Shown here: positions 1-64,000 of the stretch, piece after piece | How the letters are laid out: each line of letters opens with the position of its first letter | Numbering within the stretch: the first letter of the stretch is position 1 | Assembly (NCBI RefSeq): GCF_000212355.1 | Contig: NC_015496.1 | Location: 3,194,001 to 3,258,000, forward strand | DNA length: 64,000 nt | Source of the DNA: Dokdonia sp. 4H-3-7-5 | GTDB lineage: Bacteria; Bacteroidota; Bacteroidia; Flavobacteriales; Flavobacteriaceae | Direction: 5' to 3' | Program-made: the position numbers and the translations under genes | Notes under the pieces: model-generated | The model's database searches: none | Seen by the model: only the letters and a program-made list of their open reading frames with translations | Told to the model about the DNA's origin: nothing

Positions 1-679
1 ATTCTTGTACCATCTGGATATCACTCACGCTAGGTTTACCATGGATCTTAATACGGGCATCCATAAACTTAGGATAATCTTCGGCAAGGATTTTTGATTC
101 GCTACGCATACGTTGTGCAATGTTACTATCACCATCGTGTGGTATATCTCGCAATGTTTGACGCAGTAAATAGTAATTCTGTCTTAGTCTCGTATCGCTA
201 CGCAGTAGCCACTCATAAAAGTCGATACCCCATGCTTCTTCATCTTCAGATTGTACAGCTCCTCTATAAAATTGAGATTTGCGCTGCACCCATCCATCAT
301 CTATACTCCCTAAGTAGCGAGCAAGTTGATATTGTTTAATGCGGCTATGGTCGTTTGCCACATCCCAAAAAAGTTCTTTGTCTGTATTTGCAAGAATGTC
401 TGCCACATATAAATGATGCTTTTTACCTAGTGTGATAAGATCATCACTGTAACTAGCATGTTGTACTCCACCACCTATGTCATCTGGACAAGGGTCACGT
501 GCTTCACGCTGTGTACCATCTTTACAAAACCATTCTATCTTTTTGTAAGGACCACGAGCATTTTCTTTAAATGTTTCAATACTCTTTTTTATAGATGCCA
601 CAGGAAGGTCCTGCGCATACACTGTACTTGCTATACAAATAGTAAGGCTTGTAAGCAATAACTGGGTAATTTTCAACAT
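1..679 (-). CDS. Secreted protein, N-terminal part (runs off the window); possibly PEP/pyruvate-binding family
   Basis: Read on the minus strand from ATG at 679, an open frame of 226 codons continues past the window edge. Residues 1-22 form a signal peptide (hydrophobic LLLTSLTICIAS, ending TVYA before QD), so the product is exported. The mature N-terminus carries RGPYKKIEWFCKDG and ARDPCPDDIGGGVQHA, followed by a hydrophilic region rich in R, D and Y. From memory this opening resembles large flavobacterial proteins annotated as PEP/pyruvate-binding or PEP-synthase-like, but the catalytic part lies outside the window, so that assignment is weak. The gene is monocistronic as far as can be seen, with 211 bp to the kinase gene behind it. 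The plus-strand frames here are shadows. Confidence 0.75.
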   Translation of the reverse strand, partial: MLKITQLLLTSLTICIASTVYAQDLPVASIKKSIETFKENARGPYKKIEWFCKDGTQREARDPCPDDIGGGVQHASYSDDLITLGKKHHLYVADILANTDKELFWDVANDHSRIKQYQLARYLGSIDDGWVQRKSQFYRGAVQSEDEEAWGIDFYEWLLRSDTRLRQNYYLLRQTLRDIPHDGDSNIAQRMRSESKILAEDYPKFMDARIKIHGKPSVSDIQMVQE

Positions 680-865
680 GTAGTAATGTTTGATTTGATT
701 GTTTGGACTAATATAGGTTAGTCCAAATTTGATTGACTAGAGATTAACGTAAATCTAAGTGATAATTAACTTAATAATAACGATTACAGCCTACAGCCAG
801 CCTATTTGGTAGCCATATACCTACGATAAAATTTATAGGCTTGAATCACCAATGATATGAAGTGT

Positions 866-885
866 TACGCTTTCGCGAAAGCGTA
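866..885. repeat. Palindromic repeat, full 20-bp form
   Basis: Perfect 20-bp palindrome TACGCTTTCGCGAAAGCGTA. It lies 5 bp beyond the stop codon of the histidine kinase gene. There is no U-run after it, so intrinsic termination is doubtful. Confidence 0.95.
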
Positions 886-890
886 CTTAG

Positions 891-2093
891 CTATCTCGCT
901 ATTGTAAAAACAAACTCTGTAAATTTCCCAAGCTCCGACTTTACTTTTATCGTACCGCCAAGATTATTTACAAGTTTCTGCACAGTAGAAAGTCCGATTC
1001 CATGACCGCGTTCTCCATTTTTATCAAGATGTCCTACGGTACTAAATAGCGTAAAAATACTATCTACCTTATCCTCTTCTATACCACGACCATTGTCTCT
1101 TATAGAAAATTCAAAATGCTTGGACGTTTGGGTGGCCTTGATATCTATTACCGTATGCTTCTTATCATTATACTTAAGACTGTTCCCTATAAGGTTTAAG
1201 AAAATCTGGTCAAGTGCAGACCTATTGCAATGCAACTCTATATTATTTTCTGGGAAATGAACGTCGCACTCATAATTGATATTGAGAAGATCTACAAGAT
1301 CCTCAAGCATATCATTAAGCATAAACTCATGCACATCATCCTTATCATACGCGGTACTCTCATAATGCGTAAGAATGTTAGTGATATACTTACTCATAGA
1401 CAGAGATGACTTTTTGAGGTAACTTAAATAGTTTTTACCTTTTTCATCTATCTCGTCATTATATTTTTTCTTTAAAATATCTGATGTCAATATAAGATTT
1501 GCTAGTGGCATTTTAAGATCGTGAGATACGGTCCCTGCAAAATCTTGTAGTAAAGAATTATGCTTAGTGAGGTTCTCCTTGGCAGCTCTTAGCTTAGCAT
1601 TTACAGATCGTAATTCAAAAAGACGTTCTACCTGCTTACCTAAGGTAATGAGTGCTTCTCTTTGTTCCTGATTAAGTTTATTAGGCTTATGATCAATCAC
1701 ACATAATGATCCTACAGCCATCCTGTTCTTAGTGCGCAATGGGATTCCAGCATAGAAAATAACTGGTGAATCACCCTTAGTAAGTGGGTTGTTTACAAAC
1801 CTCAAATCCTTTGTAGCGTCTGGAATCTCAAAAATCTCGTTAGGTGTTAAAATCGCGTGTGCGCAAAATGAGCTATCTCGTGAGGTTTCACAAGGTGCAA
1901 ACCCTACTTTAGACTTAAACCACTGTCTGTCTTCATCTACTAGAGTGACGAGGGCTACAGGCGTATTGCATATGTAAGCAGCAAGTTTAGTAATGTAATC
2001 AAAGTCTGGTTCTTGAGCTGTATCTAGAAGTTCTAGACCATGCAAAGCTTTCATGCGCTTGAACTCATTTACTGGTGTTGCTGGTGCTATCAT
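891..2093 (-). CDS. Orphan GAF-domain sensor histidine kinase
   Basis: Soluble two-component sensor kinase. A GAF domain (about residues 40-175 counted from the longer start at 2135) is followed by a short coiled coil. A HisKA helix follows, with phospho-acceptor H205 in TVSHDLKMPLANL. The HATPase domain has an N-box around N318, DNGRGI at 347-352 and GHGIGL at 377-382. No membrane segment is seen, so it probably senses a cytoplasmic signal. The longer start at 2135 adds 14 residues. I prefer 2093 (MIAPATPVNEFKR) because this GAF-kinase type usually begins that way and a promoter-like CAAAGATA lies at 2150-2157, very close to 2135. No response regulator is adjacent, so the partner is unknown. 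Confidence 0.88.
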   Translation of the reverse strand: MIAPATPVNEFKRMKALHGLELLDTAQEPDFDYITKLAAYICNTPVALVTLVDEDRQWFKSKVGFAPCETSRDSSFCAHAILTPNEIFEIPDATKDLRFVNNPLTKGDSPVIFYAGIPLRTKNRMAVGSLCVIDHKPNKLNQEQREALITLGKQVERLFELRSVNAKLRAAKENLTKHNSLLQDFAGTVSHDLKMPLANLILTSDILKKKYNDEIDEKGKNYLSYLKKSSLSMSKYITNILTHYESTAYDKDDVHEFMLNDMLEDLVDLLNINYECDVHFPENNIELHCNRSALDQIFLNLIGNSLKYNDKKHTVIDIKATQTSKHFEFSIRDNGRGIEEDKVDSIFTLFSTVGHLDKNGERGHGIGLSTVQKLVNNLGGTIKVKSELGKFTEFVFTIAR

Positions 2094-2149
2094 ACTGGCG
2101 ATACATTTTAAGAGCCGTTTTAGGGTGTTGAACAATTCGGCTCAAGGGA

Positions 2150-2157
2150 CAAAGATA
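2150..2157 (-). promoter_or_regulatory. Candidate -7 element for the GAF kinase gene
   Basis: On the minus strand this reads TATCTTTG, an exact match to the Bacteroidota -7 consensus TAnnTTTG. No clear TTG is seen at -33. It places the transcript start only a few bases from the long start codon at 2135 and so favours the start at 2093. Confidence 0.45.
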
Positions 2158-2325
2158 ATGGCTTACTTTTAACGTTATAGCGTTTATACAATATCATTTT
2201 GACTGTATTGAATAGCATGAGACGATATAATAACATAGAATTTACAAAATTTTTGCGAACTTGAGGTATATTACAGTCAATGTATTAGCAACTACTCAAA
2301 TAAAATAAATAGTAGAAATCAATAA

Positions 2326-2337
2326 AATTCGCGAAAA
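2326..2337. repeat. Degenerate palindromic repeat
   Basis: Only the centre AATTCGCGAAAA remains of the dispersed TTCGCGAA family. It lies in the divergent region between the kinase gene and the MarR gene. Confidence 0.6.
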
Positions 2338-2353
2338 CTACTGTGCGTGCATA

Positions 2354-2373
2354 GTAAATTATTGTATATTTAC
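2354..2373 (+). promoter_or_regulatory. Candidate operator/promoter of the MarR-fad operon
   Basis: Inverted repeat GTAAAT-N8-ATTTAC, of the size usual for a MarR dimer site, centred about 32 bp before the MarR start codon. TATATTTA within it (2365-2372) resembles a Bacteroidota -7 box, so a bound repressor would block the promoter. Autoregulation is inferred, not shown. Confidence 0.45.
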
Positions 2374-2395
2374 AACGATTTCGGAATGAAACCTT

Positions 2396-2851
2396 ATGAA
2401 TGACAAAACAATAGACTACTGTTTGAGAGCCACTTGGCAAGCAGTTATGAAAATGTATAATGAACAAGCAGCAGAGTTTGATGTAACGATGGCCGTTGGT
2501 TTTGCTCTGTTAAGTATAGATCCAGACCAAGGCACACCTTCTACAGCATTAGGCCCACGTATGGGTATGGAAGCTACTTCCCTATCTCGTACACTTAAGA
2601 CAATGGAAGAAAAAGGCTTGATAGAACGCAAACCTAATCCAGCAGACGGGCGCGGTGTTCTTATACATCTTACTCCATTTGGAAAAGAAAAAAGAGATTT
2701 CTCAAAAACAAAAGTAAAGACCTTTAATGGTGCTGTGAGAAATACTATAAGTGAAGAAAAAATCAACAACTTTTATGAAGTTATTGATACCATCAATGAT
2801 TTGATTCAAAATAGAAAAGTTTTTAACCAAAAAGAAACCTTAGTAAAATAA
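2396..2851 (+). CDS. MarR-family transcriptional regulator of the fad operon
   Basis: A 151-residue winged-helix regulator. The DNA-binding region is about residues 50-100, with the recognition helix in GMEATSLSRTLKTMEEKGLI and the wing in RKPNPADGRGVLIHLT, the usual MarR pattern. Helices at both ends would form the dimer interface. Its stop TAA shares one base with the ATG of fadN (TAATG at 2849-2853), so the two are translationally coupled. This makes it the likely local regulator of fatty-acid degradation, plausibly responding to acyl-CoA or a fatty acid. An inverted repeat at 2354-2373 is a candidate operator. The ligand and whether it represses are inferred. Confidence 0.9.
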   Translation: MNDKTIDYCLRATWQAVMKMYNEQAAEFDVTMAVGFALLSIDPDQGTPSTALGPRMGMEATSLSRTLKTMEEKGLIERKPNPADGRGVLIHLTPFGKEKRDFSKTKVKTFNGAVRNTISEEKINNFYEVIDTINDLIQNRKVFNQKETLVK

Positions 2852-5259
2852 TGGCAAAACGTAGAATAAAGAAAGTAGCCGTCATCGGTAGCGGAATTAT
2901 GGGAAGCGGTATCGCTTGTCATTTTGCAAATATCGGTGTAGATGTACTCTTACTAGACATCGTACCTAGAGAACTCAATGCTAAAGAGCAAGCAAAAGGT
3001 CTTACACTTGAAGATAAAGTAGTTCGTAACCGCATGGTAAACGATGCACTTACTACTGCTTTAAAAAGTAAGCCTTCTCCTATTTACAACCAGTCTTTTG
3101 CAAGTAGAATCACCACAGGAAACCTTGAGGATGATATTGCAAAAGTGAAGGATGTAGACTGGATTATCGAAGTAGTTGTAGAAAGACTTGATATTAAAAA
3201 GCAAGTTTTTGAAAACTTAGAAAAACACAGAACTCCTGGTACACTTATTACTTCAAACACCTCTGGAATTCCTATCCAGTTCATGTCTGAGGGTCGTAGT
3301 GAAGACTTCCAGAAGCACTTCTGTGGGACACACTTCTTTAACCCTGCGCGTTACCTTAAATTATTTGAAATCATCCCTGGACCAAAAACAGACCAGAGCG
3401 TACTTGATTTCTTAAACAACTACGGTGAGCAATTTTTAGGAAAAACATCTGTAGTAGCAAAAGATACTCCAGCGTTTATAGGTAACCGTATTGGTATCTT
3501 CTCTATCATGTCATTATTCCATACCGTTAAGGAAATGGGAATGACGGTTGAAGAAGTTGATAAGCTTACGGGACCAGTAATAGGCCGTCCTAAGTCAGCT
3601 ACCTTCCGTACAGTAGATGTTGTTGGTCTTGATACGCTTGTACATGTTGCAAACGGTATTGCAGAGAACTGCCCTAAGGACGAAAGAAAAGAATTATTTG
3701 CCTTACCAGGTTTCATCAGCACTATGATGGAAAATAAATGGTTAGGTTCAAAAACTGGTCAAGGATTCTATAAAAAGAATGTTGATGCGACAGGACAGAA
3801 AGAAATCCTCACGCTAGACCTAGATACTATGGATTACCGCTCTGCAAAAAGAGCAAAATTTGCAACCTTAGAGCTTACTAAAACTATCGATAATGTATAC
3901 GATCGTTTTAAAGTGCTTGTAGGTGGTAAAGACAAGGCTGGTGAATTTTACCGCAAGTCTTTTGCTCACTTATTTGCATACGTACAAAATCGTATTCCAG
4001 AAATTACAGATGAGCTTTACAAGATAGATGATGCTATGAAGGCTGGTTTCGGCTGGGAGCACGGACCATTCCAAATTTGGGATGCTGTAGGTGTAGAAAA
4101 AGGTATCGAACTAATGAAAGCAGAAGGTCTTGAAGTTGCCTCTTGGGTAACAGACATGACTGCTGCTGGAATCGATACTTTCTATTCTGTAAAAGATGGT
4201 GCTACGCATGTATATTCCGCTTCCGCGAAAGCGCATGTAAAAAAACCTGGTCAAGATTCATTTATCATTCTTGATAACATTAGAAAACAAACTGAAGTAT
4301 TCTCAAACTCTGGAGTATCTGTACAAGATCTAGGAGACGGAATCTTAAATGTAGAATTCCGCTCTAAAATGAACTCTATAGGTGGTGATGTTCTTGCAGG
4401 ATTAAATAAGGCTATTGATATGGCCGAAACAAATTACGACGGACTAGTAATAGGAAATCAAGGGACTAACTTCTCTGTAGGTGCAAATATTGGAATGATT
4501 TTCATGTATGCCGTAGAGCAAGAATATGATGAGCTTAACGCTGCTATAAAATATTTCCAAGATACATGTATGCGTTTACGCTACTCTGCTATCCCTACAG
4601 TGGTTGCACCTCACGGTATGACACTAGGTGGTGGATGTGAGATGACACTTCACGCAGACCGCGTAGTAGCTGCTGCCGAATCTTATATTGGACTCGTTGA
4701 GTTTGGTGTAGGTGTAATTCCAGGTGGTGGTGGATCTAAGGAAATGGCCTTAAGAGCATCAGATAAGTTTGATAAAGGTGATGTACAGTTGAACGTACTA
4801 CAAGAGCACTTCCTTACTATTGGTATGGCAAAAGTGTCTACCTCTGCTCATGAAGCGTATGACCTTAACATCCTTAAGCACGGCAAAGATATAGTAGTGG
4901 TAAACCGTGATCGTCAGATTGCAACAGCTAAAGCTGTAGCACGCCAGATGGCAGATCAAGGATATACACAACCGGTAAAACGTAATGATGTACTTGTATT
5001 AGGTAAGCAAGCATTAGGAATGTTCTTAGTAGGAACAGACTCTATGGAAGCTTCTCACTACATCTCAGAGCATGATAAGAAAATCGCAAATAAACTCGCT
5101 TATGTAATGGCAGGAGGAGATCTTTCTGAGCCTACACGAGTTTCTGAGCAGTACTTATTAGATCTTGAACGTGAAGCGTTCTTATCACTAGCTACCGAAA
5201 GAAAATCACTAGAGCGTATCCAGCATATGTTACAGAAAGGAAAACCGTTGAGAAACTAA
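2851..5259 (+). CDS. fadN: 3-hydroxyacyl-CoA dehydrogenase / enoyl-CoA hydratase (FadN type)
   Basis: Bifunctional beta-oxidation enzyme of 802 residues. It hydrates 2-enoyl-CoA and oxidises L-3-hydroxyacyl-CoA with NAD. Domain order is dehydrogenase first, hydratase last, as in Bacillus FadN and opposite to E. coli FadB. The Rossmann loop is GSGIMGSG at about 12-19, and GTHFFNPARYLKLFEIIPG carries the catalytic histidine. C-terminal dehydrogenase domains span about 200-450. The hydratase fold runs from about 486 to 690, with oxyanion segments NFSVGANIG and GMTLGGGCEMTLHADR. A degenerate palindromic repeat at 4218-4233 encodes SASAKAH in the linker between the two halves. It is followed by a four-helix-bundle cassette and then fadA and fadE, giving the fadN-A-E order known from Bacillus. 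Confidence 0.95.
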   Translation: MAKRRIKKVAVIGSGIMGSGIACHFANIGVDVLLLDIVPRELNAKEQAKGLTLEDKVVRNRMVNDALTTALKSKPSPIYNQSFASRITTGNLEDDIAKVKDVDWIIEVVVERLDIKKQVFENLEKHRTPGTLITSNTSGIPIQFMSEGRSEDFQKHFCGTHFFNPARYLKLFEIIPGPKTDQSVLDFLNNYGEQFLGKTSVVAKDTPAFIGNRIGIFSIMSLFHTVKEMGMTVEEVDKLTGPVIGRPKSATFRTVDVVGLDTLVHVANGIAENCPKDERKELFALPGFISTMMENKWLGSKTGQGFYKKNVDATGQKEILTLDLDTMDYRSAKRAKFATLELTKTIDNVYDRFKVLVGGKDKAGEFYRKSFAHLFAYVQNRIPEITDELYKIDDAMKAGFGWEHGPFQIWDAVGVEKGIELMKAEGLEVASWVTDMTAAGIDTFYSVKDGATHVYSASAKAHVKKPGQDSFIILDNIRKQTEVFSNSGVSVQDLGDGILNVEFRSKMNSIGGDVLAGLNKAIDMAETNYDGLVIGNQGTNFSVGANIGMIFMYAVEQEYDELNAAIKYFQDTCMRLRYSAIPTVVAPHGMTLGGGCEMTLHADRVVAAAESYIGLVEFGVGVIPGGGGSKEMALRASDKFDKGDVQLNVLQEHFLTIGMAKVSTSAHEAYDLNILKHGKDIVVVNRDRQIATAKAVARQMADQGYTQPVKRNDVLVLGKQALGMFLVGTDSMEASHYISEHDKKIANKLAYVMAGGDLSEPTRVSEQYLLDLEREAFLSLATERKSLERIQHMLQKGKPLRN
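4218..4233. repeat. Degenerate palindromic repeat inside fadN
   Basis: CGCTTCCGCGAAAGCG differs from the family core CGCTTTCGCGAAAGCG by one base. It is in frame in the linker between the dehydrogenase and hydratase halves and is read as SASAKA. Confidence 0.75.
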
Positions 5260-5273
5260 TTTTTCTGAATACG

Positions 5274-5299
5274 GATTATAGAGTATAGAATATAGACTT
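5274..5299. repeat. Left inverted-repeat end of the four-helix-bundle cassette
   Basis: Contains GATTATAGA (5274-5282) and TATAGACTT (5291-5299), with TATAGA recurring between them. Both 9-mers are matched in inverted order on the far side of the next gene (5695-5727). Confidence 0.75.
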
Positions 5300-5336
5300 C
5301 TTACTCTTGTGAAATGGACAAAAGATTGTAGAGATA

Positions 5337-5696
5337 ATGGCTAGGCATAATTTTAGAAACTTGAAAATTTGGCAATATGGTGTAACCTTTGCTAGTCAGA
5401 ATTATAAGTTGACTAAAACCTTTCCAAAGTCTGAAATCTATAATCTTACAAGTCAAATGAATAGATGTTCAGTATCTATTCCATCAAATATCGCAGAAGG
5501 CTCTGCAAAATCTACTGATAAGCATTTTAAGTCTTACTTAGAAACAAGTCTTGGATCTGCTTATGAATGGGAAACACAATTAGAGATTGCTAAAATCGAA
5601 AACTATGTTTCTGAAACTGATTATAAAGAATTAAAAGATAGTATACAGCAATTGCAAAGAATGATAGGAGCATTTATTGATAGACTAAATAATTAA
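5337..5696 (+). CDS. Four-helix-bundle protein (23S rRNA intervening-sequence family)
   Basis: A 119-residue all-helical protein of the S23 / bAvd-like four-helix-bundle family. Family marks are FRNLKIWQ near the N-terminus and QMNRCSVSIPSNIAEGSAK in the middle, followed by an acidic/aromatic helix (LGSAYEWETQLEIA). Its function is not established: relatives are known from rRNA intervening sequences and as the accessory protein of diversity-generating retroelements, but no reverse transcriptase is nearby. It interrupts the beta-oxidation operon and is bracketed by inverted repeats, so it looks like an inserted cassette rather than a metabolic gene. Spacing is 77 bp from fadN and 40 bp to fadA, and it is on the same strand, so it should be co-transcribed. 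Confidence 0.88.
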   Translation: MARHNFRNLKIWQYGVTFASQNYKLTKTFPKSEIYNLTSQMNRCSVSIPSNIAEGSAKSTDKHFKSYLETSLGSAYEWETQLEIAKIENYVSETDYKELKDSIQQLQRMIGAFIDRLNN

Positions 5697-5727
5697 GTCT
5701 ATACTCTATTCTCCATATTCTATAATC
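5695..5727. repeat. Right inverted-repeat end of the four-helix-bundle cassette
   Basis: AAGTCTATA (5695-5703) and TCTATAATC (5719-5727) are exact reverse complements of 5291-5299 and 5274-5282. The right end begins inside the last codons of the cassette gene and ends 9 bp before the fadA start codon. Confidence 0.75.
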
Positions 5728-5736
5728 TTAAAAATT

Positions 5737-6930
5737 ATGAAAACAGCATATATAGTAAAAGCATATAGAACAGCCGTTGGGAAAGCTCCCAAAGGTGTCT
5801 TCAGATTCAAGCGAGCAGATGAGCTTGCTGCAGAAACCATCCAGTATATGATGAAGGAGCTGCCAGAATTTGATAAAAAACGCATAGATGACGTAATCGT
5901 AGGAAATGCAATGCCAGAAGGATCACAAGGTCTTAACATGGCACGTCTTATCTCATTAATGGGACTTGACGTAATTGATGTACCTGGTGTAACCGTAAAC
6001 CGTTTTTGTTCTTCTGGAATAGAAACTATCGGGATGGCAGTAGCAAAGATTCAAGCAGGAATGGGCGATTGTATTATCGCTGGTGGTGCAGAGTCTATGT
6101 CTTCTGTACCTATGACAGGATTTAAACCAGAATTAAACTACGATGCCATTGTAAAAACTGGGCACGAAGATTACTACTGGGGAATGGGTAACACGGCAGA
6201 GGCTGTTGCAAATGAATTCAAGGTATCTCGTGAAGATCAAGATGAGTTTGCATACAACTCTCACGTGAAAGCACTCCGTGCACTTGCTGAAGATCGTTTC
6301 CAAGATCAGATTGTTCCTATTGATGTGGAGCAAACATATATTGATGCAAATGGTAAGAGAGCAACTAAATCTTACACAGTAAATAAAGACGAAGGACCAC
6401 GTGCTGGAACTAGTAAAGAGGCGCTTGCAAAGCTTAGAGCAGTATTTGCTGCTGGCGGAAGCGTTACTGCAGGTAACTCTTCACAAATGAGTGATGGTGC
6501 TGCCTTTGTAATGGTGATGAGTGAGGAAATGGTTAAGGAATTAAACATCGAGCCTATCGCACGTATGGTAAACTATGCTGCAGCTGGTGTACCACCACGT
6601 ATTATGGGAATAGGTCCTGTAGCTGCGATTCCTAAGGCATTGAAGCAAGCAGGTCTTAAGCAAAATGATATTGAACTTATCGAGCTTAACGAGGCATTTG
6701 CATCACAATCTCTTGCGGTAATTCGCGAGCTAGGTCTTGATCCAAATATCATAAACGTAAACGGTGGAGCTATTGCTTTAGGTCACCCACTAGGATGTAC
6801 AGGTGGTAAACTTTCGGTACAGTTATTTGACGAGATGCGTAAGCGTGATATGTCAGGTAAATACGGGATGGTAACTATGTGTGTAGGTACTGGACAAGGA
6901 GCAGCAGGAATTTACGAATTCCTTAAATAA
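5737..6930 (+). CDS. fadA: Acetyl-CoA acyltransferase (3-ketoacyl-CoA thiolase)
   Basis: Thiolase of 397 residues, the normal family length, which cleaves 3-ketoacyl-CoA with CoA to acetyl-CoA and a shortened acyl-CoA. The nucleophilic cysteine is C91 in [11 protein letters not shown]. The general-base histidine is H350 in [15 protein letters not shown], and the second active-site cysteine is C382 in MCVGTGQGA. All catalytic residues are present. It is the third enzyme gene of the fad operon; its product works on the output of FadN. An acetoacetyl-CoA thiolase role is possible by homology, but the operon argues for beta-oxidation. Confidence 0.95.
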
Positions 6931-6981
6931 TATGATGGATGAGATCTTCTGTTAAAAGGAGTATCTCATCTATGTAAAGTT

Positions 6982-6997
6982 CGCTTTCGCGAAAGCG
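6982..6997. repeat. Palindromic repeat, 16-bp form
   Basis: CGCTTTCGCGAAAGCG between fadA and fadE, 51 bp after the fadA stop. It could form a small hairpin in the operon transcript. Confidence 0.9.
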
Positions 6998-7045
6998 GGA
7001 AAAGAAAAATTAAAAAAAGAATAACACAATTTAAACATAGAGATC

Positions 7046-7089
7046 AGATTTTAGAAGGATGATTACCCCCTATCTAACGTCTAAAATCT
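7046..7089. repeat. Inverted repeat between fadA and fadE (possible cassette scar)
   Basis: AGATTTTAGA (7046-7055) and TCTAAAATCT (7080-7089) are perfect 10-bp inverted arms around a 24-bp centre, ending 18 bp before fadE. The A/T-plus-CT style resembles the ends of the four-helix-bundle cassette one gene upstream. It may be an empty remnant of a similar insertion or an mRNA hairpin. Confidence 0.55.
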
Positions 7090-7107
7090 CGAATCTAATA
7101 TCAAATT

Positions 7108-8922
7108 ATGGCAACAGAAGAAACAAAAAAAGATATCCTACGCGGTGGACAATTTATCGTAAAAGAAACAGCTTGTGAAGATGTATTCACAATGGAAGAT
7201 CTTGACGAAGAGCAAAGAATGATGCGCGATAGTACTAAGGAGTTTGTAGATCGTGATCTATGGGCACACTGGGAGCGCTTTGAAAAGAAAGATTATGCAT
7301 ACACAGAGGAAACAATGCGTACGGCTGGTGAACTTGGTTTACTAGGTGTTGCAGTACCAGAAGAGTATGGAGGATTAGGAATGGGCTTTGTATCTACAAT
7401 GCTTGTTTGTGATTACATCTCTGGTGCAACTGGATCTTTTAGTACAGCCTTTGGAGCACATACAGGAATTGGTACCATGCCAATTACTTTATACGGTAAC
7501 GAAGCGCAAAAACAAAAATATGTACCTAAACTTGCTACTGGTGAGTGGTTTGGTGCTTACTGTCTTACAGAGCCAGGTGCTGGATCTGATGCAAACTCAG
7601 GAAAAACAAAAGCAGTACTTTCTGAAGATGGAAAATCTTACAAGATTTCTGGACAGAAAATGTGGATTTCAAACGCAGGATTCTGTAACCTTTTTATCGT
7701 ATTCGCAAGAATAGAAGACGATAAGAACATCACAGGATTTATCGTAGAAAATGATCCTTCTAACGGAATCACACTAGGTGACGAAGAGAAGAAATTAGGT
7801 ATCCACTCTTCTTCTACACGTCAGGTATTCTTTAACGATACTGTAGTATCTGCAGAGAATATGCTTTCTGAGCGTGGTAACGGATTTAAAATTGCAATGA
7901 ATGCACTAAACGTAGGTCGTATTAAACTTGCTGCTGCTTGTCTTGATGCACAACGTCGTGTAGTAAACGAAGCAGTAACGTATGCTAAGGAGCGTGTACA
8001 GTTTAAAACTCCTATCATAAACTTTGGAGCTATCAAGCAAAAGATTGCTACTATGGCTACAAATGTATATGTAGATGAGTCTGCATCATACAGAGCCGCA
8101 AAAAACATAGAGGATCGTATCGCTATGCGTCATGCAGAAGGAAACACACACCAAGAAGCAGAGCTTAAAGGTGTTGAGGAATATGCTATTGAGTGTTCTA
8201 TTCTTAAAGTTGCCGTGTCTGAAGATGTACAGAATACAACAGATGAAGGTATCCAAGTTTTTGGAGGAATGGGCTTTAGTGCAGATGCTCCTATGGAATC
8301 TGCTTGGAGAGATGCTCGTATCGCTCGTATTTATGAAGGTACAAACGAGATTAACCGCATGCTAGCGGTAGGAATGATGGTGAAGAAGGCTATGAAAGGT
8401 CATGTAGACTTTATGGGACCTGCTACTGCTGTAGGTGAAGAGCTTATGGGAATTCCTTCTTTTGATACACCAGACTTTTCTGAAACATTATCTGAAGAGA
8501 AAGATCTTCTTAAGCGTCTTAAGAAAGTATTCTTAATGGTAGCAGGATCTGCTGCAAAGAAATATGGAACAGAGTTAGAGCAACACCAGCAATTACTAAT
8601 GGCTGCTGCAGATATCTTGATTGAAATCTATATGTCTGAGAGTGCAATCTTACGTACAGAGAAGAATATCAAGCGTTCTGGTCTTGAGAGCCAGACTACG
8701 CAACTTGCAATGACGCAATTATACTTATTTAACGCAGTAGATATTATCCAGACTAAGGCTAAAGAAGCTATCATCTCTTTTGCCGAAGGTGATGAGCAGC
8801 GCATGATGCTTATGGGTCTTAAGCGTTTTACAAAGTACACAAACCAGCCTAATGTAATAGGCTTACGTAACCAGATTGCTGCAGATGTTGAGCAACATGG
8901 AAAATATCGCTTTGACGCATAA
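7108..8922 (+). CDS. fadE: Acyl-CoA dehydrogenase
   Basis: FAD-dependent acyl-CoA dehydrogenase of 604 residues, close to Bacillus FadE in length. It catalyses the first step of beta-oxidation, from acyl-CoA to trans-2-enoyl-CoA. The N-terminal helical domain (about 30-150) is followed by the beta domain with YCLTEPGAGSDA and KMWISNAG, then the FAD-binding helical domain with VFGGMGFSADAPMES. ARIYEGTNEINRM holds the expected catalytic glutamate. A C-terminal extension (about 450-604) is typical of this long subfamily. Last gene of the operon; a terminator follows at 9022-9053. Electrons would pass to an ETF that is not in this window. Confidence 0.94.
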   Translation: MATEETKKDILRGGQFIVKETACEDVFTMEDLDEEQRMMRDSTKEFVDRDLWAHWERFEKKDYAYTEETMRTAGELGLLGVAVPEEYGGLGMGFVSTMLVCDYISGATGSFSTAFGAHTGIGTMPITLYGNEAQKQKYVPKLATGEWFGAYCLTEPGAGSDANSGKTKAVLSEDGKSYKISGQKMWISNAGFCNLFIVFARIEDDKNITGFIVENDPSNGITLGDEEKKLGIHSSSTRQVFFNDTVVSAENMLSERGNGFKIAMNALNVGRIKLAAACLDAQRRVVNEAVTYAKERVQFKTPIINFGAIKQKIATMATNVYVDESASYRAAKNIEDRIAMRHAEGNTHQEAELKGVEEYAIECSILKVAVSEDVQNTTDEGIQVFGGMGFSADAPMESAWRDARIARIYEGTNEINRMLAVGMMVKKAMKGHVDFMGPATAVGEELMGIPSFDTPDFSETLSEEKDLLKRLKKVFLMVAGSAAKKYGTELEQHQQLLMAAADILIEIYMSESAILRTEKNIKRSGLESQTTQLAMTQLYLFNAVDIIQTKAKEAIISFAEGDEQRMMLMGLKRFTKYTNQPNVIGLRNQIAADVEQHGKYRFDA

Positions 8923-8992
8923 TATATCTTAATAAGTCACTAAAAATATGTGTAATAGATTACGTATTGAAAATGACCTAAAAGTGTTTATG

Positions 8993-9008
8993 TTCGCTTG
9001 CGCGAAAA
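8993..9008. repeat. Highly degenerate palindromic repeat
   Basis: TTCGCTTGCGCGAAAA after fadE resembles a decayed copy of the dispersed palindrome. It could also be chance. Confidence 0.35.
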
Positions 9009-9021
9009 TTTAATTTTATCA

Positions 9022-9053
9022 AAGCCACTTCTCCTATTGAAGTGGCTTTTTTT
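9022..9053 (+). terminator. Intrinsic terminator of the fad operon
   Basis: Stem AAGCCACTTC / GAAGTGGCTT with a 7-nt loop, followed by a run of seven T. Located 100 bp after fadE and before pyc. Confidence 0.92.
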
Positions 9054-9102
9054 GTACCCTACTACTACAACGATTTCGTAACACAACAACCTATCTTATA
9101 TA

Positions 9103-12100
9103 ATGAAAATTAAAAAAGTCCTTGTCGCCAATCGCGGGGAAATTGCTATTAGAGTACTGCGTGCCTGTACCGAACTTAATATCGCTACAGTTGCGATTTA
9201 TACCTACGAAGACAGATACTCACAACATCGCAATAAAGCAGATGAGTCTTACCAAATAGGCAAGAATAATGAGCCACTCAAGCCCTATCTTGATATGGAT
9301 CAGATTATTGATCTAGCCAAATCTAAACATGTAGATGCCATTCACCCCGGATACGGTTTCTTGTCTGAAAACTCCACCTTTGCTAGAAAATGTGCCGAAA
9401 ACGGTATCATTTTTATAGGCCCTAAACCTGAGGTAATGGATGCGCTAGGTGATAAAATCACTGCAAAAAAAGTAGCACAACAGTGTGGCGTTCCTATTAT
9501 TGAAAGTAATAAAACTGCGCTAGACACCCTAGATATCGCTCTTAGCGAGGCTACAAAAATAGGCTACCCATTGATGCTTAAAGCTGCCTCTGGTGGTGGT
9601 GGTAGAGGGATGCGTATTATACGTAAGGTAGAAGATTTACAGCTTAGTTTTGACTCGGCTCGTAATGAGGCGCTCAACTCCTTTGGTGATGATACTATGT
9701 TTCTTGAGAAATATGTAGAAGATCCTAAGCATATAGAAGTACAGATTGTAGCAGATTCTCACGGTAACATTAGACACCTATATGAGCGTGATTGCTCTGT
9801 ACAACGTAGACACCAGAAGGTGGTAGAGATGGCTCCTTCTTATGGACTATCACAAACACTACGCGATAATCTATACAAATATGCCGTTGCCATCGCTACT
9901 GAAGTAAACTACAACAATATTGGTACTGTTGAGTTTTTGGTAGATGCAGATGATAATATTTACTTCATTGAAGTAAATCCGCGTATTCAAGTGGAGCATA
10001 CGGTTACTGAGATGGTGACAGGTATCGATCTTGTAAAAACGCAGATTTTTGTCGCAGGAGGTTATAACCTATCAGACAAGCAGATTAAGATTTACGGTCA
10101 AGAATCTATTGGTACTTATGGTTTTGCGATACAGTGCCGCCTTACTACCGAAGATCCTGTAAATAACTTTACGCCAGATTATGGGAAGATTACTACCTAC
10201 CGTAGTGCTTCTGGTATGGGAATCCGTCTTGATGCGGGAAGTATTTACCAAGGGTATAAAGTAAGTCCGTTTTTTGACTCTATGCTAGTTAAAGTTTCTG
10301 CACATGGTAGAACGCTTGATGGCTCCATTCGTAAGATGGTAAGAGCATTAAAAGAATTTAGAATACGTGGTGTAGAAACTAACATTCATTTTCTGCAAAA
10401 TGTCATCCAGACAGATACCTTTAAAAACGGAAAAACTACCGTAAACTTTATACAGAACACTCCTGCCCTATTTGACATCAAGCTATCACAAGACAGAACT
10501 TCAAAAGTGGTTCAGTTTCTTGCAGAGGTAAGTGTCAATGGAAATTCTGACGTAAAGAAAAAAGACGATTCTAAAATTTTTAGAACGCCAGAAACCCCAT
10601 TATACAGCCTCTCAGACCCTTTCCCGAAAGGGACCAAAGACTTACTCACAGAGTTAGGTCCAGAGGAGTTTTGTAAATGGCTCATGGCAGAAAAAAAAAT
10701 TCACTATACAGATACGACCCTGCGTGATGCGCACCAGTCCCTACTGGCTACACGCATGCGTTCGTATGACATGCTTAAGGTAGCATCAAGTTTTGCAAAG
10801 AATCACCCTAACACCTTTAGTATGGAAGTTTGGGGAGGTGCAACCTTTGATGTTTGTCTGCGTTTCTTGCACGAAAGCCCGTGGACACGCCTGCGCGAAC
10901 TGCGTAAAGCGGTGCCTAATATCCTTTTCCAGATGCTCTTAAGAGGATCAAACGGTGTAGGATACAAGGCATATCCAGATAACTTGATAGAGAAATTTGT
11001 TGAAAAATCTTGGGAGAATGGTGTAGATATTTTTAGAATTTTCGATTCCCTTAACTGGGTAAAAGCTATGGAGCCTAGCATCCAGTACGTGCGTAACCTC
11101 ACAGGAGGTATTGCCGAAGGTGCAATAAGCTACACCGGAGATATTCTTGATGTAAAGCAAACTAAGTATGATCTTAAGTATTATACCCAGCTAGCAAAAG
11201 ATCTTGAAAACGCAGGAGCACATATGATTGCCATAAAAGACATGGCAGGACTCTTAAAACCGTATGCCGCAACAGAACTGGTAACAGCGCTTAAAGACAC
11301 CGTAAACTTACCAATCCACTTACACACACATGATACGTCATCACTACAGACGGCTACTTATCTTAAAGCCATTGAAGCAAATGTAGATGTGGTAGATGTG
11401 GCCCTAGGCGGACTATCAGGACTTACCTCTCAACCTAACTTTAATGCGGTGGTGGAGATGATGAAATATCAAGAGCGTGAGCATCCTTTTGAGATGGACA
11501 AACTCAATCAGTTTTCAAATTTCTGGGAAGACACCCGCGAGATCTACTACCCTTTTGAGTCTGGACTCAAAGCAGGAACCGCAGAAGTTTTTGAACATGA
11601 GATTCCAGGAGGGCAATATTCTAACCTTAGACCACAAGCAATGGCGCTAGGTCTTGGTGATCGCTTTGCCGAAGTAAAAAAGATGTATGCTGCCGTAAAT
11701 AGTATGTTTGGAAACCTAGTTAAAGTAACTCCTAGCTCAAAAGTAGTGGGTGATATGGCAATATTTATGGTAACTAATAACCTTACGCCAGAAGATGTGA
11801 TGGAGCGTGGCGACACTATTTCCTTCCCAGAATCTGTGATTAATTTCTTTAAAGGTGATTTAGGGCAGCCCGTGGGCGGATTCCCTAAAAAATTACAGGC
11901 TATCATCTTAAAGAATAAAGACGCCTATACAGATCGCCCTAACGCGCATCTGGCTCCTGTAGATTTTGACAAGGAATATGAAACCTTTACGGCAAAATTC
12001 CAAAAAGGGTTTACACGCCCTCTAGAGATGGAAGACTTCTTATCATACATGCTCTACCCTAAGGTGTTTGAGCAAGCGCATGAAAATTACAAGAAGTACG

Positions 12101-12555
12101 GTAACCTAGCCCTCGTACCTACTAAGAATTTCTTTTACGGTATGGCATTAGGAGAAGAGATTCTCATTGAGCTAGAGCCTGGTAAAACGGTCATCATCAA
12201 GTTGCTTTCTATTGGGATACCTAGTGAGGAAGGAATGCGCACCGTGTTCTTTAAAGTAAATGGTGAAAACCGCTTTGTCGAAGTACACGACACCTCGCTC
12301 AACATTAAGAAAGTAGAAAATCTTAAAGTAGACCCAGAAGACAGCAACCAGATAGGCGCTCCCTTACAAGGATCGCTCTATAAAGTGCTTGTCAAAAAAG
12401 GGCAAGAGGTAAAGGAAAACGACCCACTCTTTATCATAGAAGCTATGAAAATGGAAACCACCGTAGTAGCCTCAAAAGACGGCCGCGTAGCATCCATTAC
12501 CGTAAGCGACGGCAATATGGTCTCACAAAATGACCTTGTACTCACTATTGAGTAG
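9103..12555 (+). CDS. pyc: Pyruvate carboxylase
   Basis: Biotin-dependent, ATP-driven carboxylation of pyruvate to oxaloacetate (anaplerosis). At 1150 residues it has the full single-chain architecture. Biotin carboxylase is about 1-455, with the ATP-grasp glycine loop GGGGRGMR near 165 and VEVNPRIQVEHTVTE. Carboxyltransferase is about 535-800, beginning YTDTTLRDAHQSLLATR, followed by the PYC/OADA domain. The biotinyl domain ends the chain, with the biotin lysine K1116 in EAMKMET. It stands alone between two intrinsic terminators. Marine flavobacteria are reported to use anaplerotic CO2 fixation in the light, which would give this enzyme an ecological role. That is background, not shown here. 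Confidence 0.97.
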   Translation: MKIKKVLVANRGEIAIRVLRACTELNIATVAIYTYEDRYSQHRNKADESYQIGKNNEPLKPYLDMDQIIDLAKSKHVDAIHPGYGFLSENSTFARKCAENGIIFIGPKPEVMDALGDKITAKKVAQQCGVPIIESNKTALDTLDIALSEATKIGYPLMLKAASGGGGRGMRIIRKVEDLQLSFDSARNEALNSFGDDTMFLEKYVEDPKHIEVQIVADSHGNIRHLYERDCSVQRRHQKVVEMAPSYGLSQTLRDNLYKYAVAIATEVNYNNIGTVEFLVDADDNIYFIEVNPRIQVEHTVTEMVTGIDLVKTQIFVAGGYNLSDKQIKIYGQESIGTYGFAIQCRLTTEDPVNNFTPDYGKITTYRSASGMGIRLDAGSIYQGYKVSPFFDSMLVKVSAHGRTLDGSIRKMVRALKEFRIRGVETNIHFLQNVIQTDTFKNGKTTVNFIQNTPALFDIKLSQDRTSKVVQFLAEVSVNGNSDVKKKDDSKIFRTPETPLYSLSDPFPKGTKDLLTELGPEEFCKWLMAEKKIHYTDTTLRDAHQSLLATRMRSYDMLKVASSFAKNHPNTFSMEVWGGATFDVCLRFLHESPWTRLRELRKAVPNILFQMLLRGSNGVGYKAYPDNLIEKFVEKSWENGVDIFRIFDSLNWVKAMEPSIQYVRNLTGGIAEGAISYTGDILDVKQTKYDLKYYTQLAKDLENAGAHMIAIKDMAGLLKPYAATELVTALKDTVNLPIHLHTHDTSSLQTATYLKAIEANVDVVDVALGGLSGLTSQPNFNAVVEMMKYQEREHPFEMDKLNQFSNFWEDTREIYYPFESGLKAGTAEVFEHEIPGGQYSNLRPQAMALGLGDRFAEVKKMYAAVNSMFGNLVKVTPSSKVVGDMAIFMVTNNLTPEDVMERGDTISFPESVINFFKGDLGQPVGGFPKKLQAIILKNKDAYTDRPNAHLAPVDFDKEYETFTAKFQKGFTRPLEMEDFLSYMLYPKVFEQAHENYKKYGNLALVPTKNFFYGMALGEEILIELEPGKTVIIKLLSIGIPSEEGMRTVFFKVNGENRFVEVHDTSLNIKKVENLKVDPEDSNQIGAPLQGSLYKVLVKKGQEVKENDPLFIIEAMKMETTVVASKDGRVASITVSDGNMVSQNDLVLTIE

Positions 12556-12582
12556 TGCGCTGCGCTATTGATTTCTTATAAA

Positions 12583-12602
12583 TACGCTTTCGCGAAAGTG
12601 TA
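12583..12602. repeat. Palindromic repeat, 20-bp form with one mismatch
   Basis: TACGCTTTCGCGAAAGTGTA, 27 bp after the pyc stop and just ahead of the intrinsic terminator. Confidence 0.92.
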
Positions 12603-12610
12603 ACAAACTA

Positions 12611-12641
12611 AAAACCACCCAAGGAATTGGGTGGTTTTTTT
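12611..12641 (+). terminator. Intrinsic terminator after pyc (probably bidirectional)
   Basis: Stem AAAACCACCCAA / TTGGGTGGTTTT with loop GGAA, followed by T residues. The reverse complement also ends in a T-run, so it can serve the helicase gene converging from the other side. Confidence 0.93.
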
Positions 12642-12699
12642 GTGGGTTTAAACTAAACTGAAGTTATCTATTAGAAACATTAAATTAAGATTTTGAGCA

Positions 12700-15600
12700 T
12701 TATAGCACCTTTATGAACTCTCCTATAATATTCATGTTTTCACCATTATCTTCATCGATAACAATATTAGAAAATCTGTCATCGTAAGAATTAGGACTTA
12801 AAATAATTGACTTATGAGCCCACCCCTCTTCGGTTACTGTTTTTTGACTATTGTATGTTTTTACTGTAAAAGCTGAATTTGTATCTGCGTCCTGTAAGTC
12901 AAAATTCTCAATTAATAAGATTTTACCATCCCTTGAGCCAGCCGAAGGTTTTTTAAATAAACAAATAGAACCATTTGGAATTCTTCTATTCATAGATTCT
13001 CCAATAACAGTACATGCAAAGTAATCATCACTATATTCCTCATTAGTTTCAAACATCGAGTATTCCTTTTCTGATTGCATTTCACTAAATGAACCAGCTG
13101 CAGCATAAAAATTGTACAATGGTATCTGATATATAGAACTTTTATTTTCTTCGTAGTTAGTTATTTGCTTCACATTGTCCGCTTCTGAGCTTGTTGAAGT
13201 ATTGTTTGAAACATTGCTCTCAGTTATATATCGGTAGATGTTTTCAGGTACAGAGTCCTTTAATTCAAATCTAATTTTCACTACTGGTACATCCTTACCA
13301 CTATCATTTTTCATTGTCGTTTGTTCAACCAAATCATGAATTGGCATGACATCACCCATAAAATAGAATTCGGTACTTTCATCATTGCTTTTTTTGATGA
13401 AAAGTGGTAATCTTATTTCCTTATTATCACGCTTACCTAATATTGACAAAACATCTTTACTTTCTAATTTTCTATTAGATTTAGACATCCAATTGAATTC
13501 TTTGTTATTTACGAATTCATCTTCATACTTAGTGGATTCAGAAATATTATCTTCCTTGTGATAATTTACAAAAATTGGACAATGTTCATCATTAGGGCTT
13601 ACGAGATATCCTCCAACGTTTTGAGGTACCGGATTTTCATTTACATTGAGAATTCTAAAAACATCTTTTCGTGAATACTTTTTATACAGAATAAAGCCAT
13701 TTCTCCAATCTTCAATTTTAAAGTTTCTATTAAATGTGTCAATAGAGTATTTAACCGAGTCGAGAAAATATTGTCTAAAGTCTTGTTGCTCCAGCATTTC
13801 ACTAAATTCAGGAGCTATGCTTATTACTCCGCTTTTTATGTCAATGATATTTAAGTTATATATTTCTCTAACGGAAATTAATTTTTTGTCCTTCTTTTCA
13901 CGGACAAATTCAAAATTCAAATTAGCTATAGTGGATATAATAGTTTCCTCATCAATTTCAAAGTCATAGCCAGTTTTAATAATTTTTTGAAATTCTTCAA
14001 ATTGTAAGGAACCGAATTTTATAAGCTCATGTATAAGTATACTTTCAGTTATCCGCTTTCCATTATTTATTTCTTTAGAAAATAATTCTAGTAATTTCAC
14101 TGCTTTACTCGAAATACTTCCTTTTAATTCCTTGTTCACTTTAATCGCGAAATTATAATAGGATTTGGCATAATCAACAAACCAGTAAGGGTCTCTAGAA
14201 CTTTGTTCAACAAAGTCCATCATAAATGGTTCTCTACCTAGTCTAAACTTCAACAAATCATAATCATTTCGTAAATCAGTAAAGCGCTTTAATTTCGCAT
14301 TATCAATTGATTTAAAAATTTTTTCTTTTGATATTCTATCAAAATTAATTGTTGATGTTCCAGGAATCATTCGACTTCCATCAGATAATAATTTTCTTAT
14401 TGAATCTTTGTTATAAGAAGTATCACCATATAAAGCTATTGGTATTAAATAATTGTTAGTGTAATTACCAATAAAGTCAATTATTGTAACATAACTCTTA
14501 CCTATTGTTTTTCTTAATCCCCTTCCTAATTGTTGAATAAAGATTATTGAAGAATTAGTTGGCCTCATCATAATTATCTGATTGACCCTTGGAATGTCTA
14601 TACCTTCATTAAAGATATCTACAGTCAAAATGTATTCAATCTTATCATTTAAATCTTCGGATTCTAATTTTCTAATTGCTTCAGCCCTTTCTTCTTCTGA
14701 ATTGTCACCAGTCAGTGCGATAGTCTTCAAACCTTTAAGATTAAGCTTTAATGATAAAGCTTGTGCTTCATCTTTTCTTGAGCAAAAGATTAATCCTCTT
14801 GTTACTCCATTATCAGTTCCGTATAAATTAGCATTAGTAACTATCTTATCAACGCGTTCATCCGCAGTTAATAAATTAAAATCGCTTTTATCATCAAGCG
14901 CATTTCCATTAATATTTATGTCAGTTACTCCATAGTAATGAAATGGACTTAACATCTCTTCCTCCATTGCTCTATTCAATCTTATTTCATAGGCAATATT
15001 ATGATTAAAAAGACTAAAAATATCATTCCCATCGGTGCGTTCGGGAGTAGCTGTCATACCCAGTAAAAACTTAGGATTAAAATATTCGATAAGTCTCAAA
15101 TAAGAATTTGCTCCGGAACGATGACTTTCATCAATTACTATGTAATCAAAATAATTCTTATCAAACTGTTCAAGATTTGATTGTTTAGAAATTGTTTGTA
15201 CTGTTGAAAAAAGGAAGTCTTTATCGAGTTCTTTAATATTTCCTGAATAAAGCCCCATGCTCTTAAAGTTTTTAAAGACAGATTTGAATGTCTTCATTGC
15301 CTTTTTAGCAATATTTTGTCTGTGGACGACAAACAAAAGTCTTTTAGGATTAAATTGCTTTGAGTCAAAAGCTGATAAGTAAGTTTTACCTGTGCCGGTT
15401 GCAGATATTAATAACGCTTTAGTTTCTTGTCGATTTCGAAGATTAGATAAGTTATATAAAGCTTCCATTTGCATGGAATTAGGTTTGATTTCTTCTAATG
15501 TTTGTACAGATGAAGTTTTAAAATTTAATAATTTCTGTGCGTTATATATTTCAGAATACTTTTCGATGAACTTTTCTGTAACTAATTCACCATTGTCGAA

Positions 15601-16131
15601 ATCCGATTCAAATTCTCCAATAACTTTATCTACAATATCACTAGAATGTAATGCCGAGACCTTAAGATTCCATTCTTTATTTTTTGATAACGCGGTATCT
15701 GTTAAATTACTACTACCTATAATTAAGTTATAATAATCTATTGTTTTAAAAAGATACCCCTTAGAATGCGAATTACCATGAGTTGAAATTCTCAGCTCAA
15801 TATTTTTAAATTTCAAAAGCTTTCTTAAAGCCTCGGGTTGAGTAAAATTTAAATATTGAGACACTATAACTTTCCCCTGTATCCCTTTTTCTTCAGCATA
15901 GATTAAACTATTCATTAAAGACGCGACACCACCAGTAGTTACAAAAGCTACTGAAATAAAAAAAGATTCACACCTCTCTAGTTCAGAGGTTATAGAAGTT
16001 AAAACCTTGGTTCTTGGATTCTTCCGATTAACTAATAATTCTGGTTGATAAAGTAATTCAGATTTTGATTTTTTATCAATAAAGCCAGTGTGAATACTGT
16101 TTTTAAAATCTTCTATTTTAAATTTAGTCAT
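12700..16131 (-). CDS. PLD nuclease - SF2 helicase - DUF3427 - S24 peptidase fusion protein
   Basis: A 1143-residue multidomain protein. The N-terminal PLD-like nuclease (about 40-190) has H122-x-K124 and GSSN at 139-142. The SF2 DEAD/DEAH helicase has Walker A GTGKT at 246-250, DESH at 334-337, GMTATPER at 358-365 and a motif VI QQLGRGLRK. A DUF3427-like region runs from about 580 to 960. The C-terminus is a complete LexA/S24-type peptidase: cleavage-like site AAAG (A1012-G1013), S1046 in VIGESM and K1091 in FTVK. No HTH is seen. Its start overlaps the NUDIX stop by 8 bp (ATGACTAA), so both genes form one unit. The DNA is visibly more AT-rich than its neighbours and lacks the dispersed palindrome, which suggests transfer. 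A role in phage defence or DNA-damage response is inferred; I do not recall a named system of this makeup. Confidence 0.88.
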   Translation of the reverse strand: MTKFKIEDFKNSIHTGFIDKKSKSELLYQPELLVNRKNPRTKVLTSITSELERCESFFISVAFVTTGGVASLMNSLIYAEEKGIQGKVIVSQYLNFTQPEALRKLLKFKNIELRISTHGNSHSKGYLFKTIDYYNLIIGSSNLTDTALSKNKEWNLKVSALHSSDIVDKVIGEFESDFDNGELVTEKFIEKYSEIYNAQKLLNFKTSSVQTLEEIKPNSMQMEALYNLSNLRNRQETKALLISATGTGKTYLSAFDSKQFNPKRLLFVVHRQNIAKKAMKTFKSVFKNFKSMGLYSGNIKELDKDFLFSTVQTISKQSNLEQFDKNYFDYIVIDESHRSGANSYLRLIEYFNPKFLLGMTATPERTDGNDIFSLFNHNIAYEIRLNRAMEEEMLSPFHYYGVTDININGNALDDKSDFNLLTADERVDKIVTNANLYGTDNGVTRGLIFCSRKDEAQALSLKLNLKGLKTIALTGDNSEEERAEAIRKLESEDLNDKIEYILTVDIFNEGIDIPRVNQIIMMRPTNSSIIFIQQLGRGLRKTIGKSYVTIIDFIGNYTNNYLIPIALYGDTSYNKDSIRKLLSDGSRMIPGTSTINFDRISKEKIFKSIDNAKLKRFTDLRNDYDLLKFRLGREPFMMDFVEQSSRDPYWFVDYAKSYYNFAIKVNKELKGSISSKAVKLLELFSKEINNGKRITESILIHELIKFGSLQFEEFQKIIKTGYDFEIDEETIISTIANLNFEFVREKKDKKLISVREIYNLNIIDIKSGVISIAPEFSEMLEQQDFRQYFLDSVKYSIDTFNRNFKIEDWRNGFILYKKYSRKDVFRILNVNENPVPQNVGGYLVSPNDEHCPIFVNYHKEDNISESTKYEDEFVNNKEFNWMSKSNRKLESKDVLSILGKRDNKEIRLPLFIKKSNDESTEFYFMGDVMPIHDLVEQTTMKNDSGKDVPVVKIRFELKDSVPENIYRYITESNVSNNTSTSSEADNVKQITNYEENKSSIYQIPLYNFYAAAGSFSEMQSEKEYSMFETNEEYSDDYFACTVIGESMNRRIPNGSICLFKKPSAGSRDGKILLIENFDLQDADTNSAFTVKTYNSQKTVTEEGWAHKSIILSPNSYDDRFSNIVIDEDNGENMNIIGEFIKVL

Positions 16132-16519
16132 TCATTATAAGTTTTTGCACTATCGGGATATCTGCTGCTGCCCAATCCAATGAATTTAATTTATCAAGAA
16201 TTAACCATTCAGCTGAAATGTGCTCTTTTAAACTAATTTCCTTGGTTTGGACTTTACAAATGTAACTGTGCATTTTTATTTCAAAATCTGGATATTGGTG
16301 ATTGATAGTTAAAAATAAGTCTCCGATGGAAGGTTCAATTTCTAATTCTTCTATAAGCTCTCTTTTCAAAGCTTCAATATTCGTTTCTCCAAATTCTATT
16401 TTTCCTCCTGGAAATTCAAATTTTTCAGAAATATAAGTTAGTTTATTTTTAGGACGTTGTAAACAAAGAATTTCCTCGCCATACTTAATTATAGCAGCGA
16501 CAACTTCTATTTTTTTCAT
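16124..16519 (-). CDS. NUDIX hydrolase (MutT-like (d)NTP pyrophosphohydrolase)
   Basis: A 131-residue NUDIX protein of the MutT type. The NUDIX box is complete: GGKIEFGETNIEALKRELIEEL, which fits GX5EX7REUXEE. It is preceded by FEFPG, as in MutT. Members hydrolyse oxidised or damaged nucleoside triphosphates such as 8-oxo-dGTP; substrate choice cannot be read here. The last eight bases overlap the start of the PLD-helicase-S24 gene, so the two products are probably made together. In this context it might clean up or degrade nucleotides linked to the nuclease/helicase activity, rather than being the housekeeping MutT. Confidence 0.92.
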   Translation of the reverse strand: MKKIEVVAAIIKYGEEILCLQRPKNKLTYISEKFEFPGGKIEFGETNIEALKRELIEELEIEPSIGDLFLTINHQYPDFEIKMHSYICKVQTKEISLKEHISAEWLILDKLNSLDWAAADIPIVQKLIMND

Positions 16520-16857
16520 TTATAATCTTGAATTTGTATTAATCAAAAGAATTGAAATAACCAAAATCTGAAATTTTCATTATTTTAATTCTCGAACAAT
16601 TTACTAAAGACGAGGTTAATTATATAGAAATAATCAGGTATAATAAATTAATAATCCTACAACATATTTAGTTCCTAAAACCTTAACAAATATCAATTTC
16701 AAAAATTAAATTATCCAACTTATTTAATATTCCCCTGAATAAAAGACTTGTTTATTAATTGATATGTGAAATTCAATAAAAAATCTAATTTGCCAACCTC
16801 CCACCCCATCCCCACCAAAACCATATCTTTGAGTAAAACACCACCACCACTCAACCT
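16520..16857. other. AT-rich intergenic region between the NUDIX operon and the MFS gene
   Basis: A 338-bp divergent spacer that is very AT-rich up to about 16790 and then C/A-rich. It must hold the NUDIX-helicase promoter and the MFS promoter. I see no ORF, tRNA or clear hairpin in it. Its left part shares the AT-rich style of the helicase island, so the right border of that island may lie near 16790. Confidence 0.6.
16824..16831 (+). promoter_or_regulatory. Candidate -7 element for the MFS gene
   Basis: TATCTTTG matches TAnnTTTG exactly and lies 26 bp before the MFS start codon. The nearest upstream TTG (16790-16792) is too far away for the usual spacing, so the call rests on the -7 box alone. 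Confidence 0.45.
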
Positions 16858-18126
16858 ATGGACGCCAAACCGCAAAAACATTCCATCACCTACATCCTAT
16901 TGCTCATACTAGCGGGAGAGGCGGTTTTTATATTGCCGTTTGTACTGGCTAGGGTTTTTAGGGCGACGGTGCTTGATGTATTTGAAATAAACAACACAGA
17001 GCTTGGTTTTTGCTTTTCTATTTATGGTCTGGTGGCGCTGGTATCTTATCTTTTTGGTGGTCCGCTGGCAGATAAGTTTCCTCCTCGTAAGTTAATGGGG
17101 GTGGCGCTTGTACTCACCGCCCTGGGCGGACTGGTATATGCCAATAATCCCTCGCTAGTTACTTTGCAAGTGCTGTATGGCTTTTGGGGCTTTACGACTA
17201 TTTTCTTGTTTTGGGCAGCGATGATTAAAGCTACGCGTGTTTGGGGTGGTGAGAAAAGCCAAGGGAAAGCCTTCGGCTTTCTAGATGGTGGTCGCGGCCT
17301 TGTAGGTGCGTTATTTGGAGCATTGGGTGTGCTTATTTTTTCGTTGTTTGCTCCGGAAAATGGAAGCGAGCTATCACCAGAACAGCAAGCGGAGGCATTT
17401 ACTTCTGTCATCTATTATTCTTCTGCCATTGTAGCAATTATTGGAGTTCTTGTGTTTTTCTTTCTTAAAAGTGATGTAGCAGCTGAGGAAATAAACAAGG
17501 AAAAAATTACTTTGAACACCATAAAAACGGTACTCAAACTTCCCTCTGTTCCCTTATTAATGATTATTATTTTATGTGCCTATGTGGGCTACAAAATCAC
17601 AGATATCTTCTCGCTATACGCAAATGTAGTCATGGGATACAATGAGGTGGACGCTGCCAAAACGGGTACTTTCTTACTCTTTATTCGTCCCGTAGTAGGC
17701 GTGGTAATTGGTTTTCTAGCAGATAGATCTAGAGCGTCTGTATACTTGATGATAGGTTTTGTGCTGTCTGTTCTTGGCGCCATATTATTTGCTTCGGGAG
17801 TGCTTCATGAAGGAACTACGCTACTATTCTTTCTCTCTATCATTATCACAGCCGTAGGTGTGTATGCTGCGCGGGTACTGTACTTTGCAGTGATGAAGGA
17901 AGGAAATATTCCGTTGTATCTAACGGGTACTGCTGTGGGCGTTATTTCATTTATAGGCTACACACCAGATATTTTTGCAGGACCTATGATTGGCTACTTT
18001 TTAGACGGGATGCCTGGTCGTGCGGGTCACGAGGCTGTTTTTTGGTTACTCGCTGCGTTTTCGGCAGTTGGGTTGGGTGCTTCTGTACTGTTTTATCGAT
18101 TTTCGCTTCGTAATGATAAAGCCTAG
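16858..18126 (+). CDS. Major facilitator superfamily transporter
   Basis: A 422-residue integral membrane protein with about 12 hydrophobic segments in two halves, separated by a charged loop around 195-215 (KSDVAAEEINKEK). The MFS loop-2/3 signature is recognisable as GGPLADKFPPRKLMG near residues 66-80, with a second-half counterpart GFLADRSRA. An FWAAMIKATR segment in helix 4 is charged. The substrate cannot be assigned; sugar or nucleoside transporters of this shape exist. It stands between the divergent NUDIX gene and the dus gene, with no operon partner other than possibly dus, 137 bp downstream. Confidence 0.88.
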   Translation: MDAKPQKHSITYILLLILAGEAVFILPFVLARVFRATVLDVFEINNTELGFCFSIYGLVALVSYLFGGPLADKFPPRKLMGVALVLTALGGLVYANNPSLVTLQVLYGFWGFTTIFLFWAAMIKATRVWGGEKSQGKAFGFLDGGRGLVGALFGALGVLIFSLFAPENGSELSPEQQAEAFTSVIYYSSAIVAIIGVLVFFFLKSDVAAEEINKEKITLNTIKTVLKLPSVPLLMIIILCAYVGYKITDIFSLYANVVMGYNEVDAAKTGTFLLFIRPVVGVVIGFLADRSRASVYLMIGFVLSVLGAILFASGVLHEGTTLLFFLSIIITAVGVYAARVLYFAVMKEGNIPLYLTGTAVGVISFIGYTPDIFAGPMIGYFLDGMPGRAGHEAVFWLLAAFSAVGLGASVLFYRFSLRNDKA

Positions 18127-18150
18127 TCTTTAAAAAAATAAGCTTTCGGT

Positions 18151-18200
18151 CAACTCGTCCCGATTTCATTTCGCGCAACTTGTCCCGAATTCATTTCGCG
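18151..18200. repeat. Two-copy 25-bp tandem repeat ending in the palindrome half-site
   Basis: 18151-18175 and 18176-18200 are direct 25-bp repeats that differ at two positions. Each begins CAACT, contains GTCCCGA and ends TTCATTTCGCG. The second copy runs on into AAAGCGTA and so completes a palindrome. Confidence 0.85.
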
Positions 18201-18208
18201 AAAGCGTA
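18192..18208. repeat. Palindromic repeat, left arm eroded
   Basis: CATTTCGCGAAAGCGTA, where the left arm GCTTTCGC has become CATTTCGC. It overlaps the end of a 25-bp tandem duplication. Confidence 0.8.
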
Positions 18209-18239
18209 AAAACATAAGTTATACCATCCTTTTTAAATT

Positions 18240-18247
18240 TATCTTTG
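18240..18247 (+). promoter_or_regulatory. Candidate -7 element for the dus gene
   Basis: TATCTTTG, an exact TAnnTTTG match, lies 16 bp before the ATG. No TTG is seen at the -33 distance. Confidence 0.45.
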
Positions 18248-18263
18248 CAGCCAAATACAAACA

Positions 18264-19220
18264 ATGCCCTATACCCTTCTTTCCTCTCCACTACAAGGCT
18301 TTACAGACTTTAGATTCCGTAATGCGCAACAGCAATTTTTTGGTGGTATAGATACCTACTATGCGCCTTACATACGTCTTAACGGGAAGATGGCGATAAA
18401 AGGTTCGTATCAACGCGACCTTGATCCTGCAGTAAATACGACGCTTGAGGTAATCCCACAAGTGATGACGGCAAGTGCAGATGAGTTTATGTTTGTAATT
18501 AAATATATTGAGTCACTGGGCTACACAGAGCTCAACTGGAACTTAGGTTGCCCCTACCCGATGGTTACAAAAAGCGGAATGGGTTCTGGGCTTATCTGTA
18601 ACACAGAAAAAATTAATCACATTCTTGATCGTGCACATAGCGAGTCTAGTGTGACCATCTCTATGAAAATGCGTCTAGGTTATGAGAGCCCAAATGAAAT
18701 TTTAGAATCTTTTAAGGTGCTAGATAAATATCCGCTCAAAAATGTGGCTATTCATGCTAGGCTTGGTAAACAGCTCTATAAAGGCGGTGTTGATCTAGAA
18801 GGGTTTCAGAAATGTATAGACGTGGCAAAACATACCTTGTACTACAACGGTGATATTACAAGTGTTGAGCAGTTTAGAAAAATGCGCGAGCGCTTCCCTT
18901 CTATCAAGCATTTTATGATAGGTAGAGGTCTCATTGCAGATCCGTTTTTGCCAAGCATGATTAAAGCAGATACGACGGAGTATCCTGCAAATAGATGGGA
19001 AACCTTTAGAGCTTTTCATGATACAATTTATGAGCAATACGATGCAGCATTGTCTGGCCCTACACCCATCAAAATGAAAATGCTAGGATTCTGGGAGTTT
19101 TTCTCTCAGTCTACTCACAATCCGCTAAAAGTGTATAAGGCTATCAAAAAAGCAGGAAATCCCGTAAAATATAAACAGGCTGTGGGCGAAATTATCGCTG
19201 CACAACGCAGAGCGCAGTAA
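18264..19220 (+). CDS. tRNA-dihydrouridine synthase family protein
   Basis: FMN-dependent reductase of uridine in the tRNA D-loop, 318 residues. SPLQGFTDFRFR near the N-terminus is the flavin-binding start of the TIM barrel. NWNLGCPYPMV holds catalytic C96. KMRLGYESP and NVAIHARLGKQLYKG carry the expected phosphate and substrate contacts, and GDITS and MIGRGLIADPFL complete the FMN site. A short C-terminal helical domain follows. It is closest in feel to the DusC/DusB side of the family, but the exact paralogue is not decided. It probably has its own promoter (TATCTTTG at 18240). Confidence 0.92.
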   Translation: MPYTLLSSPLQGFTDFRFRNAQQQFFGGIDTYYAPYIRLNGKMAIKGSYQRDLDPAVNTTLEVIPQVMTASADEFMFVIKYIESLGYTELNWNLGCPYPMVTKSGMGSGLICNTEKINHILDRAHSESSVTISMKMRLGYESPNEILESFKVLDKYPLKNVAIHARLGKQLYKGGVDLEGFQKCIDVAKHTLYYNGDITSVEQFRKMRERFPSIKHFMIGRGLIADPFLPSMIKADTTEYPANRWETFRAFHDTIYEQYDAALSGPTPIKMKMLGFWEFFSQSTHNPLKVYKAIKKAGNPVKYKQAVGEIIAAQRRAQ

Positions 19221-19292
19221 TTTTCATATAAGAAGTTCATAGCCGCGTTTTCTTCTAAGTATTTTGTTATTTTTAGATTTCATAATTAATTC

Positions 19293-21035
19293 GTGTTTAT
19301 GAAGTCTAAGATTCCCAACGGAGTAATGTTTAATGCTTATCCAGATAGCATAGGTAAAAAGTTACGCGATACCGTTACCTTATTGCAGCGTCCAGAACTT
19401 AAGGATGTCTTCTCATTGTTTTATGTACTACCTACTTTTTTTAACAGTGATCTAGACCGCGGTTTTTCTATTGTTGATTATAACATCAATACGGAGCTTG
19501 TCTCGCAAGAGGATCTCGATGCGCTTAAAAAGCTAGATGTTATGCTTAAGTTTGACATTGTGCTTAATCACCTTTCTGTAGGCTCACCACAGTTTAAGGA
19601 TATTTTAGAAAAGGGTGATGCATCACCATACAAAGACTTTTTTATTGACTGGAATGCCTTTTGGGAGGGCAATACAGCTTCTTACAACAACGGCGTAGCA
19701 GTTCCCAAAAAGGAATATCTCAACAAATTATTTATGCGCAAGCCAGGTCTACCTGTGCTTAAAGTATTATTTCCCGATGGCACAGAACGACCATACTGGA
19801 ACACATTTTATCAGCAAATTACATATCATGAAATAACCATTGAGGATTTAGAAACTTTAAACGAACTAGCAACCGAGGATAAAAAGGATACCGTAGCACT
19901 TGTAAATAATGCGATTGCTAGTGGGTATGATATTTCTGAAGTACGCTTTCGCGAAAGCGTAACACCTCACATCTCAAAGCTTGTAAAGATTGTAGAGCAA
20001 CAACGTTCTTATCTAGGGCAAATGGATGTGAATGGAAACTCGGAAATGGTGTGGGATTTTTATGATGAGACACTAAAAAAAGTAGCCGATTTTGGGTGTA
20101 AAATTTTGCGCCTTGATGCCTTTGCTTATTTGCATAAAGAAGTGGGCGAAACTAACTTTTTCAACAAACCAGGTACGTGGACATATCTAGAGCGTATCAA
20201 CCAGATTGCTAAAAAATATGATCTTACCTTACTTCCTGAGATTCACTCAGAATATGGATTAGGCCTACACGACGAAGTTGCTTCTGAAGGATATCAAATC
20301 TATGATTTCTTTTTCCCTGGACTTGTTATTCACACCATTGAAACTGGAAGTGCTAGCGCTCTTTTGTCATGGGCAAAAGAAGTCATTGCCAAAGGTTACA
20401 AAACCGTAAATATGCTAGGCTGTCACGATGGGATTCCCGTGCTCGACCTTAAAGGAATTACAGATGCGCAAGGAAATAACCATCCAGGACTCCTCAAAGA
20501 CACCGAAATTGAACATATCATTGAAACGATTTTGAGTCGTGGTGGGCGTGTCAAGAATATCTATGATCCCGAAGGAAACAAAATCTCATACTATCAAGTA
20601 AACGCTACGTTTTACAGCGCCTTAGGCGAAGATGACCGCAAGCTCTTGCTTGCTCGTGCACTACAAGTATTTATGCCTGGAATCCCGCAGGTTTGGTACT
20701 TAGACCTTTTTGCAGGAAAGAATGATTATGAGGCGGCAGACGCTGCTGGAACCGGAGGTCATAAAGAAATTAACCGCACTACCTTAACACAAGAAGATAT
20801 TGAGCGCGGACTAGAAAAACCTGTGGTCTTAAAACAACTAGAATTACTACGTTTACGTAACACAGCTGCTGCTTTTTCTGGTACAATGACCATAGAAATT
20901 GAAGATGTTAGTCAGCTGGAAATTAGTTGGAAACAGGACGAGGATACAGCCACCTTAAAAGCAAATCTCACTGACTACTCATTTACGGTCACTCATGTTA
21001 CAAATGGTGAAGAAACGGTCATTGCTAATAGCTAA
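19293..21035 (+). CDS. GH13 sucrose-phosphorylase-like enzyme (subfamily 18 type)
   Basis: An alpha-amylase-fold glycoside phosphorylase of 580 residues, longer than classical sucrose phosphorylases (about 500). The barrel opens with NGVMFNAYPDSIG. The nucleophile region is ILRLDAFAYLHK (D near 275), the acid/base LLPEIHSEYG (E near 316), and the HDGIPVLDLKG segment is typical of subfamily 18. GGHKEINRT is the late acceptor loop. Candidate activities are phosphorolysis of sucrose or of glucosylglycerate-like compounds. An extra helical stretch of about 60 residues (around 185-245) precedes the nucleophile, and a full palindromic repeat inside it is read VRFRESV. It is monocistronic, 72 bp after dus. 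Confidence 0.85.
   Translation: MFMKSKIPNGVMFNAYPDSIGKKLRDTVTLLQRPELKDVFSLFYVLPTFFNSDLDRGFSIVDYNINTELVSQEDLDALKKLDVMLKFDIVLNHLSVGSPQFKDILEKGDASPYKDFFIDWNAFWEGNTASYNNGVAVPKKEYLNKLFMRKPGLPVLKVLFPDGTERPYWNTFYQQITYHEITIEDLETLNELATEDKKDTVALVNNAIASGYDISEVRFRESVTPHISKLVKIVEQQRSYLGQMDVNGNSEMVWDFYDETLKKVADFGCKILRLDAFAYLHKEVGETNFFNKPGTWTYLERINQIAKKYDLTLLPEIHSEYGLGLHDEVASEGYQIYDFFFPGLVIHTIETGSASALLSWAKEVIAKGYKTVNMLGCHDGIPVLDLKGITDAQGNNHPGLLKDTEIEHIIETILSRGGRVKNIYDPEGNKISYYQVNATFYSALGEDDRKLLLARALQVFMPGIPQVWYLDLFAGKNDYEAADAAGTGGHKEINRTTLTQEDIERGLEKPVVLKQLELLRLRNTAAAFSGTMTIEIEDVSQLEISWKQDEDTATLKANLTDYSFTVTHVTNGEETVIANS
19942..19961. repeat. Palindromic repeat, full 20-bp form, inside a coding region
   Basis: Perfect TACGCTTTCGCGAAAGCGTA inside the GH13 gene, read in frame as VRFRESV in a helical insert near residue 217. 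Confidence 0.95.
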
Positions 21036-21153
21036 TTGATCATAAAACTCCGCATAATTTTAATTAACAAGCGTGTAATTACTTTATTGTGAATGATGTT
21101 GCTCATAATTTAAAATGCATTCGTAACTTTTACCATCTTAAAAACCAATCCAA

Positions 21154-22704
21154 ATGAAATTAAAATACAGCACACTAGCGCTAGGTCTTGTACTAAGTAC
21201 TTCGCTATTTGCCCAAAAGGACAACCCAACCGTTCAGGCGCTTATTAAAGAAGCCACCACCAACTCACAGCTAGAAACACTAGCTCATGAAATTACAGAC
21301 GTACTAGGACCTAGACTTGTAGGAACTCCGCAAATGCAAGCTGCCAATGACTGGGCAGTAGCGCAATATAAATCTTGGGGAATTGAAGCAAGAAATGAAC
21401 AATATGGAGAATGGCGTGGCTGGGAACGTGGTATCTCACACATAGACATGCTGGAACCACGTGTACAAAGTTTGCGCGGTACACAACTCGCATGGAATCC
21501 TAGTACCTCAAAAGAAGGAGTTACTGCAGAGGTAATCACTTTACCTACTGTAAAAGATGCTAAGGATTTTGAAAAATGGCTTAAAAATGTAAAAGGAAAA
21601 ATTGTACTCCTTTCCATGCCACAAATCACGGGACGACCAGATTACAACTGGGAAGAGTTTGCAACCGAAAAGTCTTTTGCCAAAATGAAAAGACAACGCG
21701 ACTCACTTTCTAACCTATGGAATGATAACATACAGCGCACAGGATTTACAAACAGAGGATTGCCAGAAGCATTAGAAAATGCTGGAGCTGTTGGGATTGT
21801 TACTTCAAACTGGTCAAGAGGTTTTGGTGTGAATAAAATCTTTAGCGCACGCACGAAGAAAATCCCAACAGTAGATTTAGAATTAGAAGATTATGGAATG
21901 CTATACCGACTTGCTGAGTCTGGACATACACCAAAAATCAACATCACAGCCATTTCAAAAGAACTTGGAGCGGTACCTACTTTTAACACTATAGCTGAAA
22001 TTAAAGGGACCGAAAAGCCAGAGGAATATGTGATACTTTCGGCGCATTTTGATTCTTGGGATGGCGGTACAGGTGCAACAGACAACGGTACTGGGACGCT
22101 AGTTATGATGGAAGCTATGCGTATTTTAAAGAAAATTTATCCAAACCCAAAGCGCACTATTCTTGTAGGTCACTGGGGAAGTGAAGAGCAAGGTCTTAAC
22201 GGCTCAAGAGCATTTGTAGAAGATCATCCAGAGATTGTAGCAAAGGTGCAGGCATCTTTTAACCAAGACAACGGTACTGGACGTGTAGTACGCCTTAATG
22301 GTGGCGGTTTTTTAAGAAGTTACGACTATTTAAACAGGTGGCTCAATGCGGTGCCAAACGAAATTACAGATGAGATTGAGACTACATTTCCAGGAGCTCC
22401 TGCACGTGGAGGATCTGATTATGCTTCCTTTCAAGCAGCTGGTGCACCAGGATTTAGCCTAAGCAGCCTTAACTGGTCTTACTGGAACTACACATGGCAC
22501 ACCAACCGTGACACCTATGATAAAATTGTTTTTGACGATATACGTAACAACGTAATTCTTACAGCAATATTAACGTATATGGCTAGTGAAGATCCAGAGT
22601 TTACATCTCGTGAGCGAGCAGTATTACCTATCGATCGTCGTTCTGGAGAGCCTAGAGAATGGCCTACTCCAAGATCTCCTACTCGTAAAGGTGGAATGGA
22701 CTAA
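21154..22704 (+). CDS. Secreted M28-family zinc peptidase (carboxypeptidase Q-like)
   Basis: A 516-residue exported metallopeptidase. Residues 1-20 are a signal peptide ending LFAQ. A PA-like insert lies around 110-260. The M28 di-zinc core follows: SAHFDSWDGGTGATDNGTG supplies the first His and the bridging Asp, VGHWGSEEQGLNGS the catalytic and zinc Glu pair, FNQDNGTG the next Asp ligand, and YTWHTNRDT the last His. All metal ligands are visible. It probably trims peptides in the periplasm or outside the cell. The gene is single, and a palindrome-based terminator follows 10 bp after the stop. Confidence 0.92.
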   Translation: MKLKYSTLALGLVLSTSLFAQKDNPTVQALIKEATTNSQLETLAHEITDVLGPRLVGTPQMQAANDWAVAQYKSWGIEARNEQYGEWRGWERGISHIDMLEPRVQSLRGTQLAWNPSTSKEGVTAEVITLPTVKDAKDFEKWLKNVKGKIVLLSMPQITGRPDYNWEEFATEKSFAKMKRQRDSLSNLWNDNIQRTGFTNRGLPEALENAGAVGIVTSNWSRGFGVNKIFSARTKKIPTVDLELEDYGMLYRLAESGHTPKINITAISKELGAVPTFNTIAEIKGTEKPEEYVILSAHFDSWDGGTGATDNGTGTLVMMEAMRILKKIYPNPKRTILVGHWGSEEQGLNGSRAFVEDHPEIVAKVQASFNQDNGTGRVVRLNGGGFLRSYDYLNRWLNAVPNEITDEIETTFPGAPARGGSDYASFQAAGAPGFSLSSLNWSYWNYTWHTNRDTYDKIVFDDIRNNVILTAILTYMASEDPEFTSRERAVLPIDRRSGEPREWPTPRSPTRKGGMD

Positions 22705-22714
22705 TTAGAATAAT

Positions 22715-22747
22715 GGGTACGCTTTCGCGAAAGTGTACCCATCTTTT
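22715..22747 (+). terminator. Palindromic repeat working as intrinsic terminator
   Basis: GGGTACGCTTTCGCGAAAGT followed by GTACCC forms a 26-bp hairpin (22715-22740, one mismatch). A run of seven T follows at 22744 onward. It lies 10 bp after the M28 peptidase stop and is the clearest case of the dispersed palindrome used as a terminator. Confidence 0.9.
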
Positions 22748-22785
22748 TTTGAAATAAGCGTTTAATATTAAAAAGACAAAAGCCT

Positions 22786-23676
22786 ATGAAACCATTAAGA
22801 AAAGAAGATATTGCTCAAGGAGTTTTTGATCTTTATGACGACTACGCTCATAATAAAATAGACCGAAGAATCTTTATCGAACGTTTATCTGTATTTGCTG
22901 TAGGCGCGATAACGCTACCAGCACTGCTTAGTTTTATGACACCAGATTATGAAACAACGCAAACCGTAGCGCAAGATGATCCTACTATAGATAGCGACTA
23001 CATTCAGTACGATTCTCCCAAAGGTGGCGGTAGCATTAAAGGATTATACTCAAAACCTGCAAATGCAACAGGCAAATTGCCTGGAGTCATTGTGGTACAT
23101 GAAAACAGAGGACTCAATCCGTACATAGAAGATGTAGGAAGACGTACTGCTAAAGCTGGGTTCTTATCCCTAGCACCAGATGCTTTAAGTCCGCTGGGTG
23201 GGTATCCTGGTAATGATGATGATGGTAGAGCGATGCAACGCAAGCGAGATCGTCTAGAAATGCTAGAAGATTTTATAGCTGCCTATCACTATCTTAAGAA
23301 TCATGAAGACTGTAATGGCAAAGTTGCTGTTGTAGGTTTTTGTTTTGGAGGATGGGTTTCAAATATGATGGCAGTTTTATTACCTGATCTTGCAGGAGCT
23401 GTTCCGTTCTATGGAAGACAACCAGATGATGAGCAAGCCGCCGAAATCAAAGCTCCGCTCCTACTACAATACGGAGGACTCGACGAGCGCGTAAATGCCG
23501 GATGGCCCGCTTTTGAAAAAGTGCTTACTGCAAATAATATTCCGCATACGGCTCACTTTTATGAAGGTGTCAATCATGGATTTCATAATAACACGACTCC
23601 GCGATTTGACGAGAAAGCCGCTACGCTCGCTTGGGATAGAACGATAGCATTTTTTAATACATATCTCAAGGCCTAG
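22786..23676 (+). CDS. Dienelactone hydrolase family protein with Tat-like leader
   Basis: Alpha/beta hydrolase of 296 residues. The nucleophile elbow GFCFGG carries C186 and the other triad members are D233 (GGLDERV) and H264 (GVNHGFHN), the Cys-Asp-His set of dienelactone hydrolases. Residues 26-50 read [10 protein letters not shown] followed by a hydrophobic stretch, like a twin-arginine leader preceded by a cytoplasmic extension, so the enzyme may be periplasmic or membrane-anchored. The substrate is unknown. It is followed 5 bp later by an NTF2-like gene and the two are surely co-transcribed. Confidence 0.9.
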
Positions 23677-23681
23677 TCTTT

Positions 23682-24155
23682 ATGAACCACAATACTCTTA
23701 TTGAAACATTTTACAAGGCGTTTACTAACGGAGATGCAGCAGGAATGACTGATTGCTATCATGATGACATTATTTTTTCTGATTCTGCGTTTGGAACCTT
23801 ACATGGCAAAGAAGCAAAAGCCATGTGGCACATGCTTATCGAGCGTGGTAAAGGAGCCAATAAAGTGAGCTATAGTAACATTGAAACCACAGCCTCCACT
23901 GGAAGCGCGCAGTGGACGGCCCGCTATCCATACGGACCAAAAAAACGCCCCGTTGTAAATCATGTGACTGCAAATTTTACATTTAAGGATGGCAAAATCA
24001 TAGAACATCACGACACTTTTGATATGTATAGCTGGACCAAACAAGCACTTGGGTTGCCAGGAGCTTTATTAGGATGGTCAGGATTTATGCGCAACTCAAT
24101 TCAAAAAAAGACCAACGGGATGCTCAAAAACTACATGGAGAAAAATCCGCAATAA
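23682..24155 (+). CDS. NTF2-like (SnoaL-type) protein
   Basis: A 157-residue cone-fold protein of the nuclear transport factor 2 superfamily. The typical opening is IETFYKAFTNGDAAGMTDCYHDDIIF, with later strands containing NHVTANFTFKDGKIIEHHDTFDMYSW. Members are small enzymes or binding proteins acting on diverse small molecules, so no reaction can be named. It has no signal peptide. It lies 5 bp behind the dienelactone hydrolase gene and probably acts on a related compound. Confidence 0.88.
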   Translation: MNHNTLIETFYKAFTNGDAAGMTDCYHDDIIFSDSAFGTLHGKEAKAMWHMLIERGKGANKVSYSNIETTASTGSAQWTARYPYGPKKRPVVNHVTANFTFKDGKIIEHHDTFDMYSWTKQALGLPGALLGWSGFMRNSIQKKTNGMLKNYMEKNPQ

Positions 24156-24245
24156 GTCGGCTTCCTTTTAAAGTGTCACGTTACCCATATCAATAGTGTG
24201 GACTAATTCAAGTATCTTTATGCCCTGTTAGAAAAAGCATTCTTT

Positions 24246-26423
24246 TTGAAAGATATTTTACTCATCACTCCGCCATTTACGCAACTCAATACCCCTTATC
24301 CAGCTACGGCATACATTAAAGGGTTTTTAAATACTAAGAATATCTCATCATTCCAGATGGATCTAGGTATAGAGGTAATTTTGCAACTATTTTCGGCAAA
24401 GAAGTTTACAAGGCTTTTTGAGATTGCTCACGAGCATGACACGATTGTTTCAGATAATTGCAGGCGAATCTATGCAATGCGAGATACCTATGTAAAGCTA
24501 CTTGATGACGTGATTTCATTCTTACAAGGGAATAACCAAACCATCGCTAGGCAAGTATGCACGGGCAACTTCTTACCACGCGCTTCTCGTTTTGATCAGC
24601 TAGATGATATGGAGTGGGCTTTTGGTGAGATGGGAATGCAAGACAAAGCAAAACACCTTGCCACACTCTTTCTAGAAGATTTATCGGACTTTATTGTAGA
24701 ATGCATTGATCCTAATTTTGGATTTAGTCGCTATGCTGAGCGTTTGGGTCAGAGTGCAAACTCTTTTGATGAGTTATATACCTCGCTACAAGATGACTTT
24801 ACTATTGTAGATGAGATTACTATAGAGATTTTAGAAGCACGCTTTCGCGAAAGCGTACCAAAACTAGTATTACTGTCGGTTCCATTTCCGGGAAATCTAT
24901 ACAGCGCCTTTAGATGTGGGCAGTGGATTAAAGAACACTATCCAACAGTTAAAGTGGCTATGGGAGGTGGTTTCCCTAATACAGAGTTACGAGAATTAAC
25001 AGACACAAGAGTCTTTGAATTTATAGATTATATCACGCTAGATGATGGCGAACTTCCAGTAGAACTTCTTGTAGAAGATGTTGTGCAAAACGTTGAAAAC
25101 CCTACCTATAAGCGCACATTTATACTAGAAAATAGTGAAGTTGTTTACAAGAATAACACGCTCCGTCAAGATTATAAACAAGCATATCTCGGCACTCCCG
25201 ACTATTCAGATTTATTGCTTGATCAGTATGTCTCTGTGATTGAGATTGCAAACCCTATGCACAGCTTGTGGAGTGATGGTCGCTGGAACAAACTAACCAT
25301 GGCGCATGGTTGCTATTGGGGTAAATGTACCTTTTGTGATATTTCGTTAGATTATATAAAAATTTACGAACCCATCGCTGCTAGTATTCTTGTAGATCGT
25401 ATGGAAGCGCTTGTAGCACAAACAGGAGAAACTGGTTTCCACTTTGTGGATGAAGCCGCACCACCAGCATTAATGAAAGCCCTTGCGCTAGAAATAATCA
25501 AACGTGAACTGGTGGTCACCTGGTGGACAAATATTAGGTTTGAAAAGAACTTCACTAAAGATTTATGTAGACTCCTTAAAGCATCTGGTTGTATCGCCGT
25601 TTCTGGCGGACTGGAAGTCGCTTCAGATAGACTATTGAACCTTATTGATAAAGGGGTAACCATTGCACAAGTTGCTCAAGTCACACTCAACTTCACGGAG
25701 GCAGATATTATGGTGCACTCCTACTTGATGTATGGATATCCTACTCAAACCGAGCAAGAAACAATAGATAGTCTTGAGATGGTACGCCAGCTTTTTGAAC
25801 TTGGCATTATACAATCTGGCTTCTGGCATCAATTTGCGCTTACCACACACAGCCCTGTAGGTAAAGACCCTGAGAGCTACGGGGTAACTCCACATTACAA
25901 TGAGATTACCTTTGCAAATAATGACGTAGACTTTAGTGATAAAACAGGTATAGACCATAGCAAATTCAGCTACGGACTTAAGAAGTCCCTATTCAACTAC
26001 ATGCACGGAATTGGGTTTGATGAAGGATTACAAGAGTGGTTTGACTTTGATGTTCCTCGCACAACAATTCATCCACATGTGATAGAAGATAGTCTTCAAG
26101 ACGAATTACAGTTAAGCACAAAATCTACCTCTAGAATACTGTGGCTTGGTTTTGCTCCCACGCAGAGAACATTTAAAAAGAAAAAACGCGAACTCACAGA
26201 GCTTACGTTTCACGATCAAACAGGAACTACTCAAATTACGGTAGATACTCAGGATGCACTTTGGCTAATTGATATGTTAGAAATCGCGAGCCCACATCAA
26301 GATAAGTTACCGACTTACGCAACACTCAAGACTTCATATGAGGAAACGCAAGAAAATTTTGAGTTATTCTGGTATTCTAAAGCGATGCTAAGTCTGCGAG
26401 AAGCAGGACTGCTGGTTATATAA
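24246..26423 (+). CDS. B12-binding radical SAM protein of unknown reaction
   Basis: A 725-residue protein. The N-terminal part (about 1-300) has the cobalamin-binding order, starting ILLITPPFTQLNTPYP and including KVAMGGGFPNTEL. The radical SAM domain starts near 350 with C356, C361 and C364 (GCYWGKCTFCD), a CX4CX2C spacing instead of the usual CX3CX2C. SGGLEVASDRLL and MVHSYLMYGYPTQTEQETID follow in the normal barrel order, with a C-terminal extension of about 200 residues. Start codon is TTG at 24246; the only nearby upstream ATG runs into a stop. A palindromic repeat at 24839 is read ARFRESVP. The gene stands alone, and the substrate is unknown. Confidence 0.88.
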   Translation: MKDILLITPPFTQLNTPYPATAYIKGFLNTKNISSFQMDLGIEVILQLFSAKKFTRLFEIAHEHDTIVSDNCRRIYAMRDTYVKLLDDVISFLQGNNQTIARQVCTGNFLPRASRFDQLDDMEWAFGEMGMQDKAKHLATLFLEDLSDFIVECIDPNFGFSRYAERLGQSANSFDELYTSLQDDFTIVDEITIEILEARFRESVPKLVLLSVPFPGNLYSAFRCGQWIKEHYPTVKVAMGGGFPNTELRELTDTRVFEFIDYITLDDGELPVELLVEDVVQNVENPTYKRTFILENSEVVYKNNTLRQDYKQAYLGTPDYSDLLLDQYVSVIEIANPMHSLWSDGRWNKLTMAHGCYWGKCTFCDISLDYIKIYEPIAASILVDRMEALVAQTGETGFHFVDEAAPPALMKALALEIIKRELVVTWWTNIRFEKNFTKDLCRLLKASGCIAVSGGLEVASDRLLNLIDKGVTIAQVAQVTLNFTEADIMVHSYLMYGYPTQTEQETIDSLEMVRQLFELGIIQSGFWHQFALTTHSPVGKDPESYGVTPHYNEITFANNDVDFSDKTGIDHSKFSYGLKKSLFNYMHGIGFDEGLQEWFDFDVPRTTIHPHVIEDSLQDELQLSTKSTSRILWLGFAPTQRTFKKKKRELTELTFHDQTGTTQITVDTQDALWLIDMLEIASPHQDKLPTYATLKTSYEETQENFELFWYSKAMLSLREAGLLVI
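24839..24856. repeat. Palindromic repeat inside the B12-radical-SAM gene
   Basis: ACGCTTTCGCGAAAGCGT, read in frame as RFRESV between the cobalamin domain strands. It uses the same reading frame as the copy at 19942. Confidence 0.95.
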
Positions 26424-26441
26424 AATAATAGATTATTGAGG

Positions 26442-26461
26442 TACGCTTTCGCGAAAGCGTA
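26442..26461. repeat. Palindromic repeat, full 20-bp form, between convergent genes
   Basis: Perfect 20-mer, 18 bp after the radical SAM stop and 15 bp from the mvaB stop. Its position suits a bidirectional transcription barrier, but there is no T-run. Confidence 0.95.
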
Positions 26462-26476
26462 ATAAGAAAAATACTC

Positions 26477-27343
26477 CTAGTGATATTTCTGAAAGATTTT
26501 TAAAGCTTCGTTGTAGCTACTTTCAAAACTCATTGCATTCACATTATCATTTGCCTTTACCGAGGCAAAATAAGAAACGAGTTTCTCTGTGGGCATGTTA
26601 CCCGTAAGATCATCTGCTGCCATAGGGCAACCTCCAAAACCTTGAATTGCACCATCAAATCTGCGACAACCAGCTTTGTAAGCGGCATCTACCTTCTCAT
26701 GCCAGGTTGTTGGCGTTGTGTGTAAATGCGCGCCAAACTCCACTTCTGGGTAACGCTTAATAAGATTAGAAAAAAGATAATCAATCGTCTCTGCATCTGA
26801 GGTACCTACGGTATCTGATAAGGAAAGTATTTTTACTCCCATACTGCTGAGCTTTTCTGCCCACTCCCCTACGATATCCACATTCCATGGATCTCCATAA
26901 GGATTACCAAATCCCATAGAAATATAAACGACGAGCTCTTTATCCTTAGAAGAAGCGAGCTCTATAATATCTTTAAGTAAGTCTACAGATTGTGCGATTG
27001 TTTTATGCGTGTTACGCATCTGGAAGTTCTCTGAGATAGAAAATGGATAACCTAGATAATCTACCATTTCATGCTGTACCGCATCTTGCGCACCACGCAA
27101 GTTTGCTACAATAGAAAGTAATTTACTATCTGTCTTTGATAGATCAAGGCTATGTAAAACCTCTGCAGAGTCCTGCATTTGAGGTATCGCCTTTGGCGAC
27201 ACAAAACTACCTACGTCTATGGTGTCAAAACCACAGCGTAATAATGATTGTATATATTGAACCTTAGACTCTGTAGGAATCCAGTCTTTTATACCTTGCA
27301 TCGCGTCACGAGGACACTCAATAATTTTTACATTCTCATTCAC
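26477..27343 (-). CDS. mvaB: Hydroxymethylglutaryl-CoA lyase
   Basis: Cleaves HMG-CoA to acetoacetate and acetyl-CoA, the last step of leucine degradation. The 288-residue TIM barrel starts KIIECPRDAMQGI with the catalytic Arg-Asp pair. SLSDTVGTSDAETID and GAHLHTTPTTW contain metal-binding residues. The active-site cysteine loop is FGGCPMAADDLTGNMPTEKL, a hallmark of the lyase that separates it from isopropylmalate/homocitrate synthases. The length is normal. It converges on the radical SAM gene; no other leucine-catabolism gene is in the window. Confidence 0.94.
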   Translation of the reverse strand: MNENVKIIECPRDAMQGIKDWIPTESKVQYIQSLLRCGFDTIDVGSFVSPKAIPQMQDSAEVLHSLDLSKTDSKLLSIVANLRGAQDAVQHEMVDYLGYPFSISENFQMRNTHKTIAQSVDLLKDIIELASSKDKELVVYISMGFGNPYGDPWNVDIVGEWAEKLSSMGVKILSLSDTVGTSDAETIDYLFSNLIKRYPEVEFGAHLHTTPTTWHEKVDAAYKAGCRRFDGAIQGFGGCPMAADDLTGNMPTEKLVSYFASVKANDNVNAMSFESSYNEALKIFQKYH

Positions 27344-27439
27344 TACGTAAAAATAGCAGTTTCAATTGTTGTATCACAACTAGAACTGACAATTAAGTGA
27401 TGATTTTATAATTTACTTGTCAACAAGATTTTGAATAGC

Positions 27440-29002
27440 TTACTGCTGAGCTTCTTGTTTTGCGACAATTTTATCTACACAGTTTATACCGTCTATCGCA
27501 GCAGATATAATCCCTCCAGCATATCCAGCACCTTCACCACAAGGATATAATCCTTTAATCTCTACGTGTTCAAGAGTATCCCAATCACGAGGAATAGAAA
27601 CAGGAGATGATGTACGACTCTCAGGAGCGTGTATGACTGCATCATTAGTGAGGTAGCCTTTCATTTTTCTTCCAAAACCTAAGAACGCTTTCTTTAATCG
27701 TTTTGCAATTAAATCTGGAAGCACTTTATTCAGATCTACTGCTACAATTCCTGGTTGGTAGGAGGTTTTAGGAAAGTCTTTTGACACACGACCATCTATA
27801 AAATCACGCATACGTTGTGCAGGAGCAGCTTGTGTTTTTCCTGCCGCTTCCCAACATGCACGCTCTACCGACTTTTGAAAGTCTAAACACACAAAAGGAT
27901 CTCCCTTTTTGTAATTAGGCAAATCTTCTGGGGTAACACTTACCACAATTCCCGAGTTTGCATAAGGGTTATCACGCTTAGATGGGCTCCATCCGTTGGT
28001 TACAATCTCTTCTTGATCTGTAGCACAAGGAGCTATAATCCCACCTGGACACATACAAAAAGAATACACTCCTAGTCCGTCCACCTGCTGTACCAGACTA
28101 TAAGAAGCTGGTGGTAAATACGGATTATCACCATCTGAATGGTATTGTATGTCATCTATTAATTCTTGCTGATGCTCAATACGCACGCCTATCGCAAAAG
28201 GCTTTGCCTCTATCTTAATGTTACGTTTATGAAGTAAGTAAAATATATCTCGTGCAGAATGACCAGTCGCAAGTATCACGTTATCAAAATCAAGCCAATC
28301 GGTATCATTCACTTGTATGGCTGTAATGGCACTATCTTCTATTTTGAGATCTGTAAGTTTTGTATCAAATCTCACCTCTCCACCATACTGGATGATGGCT
28401 TCACGCATCGCAGTAATGATTTTAGGCAATTTATTAGTACCTATATGAGGATGCGCATCTACTAAGATGTCTTCTACAGCGCCAAAATGTACAAACCACT
28501 CTAGTGCTTTAAGTACATTACCACGTTTTTTTGAACGCGTGTATAACTTCCCGTCAGAATATGTTCCTGCTCCTCCTTCTCCAAAACAATAGTTGGAGTC
28601 TGGATTTACAATATGTTCCTTATTGATAGCTGCTAGATCGCGTCTTCGTGCACGTACATCTTTTCCTCGCTCAAATACGATAGGTTTTAATCCACCTTCT
28701 ACGGCACGTAGCGCAGCATATAATCCTGCGGGACCAGCACCTATAATTGCAATTTCCTTTGCATTTGAAACATCTTGGGGTACAAAAGGAGGAATCTGGG
28801 GACGCTCTTCTCCATTTTTCCAAAATTCAATTTGTAGTGAGACTTTCACTGGTGATTTGCGAGCATCTATAGATCGCTTGCGTATATCCCATTCTCTTAC
28901 ATCATCTGCTCTTAGTCGGGCTTTTTTAAAGGCAACTTCTGCGATGTAATCATCATCTTCTGCTTGGTGTGGGAGTACGTTTATTTGAACAAGTGTAGAC
29001 AT
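27440..29002 (-). CDS. FAD-dependent dehydrogenase of the COG2509 type
   Basis: About 520 residues. An N-terminal ferredoxin-like region (including IRKRSIDARKSPVKVSLQI) precedes a Rossmann FAD-binding site AIIGAGPAGLYAALRA with VFERGKDV. Later come GEGGAGTYSDGKLYTR and ILATGHSARDIFYLL. The C-terminus LYPCGEGAGYAGGIISAAID closes the FAD site. The family is widespread and usually called uncharacterised FAD-dependent dehydrogenase; the physiological substrate is unknown. A start 24 bp further upstream (29026) is open, but MSTLVQINVLPHQ at 29002 is the better family start. It is separated from mvaB by 96 bp on the same strand. Confidence 0.9.
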   Translation of the reverse strand: MSTLVQINVLPHQAEDDDYIAEVAFKKARLRADDVREWDIRKRSIDARKSPVKVSLQIEFWKNGEERPQIPPFVPQDVSNAKEIAIIGAGPAGLYAALRAVEGGLKPIVFERGKDVRARRRDLAAINKEHIVNPDSNYCFGEGGAGTYSDGKLYTRSKKRGNVLKALEWFVHFGAVEDILVDAHPHIGTNKLPKIITAMREAIIQYGGEVRFDTKLTDLKIEDSAITAIQVNDTDWLDFDNVILATGHSARDIFYLLHKRNIKIEAKPFAIGVRIEHQQELIDDIQYHSDGDNPYLPPASYSLVQQVDGLGVYSFCMCPGGIIAPCATDQEEIVTNGWSPSKRDNPYANSGIVVSVTPEDLPNYKKGDPFVCLDFQKSVERACWEAAGKTQAAPAQRMRDFIDGRVSKDFPKTSYQPGIVAVDLNKVLPDLIAKRLKKAFLGFGRKMKGYLTNDAVIHAPESRTSSPVSIPRDWDTLEHVEIKGLYPCGEGAGYAGGIISAAIDGINCVDKIVAKQEAQQ

Positions 29003-29091
29003 AGCGCGAAGATAAGTCCTTACCATCTTGAAACCGAACTAGAATTTAAAAATTGGAATGTAATTTTCAGGAATCGTAAACAAAAAGAAGA

Positions 29092-29361
29092 TTAGTCAAT
29101 TTCCTCGTAGTCCACATATTCTCCCACCACTTTTGACGCTTTTTTAGGCACATCTTTAGTTTGAGCTGTAGGTCTTTGTGTTTGTTGTGCTTGCTGCTGG
29201 AAACCTTTAAAAGCGTTTTCCATTTTCTGTCCCGCTTTTTTAGTAATGTATTTTACGAAATAAGGCCAAAGTAATTTACCTAAGAATCGCAACCCAAAAT
29301 AAACCATCAATATGATGGCTAATGTTTTTAGGAAACTAGGAATTTCTGCAACTAAGAGCAT
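29092..29361 (-). CDS. DUF4834 family small membrane protein
   Basis: An 89-residue protein with one hydrophobic N-terminal segment (FLKTLAIILMVYFGLRFLG), then a basic amphipathic region, a Q-rich linker and an acidic tail VVGEYVDYEEID. This shape and the closing GEYVDYEEI motif match the Bacteroidota family DUF4834. It is probably anchored in the inner membrane with a cytoplasmic tail. The function is not known. It is divergent from the outer-membrane gene at 29470. Confidence 0.85.
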   Translation of the reverse strand: MLLVAEIPSFLKTLAIILMVYFGLRFLGKLLWPYFVKYITKKAGQKMENAFKGFQQQAQQTQRPTAQTKDVPKKASKVVGEYVDYEEID

Positions 29362-29469
29362 AAATATAGCTTTTAGACAAAATTAGTAATTATGAATCGC
29401 AACAATAGCCCGTATAAGCTTAAAAAAAAGATAAATTCTCCTATATTTGATATACTAACCTACAAACCT

Positions 29470-30465
29470 ATGCATACGTTGCGTTTTTTAACCTCAGTCT
29501 TTATATACTTAGCACTCGTGGCTACAGCTACTGCTCAATATACTGAGACAATTAATTCAAACAGACCTGGAGAATCCCAAGGTGCTTTTAGTGTAGGCAC
29601 TCGAGTTTTACAAGTAGAGACAGGTTTTGATATAGGTAACGACACCCACTCCTTATTACAAACAGATACAGATATAATAGGCTATAATCTTAATTTAAGA
29701 TATGGTTTGTTTTTTGAAAATCTAGAACTAAATGGACTTATGCGTTATCAACGTAACGAGGTTTCCTTTACTTCTGGATCTGCTCCATTAGACCCTATAT
29801 CTGGACTTGAAACGGTACAAATAGGAGCAAAATATTTAGTATATGATCCTAACAAATACGCTCAAGACGAGGTAAATCTATACAGCTATCATGCTAATAA
29901 CCGCTTCAAGTGGAAAACATTAATTCCAGCAGTAAGTGTTTATGCCGCCGGTGTTTTTGACTTTACAAATAGCCAATTTAACACCGTACGCGAAGACGGG
30001 ATTAGTCCTAATATTGCTTTACTATTACAGCACAACTGGGGTCGTTGGGTATGGGTAAATAATATCATTTTAGACAGAGTAGGGACAGAATTTCCTACTA
30101 ACTCTTGGATTACTACGCTTACGCACTCCTTCAATGAGAAGTTTGCTGGGTTTGCTGAGTACCAACTTATAAGTGGCGATTTATATGCAGACTATATAGT
30201 AAGAGCTGGTGGTGCATATTTAATCACAAAGAATCTTCAGGTTGATTTAGGTGGTCTTGTAAACTTCAAGGATACACCGTCTAGGTGGAATGTTTCGGCA
30301 GGTGTTTCATACCGACTAGACCTACATGAGAAAGACGAAATTATAGAAGATAAAAATGCGGCAGATGACAAGAATAGTTCCTCTAAGAGACAAGCAAAAC
30401 GCATAAATAAAAAGAAACGTAAAGATGCTGTAGATCCTGATGGTCAAAGCAACGATACAAACTAA
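29470..30465 (+). CDS. Outer-membrane transporter-like protein (phenol MetA-type family)
   Basis: A 331-residue exported protein. The signal peptide is MHTLRFLTSVFIYLALVA followed by TATAQ. The mature part is a string of amphipathic beta strands with alternating aromatic residues, in the style of the MetA-type putative transporter family (TINSNRPGESQGAFSVGTRVLQVETG). A charged, Lys/Asp-rich C-terminal tail (about 45 residues) follows the last strand. An in-frame ATG 78 bp upstream would put 26 polar residues before the signal peptide, so the start at 29470 was chosen. The substrate is unknown, and the tail is unusual for a barrel. Confidence 0.82.
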   Translation: MHTLRFLTSVFIYLALVATATAQYTETINSNRPGESQGAFSVGTRVLQVETGFDIGNDTHSLLQTDTDIIGYNLNLRYGLFFENLELNGLMRYQRNEVSFTSGSAPLDPISGLETVQIGAKYLVYDPNKYAQDEVNLYSYHANNRFKWKTLIPAVSVYAAGVFDFTNSQFNTVREDGISPNIALLLQHNWGRWVWVNNIILDRVGTEFPTNSWITTLTHSFNEKFAGFAEYQLISGDLYADYIVRAGGAYLITKNLQVDLGGLVNFKDTPSRWNVSAGVSYRLDLHEKDEIIEDKNAADDKNSSSKRQAKRINKKKRKDAVDPDGQSNDTN

Positions 30466-30474
30466 CTCCCCTAA

Positions 30475-31623
30475 ATGCAATCGATGATTACCCTTAAGGA
30501 AATGATTACCCCTAGAGAACTTAAACAATTTGTTAAGTTCCCATTTTCCCTATATAAAAACGAACCTAAATGGGTACCTCCTATCGTGGCAGATGAGCTA
30601 GATAGTATGGATCCAGCAAAAAATCCTGTATTTAAAAATGCTACTGCTCGTTATTTTCTCGCTTTCGCGAAAGCGAAAAATGGAAAAGAAGAAATAGTAG
30701 GAAGAATCTGTGCCATTATAAATGATATAGAAATTAAAGAACAAGGAAAGCCAAAAATGCGTTTCGGTTGGTTTGACGCTATTGATGATATCGAAGTAAC
30801 CAAGGCACTGCTTGCTAAGGTTACCGAAATAGGAAAAGAGAATAATCTGGAGTTTATAGAAGGTCCAGTAGGATTTTCTAATATGGAAAAAGCAGGATTA
30901 CTTATAGAAGGTTATGAGTATATGAATACCATGATAACTTGGTATAATTTCCCATATTATAAAGACCATTTTGAGCAATTAGGATTTGAAAAAGCTGCCG
31001 AATGGGTAGAATTTAAAATACAAATTGATCCGCCAGAAGCACAGAATCCAAAGGTTAAGAAGTTTGCAGATATCATTGCAAAAAGATATGAGCTTAGTCC
31101 GCTAGAGTTTAAAACCTCTGCAGATGTAAAACCTTATGTAAATGAGATGTTTGGTTTGCTTAACAAAACTTATGACAAGCTAAGTACGTTTGTACCTATA
31201 CAGCAGTACCAGATTGATCATTATAAGGAAAAGTACATCAAGTACATACATCCAGATTTTATTAAATGTGTCCAAGATAAAGATGGAAAACTAGTTGCAT
31301 TTGCTATTACTATGCCTTCATTTAATGAAGCACTCAAAAAAGCGAATGGAAGTTTATTCCCTTTTGGTTTTTATCACTTGCTTAAAGCGAAAAAGCGAAA
31401 TGACACTGCTGCGTTCTATCTCATAGGTATTGATCCAGAATATCAAAACAAAGGAGTTACTGCGGTAATCTTTCAAAAAATGCAAGAGCTTTTTAATAAG
31501 CGAGGGATTACTCAAGTTGAGACTAACCCTGAGCTAGAAGAAAACAAAGCCATACAGCAGCTGTGGAAAAACTATGAACATATTCTCCATAAACGTAGAA
31601 GAACCTATAGAAAGGACTTCTAG
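30475..31623 (+). CDS. GNAT-like acetyltransferase-fold protein
   Basis: A 382-residue conserved Bacteroidota protein. The C-terminal part contains AFYLIGIDPEYQNKGVTAVIFQKM, which fits the acetyl-CoA-binding motif A (Q/RxxG) of GNAT proteins, followed by ITQVETNPELEENKAIQQLW. The N-terminal half reads like a second, diverged copy of the same fold. Substrate unknown. The alternative start MITLKEM lies 9 bp downstream. A palindromic repeat at 30659-30676 is read LAFAKAK near residue 63, in a surface-type stretch. It is 9 bp after the outer-membrane gene, so probably co-transcribed with it. Confidence 0.8.
   Translation: MQSMITLKEMITPRELKQFVKFPFSLYKNEPKWVPPIVADELDSMDPAKNPVFKNATARYFLAFAKAKNGKEEIVGRICAIINDIEIKEQGKPKMRFGWFDAIDDIEVTKALLAKVTEIGKENNLEFIEGPVGFSNMEKAGLLIEGYEYMNTMITWYNFPYYKDHFEQLGFEKAAEWVEFKIQIDPPEAQNPKVKKFADIIAKRYELSPLEFKTSADVKPYVNEMFGLLNKTYDKLSTFVPIQQYQIDHYKEKYIKYIHPDFIKCVQDKDGKLVAFAITMPSFNEALKKANGSLFPFGFYHLLKAKKRNDTAAFYLIGIDPEYQNKGVTAVIFQKMQELFNKRGITQVETNPELEENKAIQQLWKNYEHILHKRRRTYRKDF
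30659..30676. repeat. Palindromic repeat inside the GNAT-like gene
   Basis: TCGCTTTCGCGAAAGCGA, read in frame as LAFAKAK; a different frame from the RFRES copies. Confidence 0.94.
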
Positions 31624-31663
31624 CAACTACGCTAAAAAATTTTAAAAGCAAAAACCAACTATC

Positions 31664-32089
31664 ATGATAGATGCTTTAAGCCTTTTTCAACTTCTTATTG
31701 ATTTTGGGCTCGTGGTGTTGATCCTTATGGTACAACTCACCATTTATCCTAGTTTTCTGTATTACAAGACTGAAGATTTACTAAGCTGGCATCAGAAGTA
31801 TACAGGTGCCATAGCGGTTATTGTAGGTCCATTAATGCTTGCACAACTTGGAATGGCTATCTACGCATTAATAGCACATCAAGAATTTTTATTTGGGAGT
31901 ATGTATTTGTTACTAGTCACTGCTACGTGGATATCTACGGCAGTCTTGTTCGTACCTATTCACAATCGGATTGGAAAAAGTAAACATACCAATAAGGACC
32001 TACAAAAGCTTGTACATCATAATTGGATACGAGTAATACTTTGGGTTTTGATCATGTTGCTAAGCCTATTTAAGTACTATCTAGCTTAA
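31664..32089 (+). CDS. Small membrane protein of unknown function
   Basis: A 141-residue protein with four predicted membrane helices (about 8-28, 48-70, 76-98, 119-138). Between them are short polar loops, including WHQKYTGA and the HNRIGKSKHTNKDLQKLVHHNW stretch (split by H, N and K residues). No catalytic motif is recognised. It lies 40 bp after the GNAT-like gene on the same strand and ends close to the converging sugar-kinase gene. Confidence 0.75.
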   Translation: MIDALSLFQLLIDFGLVVLILMVQLTIYPSFLYYKTEDLLSWHQKYTGAIAVIVGPLMLAQLGMAIYALIAHQEFLFGSMYLLLVTATWISTAVLFVPIHNRIGKSKHTNKDLQKLVHHNWIRVILWVLIMLLSLFKYYLA

Positions 32090-32114
32090 TAATCTAAGAC
32101 ATTGCTACAAACGG

Positions 32115-32981
32115 TTAAGCTTCTAAAATGTGCTGCTTATGATGAGCAACTAAGCCATCAATAGGTCTTTTTAAAATTTTACCAGGTGTTAATCCAAAAC
32201 CTTTAAGCACTTCTTTTAATTCTGCTTGTAAATAGAAACCTATAGAGCCTACAAAGTGAATTGGTATTTCCTTAGCATCTGGAAATTGAAGCACTACTTG
32301 ATGCTCTATAAAGAGAGAAAGTCCTCTCATTATTACACCTTGGCAATAATCCTCGTCCTTATTTTCAATAAGAAAACGAGCAAAAGTTGCTAGATATGTA
32401 TTAGGGTTAGGGTTTTTATATAAATGATTTTTAATATTTTCTGAGGTAAGGTCATATTCTGTCTCAAACTTCTCTGATAAATATTTAGGCATTTTTCCAA
32501 ACTTATAGTCTCTTATAAGTTCTGCTCCATAGTAATTACCACTAGCGTCATCCATTAATACATAACCCAGTGACACTACTTTTTGAATGATATCATTACC
32601 ATCAAAATAACTACAGTTGGAACCAGTACCTAGTATACAAACGACGCTCTTCTCACCTTCTGTAGCAGTTGCATATAGTGCAGCATATGTATCTTCCTTA
32701 ATTACAATCTCATCTGCCTCCTTAAATATCTCATCAAATACCTCTCTTATAAGTTCGCGAGGTTTTGTAGTTCCACAACCTGCTCCATAAAAGTAAAGTC
32801 CTTTTACTTTTTTTCGATCCTTATATAGCTCAAAATTATTTACGATGCGTTCACGTAAAATTTCTTGTGATAATACCTGCGGATTTAAGCCCAATGTTTG
32901 AGTCTGGAAGAGGTGTTTACCATCATCAGAAAGTGCGATCCAATCTGTTTTTGTGGATCCGCTATCTACTACTAAGATCAT
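32115..32981 (-). CDS. BadF/BadG-family ATPase, N-acetylglucosamine-kinase-like
   Basis: A 288-residue ASKHA-fold kinase. Phosphate-1 loop is VVDSGSTKTDWI at residues 4-15, phosphate-2 is CILGTGSNC, and the hinge segments GAGCGTT and VGSIGFYL are in the right order. The family includes N-acetylglucosamine kinases and activator ATPases. Without the iron-sulfur cysteines of activators, a sugar or amino-sugar kinase is the better guess. It follows gap-pfkA on the same strand after 133 bp, which fits a role in sugar metabolism. Confidence 0.85.
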   Translation of the reverse strand: MILVVDSGSTKTDWIALSDDGKHLFQTQTLGLNPQVLSQEILRERIVNNFELYKDRKKVKGLYFYGAGCGTTKPRELIREVFDEIFKEADEIVIKEDTYAALYATATEGEKSVVCILGTGSNCSYFDGNDIIQKVVSLGYVLMDDASGNYYGAELIRDYKFGKMPKYLSEKFETEYDLTSENIKNHLYKNPNPNTYLATFARFLIENKDEDYCQGVIMRGLSLFIEHQVVLQFPDAKEIPIHFVGSIGFYLQAELKEVLKGFGLTPGKILKRPIDGLVAHHKQHILEA

Positions 32982-33017
32982 ATAGAAGTGTGTAAGATTG
33001 TGTATAAAGAGAAAATA

Positions 33018-33036
33018 ATGCGCTACGAGAGCGCAT
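33018..33036 (-). terminator. Hairpin between gap and the sugar-kinase gene
   Basis: ATGCGCT / AGCGCAT with a 5-nt loop. On the minus strand, downstream of gap, it is followed by ATTATTTTC, only weakly U-rich. It may be an attenuating terminator between gap and the kinase gene. Confidence 0.45.
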
Positions 33037-33114
33037 ATATAGTTGTATGATAAATAATTCTAATAGCTATTGAAGTATTGCACATCAATAGCTACTAGAT
33101 TATAAATAACGGTA

Positions 33115-34122
<1,008 letters not shown>

Positions 34123-34132
34123 TTATTTACAA

Positions 34133-35119
34133 TTATGTGGTCATTATCTCTGACACACGGATTAATTCCTTATTAATTTTACTTTTACCTTTTATTGCTT
34201 CATCTAGTGGTGTAAGCTCCATCATATCATGAATAGTACCCACCATAAAATTACTTTTACCCTCTAGAAGTGACTCTACAGCCTTTACTCCCATTCTACT
34301 TGCAAGAACACGATCATAACACGTAGGAGAGCCTCCACGCTGCATATGACCTAGTACAGATACTCGTACATCATATCCCTCCATATTCTCGTCTACATAG
34401 TCTTTTAGTTCAAAAACAGACTTTCCTATTTTATCACCTTCGGCTACAACAACAATACTTGAGGATTTTCCTGATATTTTAGAACGTTGTAAAGACTCTA
34501 CCAGCCTTTCTATCCCCATGTTTTCTTCTGGGATTAAAATTTCTTCTGCTCCTGCCCCTACTCCTGCGTTAAGAGCAATATGGCCTACATCACGACCCAT
34601 TACCTCTACAAAGAAAAGTCTGTCGTGTGAGTGTGCAGTATCACGTATTTTGTCAATCGCCTCTACTGCTGTATTAAGTGCCGTATCATATCCAAGGGTA
34701 CGATCTGTACCAGATATATCATTATCTATAGTACCTGGGATTCCTATTACGGGAAAATCAAACTCTTCGCTAAAGTGAAGTGCTCCAGTAAACGTTCCAT
34801 CACCGCCTATAACAACAAGTGCATCTATACCGGCTTTTACCATCTCGTTGTGTGCAATCTGCCTTCCATCTTCTGTCCTGAAGCGTTGACATCTTGCAGA
34901 CTTTAAAAAAGTTCCTCCTTTATTAATAATCCCCCGTACGCTTCTTGCATCGAGAGGAATAAAGTCACCTTCAATCATTCCATCATAACCTCTGTAGATA
35001 CCAACACAATCTATATTATGGTAGGCACAAGTACGCACTACAGAACGCACAGCAGCATTCATCCCTGGAGCATCTCCTCCAGAGGTCATCACTGCGATTT
35101 TGTTTATTTTTTTTGTCAT
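34133..35119 (-). CDS. pfkA: ATP-dependent 6-phosphofructokinase
   Basis: Phosphorylates fructose-6-phosphate. The 328-residue chain has TSGGDAPGMNAAVR at 9-22, VIGGDGTFTGA for ATP, and the catalytic GIPGTIDNDISGTD. VEVMGRDVGHIAL and HMQRGGSPTCYDR bind the sugar phosphate. Glycine after GGDG favours ATP over pyrophosphate. It heads the pfkA-gap operon. The upstream 200 bp contain a 22-bp palindrome (35201-35222) next to a candidate promoter, which suggests specific control. Confidence 0.96.
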   Translation of the reverse strand: MTKKINKIAVMTSGGDAPGMNAAVRSVVRTCAYHNIDCVGIYRGYDGMIEGDFIPLDARSVRGIINKGGTFLKSARCQRFRTEDGRQIAHNEMVKAGIDALVVIGGDGTFTGALHFSEEFDFPVIGIPGTIDNDISGTDRTLGYDTALNTAVEAIDKIRDTAHSHDRLFFVEVMGRDVGHIALNAGVGAGAEEILIPEENMGIERLVESLQRSKISGKSSSIVVVAEGDKIGKSVFELKDYVDENMEGYDVRVSVLGHMQRGGSPTCYDRVLASRMGVKAVESLLEGKSNFMVGTIHDMMELTPLDEAIKGKSKINKELIRVSEIMTT

Positions 35120-35200
35120 ATAAAAGCCAATAAAAATTAAATTTAGGAAACTTACCCTAGAAATATCAAGGAATTAGAGGGTATTTTGCGGGATTGTCAA

Positions 35201-35222
35201 TTTCAAACGTTTTCGTTTGAAA
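35201..35222 (-). promoter_or_regulatory. Candidate operator upstream of pfkA-gap
   Basis: Perfect inverted repeat TTTCAAACG-TTTT-CGTTTGAAA. On the minus strand it is followed directly by TTGACA and, after 21 bases, TAATTCCTTG, a possible Bacteroidota -33/-7 pair about 50 bp before the pfkA ATG. The AACG/CGTT halves recall LacI-type sites. The binding protein is unknown. Confidence 0.5.
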
Positions 35223-35286
35223 AGTTTTTTCAGATTCTAAGAATTTGGGAGAAAAAATGAAGAAAATAGAAGGGAAATATTAGAAA

Positions 35287-35306
35287 TACGCTTTCGCGAA
35301 AGCGTA
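35287..35306. repeat. Palindromic repeat, full 20-bp form
   Basis: Perfect 20-mer 12 bp after the tamB stop. On the tamB strand it is preceded by seven T and followed by TTTCTAATATTT, so it may help end the tamB transcript. Confidence 0.95.
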
Positions 35307-35318
35307 AAAAAAGTCTAA

Positions 35319-38300
35319 TTAGCGATTAAACTGTACTCCATCTGGAGCTATTTTTTTAGGCACGTCCTTTTCACCTTTGGCTTGCTCAACAGCTTCTTTT
35401 ATTTTGCCCTTAAAGATTTTACGAAGCAATTCTTTGAAGGTATTGAAATCTACCGCATACGATAATCCCACTCCTTGCGTATATCCTTCTGTCTCGCCTA
35501 TAAATTGAATATCTGTCTGGCGGTTGAAAACTTTGGCGCGCAGTGTCCCATCTTCGTTCAAGAGAAAATCTATTTCTACATCCCCTACAATCACGCTCTC
35601 ACTCACTCCACCCGTAGGCACTCCAACCTTACCATTAATAAGTACACGGTTTGTAATTTGTGTGGAGAGCGTCACTCCCACTCTACCGGCAGACTGTACA
35701 TCGAGAGTAGGGTCACGATCTGCTTGTACAAGATCTATACCTACGTCAAAAATACTGTCGTCATCATTAAAGAGAATTCCAGATAGAATAGATGATGTAG
35801 TCTCAAGTAAGTTATTTACCGCAGCCGAAGCCGTATTAATATCTGCCGAACTTAAAAAGGCTCCTTGAGATACTAGGGATATCGCATTAAGCTCCTTAGC
35901 ATTTCTATCTTGAAGTAAAAACTCTAATTCTGAAACCACCGTACTACCTGCTCCAGGAAATTCTATATCAAAAGTAATATCTGGCTTGAGTAGCTCACCA
36001 TCTAAATTGATAACTACGTTTACAGGAATCTTTCTATTTACCGTAGAAGTTTGCAGTAACGTTCCTGGATTTGCTTGCGTTCTATAGATTGCGCTTACAT
36101 CTAGAAGTGCTTTTGCAGGATCGCCATCCCAACGTATGTTTGCATCTTGTTGTAATATAAAATCCTTTGTAATAAAGCCACCATATCTAAAGTTAAAGAC
36201 ACCTTCGGTAGCAATAAAATCCCCGTTCATTATAAACTTGCCGTTAGTATCTAGCTGTATCAATAGTGTTCCCACTCCTCTACCTCTTAGCGTACTTCCG
36301 TTTGCTTTATCGACCACCACCTCCACTTCTGCATCTGGATCAATATCTAGATCAAAGTTTACAGAAAGTCCTTTTACAGCCTCTGTAATTACTTGTACGC
36401 CATTAATGCGCGCTTCTTTTTCTTCTGGACTTAAGAATTTAATATAAGAGTTGTCTCCTAGTGCCTCAGAGTCATCTATCGGAATCTTAAAAGTAGTTCC
36501 TCTCGCAGTTTCTCCAAAAACATCAATAACCAAGTTATCTGTAGGCCCTTTGATAAACGCTTCACCTTCTAAAAATGCTGTACCATAATAGAGAGATTCT
36601 AGATCTTCTTCGGTATCCAGCACTGCAATTCTTGTAGCCGAAATGCCAAGATCAAGTTTCCAATCACTAAAAGACTTATGACTTATAGAACCGTTAAGTG
36701 CACCTAGCGTTTTATACTTAACATCCTCCAACTGTATTGCATCAAAAATGAACTGTTGTTTATTTAATGTAACATTTGAAGTGCCTTTGAAGTCGTAGTT
36801 AACATTTAAATAAGGAATGGCAATTCCCGCATTCTCTAGCGTGAGATTCCCATTGATGTCAGGATTTCTGTAATCACCTACTACTTTTGCCTCTCCGCTT
36901 GCTAGTCCTCTTATTTGATCTATAACTCCTTTACCCATCGGGTTAAAGGGGCTTAAATCTAAATCACTGAGTCCTACATCCATATCAATATAAGGCACTT
37001 TTCCCGAAGCATCTATACTTCCATCTGCTGTTAAAGAACGGAGACCATCGCGCTCTAACTTAGATTTTATACTATATTTTGAAAGTGTAGCATTACCAGT
37101 AACATTTAAGTCCAGCTGACCAAGATTAGTCCCGTTTACCGAAAAGTCTTTAATGGCAAGAGACGTATTTGGCAAATAAGCACCGTTCTTTTGTAAGATA
37201 TCGAGTTTACCATTGATACGTCCTCCTAAATCAAGACTGTCAAGATCTGGTGTTACCTTGGCAAGATCAACATTTTTAAAATTGGCTTTGACATCCTTAT
37301 AAGTACTATCCCTAAGTTGCCCTTTAAGATCAATACGTTCATCATTGTGGCTCAGCACTAATGTATTAATGTCAATATCTTTAAAGTTATTATCAAAGAC
37401 TACACTGTTCTTTCTATCATTCTCTTCATTAATAAACCAAGGATTCTCTTTAAAAATGATTTTTGATTTTTTAAACCCTAATACAGAGTTTCCTTCTGCG
37501 TTAATGGTGTGATATAAAGAGAGATCAAAGGAATCATCGTTGCGCTTACCACCTTTAAATTCTGACCTCATGAATAATGTATCCTTTAGAGTAACATTAA
37601 TGAGATTAAAATCTGATACTGCATAGAAACCTGCATTTATACTATCTGCAGCTACGTAAGTATTAAATAAAGGGTTCTTATTATCTACACGGACCTCAAT
37701 TGCTTCTGCCATGTAACCAAAGGCATCTATCTTTGGTGACTTGAAGGTGAGTTTGAATTCAGAATCATTTGCCACCACACTACCTCGTATGATTGTTTCT
37801 GGCTCAAAATCTAACTCGGGAACAAATATGGCTACTATCTTATTAAAGATGGTAAACTCAAAATCCATAAACTGATCTTGTGTAAGAATTTCTGGCTGAT
37901 AGTTTGTGTATAAACTCCCAATAGCATTTTTAAATAATGGTACCACTTCATTAAACTTAAAAATACCTTGAACCTCACCACTTATAATCTCTGTGGAGTT
38001 AATATCAATGGTACGCACTTTTTTTGCGTCAAACTTTGCGGTGATTTCAAAATCTTTAAAGCTGTAGGTATTATTCTTATTTTGATAACTAGCATCTGCA
38101 AAAGAAATTCTACCATAGACGTCTTCTATGTTTGTACCCTTCATGTCTATAATAACATTACCCTTAAGGATGGAAATGCTATCATTGATAAAATTGAGCA
38201 TTTTAAGATCTGCGTAGTCAATTTGAGCTTCTAGATCGTAGCTATTAAACTCTTTTGAGATATCTATTAATCCGTTAAGTTTTGCTTTTGCATTAGGATC

Positions 38301-39779
38301 ATCAAGCAATAACTCTCCATCAAAAACTGGCGCTTTAAGATTTCCAAAGACCGTAATATTTTTATAGACATAGTTATTATACCCCATACTTTTTATACTT
38401 CCAGAGAGCTTTGTATTTATGGTTTCTTGTATAAATCCTTTTCCCTCAACATCCATATCAAAGGTGGTCTTCCCCAGTCGTTTATCATCTAGCAGTTTAC
38501 CTAAGTTAAAGTTATCGAACTTTACATTACCCTCATAGCCTGCATTATCTGCATCTCTCAATCCCTTCAATAAAAGATTTAGTGAGATATCACCTAAGTT
38601 TGTGGCGATATCACCTTCAGCTACAACTGTAGAAAGCGTTACTGCGTTAGCACCTCGGAAAGATACTTGACCTAATTTTGACATTTCTGGTGGTAACGAA
38701 GAAAGTACGTCTGGCAACAATCTTTTTAGATCAAAATAATTGGTTTCAATCTTATTATAATTTCCAGATATTCTAAAATCATCACCGCTCACTACTCCGT
38801 CAAAATAAACATCACCTTCTATTACAGAATTCCCTAATCCTGTTACTCTAAGATTTGGCACTCTAAAGTCATTAAGGTACCCAGTTACATTCCCAGATAT
38901 ATGTAAATCAATGTCTGGCGCAATCTCTCTATAGAATGGACGTATATCGTTAGTAGATATTTTTGCTTTCGCGAAAGCGGCATCCAACTCCACTAGCGTA
39001 TTAAAATCATCTAGCGCTCCATCTGAGGTATCTAACTTGATATCACCCTCAATAGCAGAAAAGTCTGTTGTAAGTGAAAAATCTTTGAGCGTTATTAAAT
39101 CTGGATCATAGTGAAAAGTTCCATCTAGCGATTTTATCTGGTAGCCTCTTATAGCATCAAATGATAGTGACTCAATATGAGCATCTACAGAGCTGCTATT
39201 GAGATGAAAATCTTCCCAGTTAGTTGAAAGGTCTTGATAATCGAGTACTAACGAGTTTTCTAAATCTCCATTTACATACATAAATCGACCTTCAGAAATT
39301 GCCACATTATCTGAAGACATAATAAAAGCCTTTCCAGATTTAGGAGCATTTGTCGCAAACTGGCGTGAGAATAGCGTTAAGTTATCTGAGGCTTCACCTT
39401 TATACTTTGTGAGGTAAAAGTTTACACCTTCAAGTGTAATATCGCCTAGTTCCATATTATTGTCTAGCACCTTCTGGACACTATAAAGACTTGTAGCAAG
39501 CTCTCTCACGTAGATCATAGTATCCTGCTTATGATCTTTAATTAATGTTCCTTTCACAAGAACATCTCCATTCCATTTGAGACCTACACGTTCTACTTGT
39601 ATGCTCGTACCGTAGGTATTATTTATGCGCTCCGTAACACTCTTGGCAATTCGAGTTTGAACGCTGGGAAGAGAAAACAACAATAGAATGAGCCCAAAAA
39701 GCAAGAATAACACTAGAAGTGTGCGAAGTGCTATTTTTTTAAATTTCTTGATAGGGCTTATTGTTTTAACTTTGTACAC
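35319..39779 (-). CDS. tamB: Translocation and assembly module protein TamB
   Basis: A 1486-residue envelope protein. One N-terminal membrane anchor (about residues 18-40, TLLVLFLLFGLILLLFSLP) is followed by a very long beta-rich repetitive region that forms the periplasm-spanning lipid or protein bridge of the AsmA/TamB type. The conserved DUF490/TamB domain lies near 1130-1450 (GEGVFNFRYGGFITKDF, VGVTLSTQITNRVLINGKVG). Together with a BamA-like partner such proteins serve outer-membrane assembly or phospholipid transport; no partner gene is nearby. A palindromic repeat at 38965 is read AAFAKAK near residue 267. Divergent from tsaD, only 21 bp apart. Confidence 0.92.
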   Translation of the reverse strand: MYKVKTISPIKKFKKIALRTLLVLFLLFGLILLLFSLPSVQTRIAKSVTERINNTYGTSIQVERVGLKWNGDVLVKGTLIKDHKQDTMIYVRELATSLYSVQKVLDNNMELGDITLEGVNFYLTKYKGEASDNLTLFSRQFATNAPKSGKAFIMSSDNVAISEGRFMYVNGDLENSLVLDYQDLSTNWEDFHLNSSSVDAHIESLSFDAIRGYQIKSLDGTFHYDPDLITLKDFSLTTDFSAIEGDIKLDTSDGALDDFNTLVELDAAFAKAKISTNDIRPFYREIAPDIDLHISGNVTGYLNDFRVPNLRVTGLGNSVIEGDVYFDGVVSGDDFRISGNYNKIETNYFDLKRLLPDVLSSLPPEMSKLGQVSFRGANAVTLSTVVAEGDIATNLGDISLNLLLKGLRDADNAGYEGNVKFDNFNLGKLLDDKRLGKTTFDMDVEGKGFIQETINTKLSGSIKSMGYNNYVYKNITVFGNLKAPVFDGELLLDDPNAKAKLNGLIDISKEFNSYDLEAQIDYADLKMLNFINDSISILKGNVIIDMKGTNIEDVYGRISFADASYQNKNNTYSFKDFEITAKFDAKKVRTIDINSTEIISGEVQGIFKFNEVVPLFKNAIGSLYTNYQPEILTQDQFMDFEFTIFNKIVAIFVPELDFEPETIIRGSVVANDSEFKLTFKSPKIDAFGYMAEAIEVRVDNKNPLFNTYVAADSINAGFYAVSDFNLINVTLKDTLFMRSEFKGGKRNDDSFDLSLYHTINAEGNSVLGFKKSKIIFKENPWFINEENDRKNSVVFDNNFKDIDINTLVLSHNDERIDLKGQLRDSTYKDVKANFKNVDLAKVTPDLDSLDLGGRINGKLDILQKNGAYLPNTSLAIKDFSVNGTNLGQLDLNVTGNATLSKYSIKSKLERDGLRSLTADGSIDASGKVPYIDMDVGLSDLDLSPFNPMGKGVIDQIRGLASGEAKVVGDYRNPDINGNLTLENAGIAIPYLNVNYDFKGTSNVTLNKQQFIFDAIQLEDVKYKTLGALNGSISHKSFSDWKLDLGISATRIAVLDTEEDLESLYYGTAFLEGEAFIKGPTDNLVIDVFGETARGTTFKIPIDDSEALGDNSYIKFLSPEEKEARINGVQVITEAVKGLSVNFDLDIDPDAEVEVVVDKANGSTLRGRGVGTLLIQLDTNGKFIMNGDFIATEGVFNFRYGGFITKDFILQQDANIRWDGDPAKALLDVSAIYRTQANPGTLLQTSTVNRKIPVNVVINLDGELLKPDITFDIEFPGAGSTVVSELEFLLQDRNAKELNAISLVSQGAFLSSADINTASAAVNNLLETTSSILSGILFNDDDSIFDVGIDLVQADRDPTLDVQSAGRVGVTLSTQITNRVLINGKVGVPTGGVSESVIVGDVEIDFLLNEDGTLRAKVFNRQTDIQFIGETEGYTQGVGLSYAVDFNTFKELLRKIFKGKIKEAVEQAKGEKDVPKKIAPDGVQFNR
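38965..38978. repeat. Palindromic repeat inside tamB
   Basis: GCTTTCGCGAAAGC core, read in the tamB frame as AFAKA. Confidence 0.93.
39767..39774 (+). promoter_or_regulatory. Candidate -7 element for tsaD inside the tamB 5' end
   Basis: TAACTTTG matches TAnnTTTG, with TTG at 39748-39750 upstream (16-bp gap, slightly short). It lies within the first codons of tamB on the opposite strand, so tsaD and tamB promoters must overlap. Confidence 0.5.
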
Positions 39780-39800
39780 TTACTGCAACATACGTGCCTT

Positions 39801-40841
39801 ATGAATAATACGATTACTTCTACTTATATTCTTGCAATAGAATCATCTTGTGATGACACTGCTGCTGCTGTTTTACACAACGACAAGGTACTCTCAAATG
39901 TTGTTGCAAACCAAGACATTCATCAAGAATATGGAGGGGTAGTTCCAGAGCTTGCTTCACGTGCACATCAACAAAATATTGTTCCCGTTGTAACAGCTGC
40001 TTTACGCAAAGCAAATATCGATAAAAATCAGCTAAGCGCTATAGCTTTTACAAGTGGTCCAGGCTTATTAGGATCTTTACTTGTGGGTACCTCTTTTGCT
40101 AAATCATTTGCTTTGGGTTTAGATATACCCCTTATTGATGTTAATCATATGCAAGCACACATTCTAGCTCATTTTATTGATGAAGAAGGCTATAGTAAAC
40201 CTACATTTCCCTTTCTAGGAGTTACTATCTCCGGAGGTCACACACAGATTGTTCGTGTAGATGATTACTTCACCATGGAGGTTATAGGGCAAACTATAGA
40301 CGACGCCGTAGGGGAAGCTTTTGATAAAAGTGCAAAAATATTAGGCTTACCCTATCCTGGAGGACCATTAATTGATAAATATGCACAAAACGGAGACCCT
40401 AAAGCCTTTCCTTTTACAAAACCTAAAGTAGGCGGACTAGACTTCAGTTTTAGTGGTCTCAAAACGCAAATTATGTATTTTGTACAAAAGCAACAGCTAG
40501 CAGATCCCAGCTTTATAGATAATCGTCGCGATGATGTTTGTGCATCAATTCAATATACTATTGTCAATATTTTGATGGATAAAATTAAAAAAACTGTAAA
40601 AGAAACAGGGATTACTCAAATTGCAATAGGTGGTGGTGTTTCAGCAAATAGTGGAATACGGGCTGCTCTAAAAGCAACTGAGTCAAAATATGGATGGACT
40701 ACCTATTTACCTAAATTTCAATACACCACAGATAACGCAGCAATGATAGGAATTGTGGGTTATTTAAAATATAATGAGCTATCTGATAAAAACGCGTATC
40801 AAGACCTTGGTATTAGTGCTCAATCACGATTAAAAATATAA
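39801..40841 (+). CDS. tsaD: tRNA N6-adenosine threonylcarbamoyltransferase
   Basis: Transfers threonylcarbamoyl to A37 of ANN-decoding tRNAs as part of the TsaBDE system. The 346-residue chain opens ILAIESSCDDTAAAVL. Metal-binding histidines H116 and H120 sit in DVNHMQAH. Further ASKHA motifs are SGGHTQIVR, GEAFDKSAKILGLPYPGG and IAIGGGVSANSGIR. The length is standard. The rsmE start follows 2 bp after the stop, forming a two-gene translation operon divergent from tamB. Confidence 0.96.
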   Translation: MNNTITSTYILAIESSCDDTAAAVLHNDKVLSNVVANQDIHQEYGGVVPELASRAHQQNIVPVVTAALRKANIDKNQLSAIAFTSGPGLLGSLLVGTSFAKSFALGLDIPLIDVNHMQAHILAHFIDEEGYSKPTFPFLGVTISGGHTQIVRVDDYFTMEVIGQTIDDAVGEAFDKSAKILGLPYPGGPLIDKYAQNGDPKAFPFTKPKVGGLDFSFSGLKTQIMYFVQKQQLADPSFIDNRRDDVCASIQYTIVNILMDKIKKTVKETGITQIAIGGGVSANSGIRAALKATESKYGWTTYLPKFQYTTDNAAMIGIVGYLKYNELSDKNAYQDLGISAQSRLKI

Positions 40842-40843
40842 GA

Positions 40844-41548
40844 ATGCAGTTATTTTATAGTGAGACATTAACAATAGATAGCGACACCTATACCCTACCT
40901 AAAGATGAAAGTAAGCACGTAATACGTGTTTTACGTAAAAAAACTGGTGATGCCATTCACCTCACTAATGGCCACGGATATCTTTTTAATGCAATCGTGG
41001 CAGAAGAAAATCCTAACAAGTGTAGATTGCAAATAGAAAGTTATAGTTATCAAGAGCCTAGAAATTATAAACTTCATCTAGCTGTTGCACCTACAAAACT
41101 TAATGACCGCTTTGAGTGGTTCTTAGAGAAAGCTACAGAAATAGGTATTACAGAAATTACACCACTACTTTGTGATCATAGCGAACGCAAGGTTATAAAA
41201 GAAGAGCGTTTCATGAAGATTATCCAAAGCGCTATGAAGCAATCACTACATTATCATCTCCCTAAAATGAATGCTCTCACCTCCTTTTCTGATTTTGTGG
41301 GGCATCAAAATCATGAAGATACATTTATTGCACACTGTGAAGATCTTAAAAAAGAGTCCCTTAAAGACTATCTCAAGCCAAACAAATCATACACTATACT
41401 CATAGGTCCAGAAGGAGATTTTTCTCCTGCCGAAATTGAACTTGCTCTTAAACAAGGTATTATTCCTGTGTCTCTTGGTAAGAGTCGTTTACGCACAGAG
41501 ACAGCAGCTATAGTTGCTTGTCACAGCGTCGCTTTTATTAATGAATAA
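40844..41548 (+). CDS. rsmE: 16S rRNA m3U1498 methyltransferase
   Basis: SPOUT-class methyltransferase of 234 residues that methylates U1498 of 16S rRNA. The N-terminal PUA-like part contains DESKHVIRVLRKKTGD. The knotted SAM site is formed by ILIGPEGDFSPAEIELA and SLGKSRLRTETAAI, a diagnostic pair for RsmE. Immediately behind tsaD (2-bp gap), so translation is likely coupled. Confidence 0.95.
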   Translation: MQLFYSETLTIDSDTYTLPKDESKHVIRVLRKKTGDAIHLTNGHGYLFNAIVAEENPNKCRLQIESYSYQEPRNYKLHLAVAPTKLNDRFEWFLEKATEIGITEITPLLCDHSERKVIKEERFMKIIQSAMKQSLHYHLPKMNALTSFSDFVGHQNHEDTFIAHCEDLKKESLKDYLKPNKSYTILIGPEGDFSPAEIELALKQGIIPVSLGKSRLRTETAAIVACHSVAFINE

Positions 41549-41683
41549 TTACTGGCATTTAAACTCAAAAAACTAGAACAAAAAGCAGATTTTGTAAATT
41601 CAAATATTAATGGTTTATTTGCTTCCTGCGTCTCCACAAGAGATAAAGGCCCAACCTATTATTAATCAAAAGATTAGATAAAA

Positions 41684-42682
41684 TTGCGCAATTTTGTCAA
41701 GACGGTTGTACCCTTTATCCCGGCGCTTATGAGCGTTTTCGGAGGCATTACTATGATGATAAGTTTAGAGTTATTTTTTACAAATGACCACCTACCTGAG
41801 TTCAAAAACATACTTCTGTTACTAATATTTTTGAGTTCTATTCTTGTTGTCGTTGTTCTTGGTTTTATTCTTTCAAAAACAGCCCGTCTTAAGTTTTCTG
41901 GAGATTCATTATCTCAAGAGATACAAAAATTGACACAGCAAGTTCACTATTTTAGGGATATTGCAGATATTCTTTTAAGATCATCAGTGTGGACACCAGG
42001 GCTTAAAGAATACATTGACGAGGAATTTTCAAATCTCAATTACTTTTTAGTCAAAGAGTTCTACAAAGGAAGGTCTAAACTAGCATTAGAATATATAGAA
42101 GAAAAAGATCGCTACGGAGAAACAGAAATACTATACCTAGAAACCAAATCACTACTTCTCAATGATCCTAGTAAGAGCAGTGTAAAAGGTTATATGAATC
42201 CTAAAGAATATGATGTACGCATGCTCAAAAAATGGACAGAGCATAAGGTAGGAATGGGCTGGAACCATTACTTTGGATTTAAATATAACCAGTTTAAAGA
42301 AGAACTAGATATACATCGCGTGTATGAACGCCATCAAGAGAGGATTTTAAAGTATGCAACACAGCTAGACCCCATAAGATACAGAGGTATGGGATTCAGC
42401 GAAGAGCTTATTTCAAAACTTGGAATGCACCTTTCTGAAGAAGTACTTCCTCAATTACTAAGTCTTACATCGCAGTCTGTACGGAAAGTTCCCAAAGTTA
42501 TAACGGTTGCATTTATACTAATTGTATTGCTCGTAATATTCGGGGTAATACAACCTACCATCACCCTTCTTTTTGGGTTGAATGTAGTATTCGGTTTTAT
42601 ATCTATAACTGTTGTAGTGAGCATCATTTTCTTCTTAATGCTTTCTATATATCCTTTCGTAAAACGAGAAATTAATGGCTGA
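41684..42682 (+). CDS. Membrane protein of unknown function
   Basis: A 332-residue protein with two hydrophobic helices near the N-terminus (about 9-30 and 40-62) and two near the C-terminus (about 268-290 and 296-320). They enclose a charged cytoplasmic-type region rich in K, E and Y. No enzyme motif is recognised. Start is TTG at 41684; an internal ATG at codon 16 would cut into the first helix. A palindromic repeat follows 2 bp after the stop. The nearest gene downstream is a CDP-alcohol phosphatidyltransferase, which might hint at a membrane role, but no more can be said. Confidence 0.72.
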   Translation: MRNFVKTVVPFIPALMSVFGGITMMISLELFFTNDHLPEFKNILLLLIFLSSILVVVVLGFILSKTARLKFSGDSLSQEIQKLTQQVHYFRDIADILLRSSVWTPGLKEYIDEEFSNLNYFLVKEFYKGRSKLALEYIEEKDRYGETEILYLETKSLLLNDPSKSSVKGYMNPKEYDVRMLKKWTEHKVGMGWNHYFGFKYNQFKEELDIHRVYERHQERILKYATQLDPIRYRGMGFSEELISKLGMHLSEEVLPQLLSLTSQSVRKVPKVITVAFILIVLLVIFGVIQPTITLLFGLNVVFGFISITVVVSIIFFLMLSIYPFVKREING

Positions 42683-42684
42683 TT

Positions 42685-42701
42685 TACGCTTTCGCGAAAG
42701 C
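42685..42701. repeat. Palindromic repeat, 17-bp form
   Basis: TACGCTTTCGCGAAAGC, 2 bp after the stop codon of the preceding membrane protein gene; the right arm lacks GTA. Confidence 0.93.
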
Positions 42702-42795
42702 AGAAAGAACTACTTAAACCTTATCTTTACATAAAATAAATTGCTGTTTTAAATGCACCTTCTAGGTTTTTAAAAATGCTACTACCTAGAAATTT

Positions 42796-43569
42796 ATGTC
42801 AAAATTACCCAAAGCACACAAATTTGTTGACCTTTCTGATTATGGCCGAAGCATTGCGCGCCTTATCGCACTTTCCCTAAAAAACACAGCAACAACTCCT
42901 GTACAAGTAACCTACTCTTTTGTAGTAAGTGGCATTATTGCTATTATTTGTATTATTAAGGGGTATTACTTTTTGGCTGCATTTTTCTTGATTCTAAAAT
43001 CAATTCTTGACGCAGCAGATGGCGAACTTGCTAGAATTAAAAAAACACCTTCTTACACTGGAAGATATCTAGATTCAATATCTGATATTCTACTAAATGC
43101 TGCAATACTATACACCATTGGATATATAACTAATACTGACTTATACTGGACGGTGTGTGCCTTTCTTTGCATACAACTTCAAGGAACATTATATAATTAC
43201 TACTATGTGATACTACGTAGCAAGCTTAATGGCGACACCACAAGTCGTGTTATAGAAATAGGAATTCCTAAGGCGTTGCCAGGAGAGCAGCAAAGTACTG
43301 TTACATTTTTATATAAAACATACAGAGTGTTGTATGGCGCATTTGACGCTCTTATTTATAAGCTGGACCCTAAGGCAGAGAAAGGGTCTATTACACCTAA
43401 CTGGTTGATGACAATAGTTTCTACTTTTGGTCTAGGTTTTCAATTATTATTAATTGCATTTTTTCTTGTGGTTGGACTTGCAGATTATATAATTCCTTTT
43501 TTTATAGGATACTCAATTATGATACCTATTTTAATAATCACTAGAATGATAGTTACAAGAGAAGTGTAA
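42796..43569 (+). CDS. CDP-alcohol phosphatidyltransferase family protein
   Basis: A 257-residue integral membrane enzyme. The family signature DX2DGX2ARX8GX3DX3D is fully present in DAADGELARIKK plus TPSYTGRYLDSISD. About six hydrophobic helices surround it. Such enzymes move a phospho-alcohol from a CDP-alcohol to a second alcohol in phospholipid synthesis. The exact product (phosphatidylglycerol phosphate, inositol- or serine-type lipid) cannot be told. A strong terminator follows. Confidence 0.9.
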   Translation: MSKLPKAHKFVDLSDYGRSIARLIALSLKNTATTPVQVTYSFVVSGIIAIICIIKGYYFLAAFFLILKSILDAADGELARIKKTPSYTGRYLDSISDILLNAAILYTIGYITNTDLYWTVCAFLCIQLQGTLYNYYYVILRSKLNGDTTSRVIEIGIPKALPGEQQSTVTFLYKTYRVLYGAFDALIYKLDPKAEKGSITPNWLMTIVSTFGLGFQLLLIAFFLVVGLADYIIPFFIGYSIMIPILIITRMIVTREV

Positions 43570-43591
43570 CACTTCCTCTTCTTATAAACCA

Positions 43592-43626
43592 AAAAAGCCC
43601 AGCTATTATATATAGCTGGGCTTTTT
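43592..43626. terminator. Bidirectional intrinsic terminator
   Basis: A 14-bp stem, AAAAAGCCCAGCTA / TAGCTGGGCTTTTT, with a 7-nt loop. A-run on one side and T-run on the other serve both the phosphatidyltransferase gene and the converging barrel-protein gene. Confidence 0.95.
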
Positions 43627-43645
43627 GATTAAATAATAAGGTAGG

Positions 43646-44311
43646 TTATAAACGGTACCCTATACTCAATGTAATGTATTGATTAGTTCCTGATCCATTT
43701 ACAAGGAAGTTATCTCCATTCACAAGGCTATTATTATCTGCTTGTGGATCTCCTTCTCCTGGTGTATATGGTAAACGTACCGCTGCATCGTCTTCAAAAA
43801 CCTCTAAGAATCCTTTAGTAAAGCGAGCTTCTACAAAGATGCTCTCGTTAAAGTGATATCCTAGACCACCAAATGCAGAAAAGTCAAATGATTTGTAATT
43901 TTCTGATTGCTCAAAAAATGAAATCTTAAGCCCTGCTTGTGGTCCTGCAATAAGAAAAAGTCTATTAAGGTTAAGACGTAATCCTAAAGGAATTTGTAGA
44001 AAATCATAACGAACACCTTCATACTTGTTTCCTTGTGATGCAAAAGCAAATTCTGGCTGAAAGCTTAATTTGTTAGTTACTGGAATTTCTGCAAGAAATG
44101 CAACTGCAAATCCGTAGCGACCTTCATCTATAGAATTGAATGGCGCAATAGCAGGGTCACCATCTAAACCTGTATTTACGATAGTGTACTCAAGATTGCT
44201 TATTTCACTCACACTCAATCCTGCTTTAAAGCCAAAACGTACGCCTTGTGCAAAAAGCTGTGTGCTACATAAAAATGCAAAAAAGATGATAGATAGTACT
44301 ATTTTTTTCAT
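43646..44311 (-). CDS. Outer-membrane beta-barrel protein (PorT-like), copy 1
   Basis: About 221 residues with a signal peptide (KKIVLSIIFFAFLCSTQLFAQ) and a small 8-stranded-type barrel: GFKAGLSVSEI opens it, IPLGLRLNL and GLGYHFNESIFVEARF are typical inner motifs, and the chain ends on TLSIGYRL, the outer-membrane C-terminal signature. The start 21 bp upstream (44332) adds seven residues before the signal and is less likely. It is paralogous to the next gene. The function is not known. Confidence 0.86.
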   Translation of the reverse strand: MKKIVLSIIFFAFLCSTQLFAQGVRFGFKAGLSVSEISNLEYTIVNTGLDGDPAIAPFNSIDEGRYGFAVAFLAEIPVTNKLSFQPEFAFASQGNKYEGVRYDFLQIPLGLRLNLNRLFLIAGPQAGLKISFFEQSENYKSFDFSAFGGLGYHFNESIFVEARFTKGFLEVFEDDAAVRLPYTPGEGDPQADNNSLVNGDNFLVNGSGTNQYITLSIGYRL

Positions 44312-44468
44312 AATTAAAAGAATATTCGTCATTAGTAAATAGAGATGACGTTGGGAATCTCAGGGTATAAAGATAAATTGTATAAATCAGTTTTCTGTAG
44401 TAAAATATAAAAACCCAGTAAATAAACTATAAAAAACAAATTACAACCGATAACGAACACGATTTGCC

Positions 44469-45074
44469 TTAAAGTCTGTAGCCTATTCCTAGTTGAATCA
44501 CTACATTTTTACCTTCTAGACCTGAAAATCTAATATTTCCAGTATTATCAAAAGTAAAATTATTATCATCTTGAAAGATATCTGTGAGACCATAAGTATA
44601 TCTTGCTTCGATAAAAATGTTAGAATCAAAGATGTAACCTAAACCTCCAAATGCTGAGGCCTCAAAATTTGAAAATATTCCAGACTTATTAGGATCCCAT
44701 ACTTTTACACCTACCTGTGGTCCAGCATTAATATACAGATTACTTAAATTAAGTTTCAATCCTAAAGGAAGGTTTAAGTAATCTAAGCGAAAACTTTCTA
44801 AATTCTTTCCTTGTTGTGAGAAGATAAATTCTGGCATAAAACTTAATTTCTCTGAGATAGGAATATCTACTAAAAAACCTACAAAATAACTTGTGCGCTT
44901 ACCGTCAAGTTGGTTTTCAATTCTATCTGCCGAAGCGCTGCCATCATTATTGAAGGATAATCCATTTACATCAGCAATATTTAAACCTGCTTTGAATCCA
45001 GAAGTAACTTGCGCATTGATGCAAGAAAAAGATAAAAGAAACAATCCCGTAATAAAAAATAATGATTTTTTCAT
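44469..45074 (-). CDS. Outer-membrane beta-barrel protein (PorT-like), copy 2
   Basis: A 201-residue paralogue of the neighbouring barrel gene. Shared blocks are SGFKAGLNIADV, KLSFMPEFIFSQQG, LNLPLGLKLNLSNLYINAGPQVGVK, GLGYIFDSNIFIEARYTYG and the ending GIGYRL. A signal peptide ends SCINAQ. The pair arose by tandem duplication and has diverged strongly in the loops. A role in the envelope is likely but unspecified. Confidence 0.86.
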   Translation of the reverse strand: MKKSLFFITGLFLLSFSCINAQVTSGFKAGLNIADVNGLSFNNDGSASADRIENQLDGKRTSYFVGFLVDIPISEKLSFMPEFIFSQQGKNLESFRLDYLNLPLGLKLNLSNLYINAGPQVGVKVWDPNKSGIFSNFEASAFGGLGYIFDSNIFIEARYTYGLTDIFQDDNNFTFDNTGNIRFSGLEGKNVVIQLGIGYRL

Positions 45075-45135
45075 AAGCTAAAGTTTTGTCGTTCTACGTT
45101 TTACAAGCAAATATACATTAAATTTAAAATCCTCA

Positions 45136-46029
45136 TTATGAATTGTTAGCATGATACAAACTCTTGATAATACCATCTGCAAGTCCAATTTTTGGAACGA
45201 TTATCTGTTTTGCTTTTGATGATTTCATTGCTTGTAAATAAATATGCAATGCTGGAATTATTACATCTGCACGGTCTGGGTTGAGAGACAGCTTTACAAT
45301 TCGCTCTTCATAGCTTAAAGTTTTTAGTTCTTTATATAATTGAGTAAGGAAGAGGTATGATAAAGTTTTCCCTGGCTTTTTTGCACTTAACTTAAACACC
45401 TTGTTTATATTTCCTCCAGATCCTATTAGGTCAATATGATCATAGTTTTCGCATTTTAAAGCAATCCATTTCTGCATAATTTCCCAATCTTCTTGAGATA
45501 CGAGATCATTTAATAAGCGTACAGTTCCTATTTTAAACGATCTAGATGCAATCATGCTACCCATATAATAGATGGTTATCTCTGTACTTCCTCCTCCTAC
45601 ATCTACATAAATATAGGTTCGGTCTTCTTTTATAAAGCTATTAAGATCTGTGGCAGCTATAATTTTTGCCTCTTCCTCGCCGTCTATGATATCTATGGTA
45701 ATATTCGTTTTTTTCTTTAACGCTTTCGCGAAAGCAAAACCATTGCGAGCATCTCTCATCGCACTCGTAGCACAAGCTCTATATTCTAGCACTTGATGAG
45801 CATTCATAAGTAACCTAAAAGCTTTCATGGCATCCTCCATGCGCTCTTGGTTCTTTGCAGAAATCTCCCCGTTAATAAAAACGTCTTCTCCAAGCCTAAT
45901 AGGCACACGAACTAACGCGTTTTTTCTAAATAGCGTAGGACCATCTTCCTGCTCAATGATGTTTGCGATGAGTAGACGTACTGCATTAGAACCTATGTCT
46001 ATTGCGGCATATTTTTTTATGGTAAGCAC
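45136..46029 (-). CDS. ppx: Exopolyphosphatase / guanosine pentaphosphatase family (Ppx/GppA)
   Basis: ASKHA-fold phosphatase of 297 residues, the short Ppx form lacking the C-terminal HD domain. AAIDIGSNAVRLLIA is the phosphate-1 loop, CATSAMRDARNG and YVDVGGGSTEITIY the next two, and DLIGSGGNINKVFKL closes the site. It would hydrolyse the polyphosphate made by the upstream Ppk. Start is GTG, sharing one base with the ppk stop (TAGTG), so the two are translationally coupled. A palindromic repeat at 45721 is read FAFAKAL near residue 100. Confidence 0.92.
   Translation of the reverse strand: MLTIKKYAAIDIGSNAVRLLIANIIEQEDGPTLFRKNALVRVPIRLGEDVFINGEISAKNQERMEDAMKAFRLLMNAHQVLEYRACATSAMRDARNGFAFAKALKKKTNITIDIIDGEEEAKIIAATDLNSFIKEDRTYIYVDVGGGSTEITIYYMGSMIASRSFKIGTVRLLNDLVSQEDWEIMQKWIALKCENYDHIDLIGSGGNINKVFKLSAKKPGKTLSYLFLTQLYKELKTLSYEERIVKLSLNPDRADVIIPALHIYLQAMKSSKAKQIIVPKIGLADGIIKSLYHANNS
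45721..45735. repeat. Palindromic repeat inside ppx
   Basis: CGCTTTCGCGAAAGC, read in frame as AFAKA in a helix-like stretch. Confidence 0.93.
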
Positions 46030-48095
46030 TATAATTGAGAGAGTTTATTTACATAATAGTCATACGTAGCAAATTGTGATCTTATCGCTGGCTTATCGTC
46101 TTTTTTGTATCTGTTATCCATCTCTTTGTTGAGTACACGTGCTTTTACGTTATCACTCCACGCAATCTCATGTGTCTCTATTATTTCTTTCTTGACATCC
46201 TCATCGTAAATAGGGACTGTAACTTCTACCCTATTATCAAGGTTACGGCTCATCCAGTCTGATGAAGAAATGAATACCTTCTCCCATCCTGGCTCTCCAA
46301 AGATGTAGACTCTAGTATGTTCAAGGAATTTATCGATGACACTAATAATTTTAATGTTCTCACTCATTCCTGGTACCCCAGGAATCAAACAACATACACC
46401 ACGTACAATCATTTCTATCTTTACACCAGCGTTACTCGCCTCGTAAAGCTTATCAATGATTTCATAATTAGAGATACTATTGAGCTTTAATCGTATTAAA
46501 CCGTTTCCACCATTTTTTACAACCTCTATTTGTTCTTGAATAAGCCTATACATCTTATTTCTTGAGTAGTGTGGTGCTACTACGAGATGCTTATATTTAT
46601 TTACTATATAATTGGTGTCAAAGAAATTGAAGAGCTTGCTTAAATCCTTTAATATTTCCTTGTTTGCTGTAAAGAGTGTGTAATCTGTATAAATACGGGC
46701 CGTAGAGTGGTTAAAATTTCCTGTACTTATAAAACCATAACGTACTATCTTACCCTCTTCCTCTCTATCAATCACACAGACTTTACTATGAACTTTTAAA
46801 CCAGGCACACCAAAGATGAGACGTACACCTTCGTTTTGCATTTTCTTTGCATAGCGCATGTTCGACTCTTCGTCAAAACGTGCTCGCAGCTCTATTTGTA
46901 CCGTTACTTCTTTTCCATTTTGGGCTGCGTTAATAAGTGCACTTGCGATACTTGATAATTTTGCAAGTCTATAGATAGTAATTTTTATAGATCTCACTTT
47001 AGGATCTAGTGCTGCTTCTCTTAAAAATTTGATAGTATAAGAGAAGCTCTGGTAAGGTGTGTATTGCAAGAAGTCTTTCTTTGCGACCTTAGCTAGTAGG
47101 TTATCTTCTAAGCTTATTCCCGCAATAGGTAATGGCTTGACACTTGGGTAGTAGAGCTCTTTCCTACCAAAGGTCGGGAAGTTCATATAATCTTTCCTGT
47201 TGTGATATCTCCCACCAGGAATGATACTATCTATGCGCTCTATACCTAATTTACTAAGTAGAAACTGTAACGTTTCTTGCTCAATTGTTTTATCAAAAAC
47301 AAAGCGCACAGGTTCCCCATCTTCTCGTCCTTTTACGCTTCGAGTGAGTTTTTCTAAAAAGCTCTTACCTAAATCAGACTCAATATCTAGCTCTGCGTCA
47401 CGTGTTATTTTAATCATATGAGCAGTAATACTGTCATAATCAAAAATGCTAAAAATGGTATCAAGATTATACCTAATCAAATCATCTAGCATCATGATGT
47501 AATCCTTACCATCTACTTGCGGCAACACTACAAAACGATCTATCGTACTTGGAATCTCTAAAAGTGCATATAACGGCTTCTTTGTATCTGAAAGCACCAT
47601 CTTTACCATTAAATAGGCGTCAAGATCTTGAATACGTGGCAGCTCTACATCTTCACGTAGGATAATGGTTTCTACAGCGAGAGATACTTGATCTGTAAAG
47701 AAGTCTTTAATAAATGTTTTATGCTCCGGAAGTGTAATCTCATCTTCGGTGAGCATGTAAATGTTTTCTTTCTCTAGCTTTTTATAAATATCCTCAAGAA
47801 TCTTGAGGCTTTCTGTTTGCTGTTCTATTACAATCTCAGTGATTTTTTCAAGTAACTCTTCGGCAGAATAAACTCCTAAGGCCTTTCTTCCTGTTTTACC
47901 AGCATCTACAATTCTACGCACAGTAGCATATCGTACTCTAAAGAACTCGTCTAGGTTATTTGAAAAAATACCTAAAAAACGAAAACGCTCAATAAGTGGT
48001 ACATTTTCATCTGCAGCTTCTTGCAATACCCTAGCGTTAAATTGTAACCAACTTAACTCACGGTTTATATATCTGTTTTCGTCTGTTTGCGTCAT
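46029..48095 (-). CDS. ppk: Polyphosphate kinase 1
   Basis: Reversible synthesis of polyphosphate from ATP; 688 residues, full length. The N-terminal helical domain starts YINRELSWLQFNARVLQEA. The head domain follows, then two PLD-fold catalytic domains. The autophosphorylated histidine is H436 in KVHSKVCVIDR, preceded by IYRLAKLSSIASAL and RFDEESNMRYAKKMQ, and followed by FISTGNFNHSTARIYTDYTL. It is the third gene of a tight pdxH-sixA-ppk-ppx operon. Confidence 0.96.
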   Translation of the reverse strand: MTQTDENRYINRELSWLQFNARVLQEAADENVPLIERFRFLGIFSNNLDEFFRVRYATVRRIVDAGKTGRKALGVYSAEELLEKITEIVIEQQTESLKILEDIYKKLEKENIYMLTEDEITLPEHKTFIKDFFTDQVSLAVETIILREDVELPRIQDLDAYLMVKMVLSDTKKPLYALLEIPSTIDRFVVLPQVDGKDYIMMLDDLIRYNLDTIFSIFDYDSITAHMIKITRDAELDIESDLGKSFLEKLTRSVKGREDGEPVRFVFDKTIEQETLQFLLSKLGIERIDSIIPGGRYHNRKDYMNFPTFGRKELYYPSVKPLPIAGISLEDNLLAKVAKKDFLQYTPYQSFSYTIKFLREAALDPKVRSIKITIYRLAKLSSIASALINAAQNGKEVTVQIELRARFDEESNMRYAKKMQNEGVRLIFGVPGLKVHSKVCVIDREEEGKIVRYGFISTGNFNHSTARIYTDYTLFTANKEILKDLSKLFNFFDTNYIVNKYKHLVVAPHYSRNKMYRLIQEQIEVVKNGGNGLIRLKLNSISNYEIIDKLYEASNAGVKIEMIVRGVCCLIPGVPGMSENIKIISVIDKFLEHTRVYIFGEPGWEKVFISSSDWMSRNLDNRVEVTVPIYDEDVKKEIIETHEIAWSDNVKARVLNKEMDNRYKKDDKPAIRSQFATYDYYVNKLSQL

Positions 48096-48097
48096 TA

Positions 48098-48580
48098 TTA
48101 TAATTCTTTAGGAGCTTTGTAATAAATCGTCTTTCCTTGTTTGAGATTTTTCCAACTATCAATATCAAAAGTTATTGCTGTAAACGCAGCTGTAGATACA
48201 TTATCTATAGTTTCATTTCCATAAGTATTAACCACATTAGTCATTGCATTATTATGCCCAAAAACCATTAAACAATTAACTTCATCACTCACATTACGTA
48301 TCACCTCAACGAGATCTGCTCCGGCAAAGTCATACATTTTATAGTCTAACTGTATTTCTCTATCATCGATACCATATGCTTTTGCAAAGTATACAGCAGT
48401 TGTTTTTGCTCTTAAAGCATCACTACTCATCATAAGATCTGGCTTAGGCATTGTTGACGCAATATGGTCTGCCATCGCGGGTGCGTCATTTAAGCCTCTT
48501 TCATTGAGCGGTCGCTCATGATCTATAACATCAAATTTCCAACTTGATTTTGCGTGTCTTACGAGGTAGAGTGTTTTCAT
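48098..48580 (-). CDS. sixA: SixA-type phosphohistidine phosphatase
   Basis: Histidine phosphatase superfamily protein of 160 residues. The catalytic RHG-like motif is LVRHAKSSW with H9, and the second histidine is in VFGHNNAMT. SixA in E. coli removes phosphate from histidine in phosphotransfer proteins. In this operon a role on phosphohistidine intermediates, even that of Ppk, is conceivable but not shown. Gaps are 2 bp to ppk and 1 bp from pdxH. Confidence 0.9.
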   Translation of the reverse strand: MKTLYLVRHAKSSWKFDVIDHERPLNERGLNDAPAMADHIASTMPKPDLMMSSDALRAKTTAVYFAKAYGIDDREIQLDYKMYDFAGADLVEVIRNVSDEVNCLMVFGHNNAMTNVVNTYGNETIDNVSTAAFTAITFDIDSWKNLKQGKTIYYKAPKEL

Positions 48581-48581
48581 A

Positions 48582-49226
48582 TTACGAGGCTAATCTTTCT
48601 TTAATCCACTGGTCGTTTTCTAGTCTGTAGCGTATTCTATCATGTAAACGGCTCGGTCTTCCTTGCCAGAACTCTATAGATACGGGCTTTACAATATAAC
48701 CACCCCAGTGTGCTGGACGTGGTATATCTTTTCCTTCGTAAGTTACTTTAAGTGCCTTCATCTTATCTTCCAGCACTTCTCTTCCTGCAATCACACTACT
48801 TTGGTCAGAAACCCAAGCACCTAGCTGACTATCTTTTGGTCTAGCATTAAAATAAGTATCAGAGCGCTCTGTACTTACTTTTTCTATATCACCTTTGATA
48901 ATCACTTGACGCTCTAGATTAGGCCAGAAAAAAGAAATTCCCACCTTATTGTGGTGAGCTATACTCTCCCCTTTCTCGCTTGTATAATTTGTATAAAAAA
49001 CAAACCCATCTGCATCTAGTTCTTTGAGAAGAACAATTCTTGATTTTGGAAAACCGTCTGTTCCTAACGTGGCAACAGTCATCGCATTCGGTTCGGCAAC
49101 GCCTCCTGCGTCTTCAACTTCCTTAAACCAAGTTTTAAATTGGTCCATAGGGTTTAAAGCCGAGTTTTCTAATAGCAACTCGCCTTTCTCGTATGATTTT
49201 CTGTAGTCGTGTAAGTCTCTGTTCAT
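48582..49226 (-). CDS. pdxH: Pyridoxamine 5'-phosphate oxidase
   Basis: FMN enzyme making pyridoxal 5'-phosphate from the pyridoxamine or pyridoxine form; 214 residues. The opening DLHDYRKSYEKGEL, then FPKSRIVLLKELDADGFVFYTNY, and the C-terminal FWQGRPSRLHDRIRYR with QWIKERL are family hallmarks. It heads the operon with sixA, ppk and ppx; the link of vitamin B6 with polyphosphate is probably genomic convenience. Confidence 0.95.
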   Translation of the reverse strand: MNRDLHDYRKSYEKGELLLENSALNPMDQFKTWFKEVEDAGGVAEPNAMTVATLGTDGFPKSRIVLLKELDADGFVFYTNYTSEKGESIAHHNKVGISFFWPNLERQVIIKGDIEKVSTERSDTYFNARPKDSQLGAWVSDQSSVIAGREVLEDKMKALKVTYEGKDIPRPAHWGGYIVKPVSIEFWQGRPSRLHDRIRYRLENDQWIKERLAS

Positions 49227-49333
49227 TGCAGTAAATGTACGAAGACCGTGGTGAAGATAAAAGTCAGAATTAGTTCAGAATTCCTAAAAATGACCCAAAA
49301 TATGCGCTTTAAAAGATAAAGATTTTGAGATGC

Positions 49334-49351
49334 ACGCTTTCGCGAAAGCGT
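49334..49351. repeat. Palindromic repeat, 18-bp form
   Basis: ACGCTTTCGCGAAAGCGT, 4 bp after the stop of the last gene of the pyrR operon, so it lies where a terminator would be expected. Confidence 0.94.
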
Positions 49352-49355
49352 ACTT

Positions 49356-49772
49356 CTACTTCCTCATGAATCTTTTTTTAATCAAAAGTTTTCTCACCTT
49401 ATCATTATGCTTTCTAATACGTGTGAACTCCTCATAATCCATATCCTCATCATCTACTCCTGATGCGGCAAACTGACCTTCAAAGTTTTCTAGCATCTCC
49501 ACACGATCTGTGTAAATATTATAACGACGATGCTCTGTAAATCCATCTGCTTGTAAAAAGTACTCACAGATATATTGATCTTCCAGCATAAACAACTTAA
49601 AAGTAATACTGATATTTCCTTTTACAGAAGTAGATCCATAAATGGTATTAATCTTCTTAAGCTGCGTATCTGGGCTTACTAGAAATAGGTTACGCGGTAT
49701 CAAAATATCAAAATGCTCTTGCAACTTAGCCAGCACTGGTTTTGCTATTTTCTTAATTTCTTCTTCCATCAT
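49356..49772 (-). CDS. Conserved hypothetical protein, end of the pyr-rnz operon
   Basis: A 138-residue protein without signal or membrane segment. Mixed alpha/beta N-terminal half (about 20-90, YGSTSVKGNISITFKLFM), acidic middle (VDDEDMDYEEFTRIRK), and a basic C-terminus RKLLIKKRFMRK. I do not recognise the family. It follows rnz by 6 bp and is the last gene of the operon. Confidence 0.75.
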   Translation of the reverse strand: MMEEEIKKIAKPVLAKLQEHFDILIPRNLFLVSPDTQLKKINTIYGSTSVKGNISITFKLFMLEDQYICEYFLQADGFTEHRRYNIYTDRVEMLENFEGQFAASGVDDEDMDYEEFTRIRKHNDKVRKLLIKKRFMRK

Positions 49773-49778
49773 AACGCT

Positions 49779-50696
49779 TTAAAATGTAAATTCTTTACCA
49801 TCGTCTCCTAATAAGACATTCTCAAAATGAGGTCTAGCTTCTTCTGCAAATAGATTCAAATCTCCATACCTTATGGAGTAATGACCTAATACTAAGCTTT
49901 CCACCTCTGCCTTTTCGGCTATCTGTGCTGCTTGTGCCGCAGTACTGTGACCCGTAGGCTTACACAGATGTGCGTGACTTTCTAAAAAAGTTGCTTCATG
50001 ATATAACACGGTAGCTCCTTTAATCTGTGTGGCTATTGGCTCTTTGTAAGCAGTATCACTACAATATGCATAGCTCTTAGGCTTAGATGGGTCAAAGGTA
50101 AGCTTATCATTAGGGATAAGCGTTCCATCATCTAAGGTAATATCACCACCTTGCTTAATTTTTGAGTAATAAGCCTTATCAATCTCATAATTAAGGCAGG
50201 CATTTATGTCTAGTTTACGCTCTCCTGGCTTTTCTTGAAAGTAAAAGCCATTTGTATAAATGCGATGTTTAAGCGGTATTGTGGTTACCATCACTTCATC
50301 ATCCTCATAAATAACCGTAGGTTCTTTACTTGTGATCTCTACAAATTGCAGAGGATAACTTGTAAATCCTTGCGTGATTTTTAATTGTAAGAGTATAATT
50401 TCTTTAAGCCCTTTAGGACCATAAATAGTGAGCGGTGCTGTTCTTTTAAGAAGACTAAAGGTGGTAATCACTCCCATTAGTCCAAAAAAGTGATCTCCGT
50501 GTAAATGCGATATGAATATGTGCTTTATACGAGAAAACTTAATCTTGTTACGGCGCAGTGCAACCTGTGTACCCTCTCCACAATCTATAAGAAATAAGTG
50601 ATTGCGTATGTCTAAAACTTGTGAGGTAGGATTTTTAAAAGAGCTGGGCGCTGCTGCATAACAACCTAAAATGGTAAGATGTAGATTGCTAGACAT
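49779..50696 (-). CDS. rnz: Ribonuclease Z
   Basis: Metallo-beta-lactamase-fold tRNA 3'-endonuclease of 305 residues. The zinc motif is SHLHGDHFFG with H64, H66, D68 and H69. GTQVALRRNKI, TGHSTAAQAAQIA and VLGHYSIRY supply the remaining metal ligands and the exosite follows the usual plan. Short form, as in most bacteria. It lies in an operon behind pyrB and a 111-residue ORF. Confidence 0.95.
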   Translation of the reverse strand: MSSNLHLTILGCYAAAPSSFKNPTSQVLDIRNHLFLIDCGEGTQVALRRNKIKFSRIKHIFISHLHGDHFFGLMGVITTFSLLKRTAPLTIYGPKGLKEIILLQLKITQGFTSYPLQFVEITSKEPTVIYEDDEVMVTTIPLKHRIYTNGFYFQEKPGERKLDINACLNYEIDKAYYSKIKQGGDITLDDGTLIPNDKLTFDPSKPKSYAYCSDTAYKEPIATQIKGATVLYHEATFLESHAHLCKPTGHSTAAQAAQIAEKAEVESLVLGHYSIRYGDLNLFAEEARPHFENVLLGDDGKEFTF

Positions 50697-50704
50697 AAAA
50701 TATT

Positions 50705-51040
50705 TTAAAATCCGAGATCGCGCTCTATTTCTTCCATTTCAATAACGTCTCCAGCTTCCTCAATCGTAGGAACTACAATCATCTCATCTGGTACAACATC
50801 ATAGTTAATCCCTGTATTTACAAAGACAAACGATTTCTTATCTGCGCGCTGGTAATTTGAAAGCTTTAAAAATTGTACAAGATCTTCAAGTGTGAGCTCG
50901 TCATATTTGAGAAGATCAATCACTAGATTCTTTTGATCATAGTGATCTGGTACTATATTCTCTAAGTATAATGCAAAATCGCGCACATCTGTGCGGTCGT
51001 CTGTAAGTATGGTATAGGTAGGTTTTTCTGTAACCGTCAT
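50705..51040 (-). CDS. Conserved small protein between pyrB and rnz, possibly STAS-like
   Basis: A 111-residue soluble protein with alternating strands and helices (TYTILTDDR, NLVIDLLKYDELTLEDLVQF, KSFVFVNTGI), reminiscent of a STAS-type fold. The acidic tail contains VIEMEEIERDLG. The start shares one base with the pyrB stop (TAATG), so it is coupled to pyrB, and rnz follows after 8 bp. The name ribonuclease Z is sometimes attached to such ORFs because of their neighbour, but no nuclease motif is present. Confidence 0.78.
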   Translation of the reverse strand: MTVTEKPTYTILTDDRTDVRDFALYLENIVPDHYDQKNLVIDLLKYDELTLEDLVQFLKLSNYQRADKKSFVFVNTGINYDVVPDEMIVVPTIEEAGDVIEMEEIERDLGF

Positions 51041-51969
51041 TATTGTTTGATTTTTGATGCAAGTAGATACATTACTGCCATTCTCACTGCAACTCCGTTC
51101 TGTACTTGATCTAAGATGATTGCATGTTCTGAGTCAGCTACGTCACTCGTAATCTCTACACCGCGATTTATAGGTCCTGGGTGCATGATTACAATTTGCT
51201 TATCTAGAGAATCTAGTAACTTCTTATTCACTCCGTATTGCTGCGTGTATTCTCTTGTGCTTGGAAAGTAACTAATATCCATTCGCTCATTTTGCACGCG
51301 AAGCATATTTGCCACGTCGCACCATTCAAGCGCTTTGCGTAAATCTAGCTCTACTTCTACTCCTAGTGATTCTATGTATTTAGGCAATAGCGTTTTTGGA
51401 CCACATACTTTTACGTTTGCTCCTTGCAACTTAAGCGCATAGATATTTGATAGCGCAACACGGCTGTGTAAAATATCTCCTACAATCACCACATTTTTCC
51501 CTGCTACATCACCTAGACGTTCTCTTATAGAATAACTATCCAGTAATGCTTGTGTAGGGTGCTCATGTGCACCATCTCCAGCATTTACAATACTTGCCTT
51601 GATATGTTTTGATAGAAATACGCCAGCTCCAGGATTAGGGTGTCTCATAACTACCATATCTACCTTCATGGATAGAATATTATTTACGGTATCAATGAGT
51701 GTTTCACCTTTCTTTACAGATGATGCTGCTGCCGAAAAGTTAATTACATCTGCACTTAAACGTTTTTCTGCAAGCTCAAAAGACAATTTTGTACGTGTAC
51801 TATTTTCAAAAAAGAGATTTGCAATAGTAATATCACGCAGTGATGGCACCTTTTTAATAGGGCGATTGATCACTTCCTTAAAGTGATCTGCCGTTTTAAA
51901 AATAAGATCAATATCTGCCTCGTTTATGTACTTGATTCCTAACAGATGATTGACACTCAACTCGCTCAT
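51040..51969 (-). CDS. pyrB: Aspartate carbamoyltransferase, catalytic subunit
   Basis: Second step of pyrimidine synthesis; 309 residues. Carbamoyl-phosphate loop is FENSTRTKLSFELA, followed by MRHPNPGAGVFL, EHPTQALLDSYSIRE, and the aspartate loop RVQNERMD with MHPGPINRGVEI. No regulatory pyrI is nearby, so the trimeric PyrR-regulated type fits. Gaps: 5 bp from pyrR. Confidence 0.96.
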   Translation of the reverse strand: MSELSVNHLLGIKYINEADIDLIFKTADHFKEVINRPIKKVPSLRDITIANLFFENSTRTKLSFELAEKRLSADVINFSAAASSVKKGETLIDTVNNILSMKVDMVVMRHPNPGAGVFLSKHIKASIVNAGDGAHEHPTQALLDSYSIRERLGDVAGKNVVIVGDILHSRVALSNIYALKLQGANVKVCGPKTLLPKYIESLGVEVELDLRKALEWCDVANMLRVQNERMDISYFPSTREYTQQYGVNKKLLDSLDKQIVIMHPGPINRGVEITSDVADSEHAIILDQVQNGVAVRMAVMYLLASKIKQ

Positions 51970-51974
51970 AATAG

Positions 51975-52514
51975 TTAGCTTTTTACTAGATATACGGTGT
52001 CTTCTCCATCATTTTCTTCCCAGCACACCTTCACTTGTTCATCATTTATAGCATCTACCTGACGCCCTTTATAATCTGGTTGGATAGGTAAATGACGAGA
52101 GAAACGTCTGTCTATAAGACATAATAACTCTACTTCTTCTGGTCTCCCAAAACTCTGAACAGCAGTAAGAGCAGCGTTTATGCTACGTCCAGTGTATAAG
52201 ACGTCGTCTATAAAGACCACCTTCTTATCCTCTACTACAAAGTCTATTTTGGTCTTATTTGCTTCTAGTGTTTTCTCGCTACGGCGAAAATCATCACGAT
52301 AAAACGTAATATCTAGATAACCTAACTTGATAGCCTCAATGCCATAGTCTGTGGTGAGCAACTTCTTGATACGTTCTGCTAGATAAACGCCGCGAGGCTG
52401 TATCCCAATAAGAACGGTATTTTTAAAATCAGTATGATTTTCAATGAGTTGACAAGCCAGACGATTGAGAATGATGTTAATCTCTGTCGCAGTAAGAAGT
52501 ACTTTTTGGCTCAT
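51975..52514 (-). CDS. pyrR: Bifunctional pyrimidine operon regulator / uracil phosphoribosyltransferase
   Basis: About 179 residues of the PyrR family. PRPP-binding motif VVFIDDVLYTGRSINAAL is complete. In Bacillus, PyrR binds mRNA anti-antiterminators; no attenuator hairpin is evident in the short leader here. Start chosen at 52514 (MSQKVLLTATEIN); the frame is open for ten more residues to 52544 but those do not look like the family. It heads the pyrR-pyrB-orf-rnz-orf operon. Confidence 0.94.
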   Translation of the reverse strand: MSQKVLLTATEINIILNRLACQLIENHTDFKNTVLIGIQPRGVYLAERIKKLLTTDYGIEAIKLGYLDITFYRDDFRRSEKTLEANKTKIDFVVEDKKVVFIDDVLYTGRSINAALTAVQSFGRPEEVELLCLIDRRFSRHLPIQPDYKGRQVDAINDEQVKVCWEENDGEDTVYLVKS

Positions 52515-52580
52515 AGAATTTTCCGAAATCTGTTCGGGAGTCAAAGTTACATAATTCTGTGGATTGATGGTAGTGTTTGT

Positions 52581-52600
52581 TACGCTTTCGCGAAAGCGTA
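52581..52600. repeat. Palindromic repeat, full 20-bp form, in a divergent promoter region
   Basis: Perfect TACGCTTTCGCGAAAGCGTA between divergent pyrR and the alpha-glucosidase gene, one of only two clear copies at 5' ends. Confidence 0.95.
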
Positions 52601-52639
52601 TCTATTACTAACTTCGTTACAACCTAAACGCTGAAAAAG

Positions 52640-54334
52640 ATGCTACAAACTCAAAAATGGTGGAAAGAAGGAATTGTATACCAGATTTACCCTAGATCTT
52701 ATCGCGATACGACGGGTAACGGCATAGGTGACTTACGCGGAATCATAGAAAAACTAGATTACATCGCTAGTCTAGGGGTAGACATTATCTGGCTCAACCC
52801 TATTTATGATTCGCCTAATGATGATAATGGTTATGACATACGTGACTACCGTAAAATTATGGCAGAGTTTGGCACTATGGCGGACTTTGACGAGTTACTT
52901 GCAGGCATGAAAGCCAGAGGACTGCGTTTAGTGATGGATCTTGTAGTTAATCATTGTAGTGACGAGAATGAATGGTTTAAAGAAAGTAGAACATCTCGTG
53001 ATAATCCTTACCGAGATTACTTCCACTGGTGGCCAGCGGAAAAAGGAACACCTCCAAAAAGATGGAGCTACTTTGATGTAGAAGAAAATGCATGGCAATA
53101 CGACAAGCAAACAGATGCCTATTACTTACACTACTTTGCGGTAAAGCAGCCCGACCTCAAATGGGAAAACCCAAAAGTGAGAGCCGAAATATATGATATG
53201 ATGCACTTTTGGTTTAAAAAAGGCGTCGATGGTTTCCGTATGGATGTAATTCCCTTTATAAGCAAAGACACAAGCTACCCCGAAATTGACGCAAAAGAAC
53301 CTCATGAATACATTGCATATTATGCAAATGGCCCCAAAGTGCATGACTACCTCAACGAACTCAATAATGAAGTAATCTCAAAATACGATGCGTTTACGGT
53401 TGGTGAAGGCCCAGGGATAAGCATTGATGATGCACTGGATTTTGTTCATGAAGAACGCAAGGAGATGGATATGTTTTTCCACTTTGACCTTATGAGCTTA
53501 GATCGTGCACCTGGCGAAGTATTTAAAATGCGTGATGGCGGCTACTCCTTACCTGAATTTAAAAAAGTATTTACTGACTGGGATGCGGCATTTGCAAAAG
53601 CCGGCTGGGGATCATTATTTCTAGCAAATCATGATTTCCCTAGAACGGTAAGCCGCTGGGGTAATGACACTCCAGAACACTGGAAAAATAGCGCTACCCT
53701 CCTTCAAACGTTTCTCTTGACCATGCGCGGTACTCCATATTTTTATCAAGGCGATGAGATTGGGATGACTAACGTATGCTTTACAGACATAGAAGATTAT
53801 CGAGATATCAATACTATAAATAGGTATGAAACAGTAAAGAAAAGAGGCGGAGATCTTGAGGCTTTTATGGACAGCGAGCAACATGCTGCTAGAGAGAATG
53901 CACGCACTCCCATGCAGTGGGACAATACAGAAAACGCTGGATTTACAAGCGGCACCCCGTGGATAAATGTAAATAGTGATTACAAGACAGGTGTGAGTGT
54001 AAAAGACCAACTCAATAAAAAGGATTCTATACTCTCCTACTTCAAACAGATTGTTGCTGTGCGTAAAAAGTACCCAGCGCTTGTTTATGGCGCTTATGAG
54101 TGTATCAAGCCAGAAAATGAGCAAGTATATTGCTACACACGAACGCTGGAGAGCGATCGCTTTTTAGTGCTCTTAAACTTCTCTGAAGACACAGCACACT
54201 TCTCACTGCCACTTACTGTAGGCTATAACAGAAAGATCAAAGTGATTTCTAATGATAAAATTATAGATGATAGAACCTTTAAGGAGTTTACCCTTCGCCC
54301 ATGGCAAGCTATTGTATATCGTTTGCAAAACTAG
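52640..54334 (+). CDS. Alpha-glucosidase, GH13 (oligo-1,6-glucosidase type)
   Basis: A 564-residue cytoplasmic enzyme (no signal peptide) that hydrolyses alpha-glucosides of the maltose/isomaltose type. KWWKEGIVYQIYPRSYRDTTGNGIGDL is the family opening (given in overlapping parts: KWWKEGIVYQIYPRS, GNGIGDLRGI). The nucleophile is D202 in GFRMDVIPF, the acid/base E256 in TVGEGPG, and the transition-state Asp is in ANHDFPRTVSRWGND. Trehalose-6-phosphate hydrolase is a possible alternative in this family. It converges with the LysE gene, and their stop codons share CTAG. Confidence 0.92.
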   Translation: MLQTQKWWKEGIVYQIYPRSYRDTTGNGIGDLRGIIEKLDYIASLGVDIIWLNPIYDSPNDDNGYDIRDYRKIMAEFGTMADFDELLAGMKARGLRLVMDLVVNHCSDENEWFKESRTSRDNPYRDYFHWWPAEKGTPPKRWSYFDVEENAWQYDKQTDAYYLHYFAVKQPDLKWENPKVRAEIYDMMHFWFKKGVDGFRMDVIPFISKDTSYPEIDAKEPHEYIAYYANGPKVHDYLNELNNEVISKYDAFTVGEGPGISIDDALDFVHEERKEMDMFFHFDLMSLDRAPGEVFKMRDGGYSLPEFKKVFTDWDAAFAKAGWGSLFLANHDFPRTVSRWGNDTPEHWKNSATLLQTFLLTMRGTPYFYQGDEIGMTNVCFTDIEDYRDINTINRYETVKKRGGDLEAFMDSEQHAARENARTPMQWDNTENAGFTSGTPWINVNSDYKTGVSVKDQLNKKDSILSYFKQIVAVRKKYPALVYGAYECIKPENEQVYCYTRTLESDRFLVLLNFSEDTAHFSLPLTVGYNRKIKVISNDKIIDDRTFKEFTLRPWQAIVYRLQN

Positions 54335-54948
54335 TCGTCTATAAAAATGTAAACAGCAATCCCTATAAAAACGATAATCTGGAGCCACTTTAGAACAACT
54401 CCTGCATTCTTATTAGTGCGAAGTACATGAGAGATTTTACCCGCTACGAGTGCGATACTCCCAAAAATGACAGAGGATTCTAGCATAAACAGCAATCCTA
54501 AGACATAAAATTGATACACCGTGTTTCCTTCTGGATCCCATAAGAATCCTGGGAAAAATGCTAAGAAGAATATGGTCACCTTAGGGTTAAGAATATTCAT
54601 AATCACACCTTGTTTAAAAAGGGCTGTGTATGACTTTTTTGGAGCACCATCTGCGAGATTAATTGACGCATCGCTACGGTATACTTTAAAGGCTAGATAA
54701 AGCAAGTACATTGCTCCTACCGTTTTAATTGCAAAAAACAGAAAAGGCGAAGCAGCAATCACTGCCGATAGTCCAAAAGCAACGAGTGTAGTATGTACAA
54801 TACATCCAGATATTAACCCTGCGGTGGTTGCTAGTCCCGATTTACTTCCATTTGCAACACTTTGAGTGAGTACATAGATGTTATCTGGCCCTGGCGAAAA
54901 CGCAAGCAATGCTGTTGCTGCAAGAAAAGCAATGAGAGATTCTATCAA
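54331..54948 (-). CDS. LysE/RhtB-family amino-acid exporter
   Basis: A 205-residue inner-membrane protein with six hydrophobic helices. AFSPGPDNIYVLTQSVANG is the family's N-terminal motif, and GVIMNILNPKVTIFFLAFFP the second conserved block. Members export amino acids such as threonine, homoserine or lysine; the specificity is not readable. Its stop (CTA on the plus strand) overlaps the stop of the converging alpha-glucosidase gene. Confidence 0.93.
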   Translation of the reverse strand: MIESLIAFLAATALLAFSPGPDNIYVLTQSVANGSKSGLATTAGLISGCIVHTTLVAFGLSAVIAASPFLFFAIKTVGAMYLLYLAFKVYRSDASINLADGAPKKSYTALFKQGVIMNILNPKVTIFFLAFFPGFLWDPEGNTVYQFYVLGLLFMLESSVIFGSIALVAGKISHVLRTNKNAGVVLKWLQIIVFIGIAVYIFIDD

Positions 54949-55004
54949 AGGAATACTAGTTAGTTAATCATTGCAAAATAAGAAAAAACAAGATGCTTAC
55001 AACA

Positions 55005-55166
55005 CTACCACTGTCGTTCCTTCCACATCGAGTAAAAGCCTAGCAATAATAAAAGACCTGCTGCAGCAAGCTTTGCCCATTGCGGGATAAAGGTTGCGAT
55101 ATCAGGTTTCATCGCAAAAAGCATGACGGCAATTGATGCAAAAATAAGTTTATGAGAATTTCTCAT
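55005..55166 (-). CDS. Small membrane protein, 53 residues
   Basis: ATG at 55166, TAG at 55005-55007. The short product begins MRNSHKLIFASIAVMLFAMK, followed by PDIATFIPQWAKL, a second hydrophobic helix AAAGLLLLLGFYSMW, and KERQW. Two short membrane segments with positively charged ends favour a real gene. It lies between pyrD and the LysE gene, on the same strand as both. I do not recognise a family. Confidence 0.6.
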   Translation of the reverse strand: MRNSHKLIFASIAVMLFAMKPDIATFIPQWAKLAAAGLLLLLGFYSMWKERQW

Positions 55167-55210
55167 GGTATGTATTGATTAACGTGTAGTTACTAGACGG
55201 CAGTAACGTA

Positions 55211-56245
55211 CTATCCTTTCGCTAAAATGGCGTTATTTATCTCTTTAATTAACCCTGGACCTTCATATACGAACCCTGTATATAGTTGTACGAGGGATGC
55301 TCCTGCTTCAAGTTTATCCAGAGCGTCTTGTGCAGAGTGAATTCCTCCTACACCTATAATTGGAAATGAATTACTACTCTTCTCTGATAGGTACTTAATC
55401 ACACGTGTAGAACGATCGGTTACTGGCTTACCGCTTAGTCCGCCGTTGCCTATTTCTGCTAGCCGGGCTTCTGTGGTTATTAATCCCTCTCTATTTACAG
55501 AGGTATTACTTGCAATCACACCATCTAGCCCTGTTTCTTTCACAAGCGCTACGATTTCATCTAGTTGCTGGTCATTAAGATCTGGAGCTATTTTAAGAAC
55601 AATTGGTCGCTGCACCGCATAGGTTTTATTTGCCTGCTGTACGGCTCCTATAAGTTCTTCTAGATAATCTTTATCATTCAATTTTGCATGACTAGACACA
55701 TTAGGGCAACTTACATTGAGCACAAAATAATCTACTACAGGATGTAATTCGTGAAAACACGTTAGATAGTCTGCTGTATAATCCTCTGGCTTGCTATCGG
55801 TGTTTTTACCGATATTTCCACCTATAATAATGTTATGATTCTTGCGAGATTTTAATCGATTTACCGCTTCGGCTACTCCTCCATTATTGAAGCCCATTCT
55901 GTTTATGAGCCCTTGATCTTCTTTTAATCTAAACAGACGCTGCTTTGGGTTTCCTGCTTGTGCCTTTGGAGTAACAGTACCTATCTCAATAAAACCAAAT
56001 CCTAAATCTCCTAGTTCATTAAAAAGCTTTGCATCTTTATCAAAACCTGCCGCTAGTCCTACGGGGTTTTTAAAGGTAAGCCCCAGTACTTTGCGTTCTA
56101 GTCGCTTGTCTTCCACCTTACCCATACGATTAAGAAGTCCTGAGAGTCCTAATTTGTGCAATCGCTTTATCCATCTAAAGGTAAAATAATGCACTTTTTC
56201 TGGATCAAAGGAAAAGAGAATTGGGCGTATGAGGAGTTTGTACAT
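55211..56245 (-). CDS. pyrD: Dihydroorotate dehydrogenase (quinone), class 2
   Basis: Membrane-associated oxidation of dihydroorotate with quinone as acceptor; about 344 residues. The N-terminal helix pair ([20 protein letters not shown]) is the class 2 membrane-association segment. The FMN barrel follows, with [28 protein letters not shown] and the catalytic serine in [20 protein letters not shown] and [19 protein letters not shown] close the FMN site. An upstream extension to 56347 would translate the palindromic repeat and an unlikely leader, so the start at 56245 was chosen. Confidence 0.95.
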
Positions 56246-56316
56246 TTCGGTGGTTTCTGTGGTGCAAAAATAGTCCAAAAAGAGGTATTTTTGAAGCAGA
56301 ACTGAATGATGATTTT

Positions 56317-56336
56317 TACGCTTTCGCGAAAGCGTA
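56317..56336. repeat. Palindromic repeat, full 20-bp form, in a divergent promoter region
   Basis: Perfect 20-mer between divergent pyrD and pepT, 16 bp before the pepT start codon, so it may lie in the pepT leader. Confidence 0.95.
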
Positions 56337-56352
56337 CTCACAACCACCCATT

Positions 56353-57594
56353 ATGATTGATAAAGACGCACTTCTTAAGAGATTTATAAGCTACGTAACC
56401 ACCTATACCGAAAGTGACCCAAACAGCGACACTACGCCAAGTACTACTTGCCAGTGGGATCTTGCAAGACAGCTTAGAGATGAACTCGAAGCTATGGGAA
56501 TGAGTGAGGTGAGTATAGATGAGCATGCGTACGTAATGGCATCACTACCTAGCAATGTAGATCACGATGTGCCGGTTATTGGTTTTATCTCACACTTTGA
56601 TACAACTTCAGATTTTACAGGGAAGGATGTAAAACCACAGATTTGGGAGAATTATGACGGTGGAGATCTTGTTCTTAATAAGGAACAGAATATCGTGTTA
56701 TCGCCAGAATACTTTGATGATTTAAAGCAATACAAAGGGCAAACTATTGTAACTACAGATGGCACTACGCTACTAGGTGCAGATGATAAAGCGGGTATTA
56801 CTGAGATTATGGAAGCAATGAAATACTTGCTTGAAAATCCTCAAGTAAAACACGGTAAAATACGTGTAGGCTTTACGCCAGATGAGGAAATAGGTCGTGG
56901 TGCTCATAAATTTGATGTAGAAAAATTTGGTGCCGAATGGGCATATACGATGGATGGAAGCCAGATAGGCGAACTAGAATATGAAAACTTTAATGCTGCT
57001 GGAGCGGTGGTTACCATAGAAGGTAAAATAGTACACCCAGGCTACGCAAAAGGCAAAATGGTAAATAGTATGTACATCGCTACAGACTACATCAATAGCT
57101 TACCAAGACTAGAAACTCCAGAACATACTTCTGATCGTGAGGGATTCTTTCACCTACATGATATTACGGGCAGCGTAGATAATACAACGCTAGAATATAT
57201 CATAAGAGATCACGACAAAGGACACTTTGAAGCTCGTAAAGAAATGATGATTCAACTTGCAGATGAGCTTAATGCACAGCTAGAAAAAGAAGTAGTGACT
57301 GTAGAGATCAAAGATCAATACTTTAATATGCGTGAGAAAGTGGAACCTGTGATGCACATTGTGGATATTGCAGAGGAAGCAATGAAATCGCTAGACATAG
57401 AACCACTTATCAAACCTATACGTGGTGGTACAGATGGATCACAACTCTCGTTTATGGGATTACCGTGTCCTAACATTTTTGCAGGTGGTCATAACTTCCA
57501 TGGGCGATATGAATATGTACCTGTAGAGAGTATGATGAAAGCCGTTGAGGTCATTGTAAGAATTACAGAAATCACAGCACAAAAGAACGCTTAA
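56353..57594 (+). CDS. pepT: Peptidase T (tripeptide aminopeptidase)
   Basis: Cytoplasmic M20 di-zinc peptidase of 413 residues that removes N-terminal residues from tripeptides. The first zinc motif is GFISHFDTTSDF, the bridging Asp lies in TTLLGADDKAGITEIMEA, and the catalytic and zinc Glu pair in FTPDEEIGRGAHKFD. RGGTDGSQLSFMGLP and AGGHNFHGRYEYVPV complete the site. The dimerisation domain sits at about 215-315. Monocistronic. Confidence 0.96.
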   Translation: MIDKDALLKRFISYVTTYTESDPNSDTTPSTTCQWDLARQLRDELEAMGMSEVSIDEHAYVMASLPSNVDHDVPVIGFISHFDTTSDFTGKDVKPQIWENYDGGDLVLNKEQNIVLSPEYFDDLKQYKGQTIVTTDGTTLLGADDKAGITEIMEAMKYLLENPQVKHGKIRVGFTPDEEIGRGAHKFDVEKFGAEWAYTMDGSQIGELEYENFNAAGAVVTIEGKIVHPGYAKGKMVNSMYIATDYINSLPRLETPEHTSDREGFFHLHDITGSVDNTTLEYIIRDHDKGHFEARKEMMIQLADELNAQLEKEVVTVEIKDQYFNMREKVEPVMHIVDIAEEAMKSLDIEPLIKPIRGGTDGSQLSFMGLPCPNIFAGGHNFHGRYEYVPVESMMKAVEVIVRITEITAQKNA

Positions 57595-57652
57595 GACAAC
57601 GATCGCAATTAGCGAATTTCAAATAACTATCGTTTTATAAATTAGCTCACTT

Positions 57653-58846
57653 ATGAATCCTTCTGCCACTGGCTGGATAAATAAACACTTCCCAAAGCTT
57701 CTTGACTATCTAGTTAAGAACCCTATGGATGAGCGTGCATTTTATGATTCGCTACGAGCCAAGGGTTTTATCTATGGACACTCTCTAGACACCTTGCTGG
57801 ATAGTGAATCCTCACAACTTAAGTGGACGGTACAGGAGAAAACAAAGATTAACCTCTTTGACGCACTTGCTTTTACGTATTACGATACGATTGCAAATGC
57901 TAGGCAAGAAGATTGCCTAGAAGCTATCGTTTCATTTTACAGGCAGCTAGATAAAAAGGAACAGTACTTTATTAAAATCCCTTTAGGTAATGAATCTGCG
58001 GCTGCTAAGGTGGAAAAGATTATCCATCAGCGAGTGCAGACTAATGAGTCCGCCTTGCAGAAGAGTTTTAGTCATCTTATCACTAATGCTTTAGTGTTTA
58101 TAGATATTCTAAGTTTTGATCACTACCTCATTACCCAAGCTGATCCCTACGAGTATGCAAAAAATCTAGAGGCTGTTCTTACAGAATCTATATGGCTGGC
58201 ATTGCAACAAAAAGAAAGTAAAGATGAATATAACAAGCTCCTGATAAAACTATTTGAAAGCTCTGTACGCTATAACGAACTCATAAAGCACACGCATACC
58301 AAGGTCTCTGAGATTAATCTCGGGATTATCACAGAACCTCTGGAGCAACAATACCTTCTGGATTTATGTAGTCTATCACTATGGGATGACGAGAAAATCG
58401 ATAAGCACGAACGCGAATTTATCATGCAGTTCTGTACGATAATGGGTCTTGATGAAAAAGGCTACCTAGATGCTGTGCTTGCTGTAAAAACATTCCTGAC
58501 GGAACACGGCACAGAGATATCATATCTTAAATACAGTAATCCTATAAAGCATTTTTATAGTCAGACGACTTCTTCTGTGGGTAATCTTATATCACGCAAT
58601 AGCAATCGCCTTGTGAGAGAAATAAGAGAGAGCCGTGACTTAGTGATTTTACTAGGCCAGTCTACTACGCGAGATTTATCTAAAGAAGAGCGCAAAGTGG
58701 TAAAAAAACAGCTACTTGACATTTGCAAGAGCATACCATCATTGGCAGTATTCTTACTTCCAGGAGGCGGATTATTACTACCTATTCTAGTACGGTTAAT
58801 CCCAACAATGCTCCCTAGTGCTTTTAATGAAAATCTGGAGGATTAA
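57653..58846 (+). CDS. LETM1-related protein
   Basis: A 397-residue protein. The C-terminal segment (about 345-392) contains RDLSKEERKVVKKQLLDI and IPSLAVFLLPGGGLLLPILV, the pattern of the LETM1-like domain, with a hydrophobic stretch that may insert into the membrane. The middle (about 240-290) resembles a TerB-like helical domain (DDEKIDKHEREFIMQFCTIM). In Bacteroidota such proteins are labelled LETM1-related or biofilm-associated; the molecular role is not known. Its stop overlaps that of the converging LytTR regulator in TTAA. Confidence 0.82.
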   Translation: MNPSATGWINKHFPKLLDYLVKNPMDERAFYDSLRAKGFIYGHSLDTLLDSESSQLKWTVQEKTKINLFDALAFTYYDTIANARQEDCLEAIVSFYRQLDKKEQYFIKIPLGNESAAAKVEKIIHQRVQTNESALQKSFSHLITNALVFIDILSFDHYLITQADPYEYAKNLEAVLTESIWLALQQKESKDEYNKLLIKLFESSVRYNELIKHTHTKVSEINLGIITEPLEQQYLLDLCSLSLWDDEKIDKHEREFIMQFCTIMGLDEKGYLDAVLAVKTFLTEHGTEISYLKYSNPIKHFYSQTTSSVGNLISRNSNRLVREIRESRDLVILLGQSTTRDLSKEERKVVKKQLLDICKSIPSLAVFLLPGGGLLLPILVRLIPTMLPSAFNENLED

Positions 58847-59601
58847 GCAATCCACGTTTTAAAGTCTTTTACACGCTCCCTGCTCACAATAATCTCTTGC
58901 TCGCTCCAGGTGTTCAACTTTATTTTTAATCTTGAGTTAGTGTATGCTATGATATCTGCTATCGCATTGATATTGACATAGAATTTCCTGCTTACGCGGA
59001 AGAAGGTTTCAGGCTCTAGATCATTTTCTAGCAACTCAAGTGTCGTATCCAGCAAATAGTTGCGACCATCTATAGTACCAGCATATGTTCCTTTGTTTTC
59101 ACTATAAAAACACTCAATCTCATCTATAGGAATCATTTTTATATGCTGCCCTATTTTAGTTGTAAAACGCTTTTTATACTCACGTTCTACTGCTGTTGCG
59201 CCTAGTAACTTACGGATGTCTTCAAAGTTAAGTGACACATCTTGCGCCTTAGGCATGCGCTCTTTATACTTGTTTACTGCTTTTTCAAGATCTTCGTCGT
59301 CTATAGGTTTTAATAAATAATCTACGCTATTAAGTTTAAAAGCTTGTAGCGCATATTCATCAAAAGCCGTTGTAAAAATAATAGCACTCTTCACCTCTAC
59401 TTGATCAAAAATCTCAAAAGACAATCCATCTGAAAGTTGGATGTCTAGAAAAATCAAATCTGGGTGCGTATTCGTTTTAAACCAAGCCACAGCTTCCTCT
59501 ACAGAATGCAGCATTTCATTTACAGTAACTCCTACTTCGGCAAGCATTCTGTTAAGGCGTCTTGCAGATGGTTTTTCGTCTTCTATAATGAGTACGTTCA
59601 T
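58843..59601 (-). CDS. LytTR-family response regulator
   Basis: A 252-residue two-component regulator. The receiver domain (1-120) has acidic pair E7-D8, phospho-acceptor D53 in LIFLDIQLSDG and K in YLLKPID. The LytTR DNA-binding domain (about 140-250) contains IECFYSENKGTYAGTIDGR and FFRVSRKFYVNINAI. No sensor kinase is adjacent; instead an amidohydrolase and three 2TM genes lie upstream on the same strand. In relatives the partner is usually a 2TM-type histidine kinase, so the kinase may have been lost or moved. Confidence 0.93.
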   Translation of the reverse strand: MNVLIIEDEKPSARRLNRMLAEVGVTVNEMLHSVEEAVAWFKTNTHPDLIFLDIQLSDGLSFEIFDQVEVKSAIIFTTAFDEYALQAFKLNSVDYLLKPIDDEDLEKAVNKYKERMPKAQDVSLNFEDIRKLLGATAVEREYKKRFTTKIGQHIKMIPIDEIECFYSENKGTYAGTIDGRNYLLDTTLELLENDLEPETFFRVSRKFYVNINAIADIIAYTNSRLKIKLNTWSEQEIIVSRERVKDFKTWIA

Positions 59602-59650
59602 GGATTGGCTATTTGATGGTTTTGTTGATGTACGTAAAAATACTAATTCT

Positions 59651-60787
59651 TTATTCTTGTGTGATAAGTACGCCCTCTTTCCAGATTTTCACTATCGAGT
59701 TCATGTTTAATACACCTTCAACAGGAGATTTATCGAGCAATAACATATCTGCTTTAAAGCCTTCTTTTATATAACCTACGTTATTTAGAGAAAACTTATC
59801 TGCTGGTAATGAGGTGGCACTCGCGAGCACTGCTTCTATGGGTAATCCCGCTTTCGCGAAAAAAGCCAATTCCTTATACAAATCGCTACCTATATTAATA
59901 TTGGCATTTGGTGGATCTGTACCTGCTAGAATTGGAATACCTGCATCATATAAACGCTTAACTTCCTTGAGGAGACGCGCTTCTATTTCGGCAGTTTCTT
60001 CGGCTGTTTTGTTGTAGTACAATGGCTGAATCAATACTGTGGTAAGTATGGTAGGTATTACAAAGAAGTTTGCATCTTCATTAAGTTGATCGAGCTGTGC
60101 TGCTGTAAGAGGCTCATCATTATAAATATGCACGAGACCATCTGCACCGCTTGAGAGTGCATCAAAAGCATCTTGCGCTCGTGACACATGTACAACCGCA
60201 ATTTTATCTGCTTTATGAGCTTCTTTAATAATAGCCGCTACGGTTGCTTTATCAAGTGTAGCTTTCCAAGGTTCGACAATAATCTTTATGTAATCAACTC
60301 CAGCGGCTACACGATCTGCTACCCATTGCGCAGCATCTTCTGGCTTAGAAAGTGTAGGAATAGGAAAACCGTATTGTGTCCCGTGACCGCCTTCTGTGGT
60401 AGCTGCATATCCTGCGCGATACAATCTAGCATTCCCAGGAGTATCACGTAGACTAATCATTGTCTCTTGCATGGGTTCCATGCCGTGCATGTCTAGCAAA
60501 TTGAGAACACCTGCTTGTGCTGCTTCTTGTAGTTGTGGAGCGGCCCATGTATGAACATGAGCATTAGTAAGAGCTGGCATTAAGAACCTCCCAGTGCCGT
60601 CTATGGTAGTCTGTGCAGTAAGTGGATTTGAAGACACCTCGCTGATGATTCCGTTGTCTACTTTTACAAATTGATTTGCTAGAATTTCGGTGCCGTTAAA
60701 TACGGTTACATGTTCTACTACAAAGCTTTGTTGCCCGCTCGCTGAGTAGAAGCCCAGGAATAATAAGACAAATAGCGTACGTATCAT
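59651..60787 (-). CDS. Secreted amidohydrolase family protein
   Basis: A 378-residue exported metal-dependent hydrolase. The signal peptide is IRTLFVLLFLGFYSASGQ. Metal ligands are the HVH of NAHVHTWAAP and the histidine of AVVHVSRA; GTDPPNAN carries the catalytic Asp, and VDYIKIIVEPWK the likely bridging lysine. Imidazolone- or prolidase-like substrates are possible. The start is at 60787 because the longer frame (60868) prepends the C-terminal coding sequence of the 2TM gene. It overlaps that gene by 4 bp (ATGA). A degenerate palindrome copy at 59849 is read AFFAKAG. Confidence 0.9.
   Translation of the reverse strand: MIRTLFVLLFLGFYSASGQQSFVVEHVTVFNGTEILANQFVKVDNGIISEVSSNPLTAQTTIDGTGRFLMPALTNAHVHTWAAPQLQEAAQAGVLNLLDMHGMEPMQETMISLRDTPGNARLYRAGYAATTEGGHGTQYGFPIPTLSKPEDAAQWVADRVAAGVDYIKIIVEPWKATLDKATVAAIIKEAHKADKIAVVHVSRAQDAFDALSSGADGLVHIYNDEPLTAAQLDQLNEDANFFVIPTILTTVLIQPLYYNKTAEETAEIEARLLKEVKRLYDAGIPILAGTDPPNANINIGSDLYKELAFFAKAGLPIEAVLASATSLPADKFSLNNVGYIKEGFKADMLLLDKSPVEGVLNMNSIVKIWKEGVLITQE
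59849..59866. repeat. Degenerate palindromic repeat inside the amidohydrolase gene
   Basis: CGCTTTCGCGAAAAAAGC keeps the centre and both arms, with an A-run expanded on one side. It is read in frame as AFFAKAG. Confidence 0.8.
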
Positions 60788-61128
60788 GGGTTCCTGTTTT
60801 CGCGAAAGCGGTTTGAAAACTCCTCCTCCTCTTGATCCATAAATTCTTGAATCTTGCGATCTTCCCATTTCTTTAATCCTTTAAAGAAGCGGAAGCCTTT
60901 AAAAACATAAATCCAATGTACTAGCAGCGATAATCCCCAGAAAAATGGTGTTGTATAACGTACCCACCAAGGTGCATTGCCCAGCACATCGAAATTAAAG
61001 AACATCCCCGAGTAGAATAATTGCAGCAGGATGTTTATCACAAGATAAACCGTGAGATGCCTGTAAAATCCTTTCTCTTCTTCTACGCGTTTTTTTGCGC
61101 GTTCATATTTACTTGTATTTGATTCCAT
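60784..61128 (-). CDS. 2TM domain protein, copy 3
   Basis: A 114-residue protein with two membrane helices (about 25-42 and 58-78). It opens YERAKKRVEEEKGFYRHLTVYLVIN and has the closing motif WEDRKIQEFM, both typical of the flavobacterial 2TM family. The C-terminus includes a degenerate palindrome copy, read NRFRENR. The start shares a base with the stop of copy 2, and the stop overlaps the amidohydrolase start. Confidence 0.88.
   Translation of the reverse strand: MESNTSKYERAKKRVEEEKGFYRHLTVYLVINILLQLFYSGMFFNFDVLGNAPWWVRYTTPFFWGLSLLVHWIYVFKGFRFFKGLKKWEDRKIQEFMDQEEEEFSNRFRENRNP
60797..60811. repeat. Degenerate palindromic repeat at the end of a 2TM gene
   Basis: TTTTCGCGAAAGCGG, read in frame as RFREN at the very C-terminus of the 2TM protein. 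Confidence 0.8.
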
Positions 61129-61439
61129 TATTTCTTGAATAGTGTATTAGACTGTGATTCGTTTTCTTCCTTTTTTAAATGCTCTTGTATCTTACGTTGC
61201 TCCCATCCCTTGCCTAAAAAAAAGTTGATTCCATATAGCTTGATGGCTTCTATCACGATACCCAGTAAAGAGAAACCTATTACCCAAAGTACCCACGGAT
61301 TGCGAAACTCGTTTACATAGTAATTTATAGCTGCAACGATAGCCGAAATGATGATGGCATTAATAATCTTGCCATAAAATTTCTTAACATTTTGCACATG
61401 TTCTGTAGCTCTTTGATACTTTTCTTTCTGTGTTTCCAT
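61128..61439 (-). CDS. 2TM domain protein, copy 2
   Basis: A 103-residue paralogue: KYQRATEHVQNVKKFYGKI, two membrane helices (about 25-43 and 49-68), then WEQRKIQEHLKKEE. Same operon, 6 bp after copy 1. The 2TM domain is often found before histidine kinases in this group, where it probably anchors or senses; alone, its role is unknown. Confidence 0.88.
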   Translation of the reverse strand: METQKEKYQRATEHVQNVKKFYGKIINAIIISAIVAAINYYVNEFRNPWVLWVIGFSLLGIVIEAIKLYGINFFLGKGWEQRKIQEHLKKEENESQSNTLFKK

Positions 61440-61445
61440 GTTAGT

Positions 61446-61730
61446 TTATTTAAAGTCTTCTTTACGAATGTACTCATCTATATTACGTTTTTCCCAATCT
61501 TTTGAAAAGAAAGGATTCCAGCCAAAGGTCTTTGCAGCATGACTTAGTATCCCGATTCCCCAACCTGCAATAGGAAATATTGCCCAGAAAAAGCCTGTAG
61601 TATAAAAGTTTAATACTAAGAAGAAGCATACAAAGATGAGGTAAGTACCTAGGTGTGTATAAAACTCTTTAAGCTCGCTTACTCTTGCTCTTGCTCTATC
61701 GTACTTTGTGTTTTCTGTTGATGTGTTCAT
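61446..61730 (-). CDS. 2TM domain protein, copy 1
   Basis: About 94 residues. It begins MNTSTENTKYDRARARVSEL, has two hydrophobic helices and the closing WEKRNIDEYIRKEDF. It is the first gene of the operon running to the LytTR regulator. A start 36 bp upstream is open but gives a leader unlike the family. Confidence 0.86.
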   Translation of the reverse strand: MNTSTENTKYDRARARVSELKEFYTHLGTYLIFVCFFLVLNFYTTGFFWAIFPIAGWGIGILSHAAKTFGWNPFFSKDWEKRNIDEYIRKEDFK

Positions 61731-61845
61731 GATGTTTGTTTTTTTGTTTGATGGTGTAAATATCATATCAAACCTTCTTTTTTTAAAGTAGTACTTACCG
61801 AAGTGTAGAAATTCATTACTGAATTGTAAAACTCTCCTAAACTGG

Positions 61846-61876
61846 TTGACATCCCTTCTTAGAAACCGTATCTTTA
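61846..61876 (+). promoter_or_regulatory. Promoter of the Lacal_2735-type small gene
   Basis: TTG (61846-61848), 20 bp, TATCTTTA (61869-61876): a good match to the Bacteroidota TTG-N19-TAnnTTTG promoter, ending 16 bp before the ATG. Confidence 0.65.
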
Positions 61877-61892
61877 TGTAAAAAAAGAAGCT

Positions 61893-62057
61893 ATGTTCGG
61901 ATTATTTAAAAAGAAAAGCGAAGTAGAAAAACTTCAGGAAAAACACAAAAAAATTTTAGAAAAGGCCTACCAACTATCTAAGAGTGATAGAAGTGCAAGT
62001 GATAGTCTATATGCAGAAGCTGCAGAGATTGAAAAGCAAATATCACAGCATTCGTAA
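61893..62057 (+). CDS. Lacal_2735-type small coiled-coil protein
   Basis: A 54-residue protein that starts MFGLFKKKSEVEKLQEKH and goes on with helices rich in K, E and A, ending IEKQISQHS. This opening and length match the small flavobacterial Lacal_2735 family as I know it. It is probably a single helical hairpin, soluble. The function is unknown. A good promoter lies just upstream. Confidence 0.78.
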   Translation: MFGLFKKKSEVEKLQEKHKKILEKAYQLSKSDRSASDSLYAEAAEIEKQISQHS

Positions 62058-62081
62058 TTTTTAACGCAAATTATTAGCGTA

Positions 62082-62115
62082 TTGTTAAATATTTGTAAAA
62101 AAAACTATATTTTAG
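62082..62115 (+). promoter_or_regulatory. Candidate promoter of the 57-residue ORF
   Basis: TTG at 62082-62084 and TATATTTT at 62106-62113 are separated by 21 bp, near the Bacteroidota consensus, 26 bp before the ATG at 62140. Confidence 0.4.
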
Positions 62116-62139
62116 ACTTGCAAACATAAACACTCTAAA

Positions 62140-62313
62140 ATGAAATCCCTATTCTACTCATCGCCAAAATTGAGGCGATTAATGTCTTATCGAAAGAAAG
62201 CCATGTGCAACGCAAAAAAATGGAGCAATAAAGATGAAATGGCTAGTCACAGCTACCAGATAATGGTGCAGGTGATTGACCAGAAGCTCTCTGCACTTAC
62301 TGTTAATAAATAA
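62140..62313 (+). CDS. Small basic protein of unknown function, 57 residues
   Basis: ATG at 62140, TAA at 62311-62313. The product starts MKSLFYSSPKLRRLMSYRKK and continues with CNAKKWSN and MVQVIDQKLSAL. It is rich in K and R with no membrane segment or signal. Same strand and spacing style as the preceding small gene, and promoter-like elements precede it. I recognise no family; it could be a chance frame. Confidence 0.5.
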   Translation: MKSLFYSSPKLRRLMSYRKKAMCNAKKWSNKDEMASHSYQIMVQVIDQKLSALTVNK

Positions 62314-62371
62314 GCAATAAAGAGTCCATACTCACTAGCATAATAATACGTACCCCACTATATTTGTGAGT

Positions 62372-64000
62372 ATGGAACCTTTTATAGTATCTGCCCGAAA
62401 ATACCGTCCCACCACCTTTAAAGATGTTGTAGGACAACAGGCTATTACTAACACTTTAGAAAACGCAATACGCAATAACCACCTCGCTCAGGCGCTACTT
62501 TTTTGTGGTCCTCGTGGTGTGGGTAAGACGTCTTGTGCACGTATTCTTGCAAAGCAAATCAATACTGACGAGAACACAAGTCCAGATGAGGACTTTGCTT
62601 TTAACGTATTTGAGCTTGATGCAGCCTCAAACAACTCGGTAGATGATATACGTAGTCTTATAGATCAAGTACGTATCCCACCACAGGTAGGAAAGTACAA
62701 GGTGTATATTATTGATGAGGTGCACATGCTCTCTGCTGCGGCCTTTAATGCGTTTCTTAAAACACTAGAAGAACCTCCTAAGCACGCTATCTTTATACTA
62801 GCGACTACAGAAAAACATAAAATCATCCCTACGATACTGTCTCGTTGTCAGATTTTTGACTTCAAGCGTATTACAGTAACAGATGCTCGTAAGCACCTTG
62901 TACAGATCGCGATAGAAGAAGGTATTGAAGCAGATGAAGAAGCACTACATATCATTGCTCAAAAGGCAGATGGAGCGATGCGTGATGCCTTATCCATTTT
63001 TGACCGCGTAGTAAGTTTTAGTGGTAAAACGCTTTCGCGAAAAGCAGTGACAGAGAACTTAAACGTTCTTGACTACGATACTTATTTCACCACCACAGAT
63101 TATCTACTTACAAACGATATCCCACAAGTACTGGTACAGTATAATGATATTTTATCTCGTGGTTTTGATGGACATCACTACATAGCTGGTCTTGCATCTC
63201 ACTTTAGAGACTTGATGGTTTGTAAAAATCCGCCGACGATTCATTTACTGGAAGTTGGTGATACGACTAAGAAAAAGTACTACGAGCAATCACAAAAGAC
63301 CGATATGGCTTTCTTAATGGAAGCTATCAATATTGCAAATGATTGTGATCTCAAATTTAGAACCAGCCGTAACCAGCGACTTCTAGTAGAACTTTGTCTC
63401 ATGCAACTTGCCTCTATCACTTTTGATGGAGAAAAAAAAAATGACGGTCCGTTCTTAGTACCTCCTTCTTATTATAAAGTAGATCATACACAGACTGGCG
63501 CAGCGACACAAACGCAAACGGCAGTCACTCCAAATAATACTGCAGCTACACAAGCACCAAGTGCTACAAATGCTGCTCTAGTAGCAGCACCTGCTGCGCA
63601 AGCTACGAGTACTCCTACTCCAGCAGTTTCTGCTCCTGCACAAACTCCTGTACAAGAAAATACTGTTGCACCAAATGCAGTCGCTCCACAAGCAACGCAA
63701 GCGCAAACGCAAAATGCAGCTCCTGTACAAAATACAGCAGCCACACAGCAACCTGCTCCCGTAACACCTCAAGCTTCACCAACAACTCCTAGCGTACCAG
63801 AATTATCGTTGCGCAAGGATCGTGTGTCTGGATTGTCACTTAAAGGTTTACAGCGTAAAAAGGAGCTAGAGCTAAAGAAAGCGAACAAAAAAGTAGATGT
63901 AGAAAATCTACCTACGGAGCCATTTACAGAAATTGCAATGCAAGCTGCCTGGGCAGAGTATGTAAAACGCCTTCTTGCCAAGGGAGAACGTATTATTGCC
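62372..64000 (+). CDS. dnaX: DNA polymerase III subunits gamma and tau, N-terminal part
   Basis: Clamp-loader ATPase, 543 codons visible, running off the window. The AAA+ module has Walker A GPRGVGKTS near 46-54, IIDEVHML for Walker B, ATTEKHKI for sensor 1 and DGAMRDALSIFD for sensor 2. The helical collar domain ends near 350. A palindrome copy at 63030 is read TLSRKAV. At 63432-63441 lies a run of ten A; in the -1 frame it is followed at once by TGA, giving a predicted 357-residue gamma form. Beyond it comes an A/Q/T/P-rich linker (about 375-470) and the start of the tau-specific part. Confidence 0.95.
   Translation, partial: MEPFIVSARKYRPTTFKDVVGQQAITNTLENAIRNNHLAQALLFCGPRGVGKTSCARILAKQINTDENTSPDEDFAFNVFELDAASNNSVDDIRSLIDQVRIPPQVGKYKVYIIDEVHMLSAAAFNAFLKTLEEPPKHAIFILATTEKHKIIPTILSRCQIFDFKRITVTDARKHLVQIAIEEGIEADEEALHIIAQKADGAMRDALSIFDRVVSFSGKTLSRKAVTENLNVLDYDTYFTTTDYLLTNDIPQVLVQYNDILSRGFDGHHYIAGLASHFRDLMVCKNPPTIHLLEVGDTTKKKYYEQSQKTDMAFLMEAINIANDCDLKFRTSRNQRLLVELCLMQLASITFDGEKKNDGPFLVPPSYYKVDHTQTGAATQTQTAVTPNNTAATQAPSATNAALVAAPAAQATSTPTPAVSAPAQTPVQENTVAPNAVAPQATQAQTQNAAPVQNTAATQQPAPVTPQASPTTPSVPELSLRKDRVSGLSLKGLQRKKELELKKANKKVDVENLPTEPFTEIAMQAAWAEYVKRLLAKGERIIA
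63030..63045. repeat. Palindromic repeat inside dnaX
   Basis: CGCTTTCGCGAAAAGC, with one extra A in the right arm. Read in frame as LSRKA, the third of the three possible frames. Confidence 0.85.
63432..63441 (+). promoter_or_regulatory. A10 slippery run in dnaX, possible programmed frameshift
   Basis: Ten consecutive A in GAA AAA AAA AAT GAC. A shift to the -1 frame, or one extra A by transcript slippage, gives AAA followed by TGA. The position is exactly at the end of the clamp-loader domains. Confidence 0.6.

What the first reader, a model, noticed from the sequence alone, without database searches (positions are those of the whole stretch)
12700..16519. NUDIX + PLD-helicase-DUF3427-S24 two-gene unit: candidate new defence or damage-response system
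A MutT-like NUDIX gene overlaps by 8 bp a 1143-residue protein joining PLD nuclease, SF2 helicase, DUF3427 and a LexA-type peptidase. PLD plus SF2 helicase is a common pairing in phage-defence proteins, a LexA-type domain suggests induction by DNA damage or a RecA filament, and a NUDIX enzyme could act on nucleotides. The pair sits in an AT-rich island between housekeeping genes. I cannot recall a named system with this full set.
Basis: partly seen in the sequence, partly recalled or inferred. Interest (0 to 1): 0.8.

Follow-up and report, generated by a model that had tools for sequence, protein, structure and literature searches.

The report
Self-cleaving anti-phage enzyme with nucleotide cleaner
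This gene pair looks like a bacterial restriction system that shreds DNA carrying chemically marked cytosine, teamed with an enzyme that probably removes the same marked cytosine from the cell's DNA building blocks and carrying a LexA-like self-cutting switch that probably responds to DNA damage.

Summary
The two genes are real. The large protein is a SauUSI-type modification-dependent (type IV) restriction enzyme (PLD nuclease, SF2 motor, SRA-like 5mC reader; 7clg, E 1e-228, residues 6-970) with a LexA-type S24 domain added. The NUDIX gene lies directly upstream in 76 of 77 testable close relatives and 8 of 8 close-type genes of an evenly drawn sample, window included, in bacteria and archaea. 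[quoted passage not shown] 5mC and 5hmC are what SauUSI cuts in DNA.

The S24 part is a transferable module: it also caps a GIY-YIG/SLFN-g3 helicase (MazG-like gene upstream in 15 of 15 loci read) and, twice, HsdR. Ser, Lys and P1 Ala are kept in 85 of 85 distinct fused copies, P1' Gly in 83.

Best reading: restriction enzyme plus nucleotide-pool sanitiser with a RecA-triggered self-cleavage switch, off (exposed degron) or on. Substrates, cleavage and switch direction are inferred. Co-localisation of this NUDIX with type IV restriction is in print for S. suis; I found no description of mechanism or module.

The parts
16124..16519 (-). NUDIX hydrolase (131 aa), probable 5-methyl/5-hydroxymethyl-dCTP pyrophosphohydrolase; first gene of the pair
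   Evidence: PDC-S07 E 1e-45; 3gwy E 1e-39; 64/127 identical to the printed 3gwy stretch; strict Nudix box in 77 of 77 NUDIX proteins over 150 bits in the 80 loci. Substrate inferred from PMC5158307.
12700..16131 (-). SauUSI-type type IV restriction enzyme with C-terminal LexA-like S24 module (1143 aa)
   Evidence: Foldseek of the model: 7clg E 1e-57
15532..16131 (-). PLD nuclease part (residues 1-200) with H122-x-K124, N142, E153
   Evidence: H122, K124, N142 and E153 invariant in 34 S24-bearing sequences; SauUSI HxK from PMC7913695; BfiI N/E motif recalled
14272..15531 (-). SF2 motor (residues 201-620): Walker A 244-250, DESH 334-337, QLGRGLR 534-540
13222..14271 (-). coupler and SRA-like reader (residues 621-970, DUF3427); 5mC pocket Y842, F854, V855, D871, W881
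   Evidence: Aligned by hand to SauUSI Y831, F841, I842, D858, W868 (PMC7913695); four invariant and D871 nearly so
13135..13221 (-). linker (residues about 971-999) predicted disordered
   Evidence: pLDDT below 50 at 974-999 in the full-length model
12703..13134 (-). S24 module (residues 1000-1143): predicted scissile bond A1012|G1013, catalytic S1046 and K1091
   Evidence: conservation; fold
12610..12639 (.). terminator-like hairpin between pyruvate carboxylase and the restriction gene
   Evidence: reported on the minus strand; sequence

Best explanation
It is a modification-dependent (type IV) restriction system with three parts. (1) The large protein reads 5-methyl- or 5-hydroxymethyl-cytosine in incoming DNA with its SRA-like domain, translocates with its SF2 motor and shreds the DNA with its PLD nuclease, as SauUSI does. 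[quoted passage not shown] That keeps the host's own DNA free of the mark its nuclease attacks, so it replaces the methyltransferase of a classical system as the self-protection part. It may also starve phages that build with 5hm-dCTP. (3) The C-terminal S24 module cuts itself at A1012|G1013 when it meets a RecA filament on damaged DNA. The nuclease fragment would then end in ..FYAAA, like the LexA fragment that ClpXP degrades, so restriction would be switched off during repair (built-in restriction alleviation). My odds: core 0.93; NUDIX substrate 0.75; self-protection as its main role 0.5; self-cleavage occurs 0.8; cleavage switches off 0.5, on 0.3, other 0.2. Shown by computation: domains, conserved catalytic residues, gene linkage, the module on three kinds of carrier. 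Everything biochemical is inferred.
For: Core: 7clg (SauUSI) over residues 6-970 at E 1e-228, model matches 7clg, catalytic and 5mC-pocket residues kept. NUDIX: directly upstream in 76 of 77 testable loci (75 with a gap of -85 to +18 bp, -8 in 39; one fused, L151, Clostridium); evenly drawn sample 8 of 8 close-type (window included) and 10 of 30 distant-type SauUSI genes; a pyrophosphohydrolase gene also sits beside an S. aureus SauUSI homologue. Nearest characterised relative 3GWY/Q5LBB1 prefers 5-Me-CTP, 5-Me-dCTP and 5-hydroxymethyl-dCTP, kcat/Km 4.4-6.7e6 (PMC5158307, passages). The window's genome has no C5 methyltransferase match. S24: Ser 85/85, Lys 85/85, P1 Ala 85/85, P1' Gly 83/85 in distinct fused copies; LexA fold; linker predicted disordered; same module on three unrelated cores. 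Parallel: the MazG-like partner of the SLFN-type carrier (one protein tested, L053) is nearest to dCTPP1, which in humans prefers dCTP and 5-methyl-dCTP (PMC4491611, passages). LexA-like proteins expose ClpXP C-degrons at the cut (PMC5742171, passages); ClpXP-driven restriction alleviation is known for HsdR (PMC4231737, abstract).
Against: No biochemistry on either protein. The S24-cleaved product would be a complete SauUSI-like enzyme, so without a degron cleavage would not inactivate it; an on-switch is nearly as good. P2-P1 'AA' also occurs in 15 of 27 phage S24 proteins (site picked by a rough rule), so it is not proof of a degron. Many homologues lack S24 (15 of the 76 NUDIX-bearing loci were scored without it, one of them, L099, only because its ORF is split; SauUSI itself lacks it), and S24 presence needs at least 4 changes on the core tree. 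19 of 30 distant-type SauUSI genes have no adjacent NUDIX at the threshold used (one more untestable, contig ends not checked for the 19); a Fusobacterium close-type locus has none. NUDIX enzymes are promiscuous, and this one scores 10 bits better against the MutT model than against the pyrimidine NTP model, both below their cut-offs. No SOS box lies in the upstream region. The Pfam S24 score is only just over its cut-off.
Confidence: 0.5

Rival explanations
1. On-switch: the S24 module holds the nuclease in check; RecA filaments formed at phage replication forks or breaks trigger self-cleavage and release a fully active SauUSI-like enzyme.
For: The cleaved product (1-1012) is close to what naturally S24-less homologues are. 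UmuD is activated by cleavage (PMC8565304, passages). Full catalytic conservation fits either direction.
Against: One module sits on three cores with unrelated nuclease domains, so a fitted inhibitory interface is less likely than a tethered signal. A disordered linker is predicted, though pTM 0.42 says nothing reliable about packing.
Confidence: 0.3
2. The NUDIX is mainly an attacker: it destroys 5hm-dCTP that T4-like phages make, so the phage either fails to build its DNA or builds DNA the nuclease cuts.
For: 5-hydroxymethyl-dCTP is about as good a substrate as 5-methyl-dCTP for the relative (PMC5158307).
Against: Destroying 5hm-dCTP would remove the very mark the nuclease needs; self-protection explains the tight linkage more simply.
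Confidence: 0.3
3. The S24 part no longer cleaves and only dimerises the enzyme.
For: LexA-type domains dimerise (PMC8565304 introduction), and SauUSI crystallised as a dimer (PMC7913695).
Against: Ser and Lys in 85 of 85 and the Ala-Gly site in 83 of 85 copies; a pure dimeriser should lose some. SauUSI already dimerises through its nuclease domain.
Confidence: 0.1
4. The NUDIX is a general MutT-like housekeeper (8-oxo-dGTP) or acts on a nucleotide signal, and is linked for unrelated reasons.
For: NCBIfam MutT model 89.6 bits (cut-off 97.9) against 79.2 for the pyrimidine NTP model (cut-off 156).
Against: Nearest characterised protein is a 5-substituted-CTP enzyme at 50% identity; the linkage is to SauUSI-type genes, and the unrelated SLFN partner is also closest to a dCTP enzyme.
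Confidence: 0.15

Closest known systems
SauUSI (Staphylococcus aureus type IV restriction enzyme, PDB 7CLG)
   Same: PLD nuclease, SF2 motor, coupler and SRA-like reader in the same order; 5mC pocket and HxK catalytic residues kept; a NUDIX gene also lies directly upstream of an S. aureus homologue
   Different: 7CLG is 953 residues long and has no S24 module; M829 of the base-flipping site is G840 here; site specificity unknown
PADLOC PDC-S07 (phage defence candidate)
   Same: The NUDIX matches it at E 1e-45; in S. suis PDC-S07 and RM type IV are co-localised (within 20 genes) in 23 of 23 (PMC12813430, passage)
   Different: A separate candidate in PADLOC; the passages I read give no substrate, partner role or mechanism
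Bacteroides fragilis Q5LBB1 / PDB 3GWY
   Same: Full-length NUDIX relative, 64 of 127 residues identical; prefers 5-Me-CTP, 5-Me-dCTP and 5-hydroxymethyl-dCTP
   Different: Its genome neighbourhood was not examined; no defence role is mentioned in the passages read
LexA / UmuD / lambda CI (S24 autoproteases)
   Same: Ala-Gly site, Ser-Lys dyad, predicted fold
   Different: Here fused C-terminally to restriction motors rather than to a DNA-binding domain or polymerase accessory
EcoKI restriction alleviation (ClpXP on HsdR)
   Same: Post-translational shut-down of a restriction motor under conditions that endanger the host (PMC4231737, abstract)
   Different: In EcoKI the degron is unidentified (PMC4231737, abstract); here a self-cleaving part could expose one. 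That EcoKI HsdR has no S24 part is recalled

Membership tests
SauUSI-type type IV restriction enzyme | PLD nuclease with HxK and supporting N/E residues | tested here: met
   H122, K124, N142, E153 invariant in 34 sequences
SauUSI-type type IV restriction enzyme | SF2 motor with intact motifs | tested here: met
SauUSI-type type IV restriction enzyme | SRA-like reader with 5mC pocket | tested here: met
   Y842, F854, V855, D871, W881 aligned by hand to the pocket named in PMC7913695; conserved. The inserted M829 is not kept (G840)
SauUSI-type type IV restriction enzyme | ATP-dependent cleavage of 5mC/5hmC DNA only | not testable with these tools
   Needs purified protein
SauUSI-type type IV restriction enzyme | No cognate methyltransferase | tested here: met
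   No PF00145 match in the whole genome; only the two genes and overlapping small ORFs lie between the flanking genes
S24 (LexA-type) autoprotease | Ser-Lys dyad and Ala-Gly scissile bond | tested here: met
   Present in this protein; in 85 distinct fused copies Ser 85, Lys 85, P1 Ala 85, P1' Gly 83
S24 (LexA-type) autoprotease | LexA C-terminal fold | tested here: met
   Foldseek: 1jhe E 1e-5, 8gms (LexA with RecA) E 2e-4 (model pLDDT 79.9)
S24 (LexA-type) autoprotease | RecA-stimulated self-cleavage | not testable with these tools
   -
5-methyl-dCTP-type NUDIX pyrophosphohydrolase | Nudix box | tested here: met
   This protein and 77 of 77 NUDIX proteins over 150 bits in the 80 loci
5-methyl-dCTP-type NUDIX pyrophosphohydrolase | Preference for 5-substituted CTP/dCTP | not testable with these tools
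   Only by homology to Q5LBB1
DNA-damage (SOS) regulon member | Flavobacterial SOS box GGA-N5-TCC in the promoter | tested here: not met
   No exact match between 6617 and 17902

The most novel reading that the evidence does not exclude
Two new principles at once. First, a 'restriction-sanitation' class: systems in which the nuclease attacks a modified base in DNA and a partner pyrophosphohydrolase removes the same base from the dNTP pool, reached twice with unrelated parts (SauUSI with a NUDIX; GIY-YIG/SLFN-g3 helicase with a dCTPP1-like MazG, which would then also be a modified-cytosine restriction enzyme). Second, a transferable, RecA-sensing self-cleavage cassette that different restriction motors (type IV, SLFN-type, type I HsdR) have acquired as a safety switch.
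Probability: 0.35. Interest if true: 0.9.

Novelty: new variant of a known kind. Interest (0 to 1): 0.72.

Why it matters
Type IV enzymes have no methyltransferase to mark self; how a host avoids its own 5mC-cutting nuclease is usually left at 'it lacks the mark' (my recollection). A nucleotide-pool cleaner encoded beside SauUSI-type enzymes, including an S. aureus homologue, gives a directly testable answer, and would give biological meaning to a NUDIX specificity measured in 2016. The S24 module ties restriction to DNA damage inside one polypeptide, which makes restriction alleviation testable with point mutants, and it predicts a second modified-cytosine restriction system (MazG plus GIY-YIG/SLFN-g3).

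Tried and rejected
Rejected: a wholly new helicase-nuclease system (searches show SauUSI). Rejected: NUDIX as a chance neighbour. Rejected: transcriptional SOS control, no flavobacterial SOS box upstream. Rejected for now: a phage origin of this exact module; one scan of viral contigs gave 35 loci, all only 25-39% identical over part or all of it.

Led nowhere: the full-length model has pTM 0.42, so how the S24 domain sits against the nuclease is unknown. A search for SLFN helicases in 43 genomes, meant to find ones without S24, gave one match, in a genome already known to carry the S24 form. Promoter scan gave no more than chance. Literature: 10 of 10 searches used. Only PMC7159879 holds both 'SauUSI' and 'nudix'; its one nudix passage is in another section than its DUF3427/SauUSI passage. 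'Peptidase S24' with restriction endonuclease, helicase and fused: 0 papers. Searches listed 30 of 243 and 25 of 122 papers, so a description could be missed; subscription journals are mostly not held.

Weak points: one search returned the best 80 of 277 relatives and is biased to close ones. The close/distant split is mine (over or under 1000 bits) and adjacency was read off coordinates by hand. In one search three rows (L094, L147, L120) were cut too short by my trimming, and support is SH-aLRT only. In one search five fragments were dropped before the count. In one search the cleavage site of phage proteins was picked by a distance rule. Seven of the 15 MazG-like genes built the profile that found seven others (L051 came from tblastn); only L045 and L053 were checked against Pfam. 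The upstream side of the further SLFN loci was not read. In one search two matches (G949, G1141) gave no locus and their carrier was not classified.
Full report
OBSERVATION. The window holds the two minus-strand genes exactly as described: 12700-16131 (1143 aa) and 16124-16519 (131 aa), overlapping by 8 bp. Pfam confirms PLDc_2, ResIII, Helicase_C, DUF3427 and Peptidase_S24 in the first and NUDIX in the second. GC falls to about 0.30 over 13-17 kb against 0.38-0.43 in the 5 kb before and 4 kb after. A terminator-like hairpin at 12610-12639 separates the end of the restriction gene from pyruvate carboxylase.

WHAT THE LARGE PROTEIN IS. Residues 6-970 align end to end with SauUSI, PDB 7clg, at E 1.2e-228; PADLOC calls it mREase_IV at E 1e-239; a full-length model (pLDDT 72, pTM 0.42, 34 sequences) finds 7clg first at E 1e-57. 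PMC7913695 and PMC3874153 (passages read) describe SauUSI as PLD nuclease, SF2 motor and SRA-fold reader that cuts DNA with 5mC or 5hmC using ATP or dATP. The nuclease residues H122, K124, N142 and E153 are invariant in 34 S24-bearing sequences (the N/E part of the PLD motif is recalled from BfiI). By hand alignment the 5mC pocket named in PMC7913695 (Y831, F841, I842, D858, W868) maps to Y842, F854, V855, D871, W881, four invariant and D871 nearly so; M829 maps to G840. The window's complete genome (3.39 Mb, one contig) gives no C5-cytosine methyltransferase match (10 of 14 control genomes ring), as a 5mC-cutting enzyme requires.

THE NUDIX PARTNER. I collected 80 SauUSI relatives from the species-genome collection (best 80 of 277). 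78 have a readable SauUSI ORF; one has too little upstream sequence. Of the remaining 77, 76 have a NUDIX directly upstream on the same strand: 75 with a gap of -85 to +18 bp (-8 in 39), and one, L151 (Clostridium algoriphilum), fused to the nuclease. The exception, L137, has a split ORF with the NUDIX 802 bp upstream of the part scored. Three of the loci are archaeal (L143, L146, L149). Because those loci are the closest relatives, I repeated the test on 345 Bacteroidota genomes drawn evenly: 38 SauUSI-type genes in 36 genomes, 61 NUDIX genes of this family in 58 genomes. Reading the coordinates by hand, all 8 close-type genes (over 1000 bits; the window is one) have the NUDIX adjacent; of 30 distant-type genes 10 do, 1 lies at a contig end and 19 do not at the threshold used (contig ends not checked for these). 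The 18 best-scoring NUDIX genes of the sample all lie beside a SauUSI-type gene; the lower-scoring ones mostly do not. In a Flavobacteriaceae set of the distant type, 15 of 22 with over 1 kb upstream have it. Six plasmid-collection loci of the close type were read: five have it, including Lactobacillaceae and an S. aureus record, the Fusobacterium one does not; neither do two distant-type ones. Prior art: in S. suis, PDC-S07 (PADLOC's name for this NUDIX) and RM type IV are co-localised (within 20 genes) in 23 of 23 (PMC12813430, passage).

WHY A NUDIX. The nearest solved and characterised relative is B. fragilis Q5LBB1, PDB 3GWY (E 1e-39; 64 of 127 residues identical). PMC5158307 (passages) screened it on 74 substrates: best are 5-Me-CTP, 5-Me-dCTP and 5-hydroxymethyl-dCTP (kcat/Km 6.7, 4.8 and 4.4 x 10^6 M-1 s-1), with 5-OH-dCTP about 50-fold lower, cleaving mainly the alpha-beta bond. 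5mC and 5hmC are the bases SauUSI attacks in DNA. [quoted passage not shown] All 77 NUDIX proteins over 150 bits in the 80 loci carry a strict Nudix box; their identity to the 3GWY stretch is 43-56%, median 50%. Against this, among curated NCBIfam models the MutT one scores best (89.6 bits, cut-off 97.9) and the pyrimidine NTP one 79.2 (cut-off 156). The substrate of this NUDIX itself is untested.

THE S24 MODULE. The last ~145 residues form a LexA-like domain: the predicted fold (pLDDT 79.9) matches LexA 1jhe, lambda CI 2hnf and LexA bound to RecA 8gms. It follows a linker predicted disordered (974-999). Searching 395 genomes of the phylum and 395 of the class found it in 18 and 32 genomes (the samples overlap). 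Wherever I could classify the carrier it was one of three: SauUSI; a protein of GIY-YIG plus SLFN-g3 helicase, about 730 aa (Pfam); or, twice, type I HsdR (L167, L168). Short fragments and two matches without a locus were not classified. In 85 distinct fused copies (69, 14 and 2; five fragments dropped before the count) Ser is present in 85, Lys in 85, P1 Ala in 85 and P1' Gly in 83. On the tree of SauUSI cores (quick method, SH-aLRT support only) S24 presence needs at least 4 changes, forced by starred branches (three rows over-trimmed); on the S24 tree the carrier type changes 4 times in the best tree, 2 being the least possible and more not forced. The 14 loci without any S24 hold no S24 remnant detectable by tblastn. 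So the NUDIX is the constant partner and S24 the accessory one.

A PARALLEL. All 15 SLFN-type S24 loci whose upstream side I read have a small MazG-like gene just upstream. For the one tested (L053) the nearest solved relatives are dCTP pyrophosphatase 1 / RS21-C6 (E 2e-18); the human enzyme prefers dCTP and 5-methyl-dCTP (PMC4491611, passages). In a Lactiplantibacillus plasmid NUDIX, SauUSI, MazG and SLFN helicase stand in a row, without S24. Two unrelated nuclease-helicases that carry the same switch thus each pair with a pyrophosphohydrolase whose characterised kin act on 5-methyl-dCTP.

HOW THE SWITCH MIGHT WORK. PMC8565304 (passages) gives the requirements for RecA-driven self-cleavage (Ala-Gly bond, Ser-Lys dyad) and reports S24 proteins as SOS regulators in Bacteroidetes; the window's genome also has a UmuD-like gene beside a UmuC-like gene and a 256-aa HTH-S24 regulator (names by my reading of the sequences). 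Cleavage at A1012|G1013 would leave a nuclease ending ..FYAAA. LexA-like proteins expose ClpXP C-degrons beside the cleavage site (PMC5742171, passages). EcoKI restriction alleviation is ClpXP degradation of HsdR with no degron found (PMC4231737, abstract). Hence the off-switch reading. P2-P1 'AA' occurs in 83 of 85 copies (by column counts) but also in 15 of 27 phage S24 proteins, so this is mild support. The on-switch is the main rival: cleavage would yield nearly what the S24-less homologues are. No SOS box lies upstream of the pair, so control, if any, would be by the protein itself.

THE SITE. In four congeners whose flanking proteins are 96-99% identical, the same gap beside the MFS gene holds other restriction genes: a second SauUSI type (G008), an NgoPII-type system with a C5 methyltransferase (G002), two C5 methyltransferases with McrBC-like genes (G007), and a MutH-type enzyme at a contig end (G012, where the pyruvate carboxylase side was not seen). 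Of 18 genomes of the genus searched, 10 have the MFS gene; in the four more distant ones read (G003, G011, G013, G016) it has other neighbours. The locus looks like a restriction-system exchange site, and some alternatives would make 5mC, the mark SauUSI cuts.

VERDICT. Observation confirmed; interpretation partly supported. It is a SauUSI-type restriction system with a conserved, probably nucleotide-pool-cleaning partner and a mobile, probably self-cleaving module: a new variant of a known kind, with an unusually testable mechanism.

Noticed in passing
window 12556-16857; L054, L182, L183, L184: The gap between pyruvate carboxylase and the MFS gene is an exchange site: the window's genome and four close congeners each carry a different restriction system or gene there (G012 seen only to a contig end).
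   Followed up: yes
L045, L046, L048-L053, L158-L162, L164, L165: GIY-YIG plus SLFN-g3 helicase with the same C-terminal S24 module and an upstream MazG-like gene (L053's nearest solved kin is dCTPP1): a candidate second modified-cytosine defence system.
   Followed up: partly
L167 5036-8584 (-), L168 5025-8570 (+): Type I HsdR proteins with a C-terminal S24 module, in loci that also carry AAA ATPase genes; L168 also has HNH, HsdM and HsdS genes.
   Followed up: partly
L226 2065-7460: Lactiplantibacillus plasmid with NUDIX, SauUSI, MazG and SLFN helicase in a row, none with S24.
   Followed up: no
L151 5578-8907 (+): Clostridium algoriphilum gene in which the NUDIX is fused to the N-terminus of the SauUSI-type enzyme.
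   Followed up: no
L042, L055: The NUDIX-SauUSI pair lies directly downstream of DNA polymerase I in two genomes (L057 has a gene of like size there, not tested), perhaps a second preferred insertion site.
   Followed up: no
L044 9322-10041, L047 6093-6353: Remnants of DUF3427-S24 or S24 alone without the rest of the enzyme, suggesting decay of the system in some genomes.
   Followed up: no
L159 5796-7982: SLFN helicase-S24 gene split into two ORFs shortly before the S24 part.
   Followed up: no
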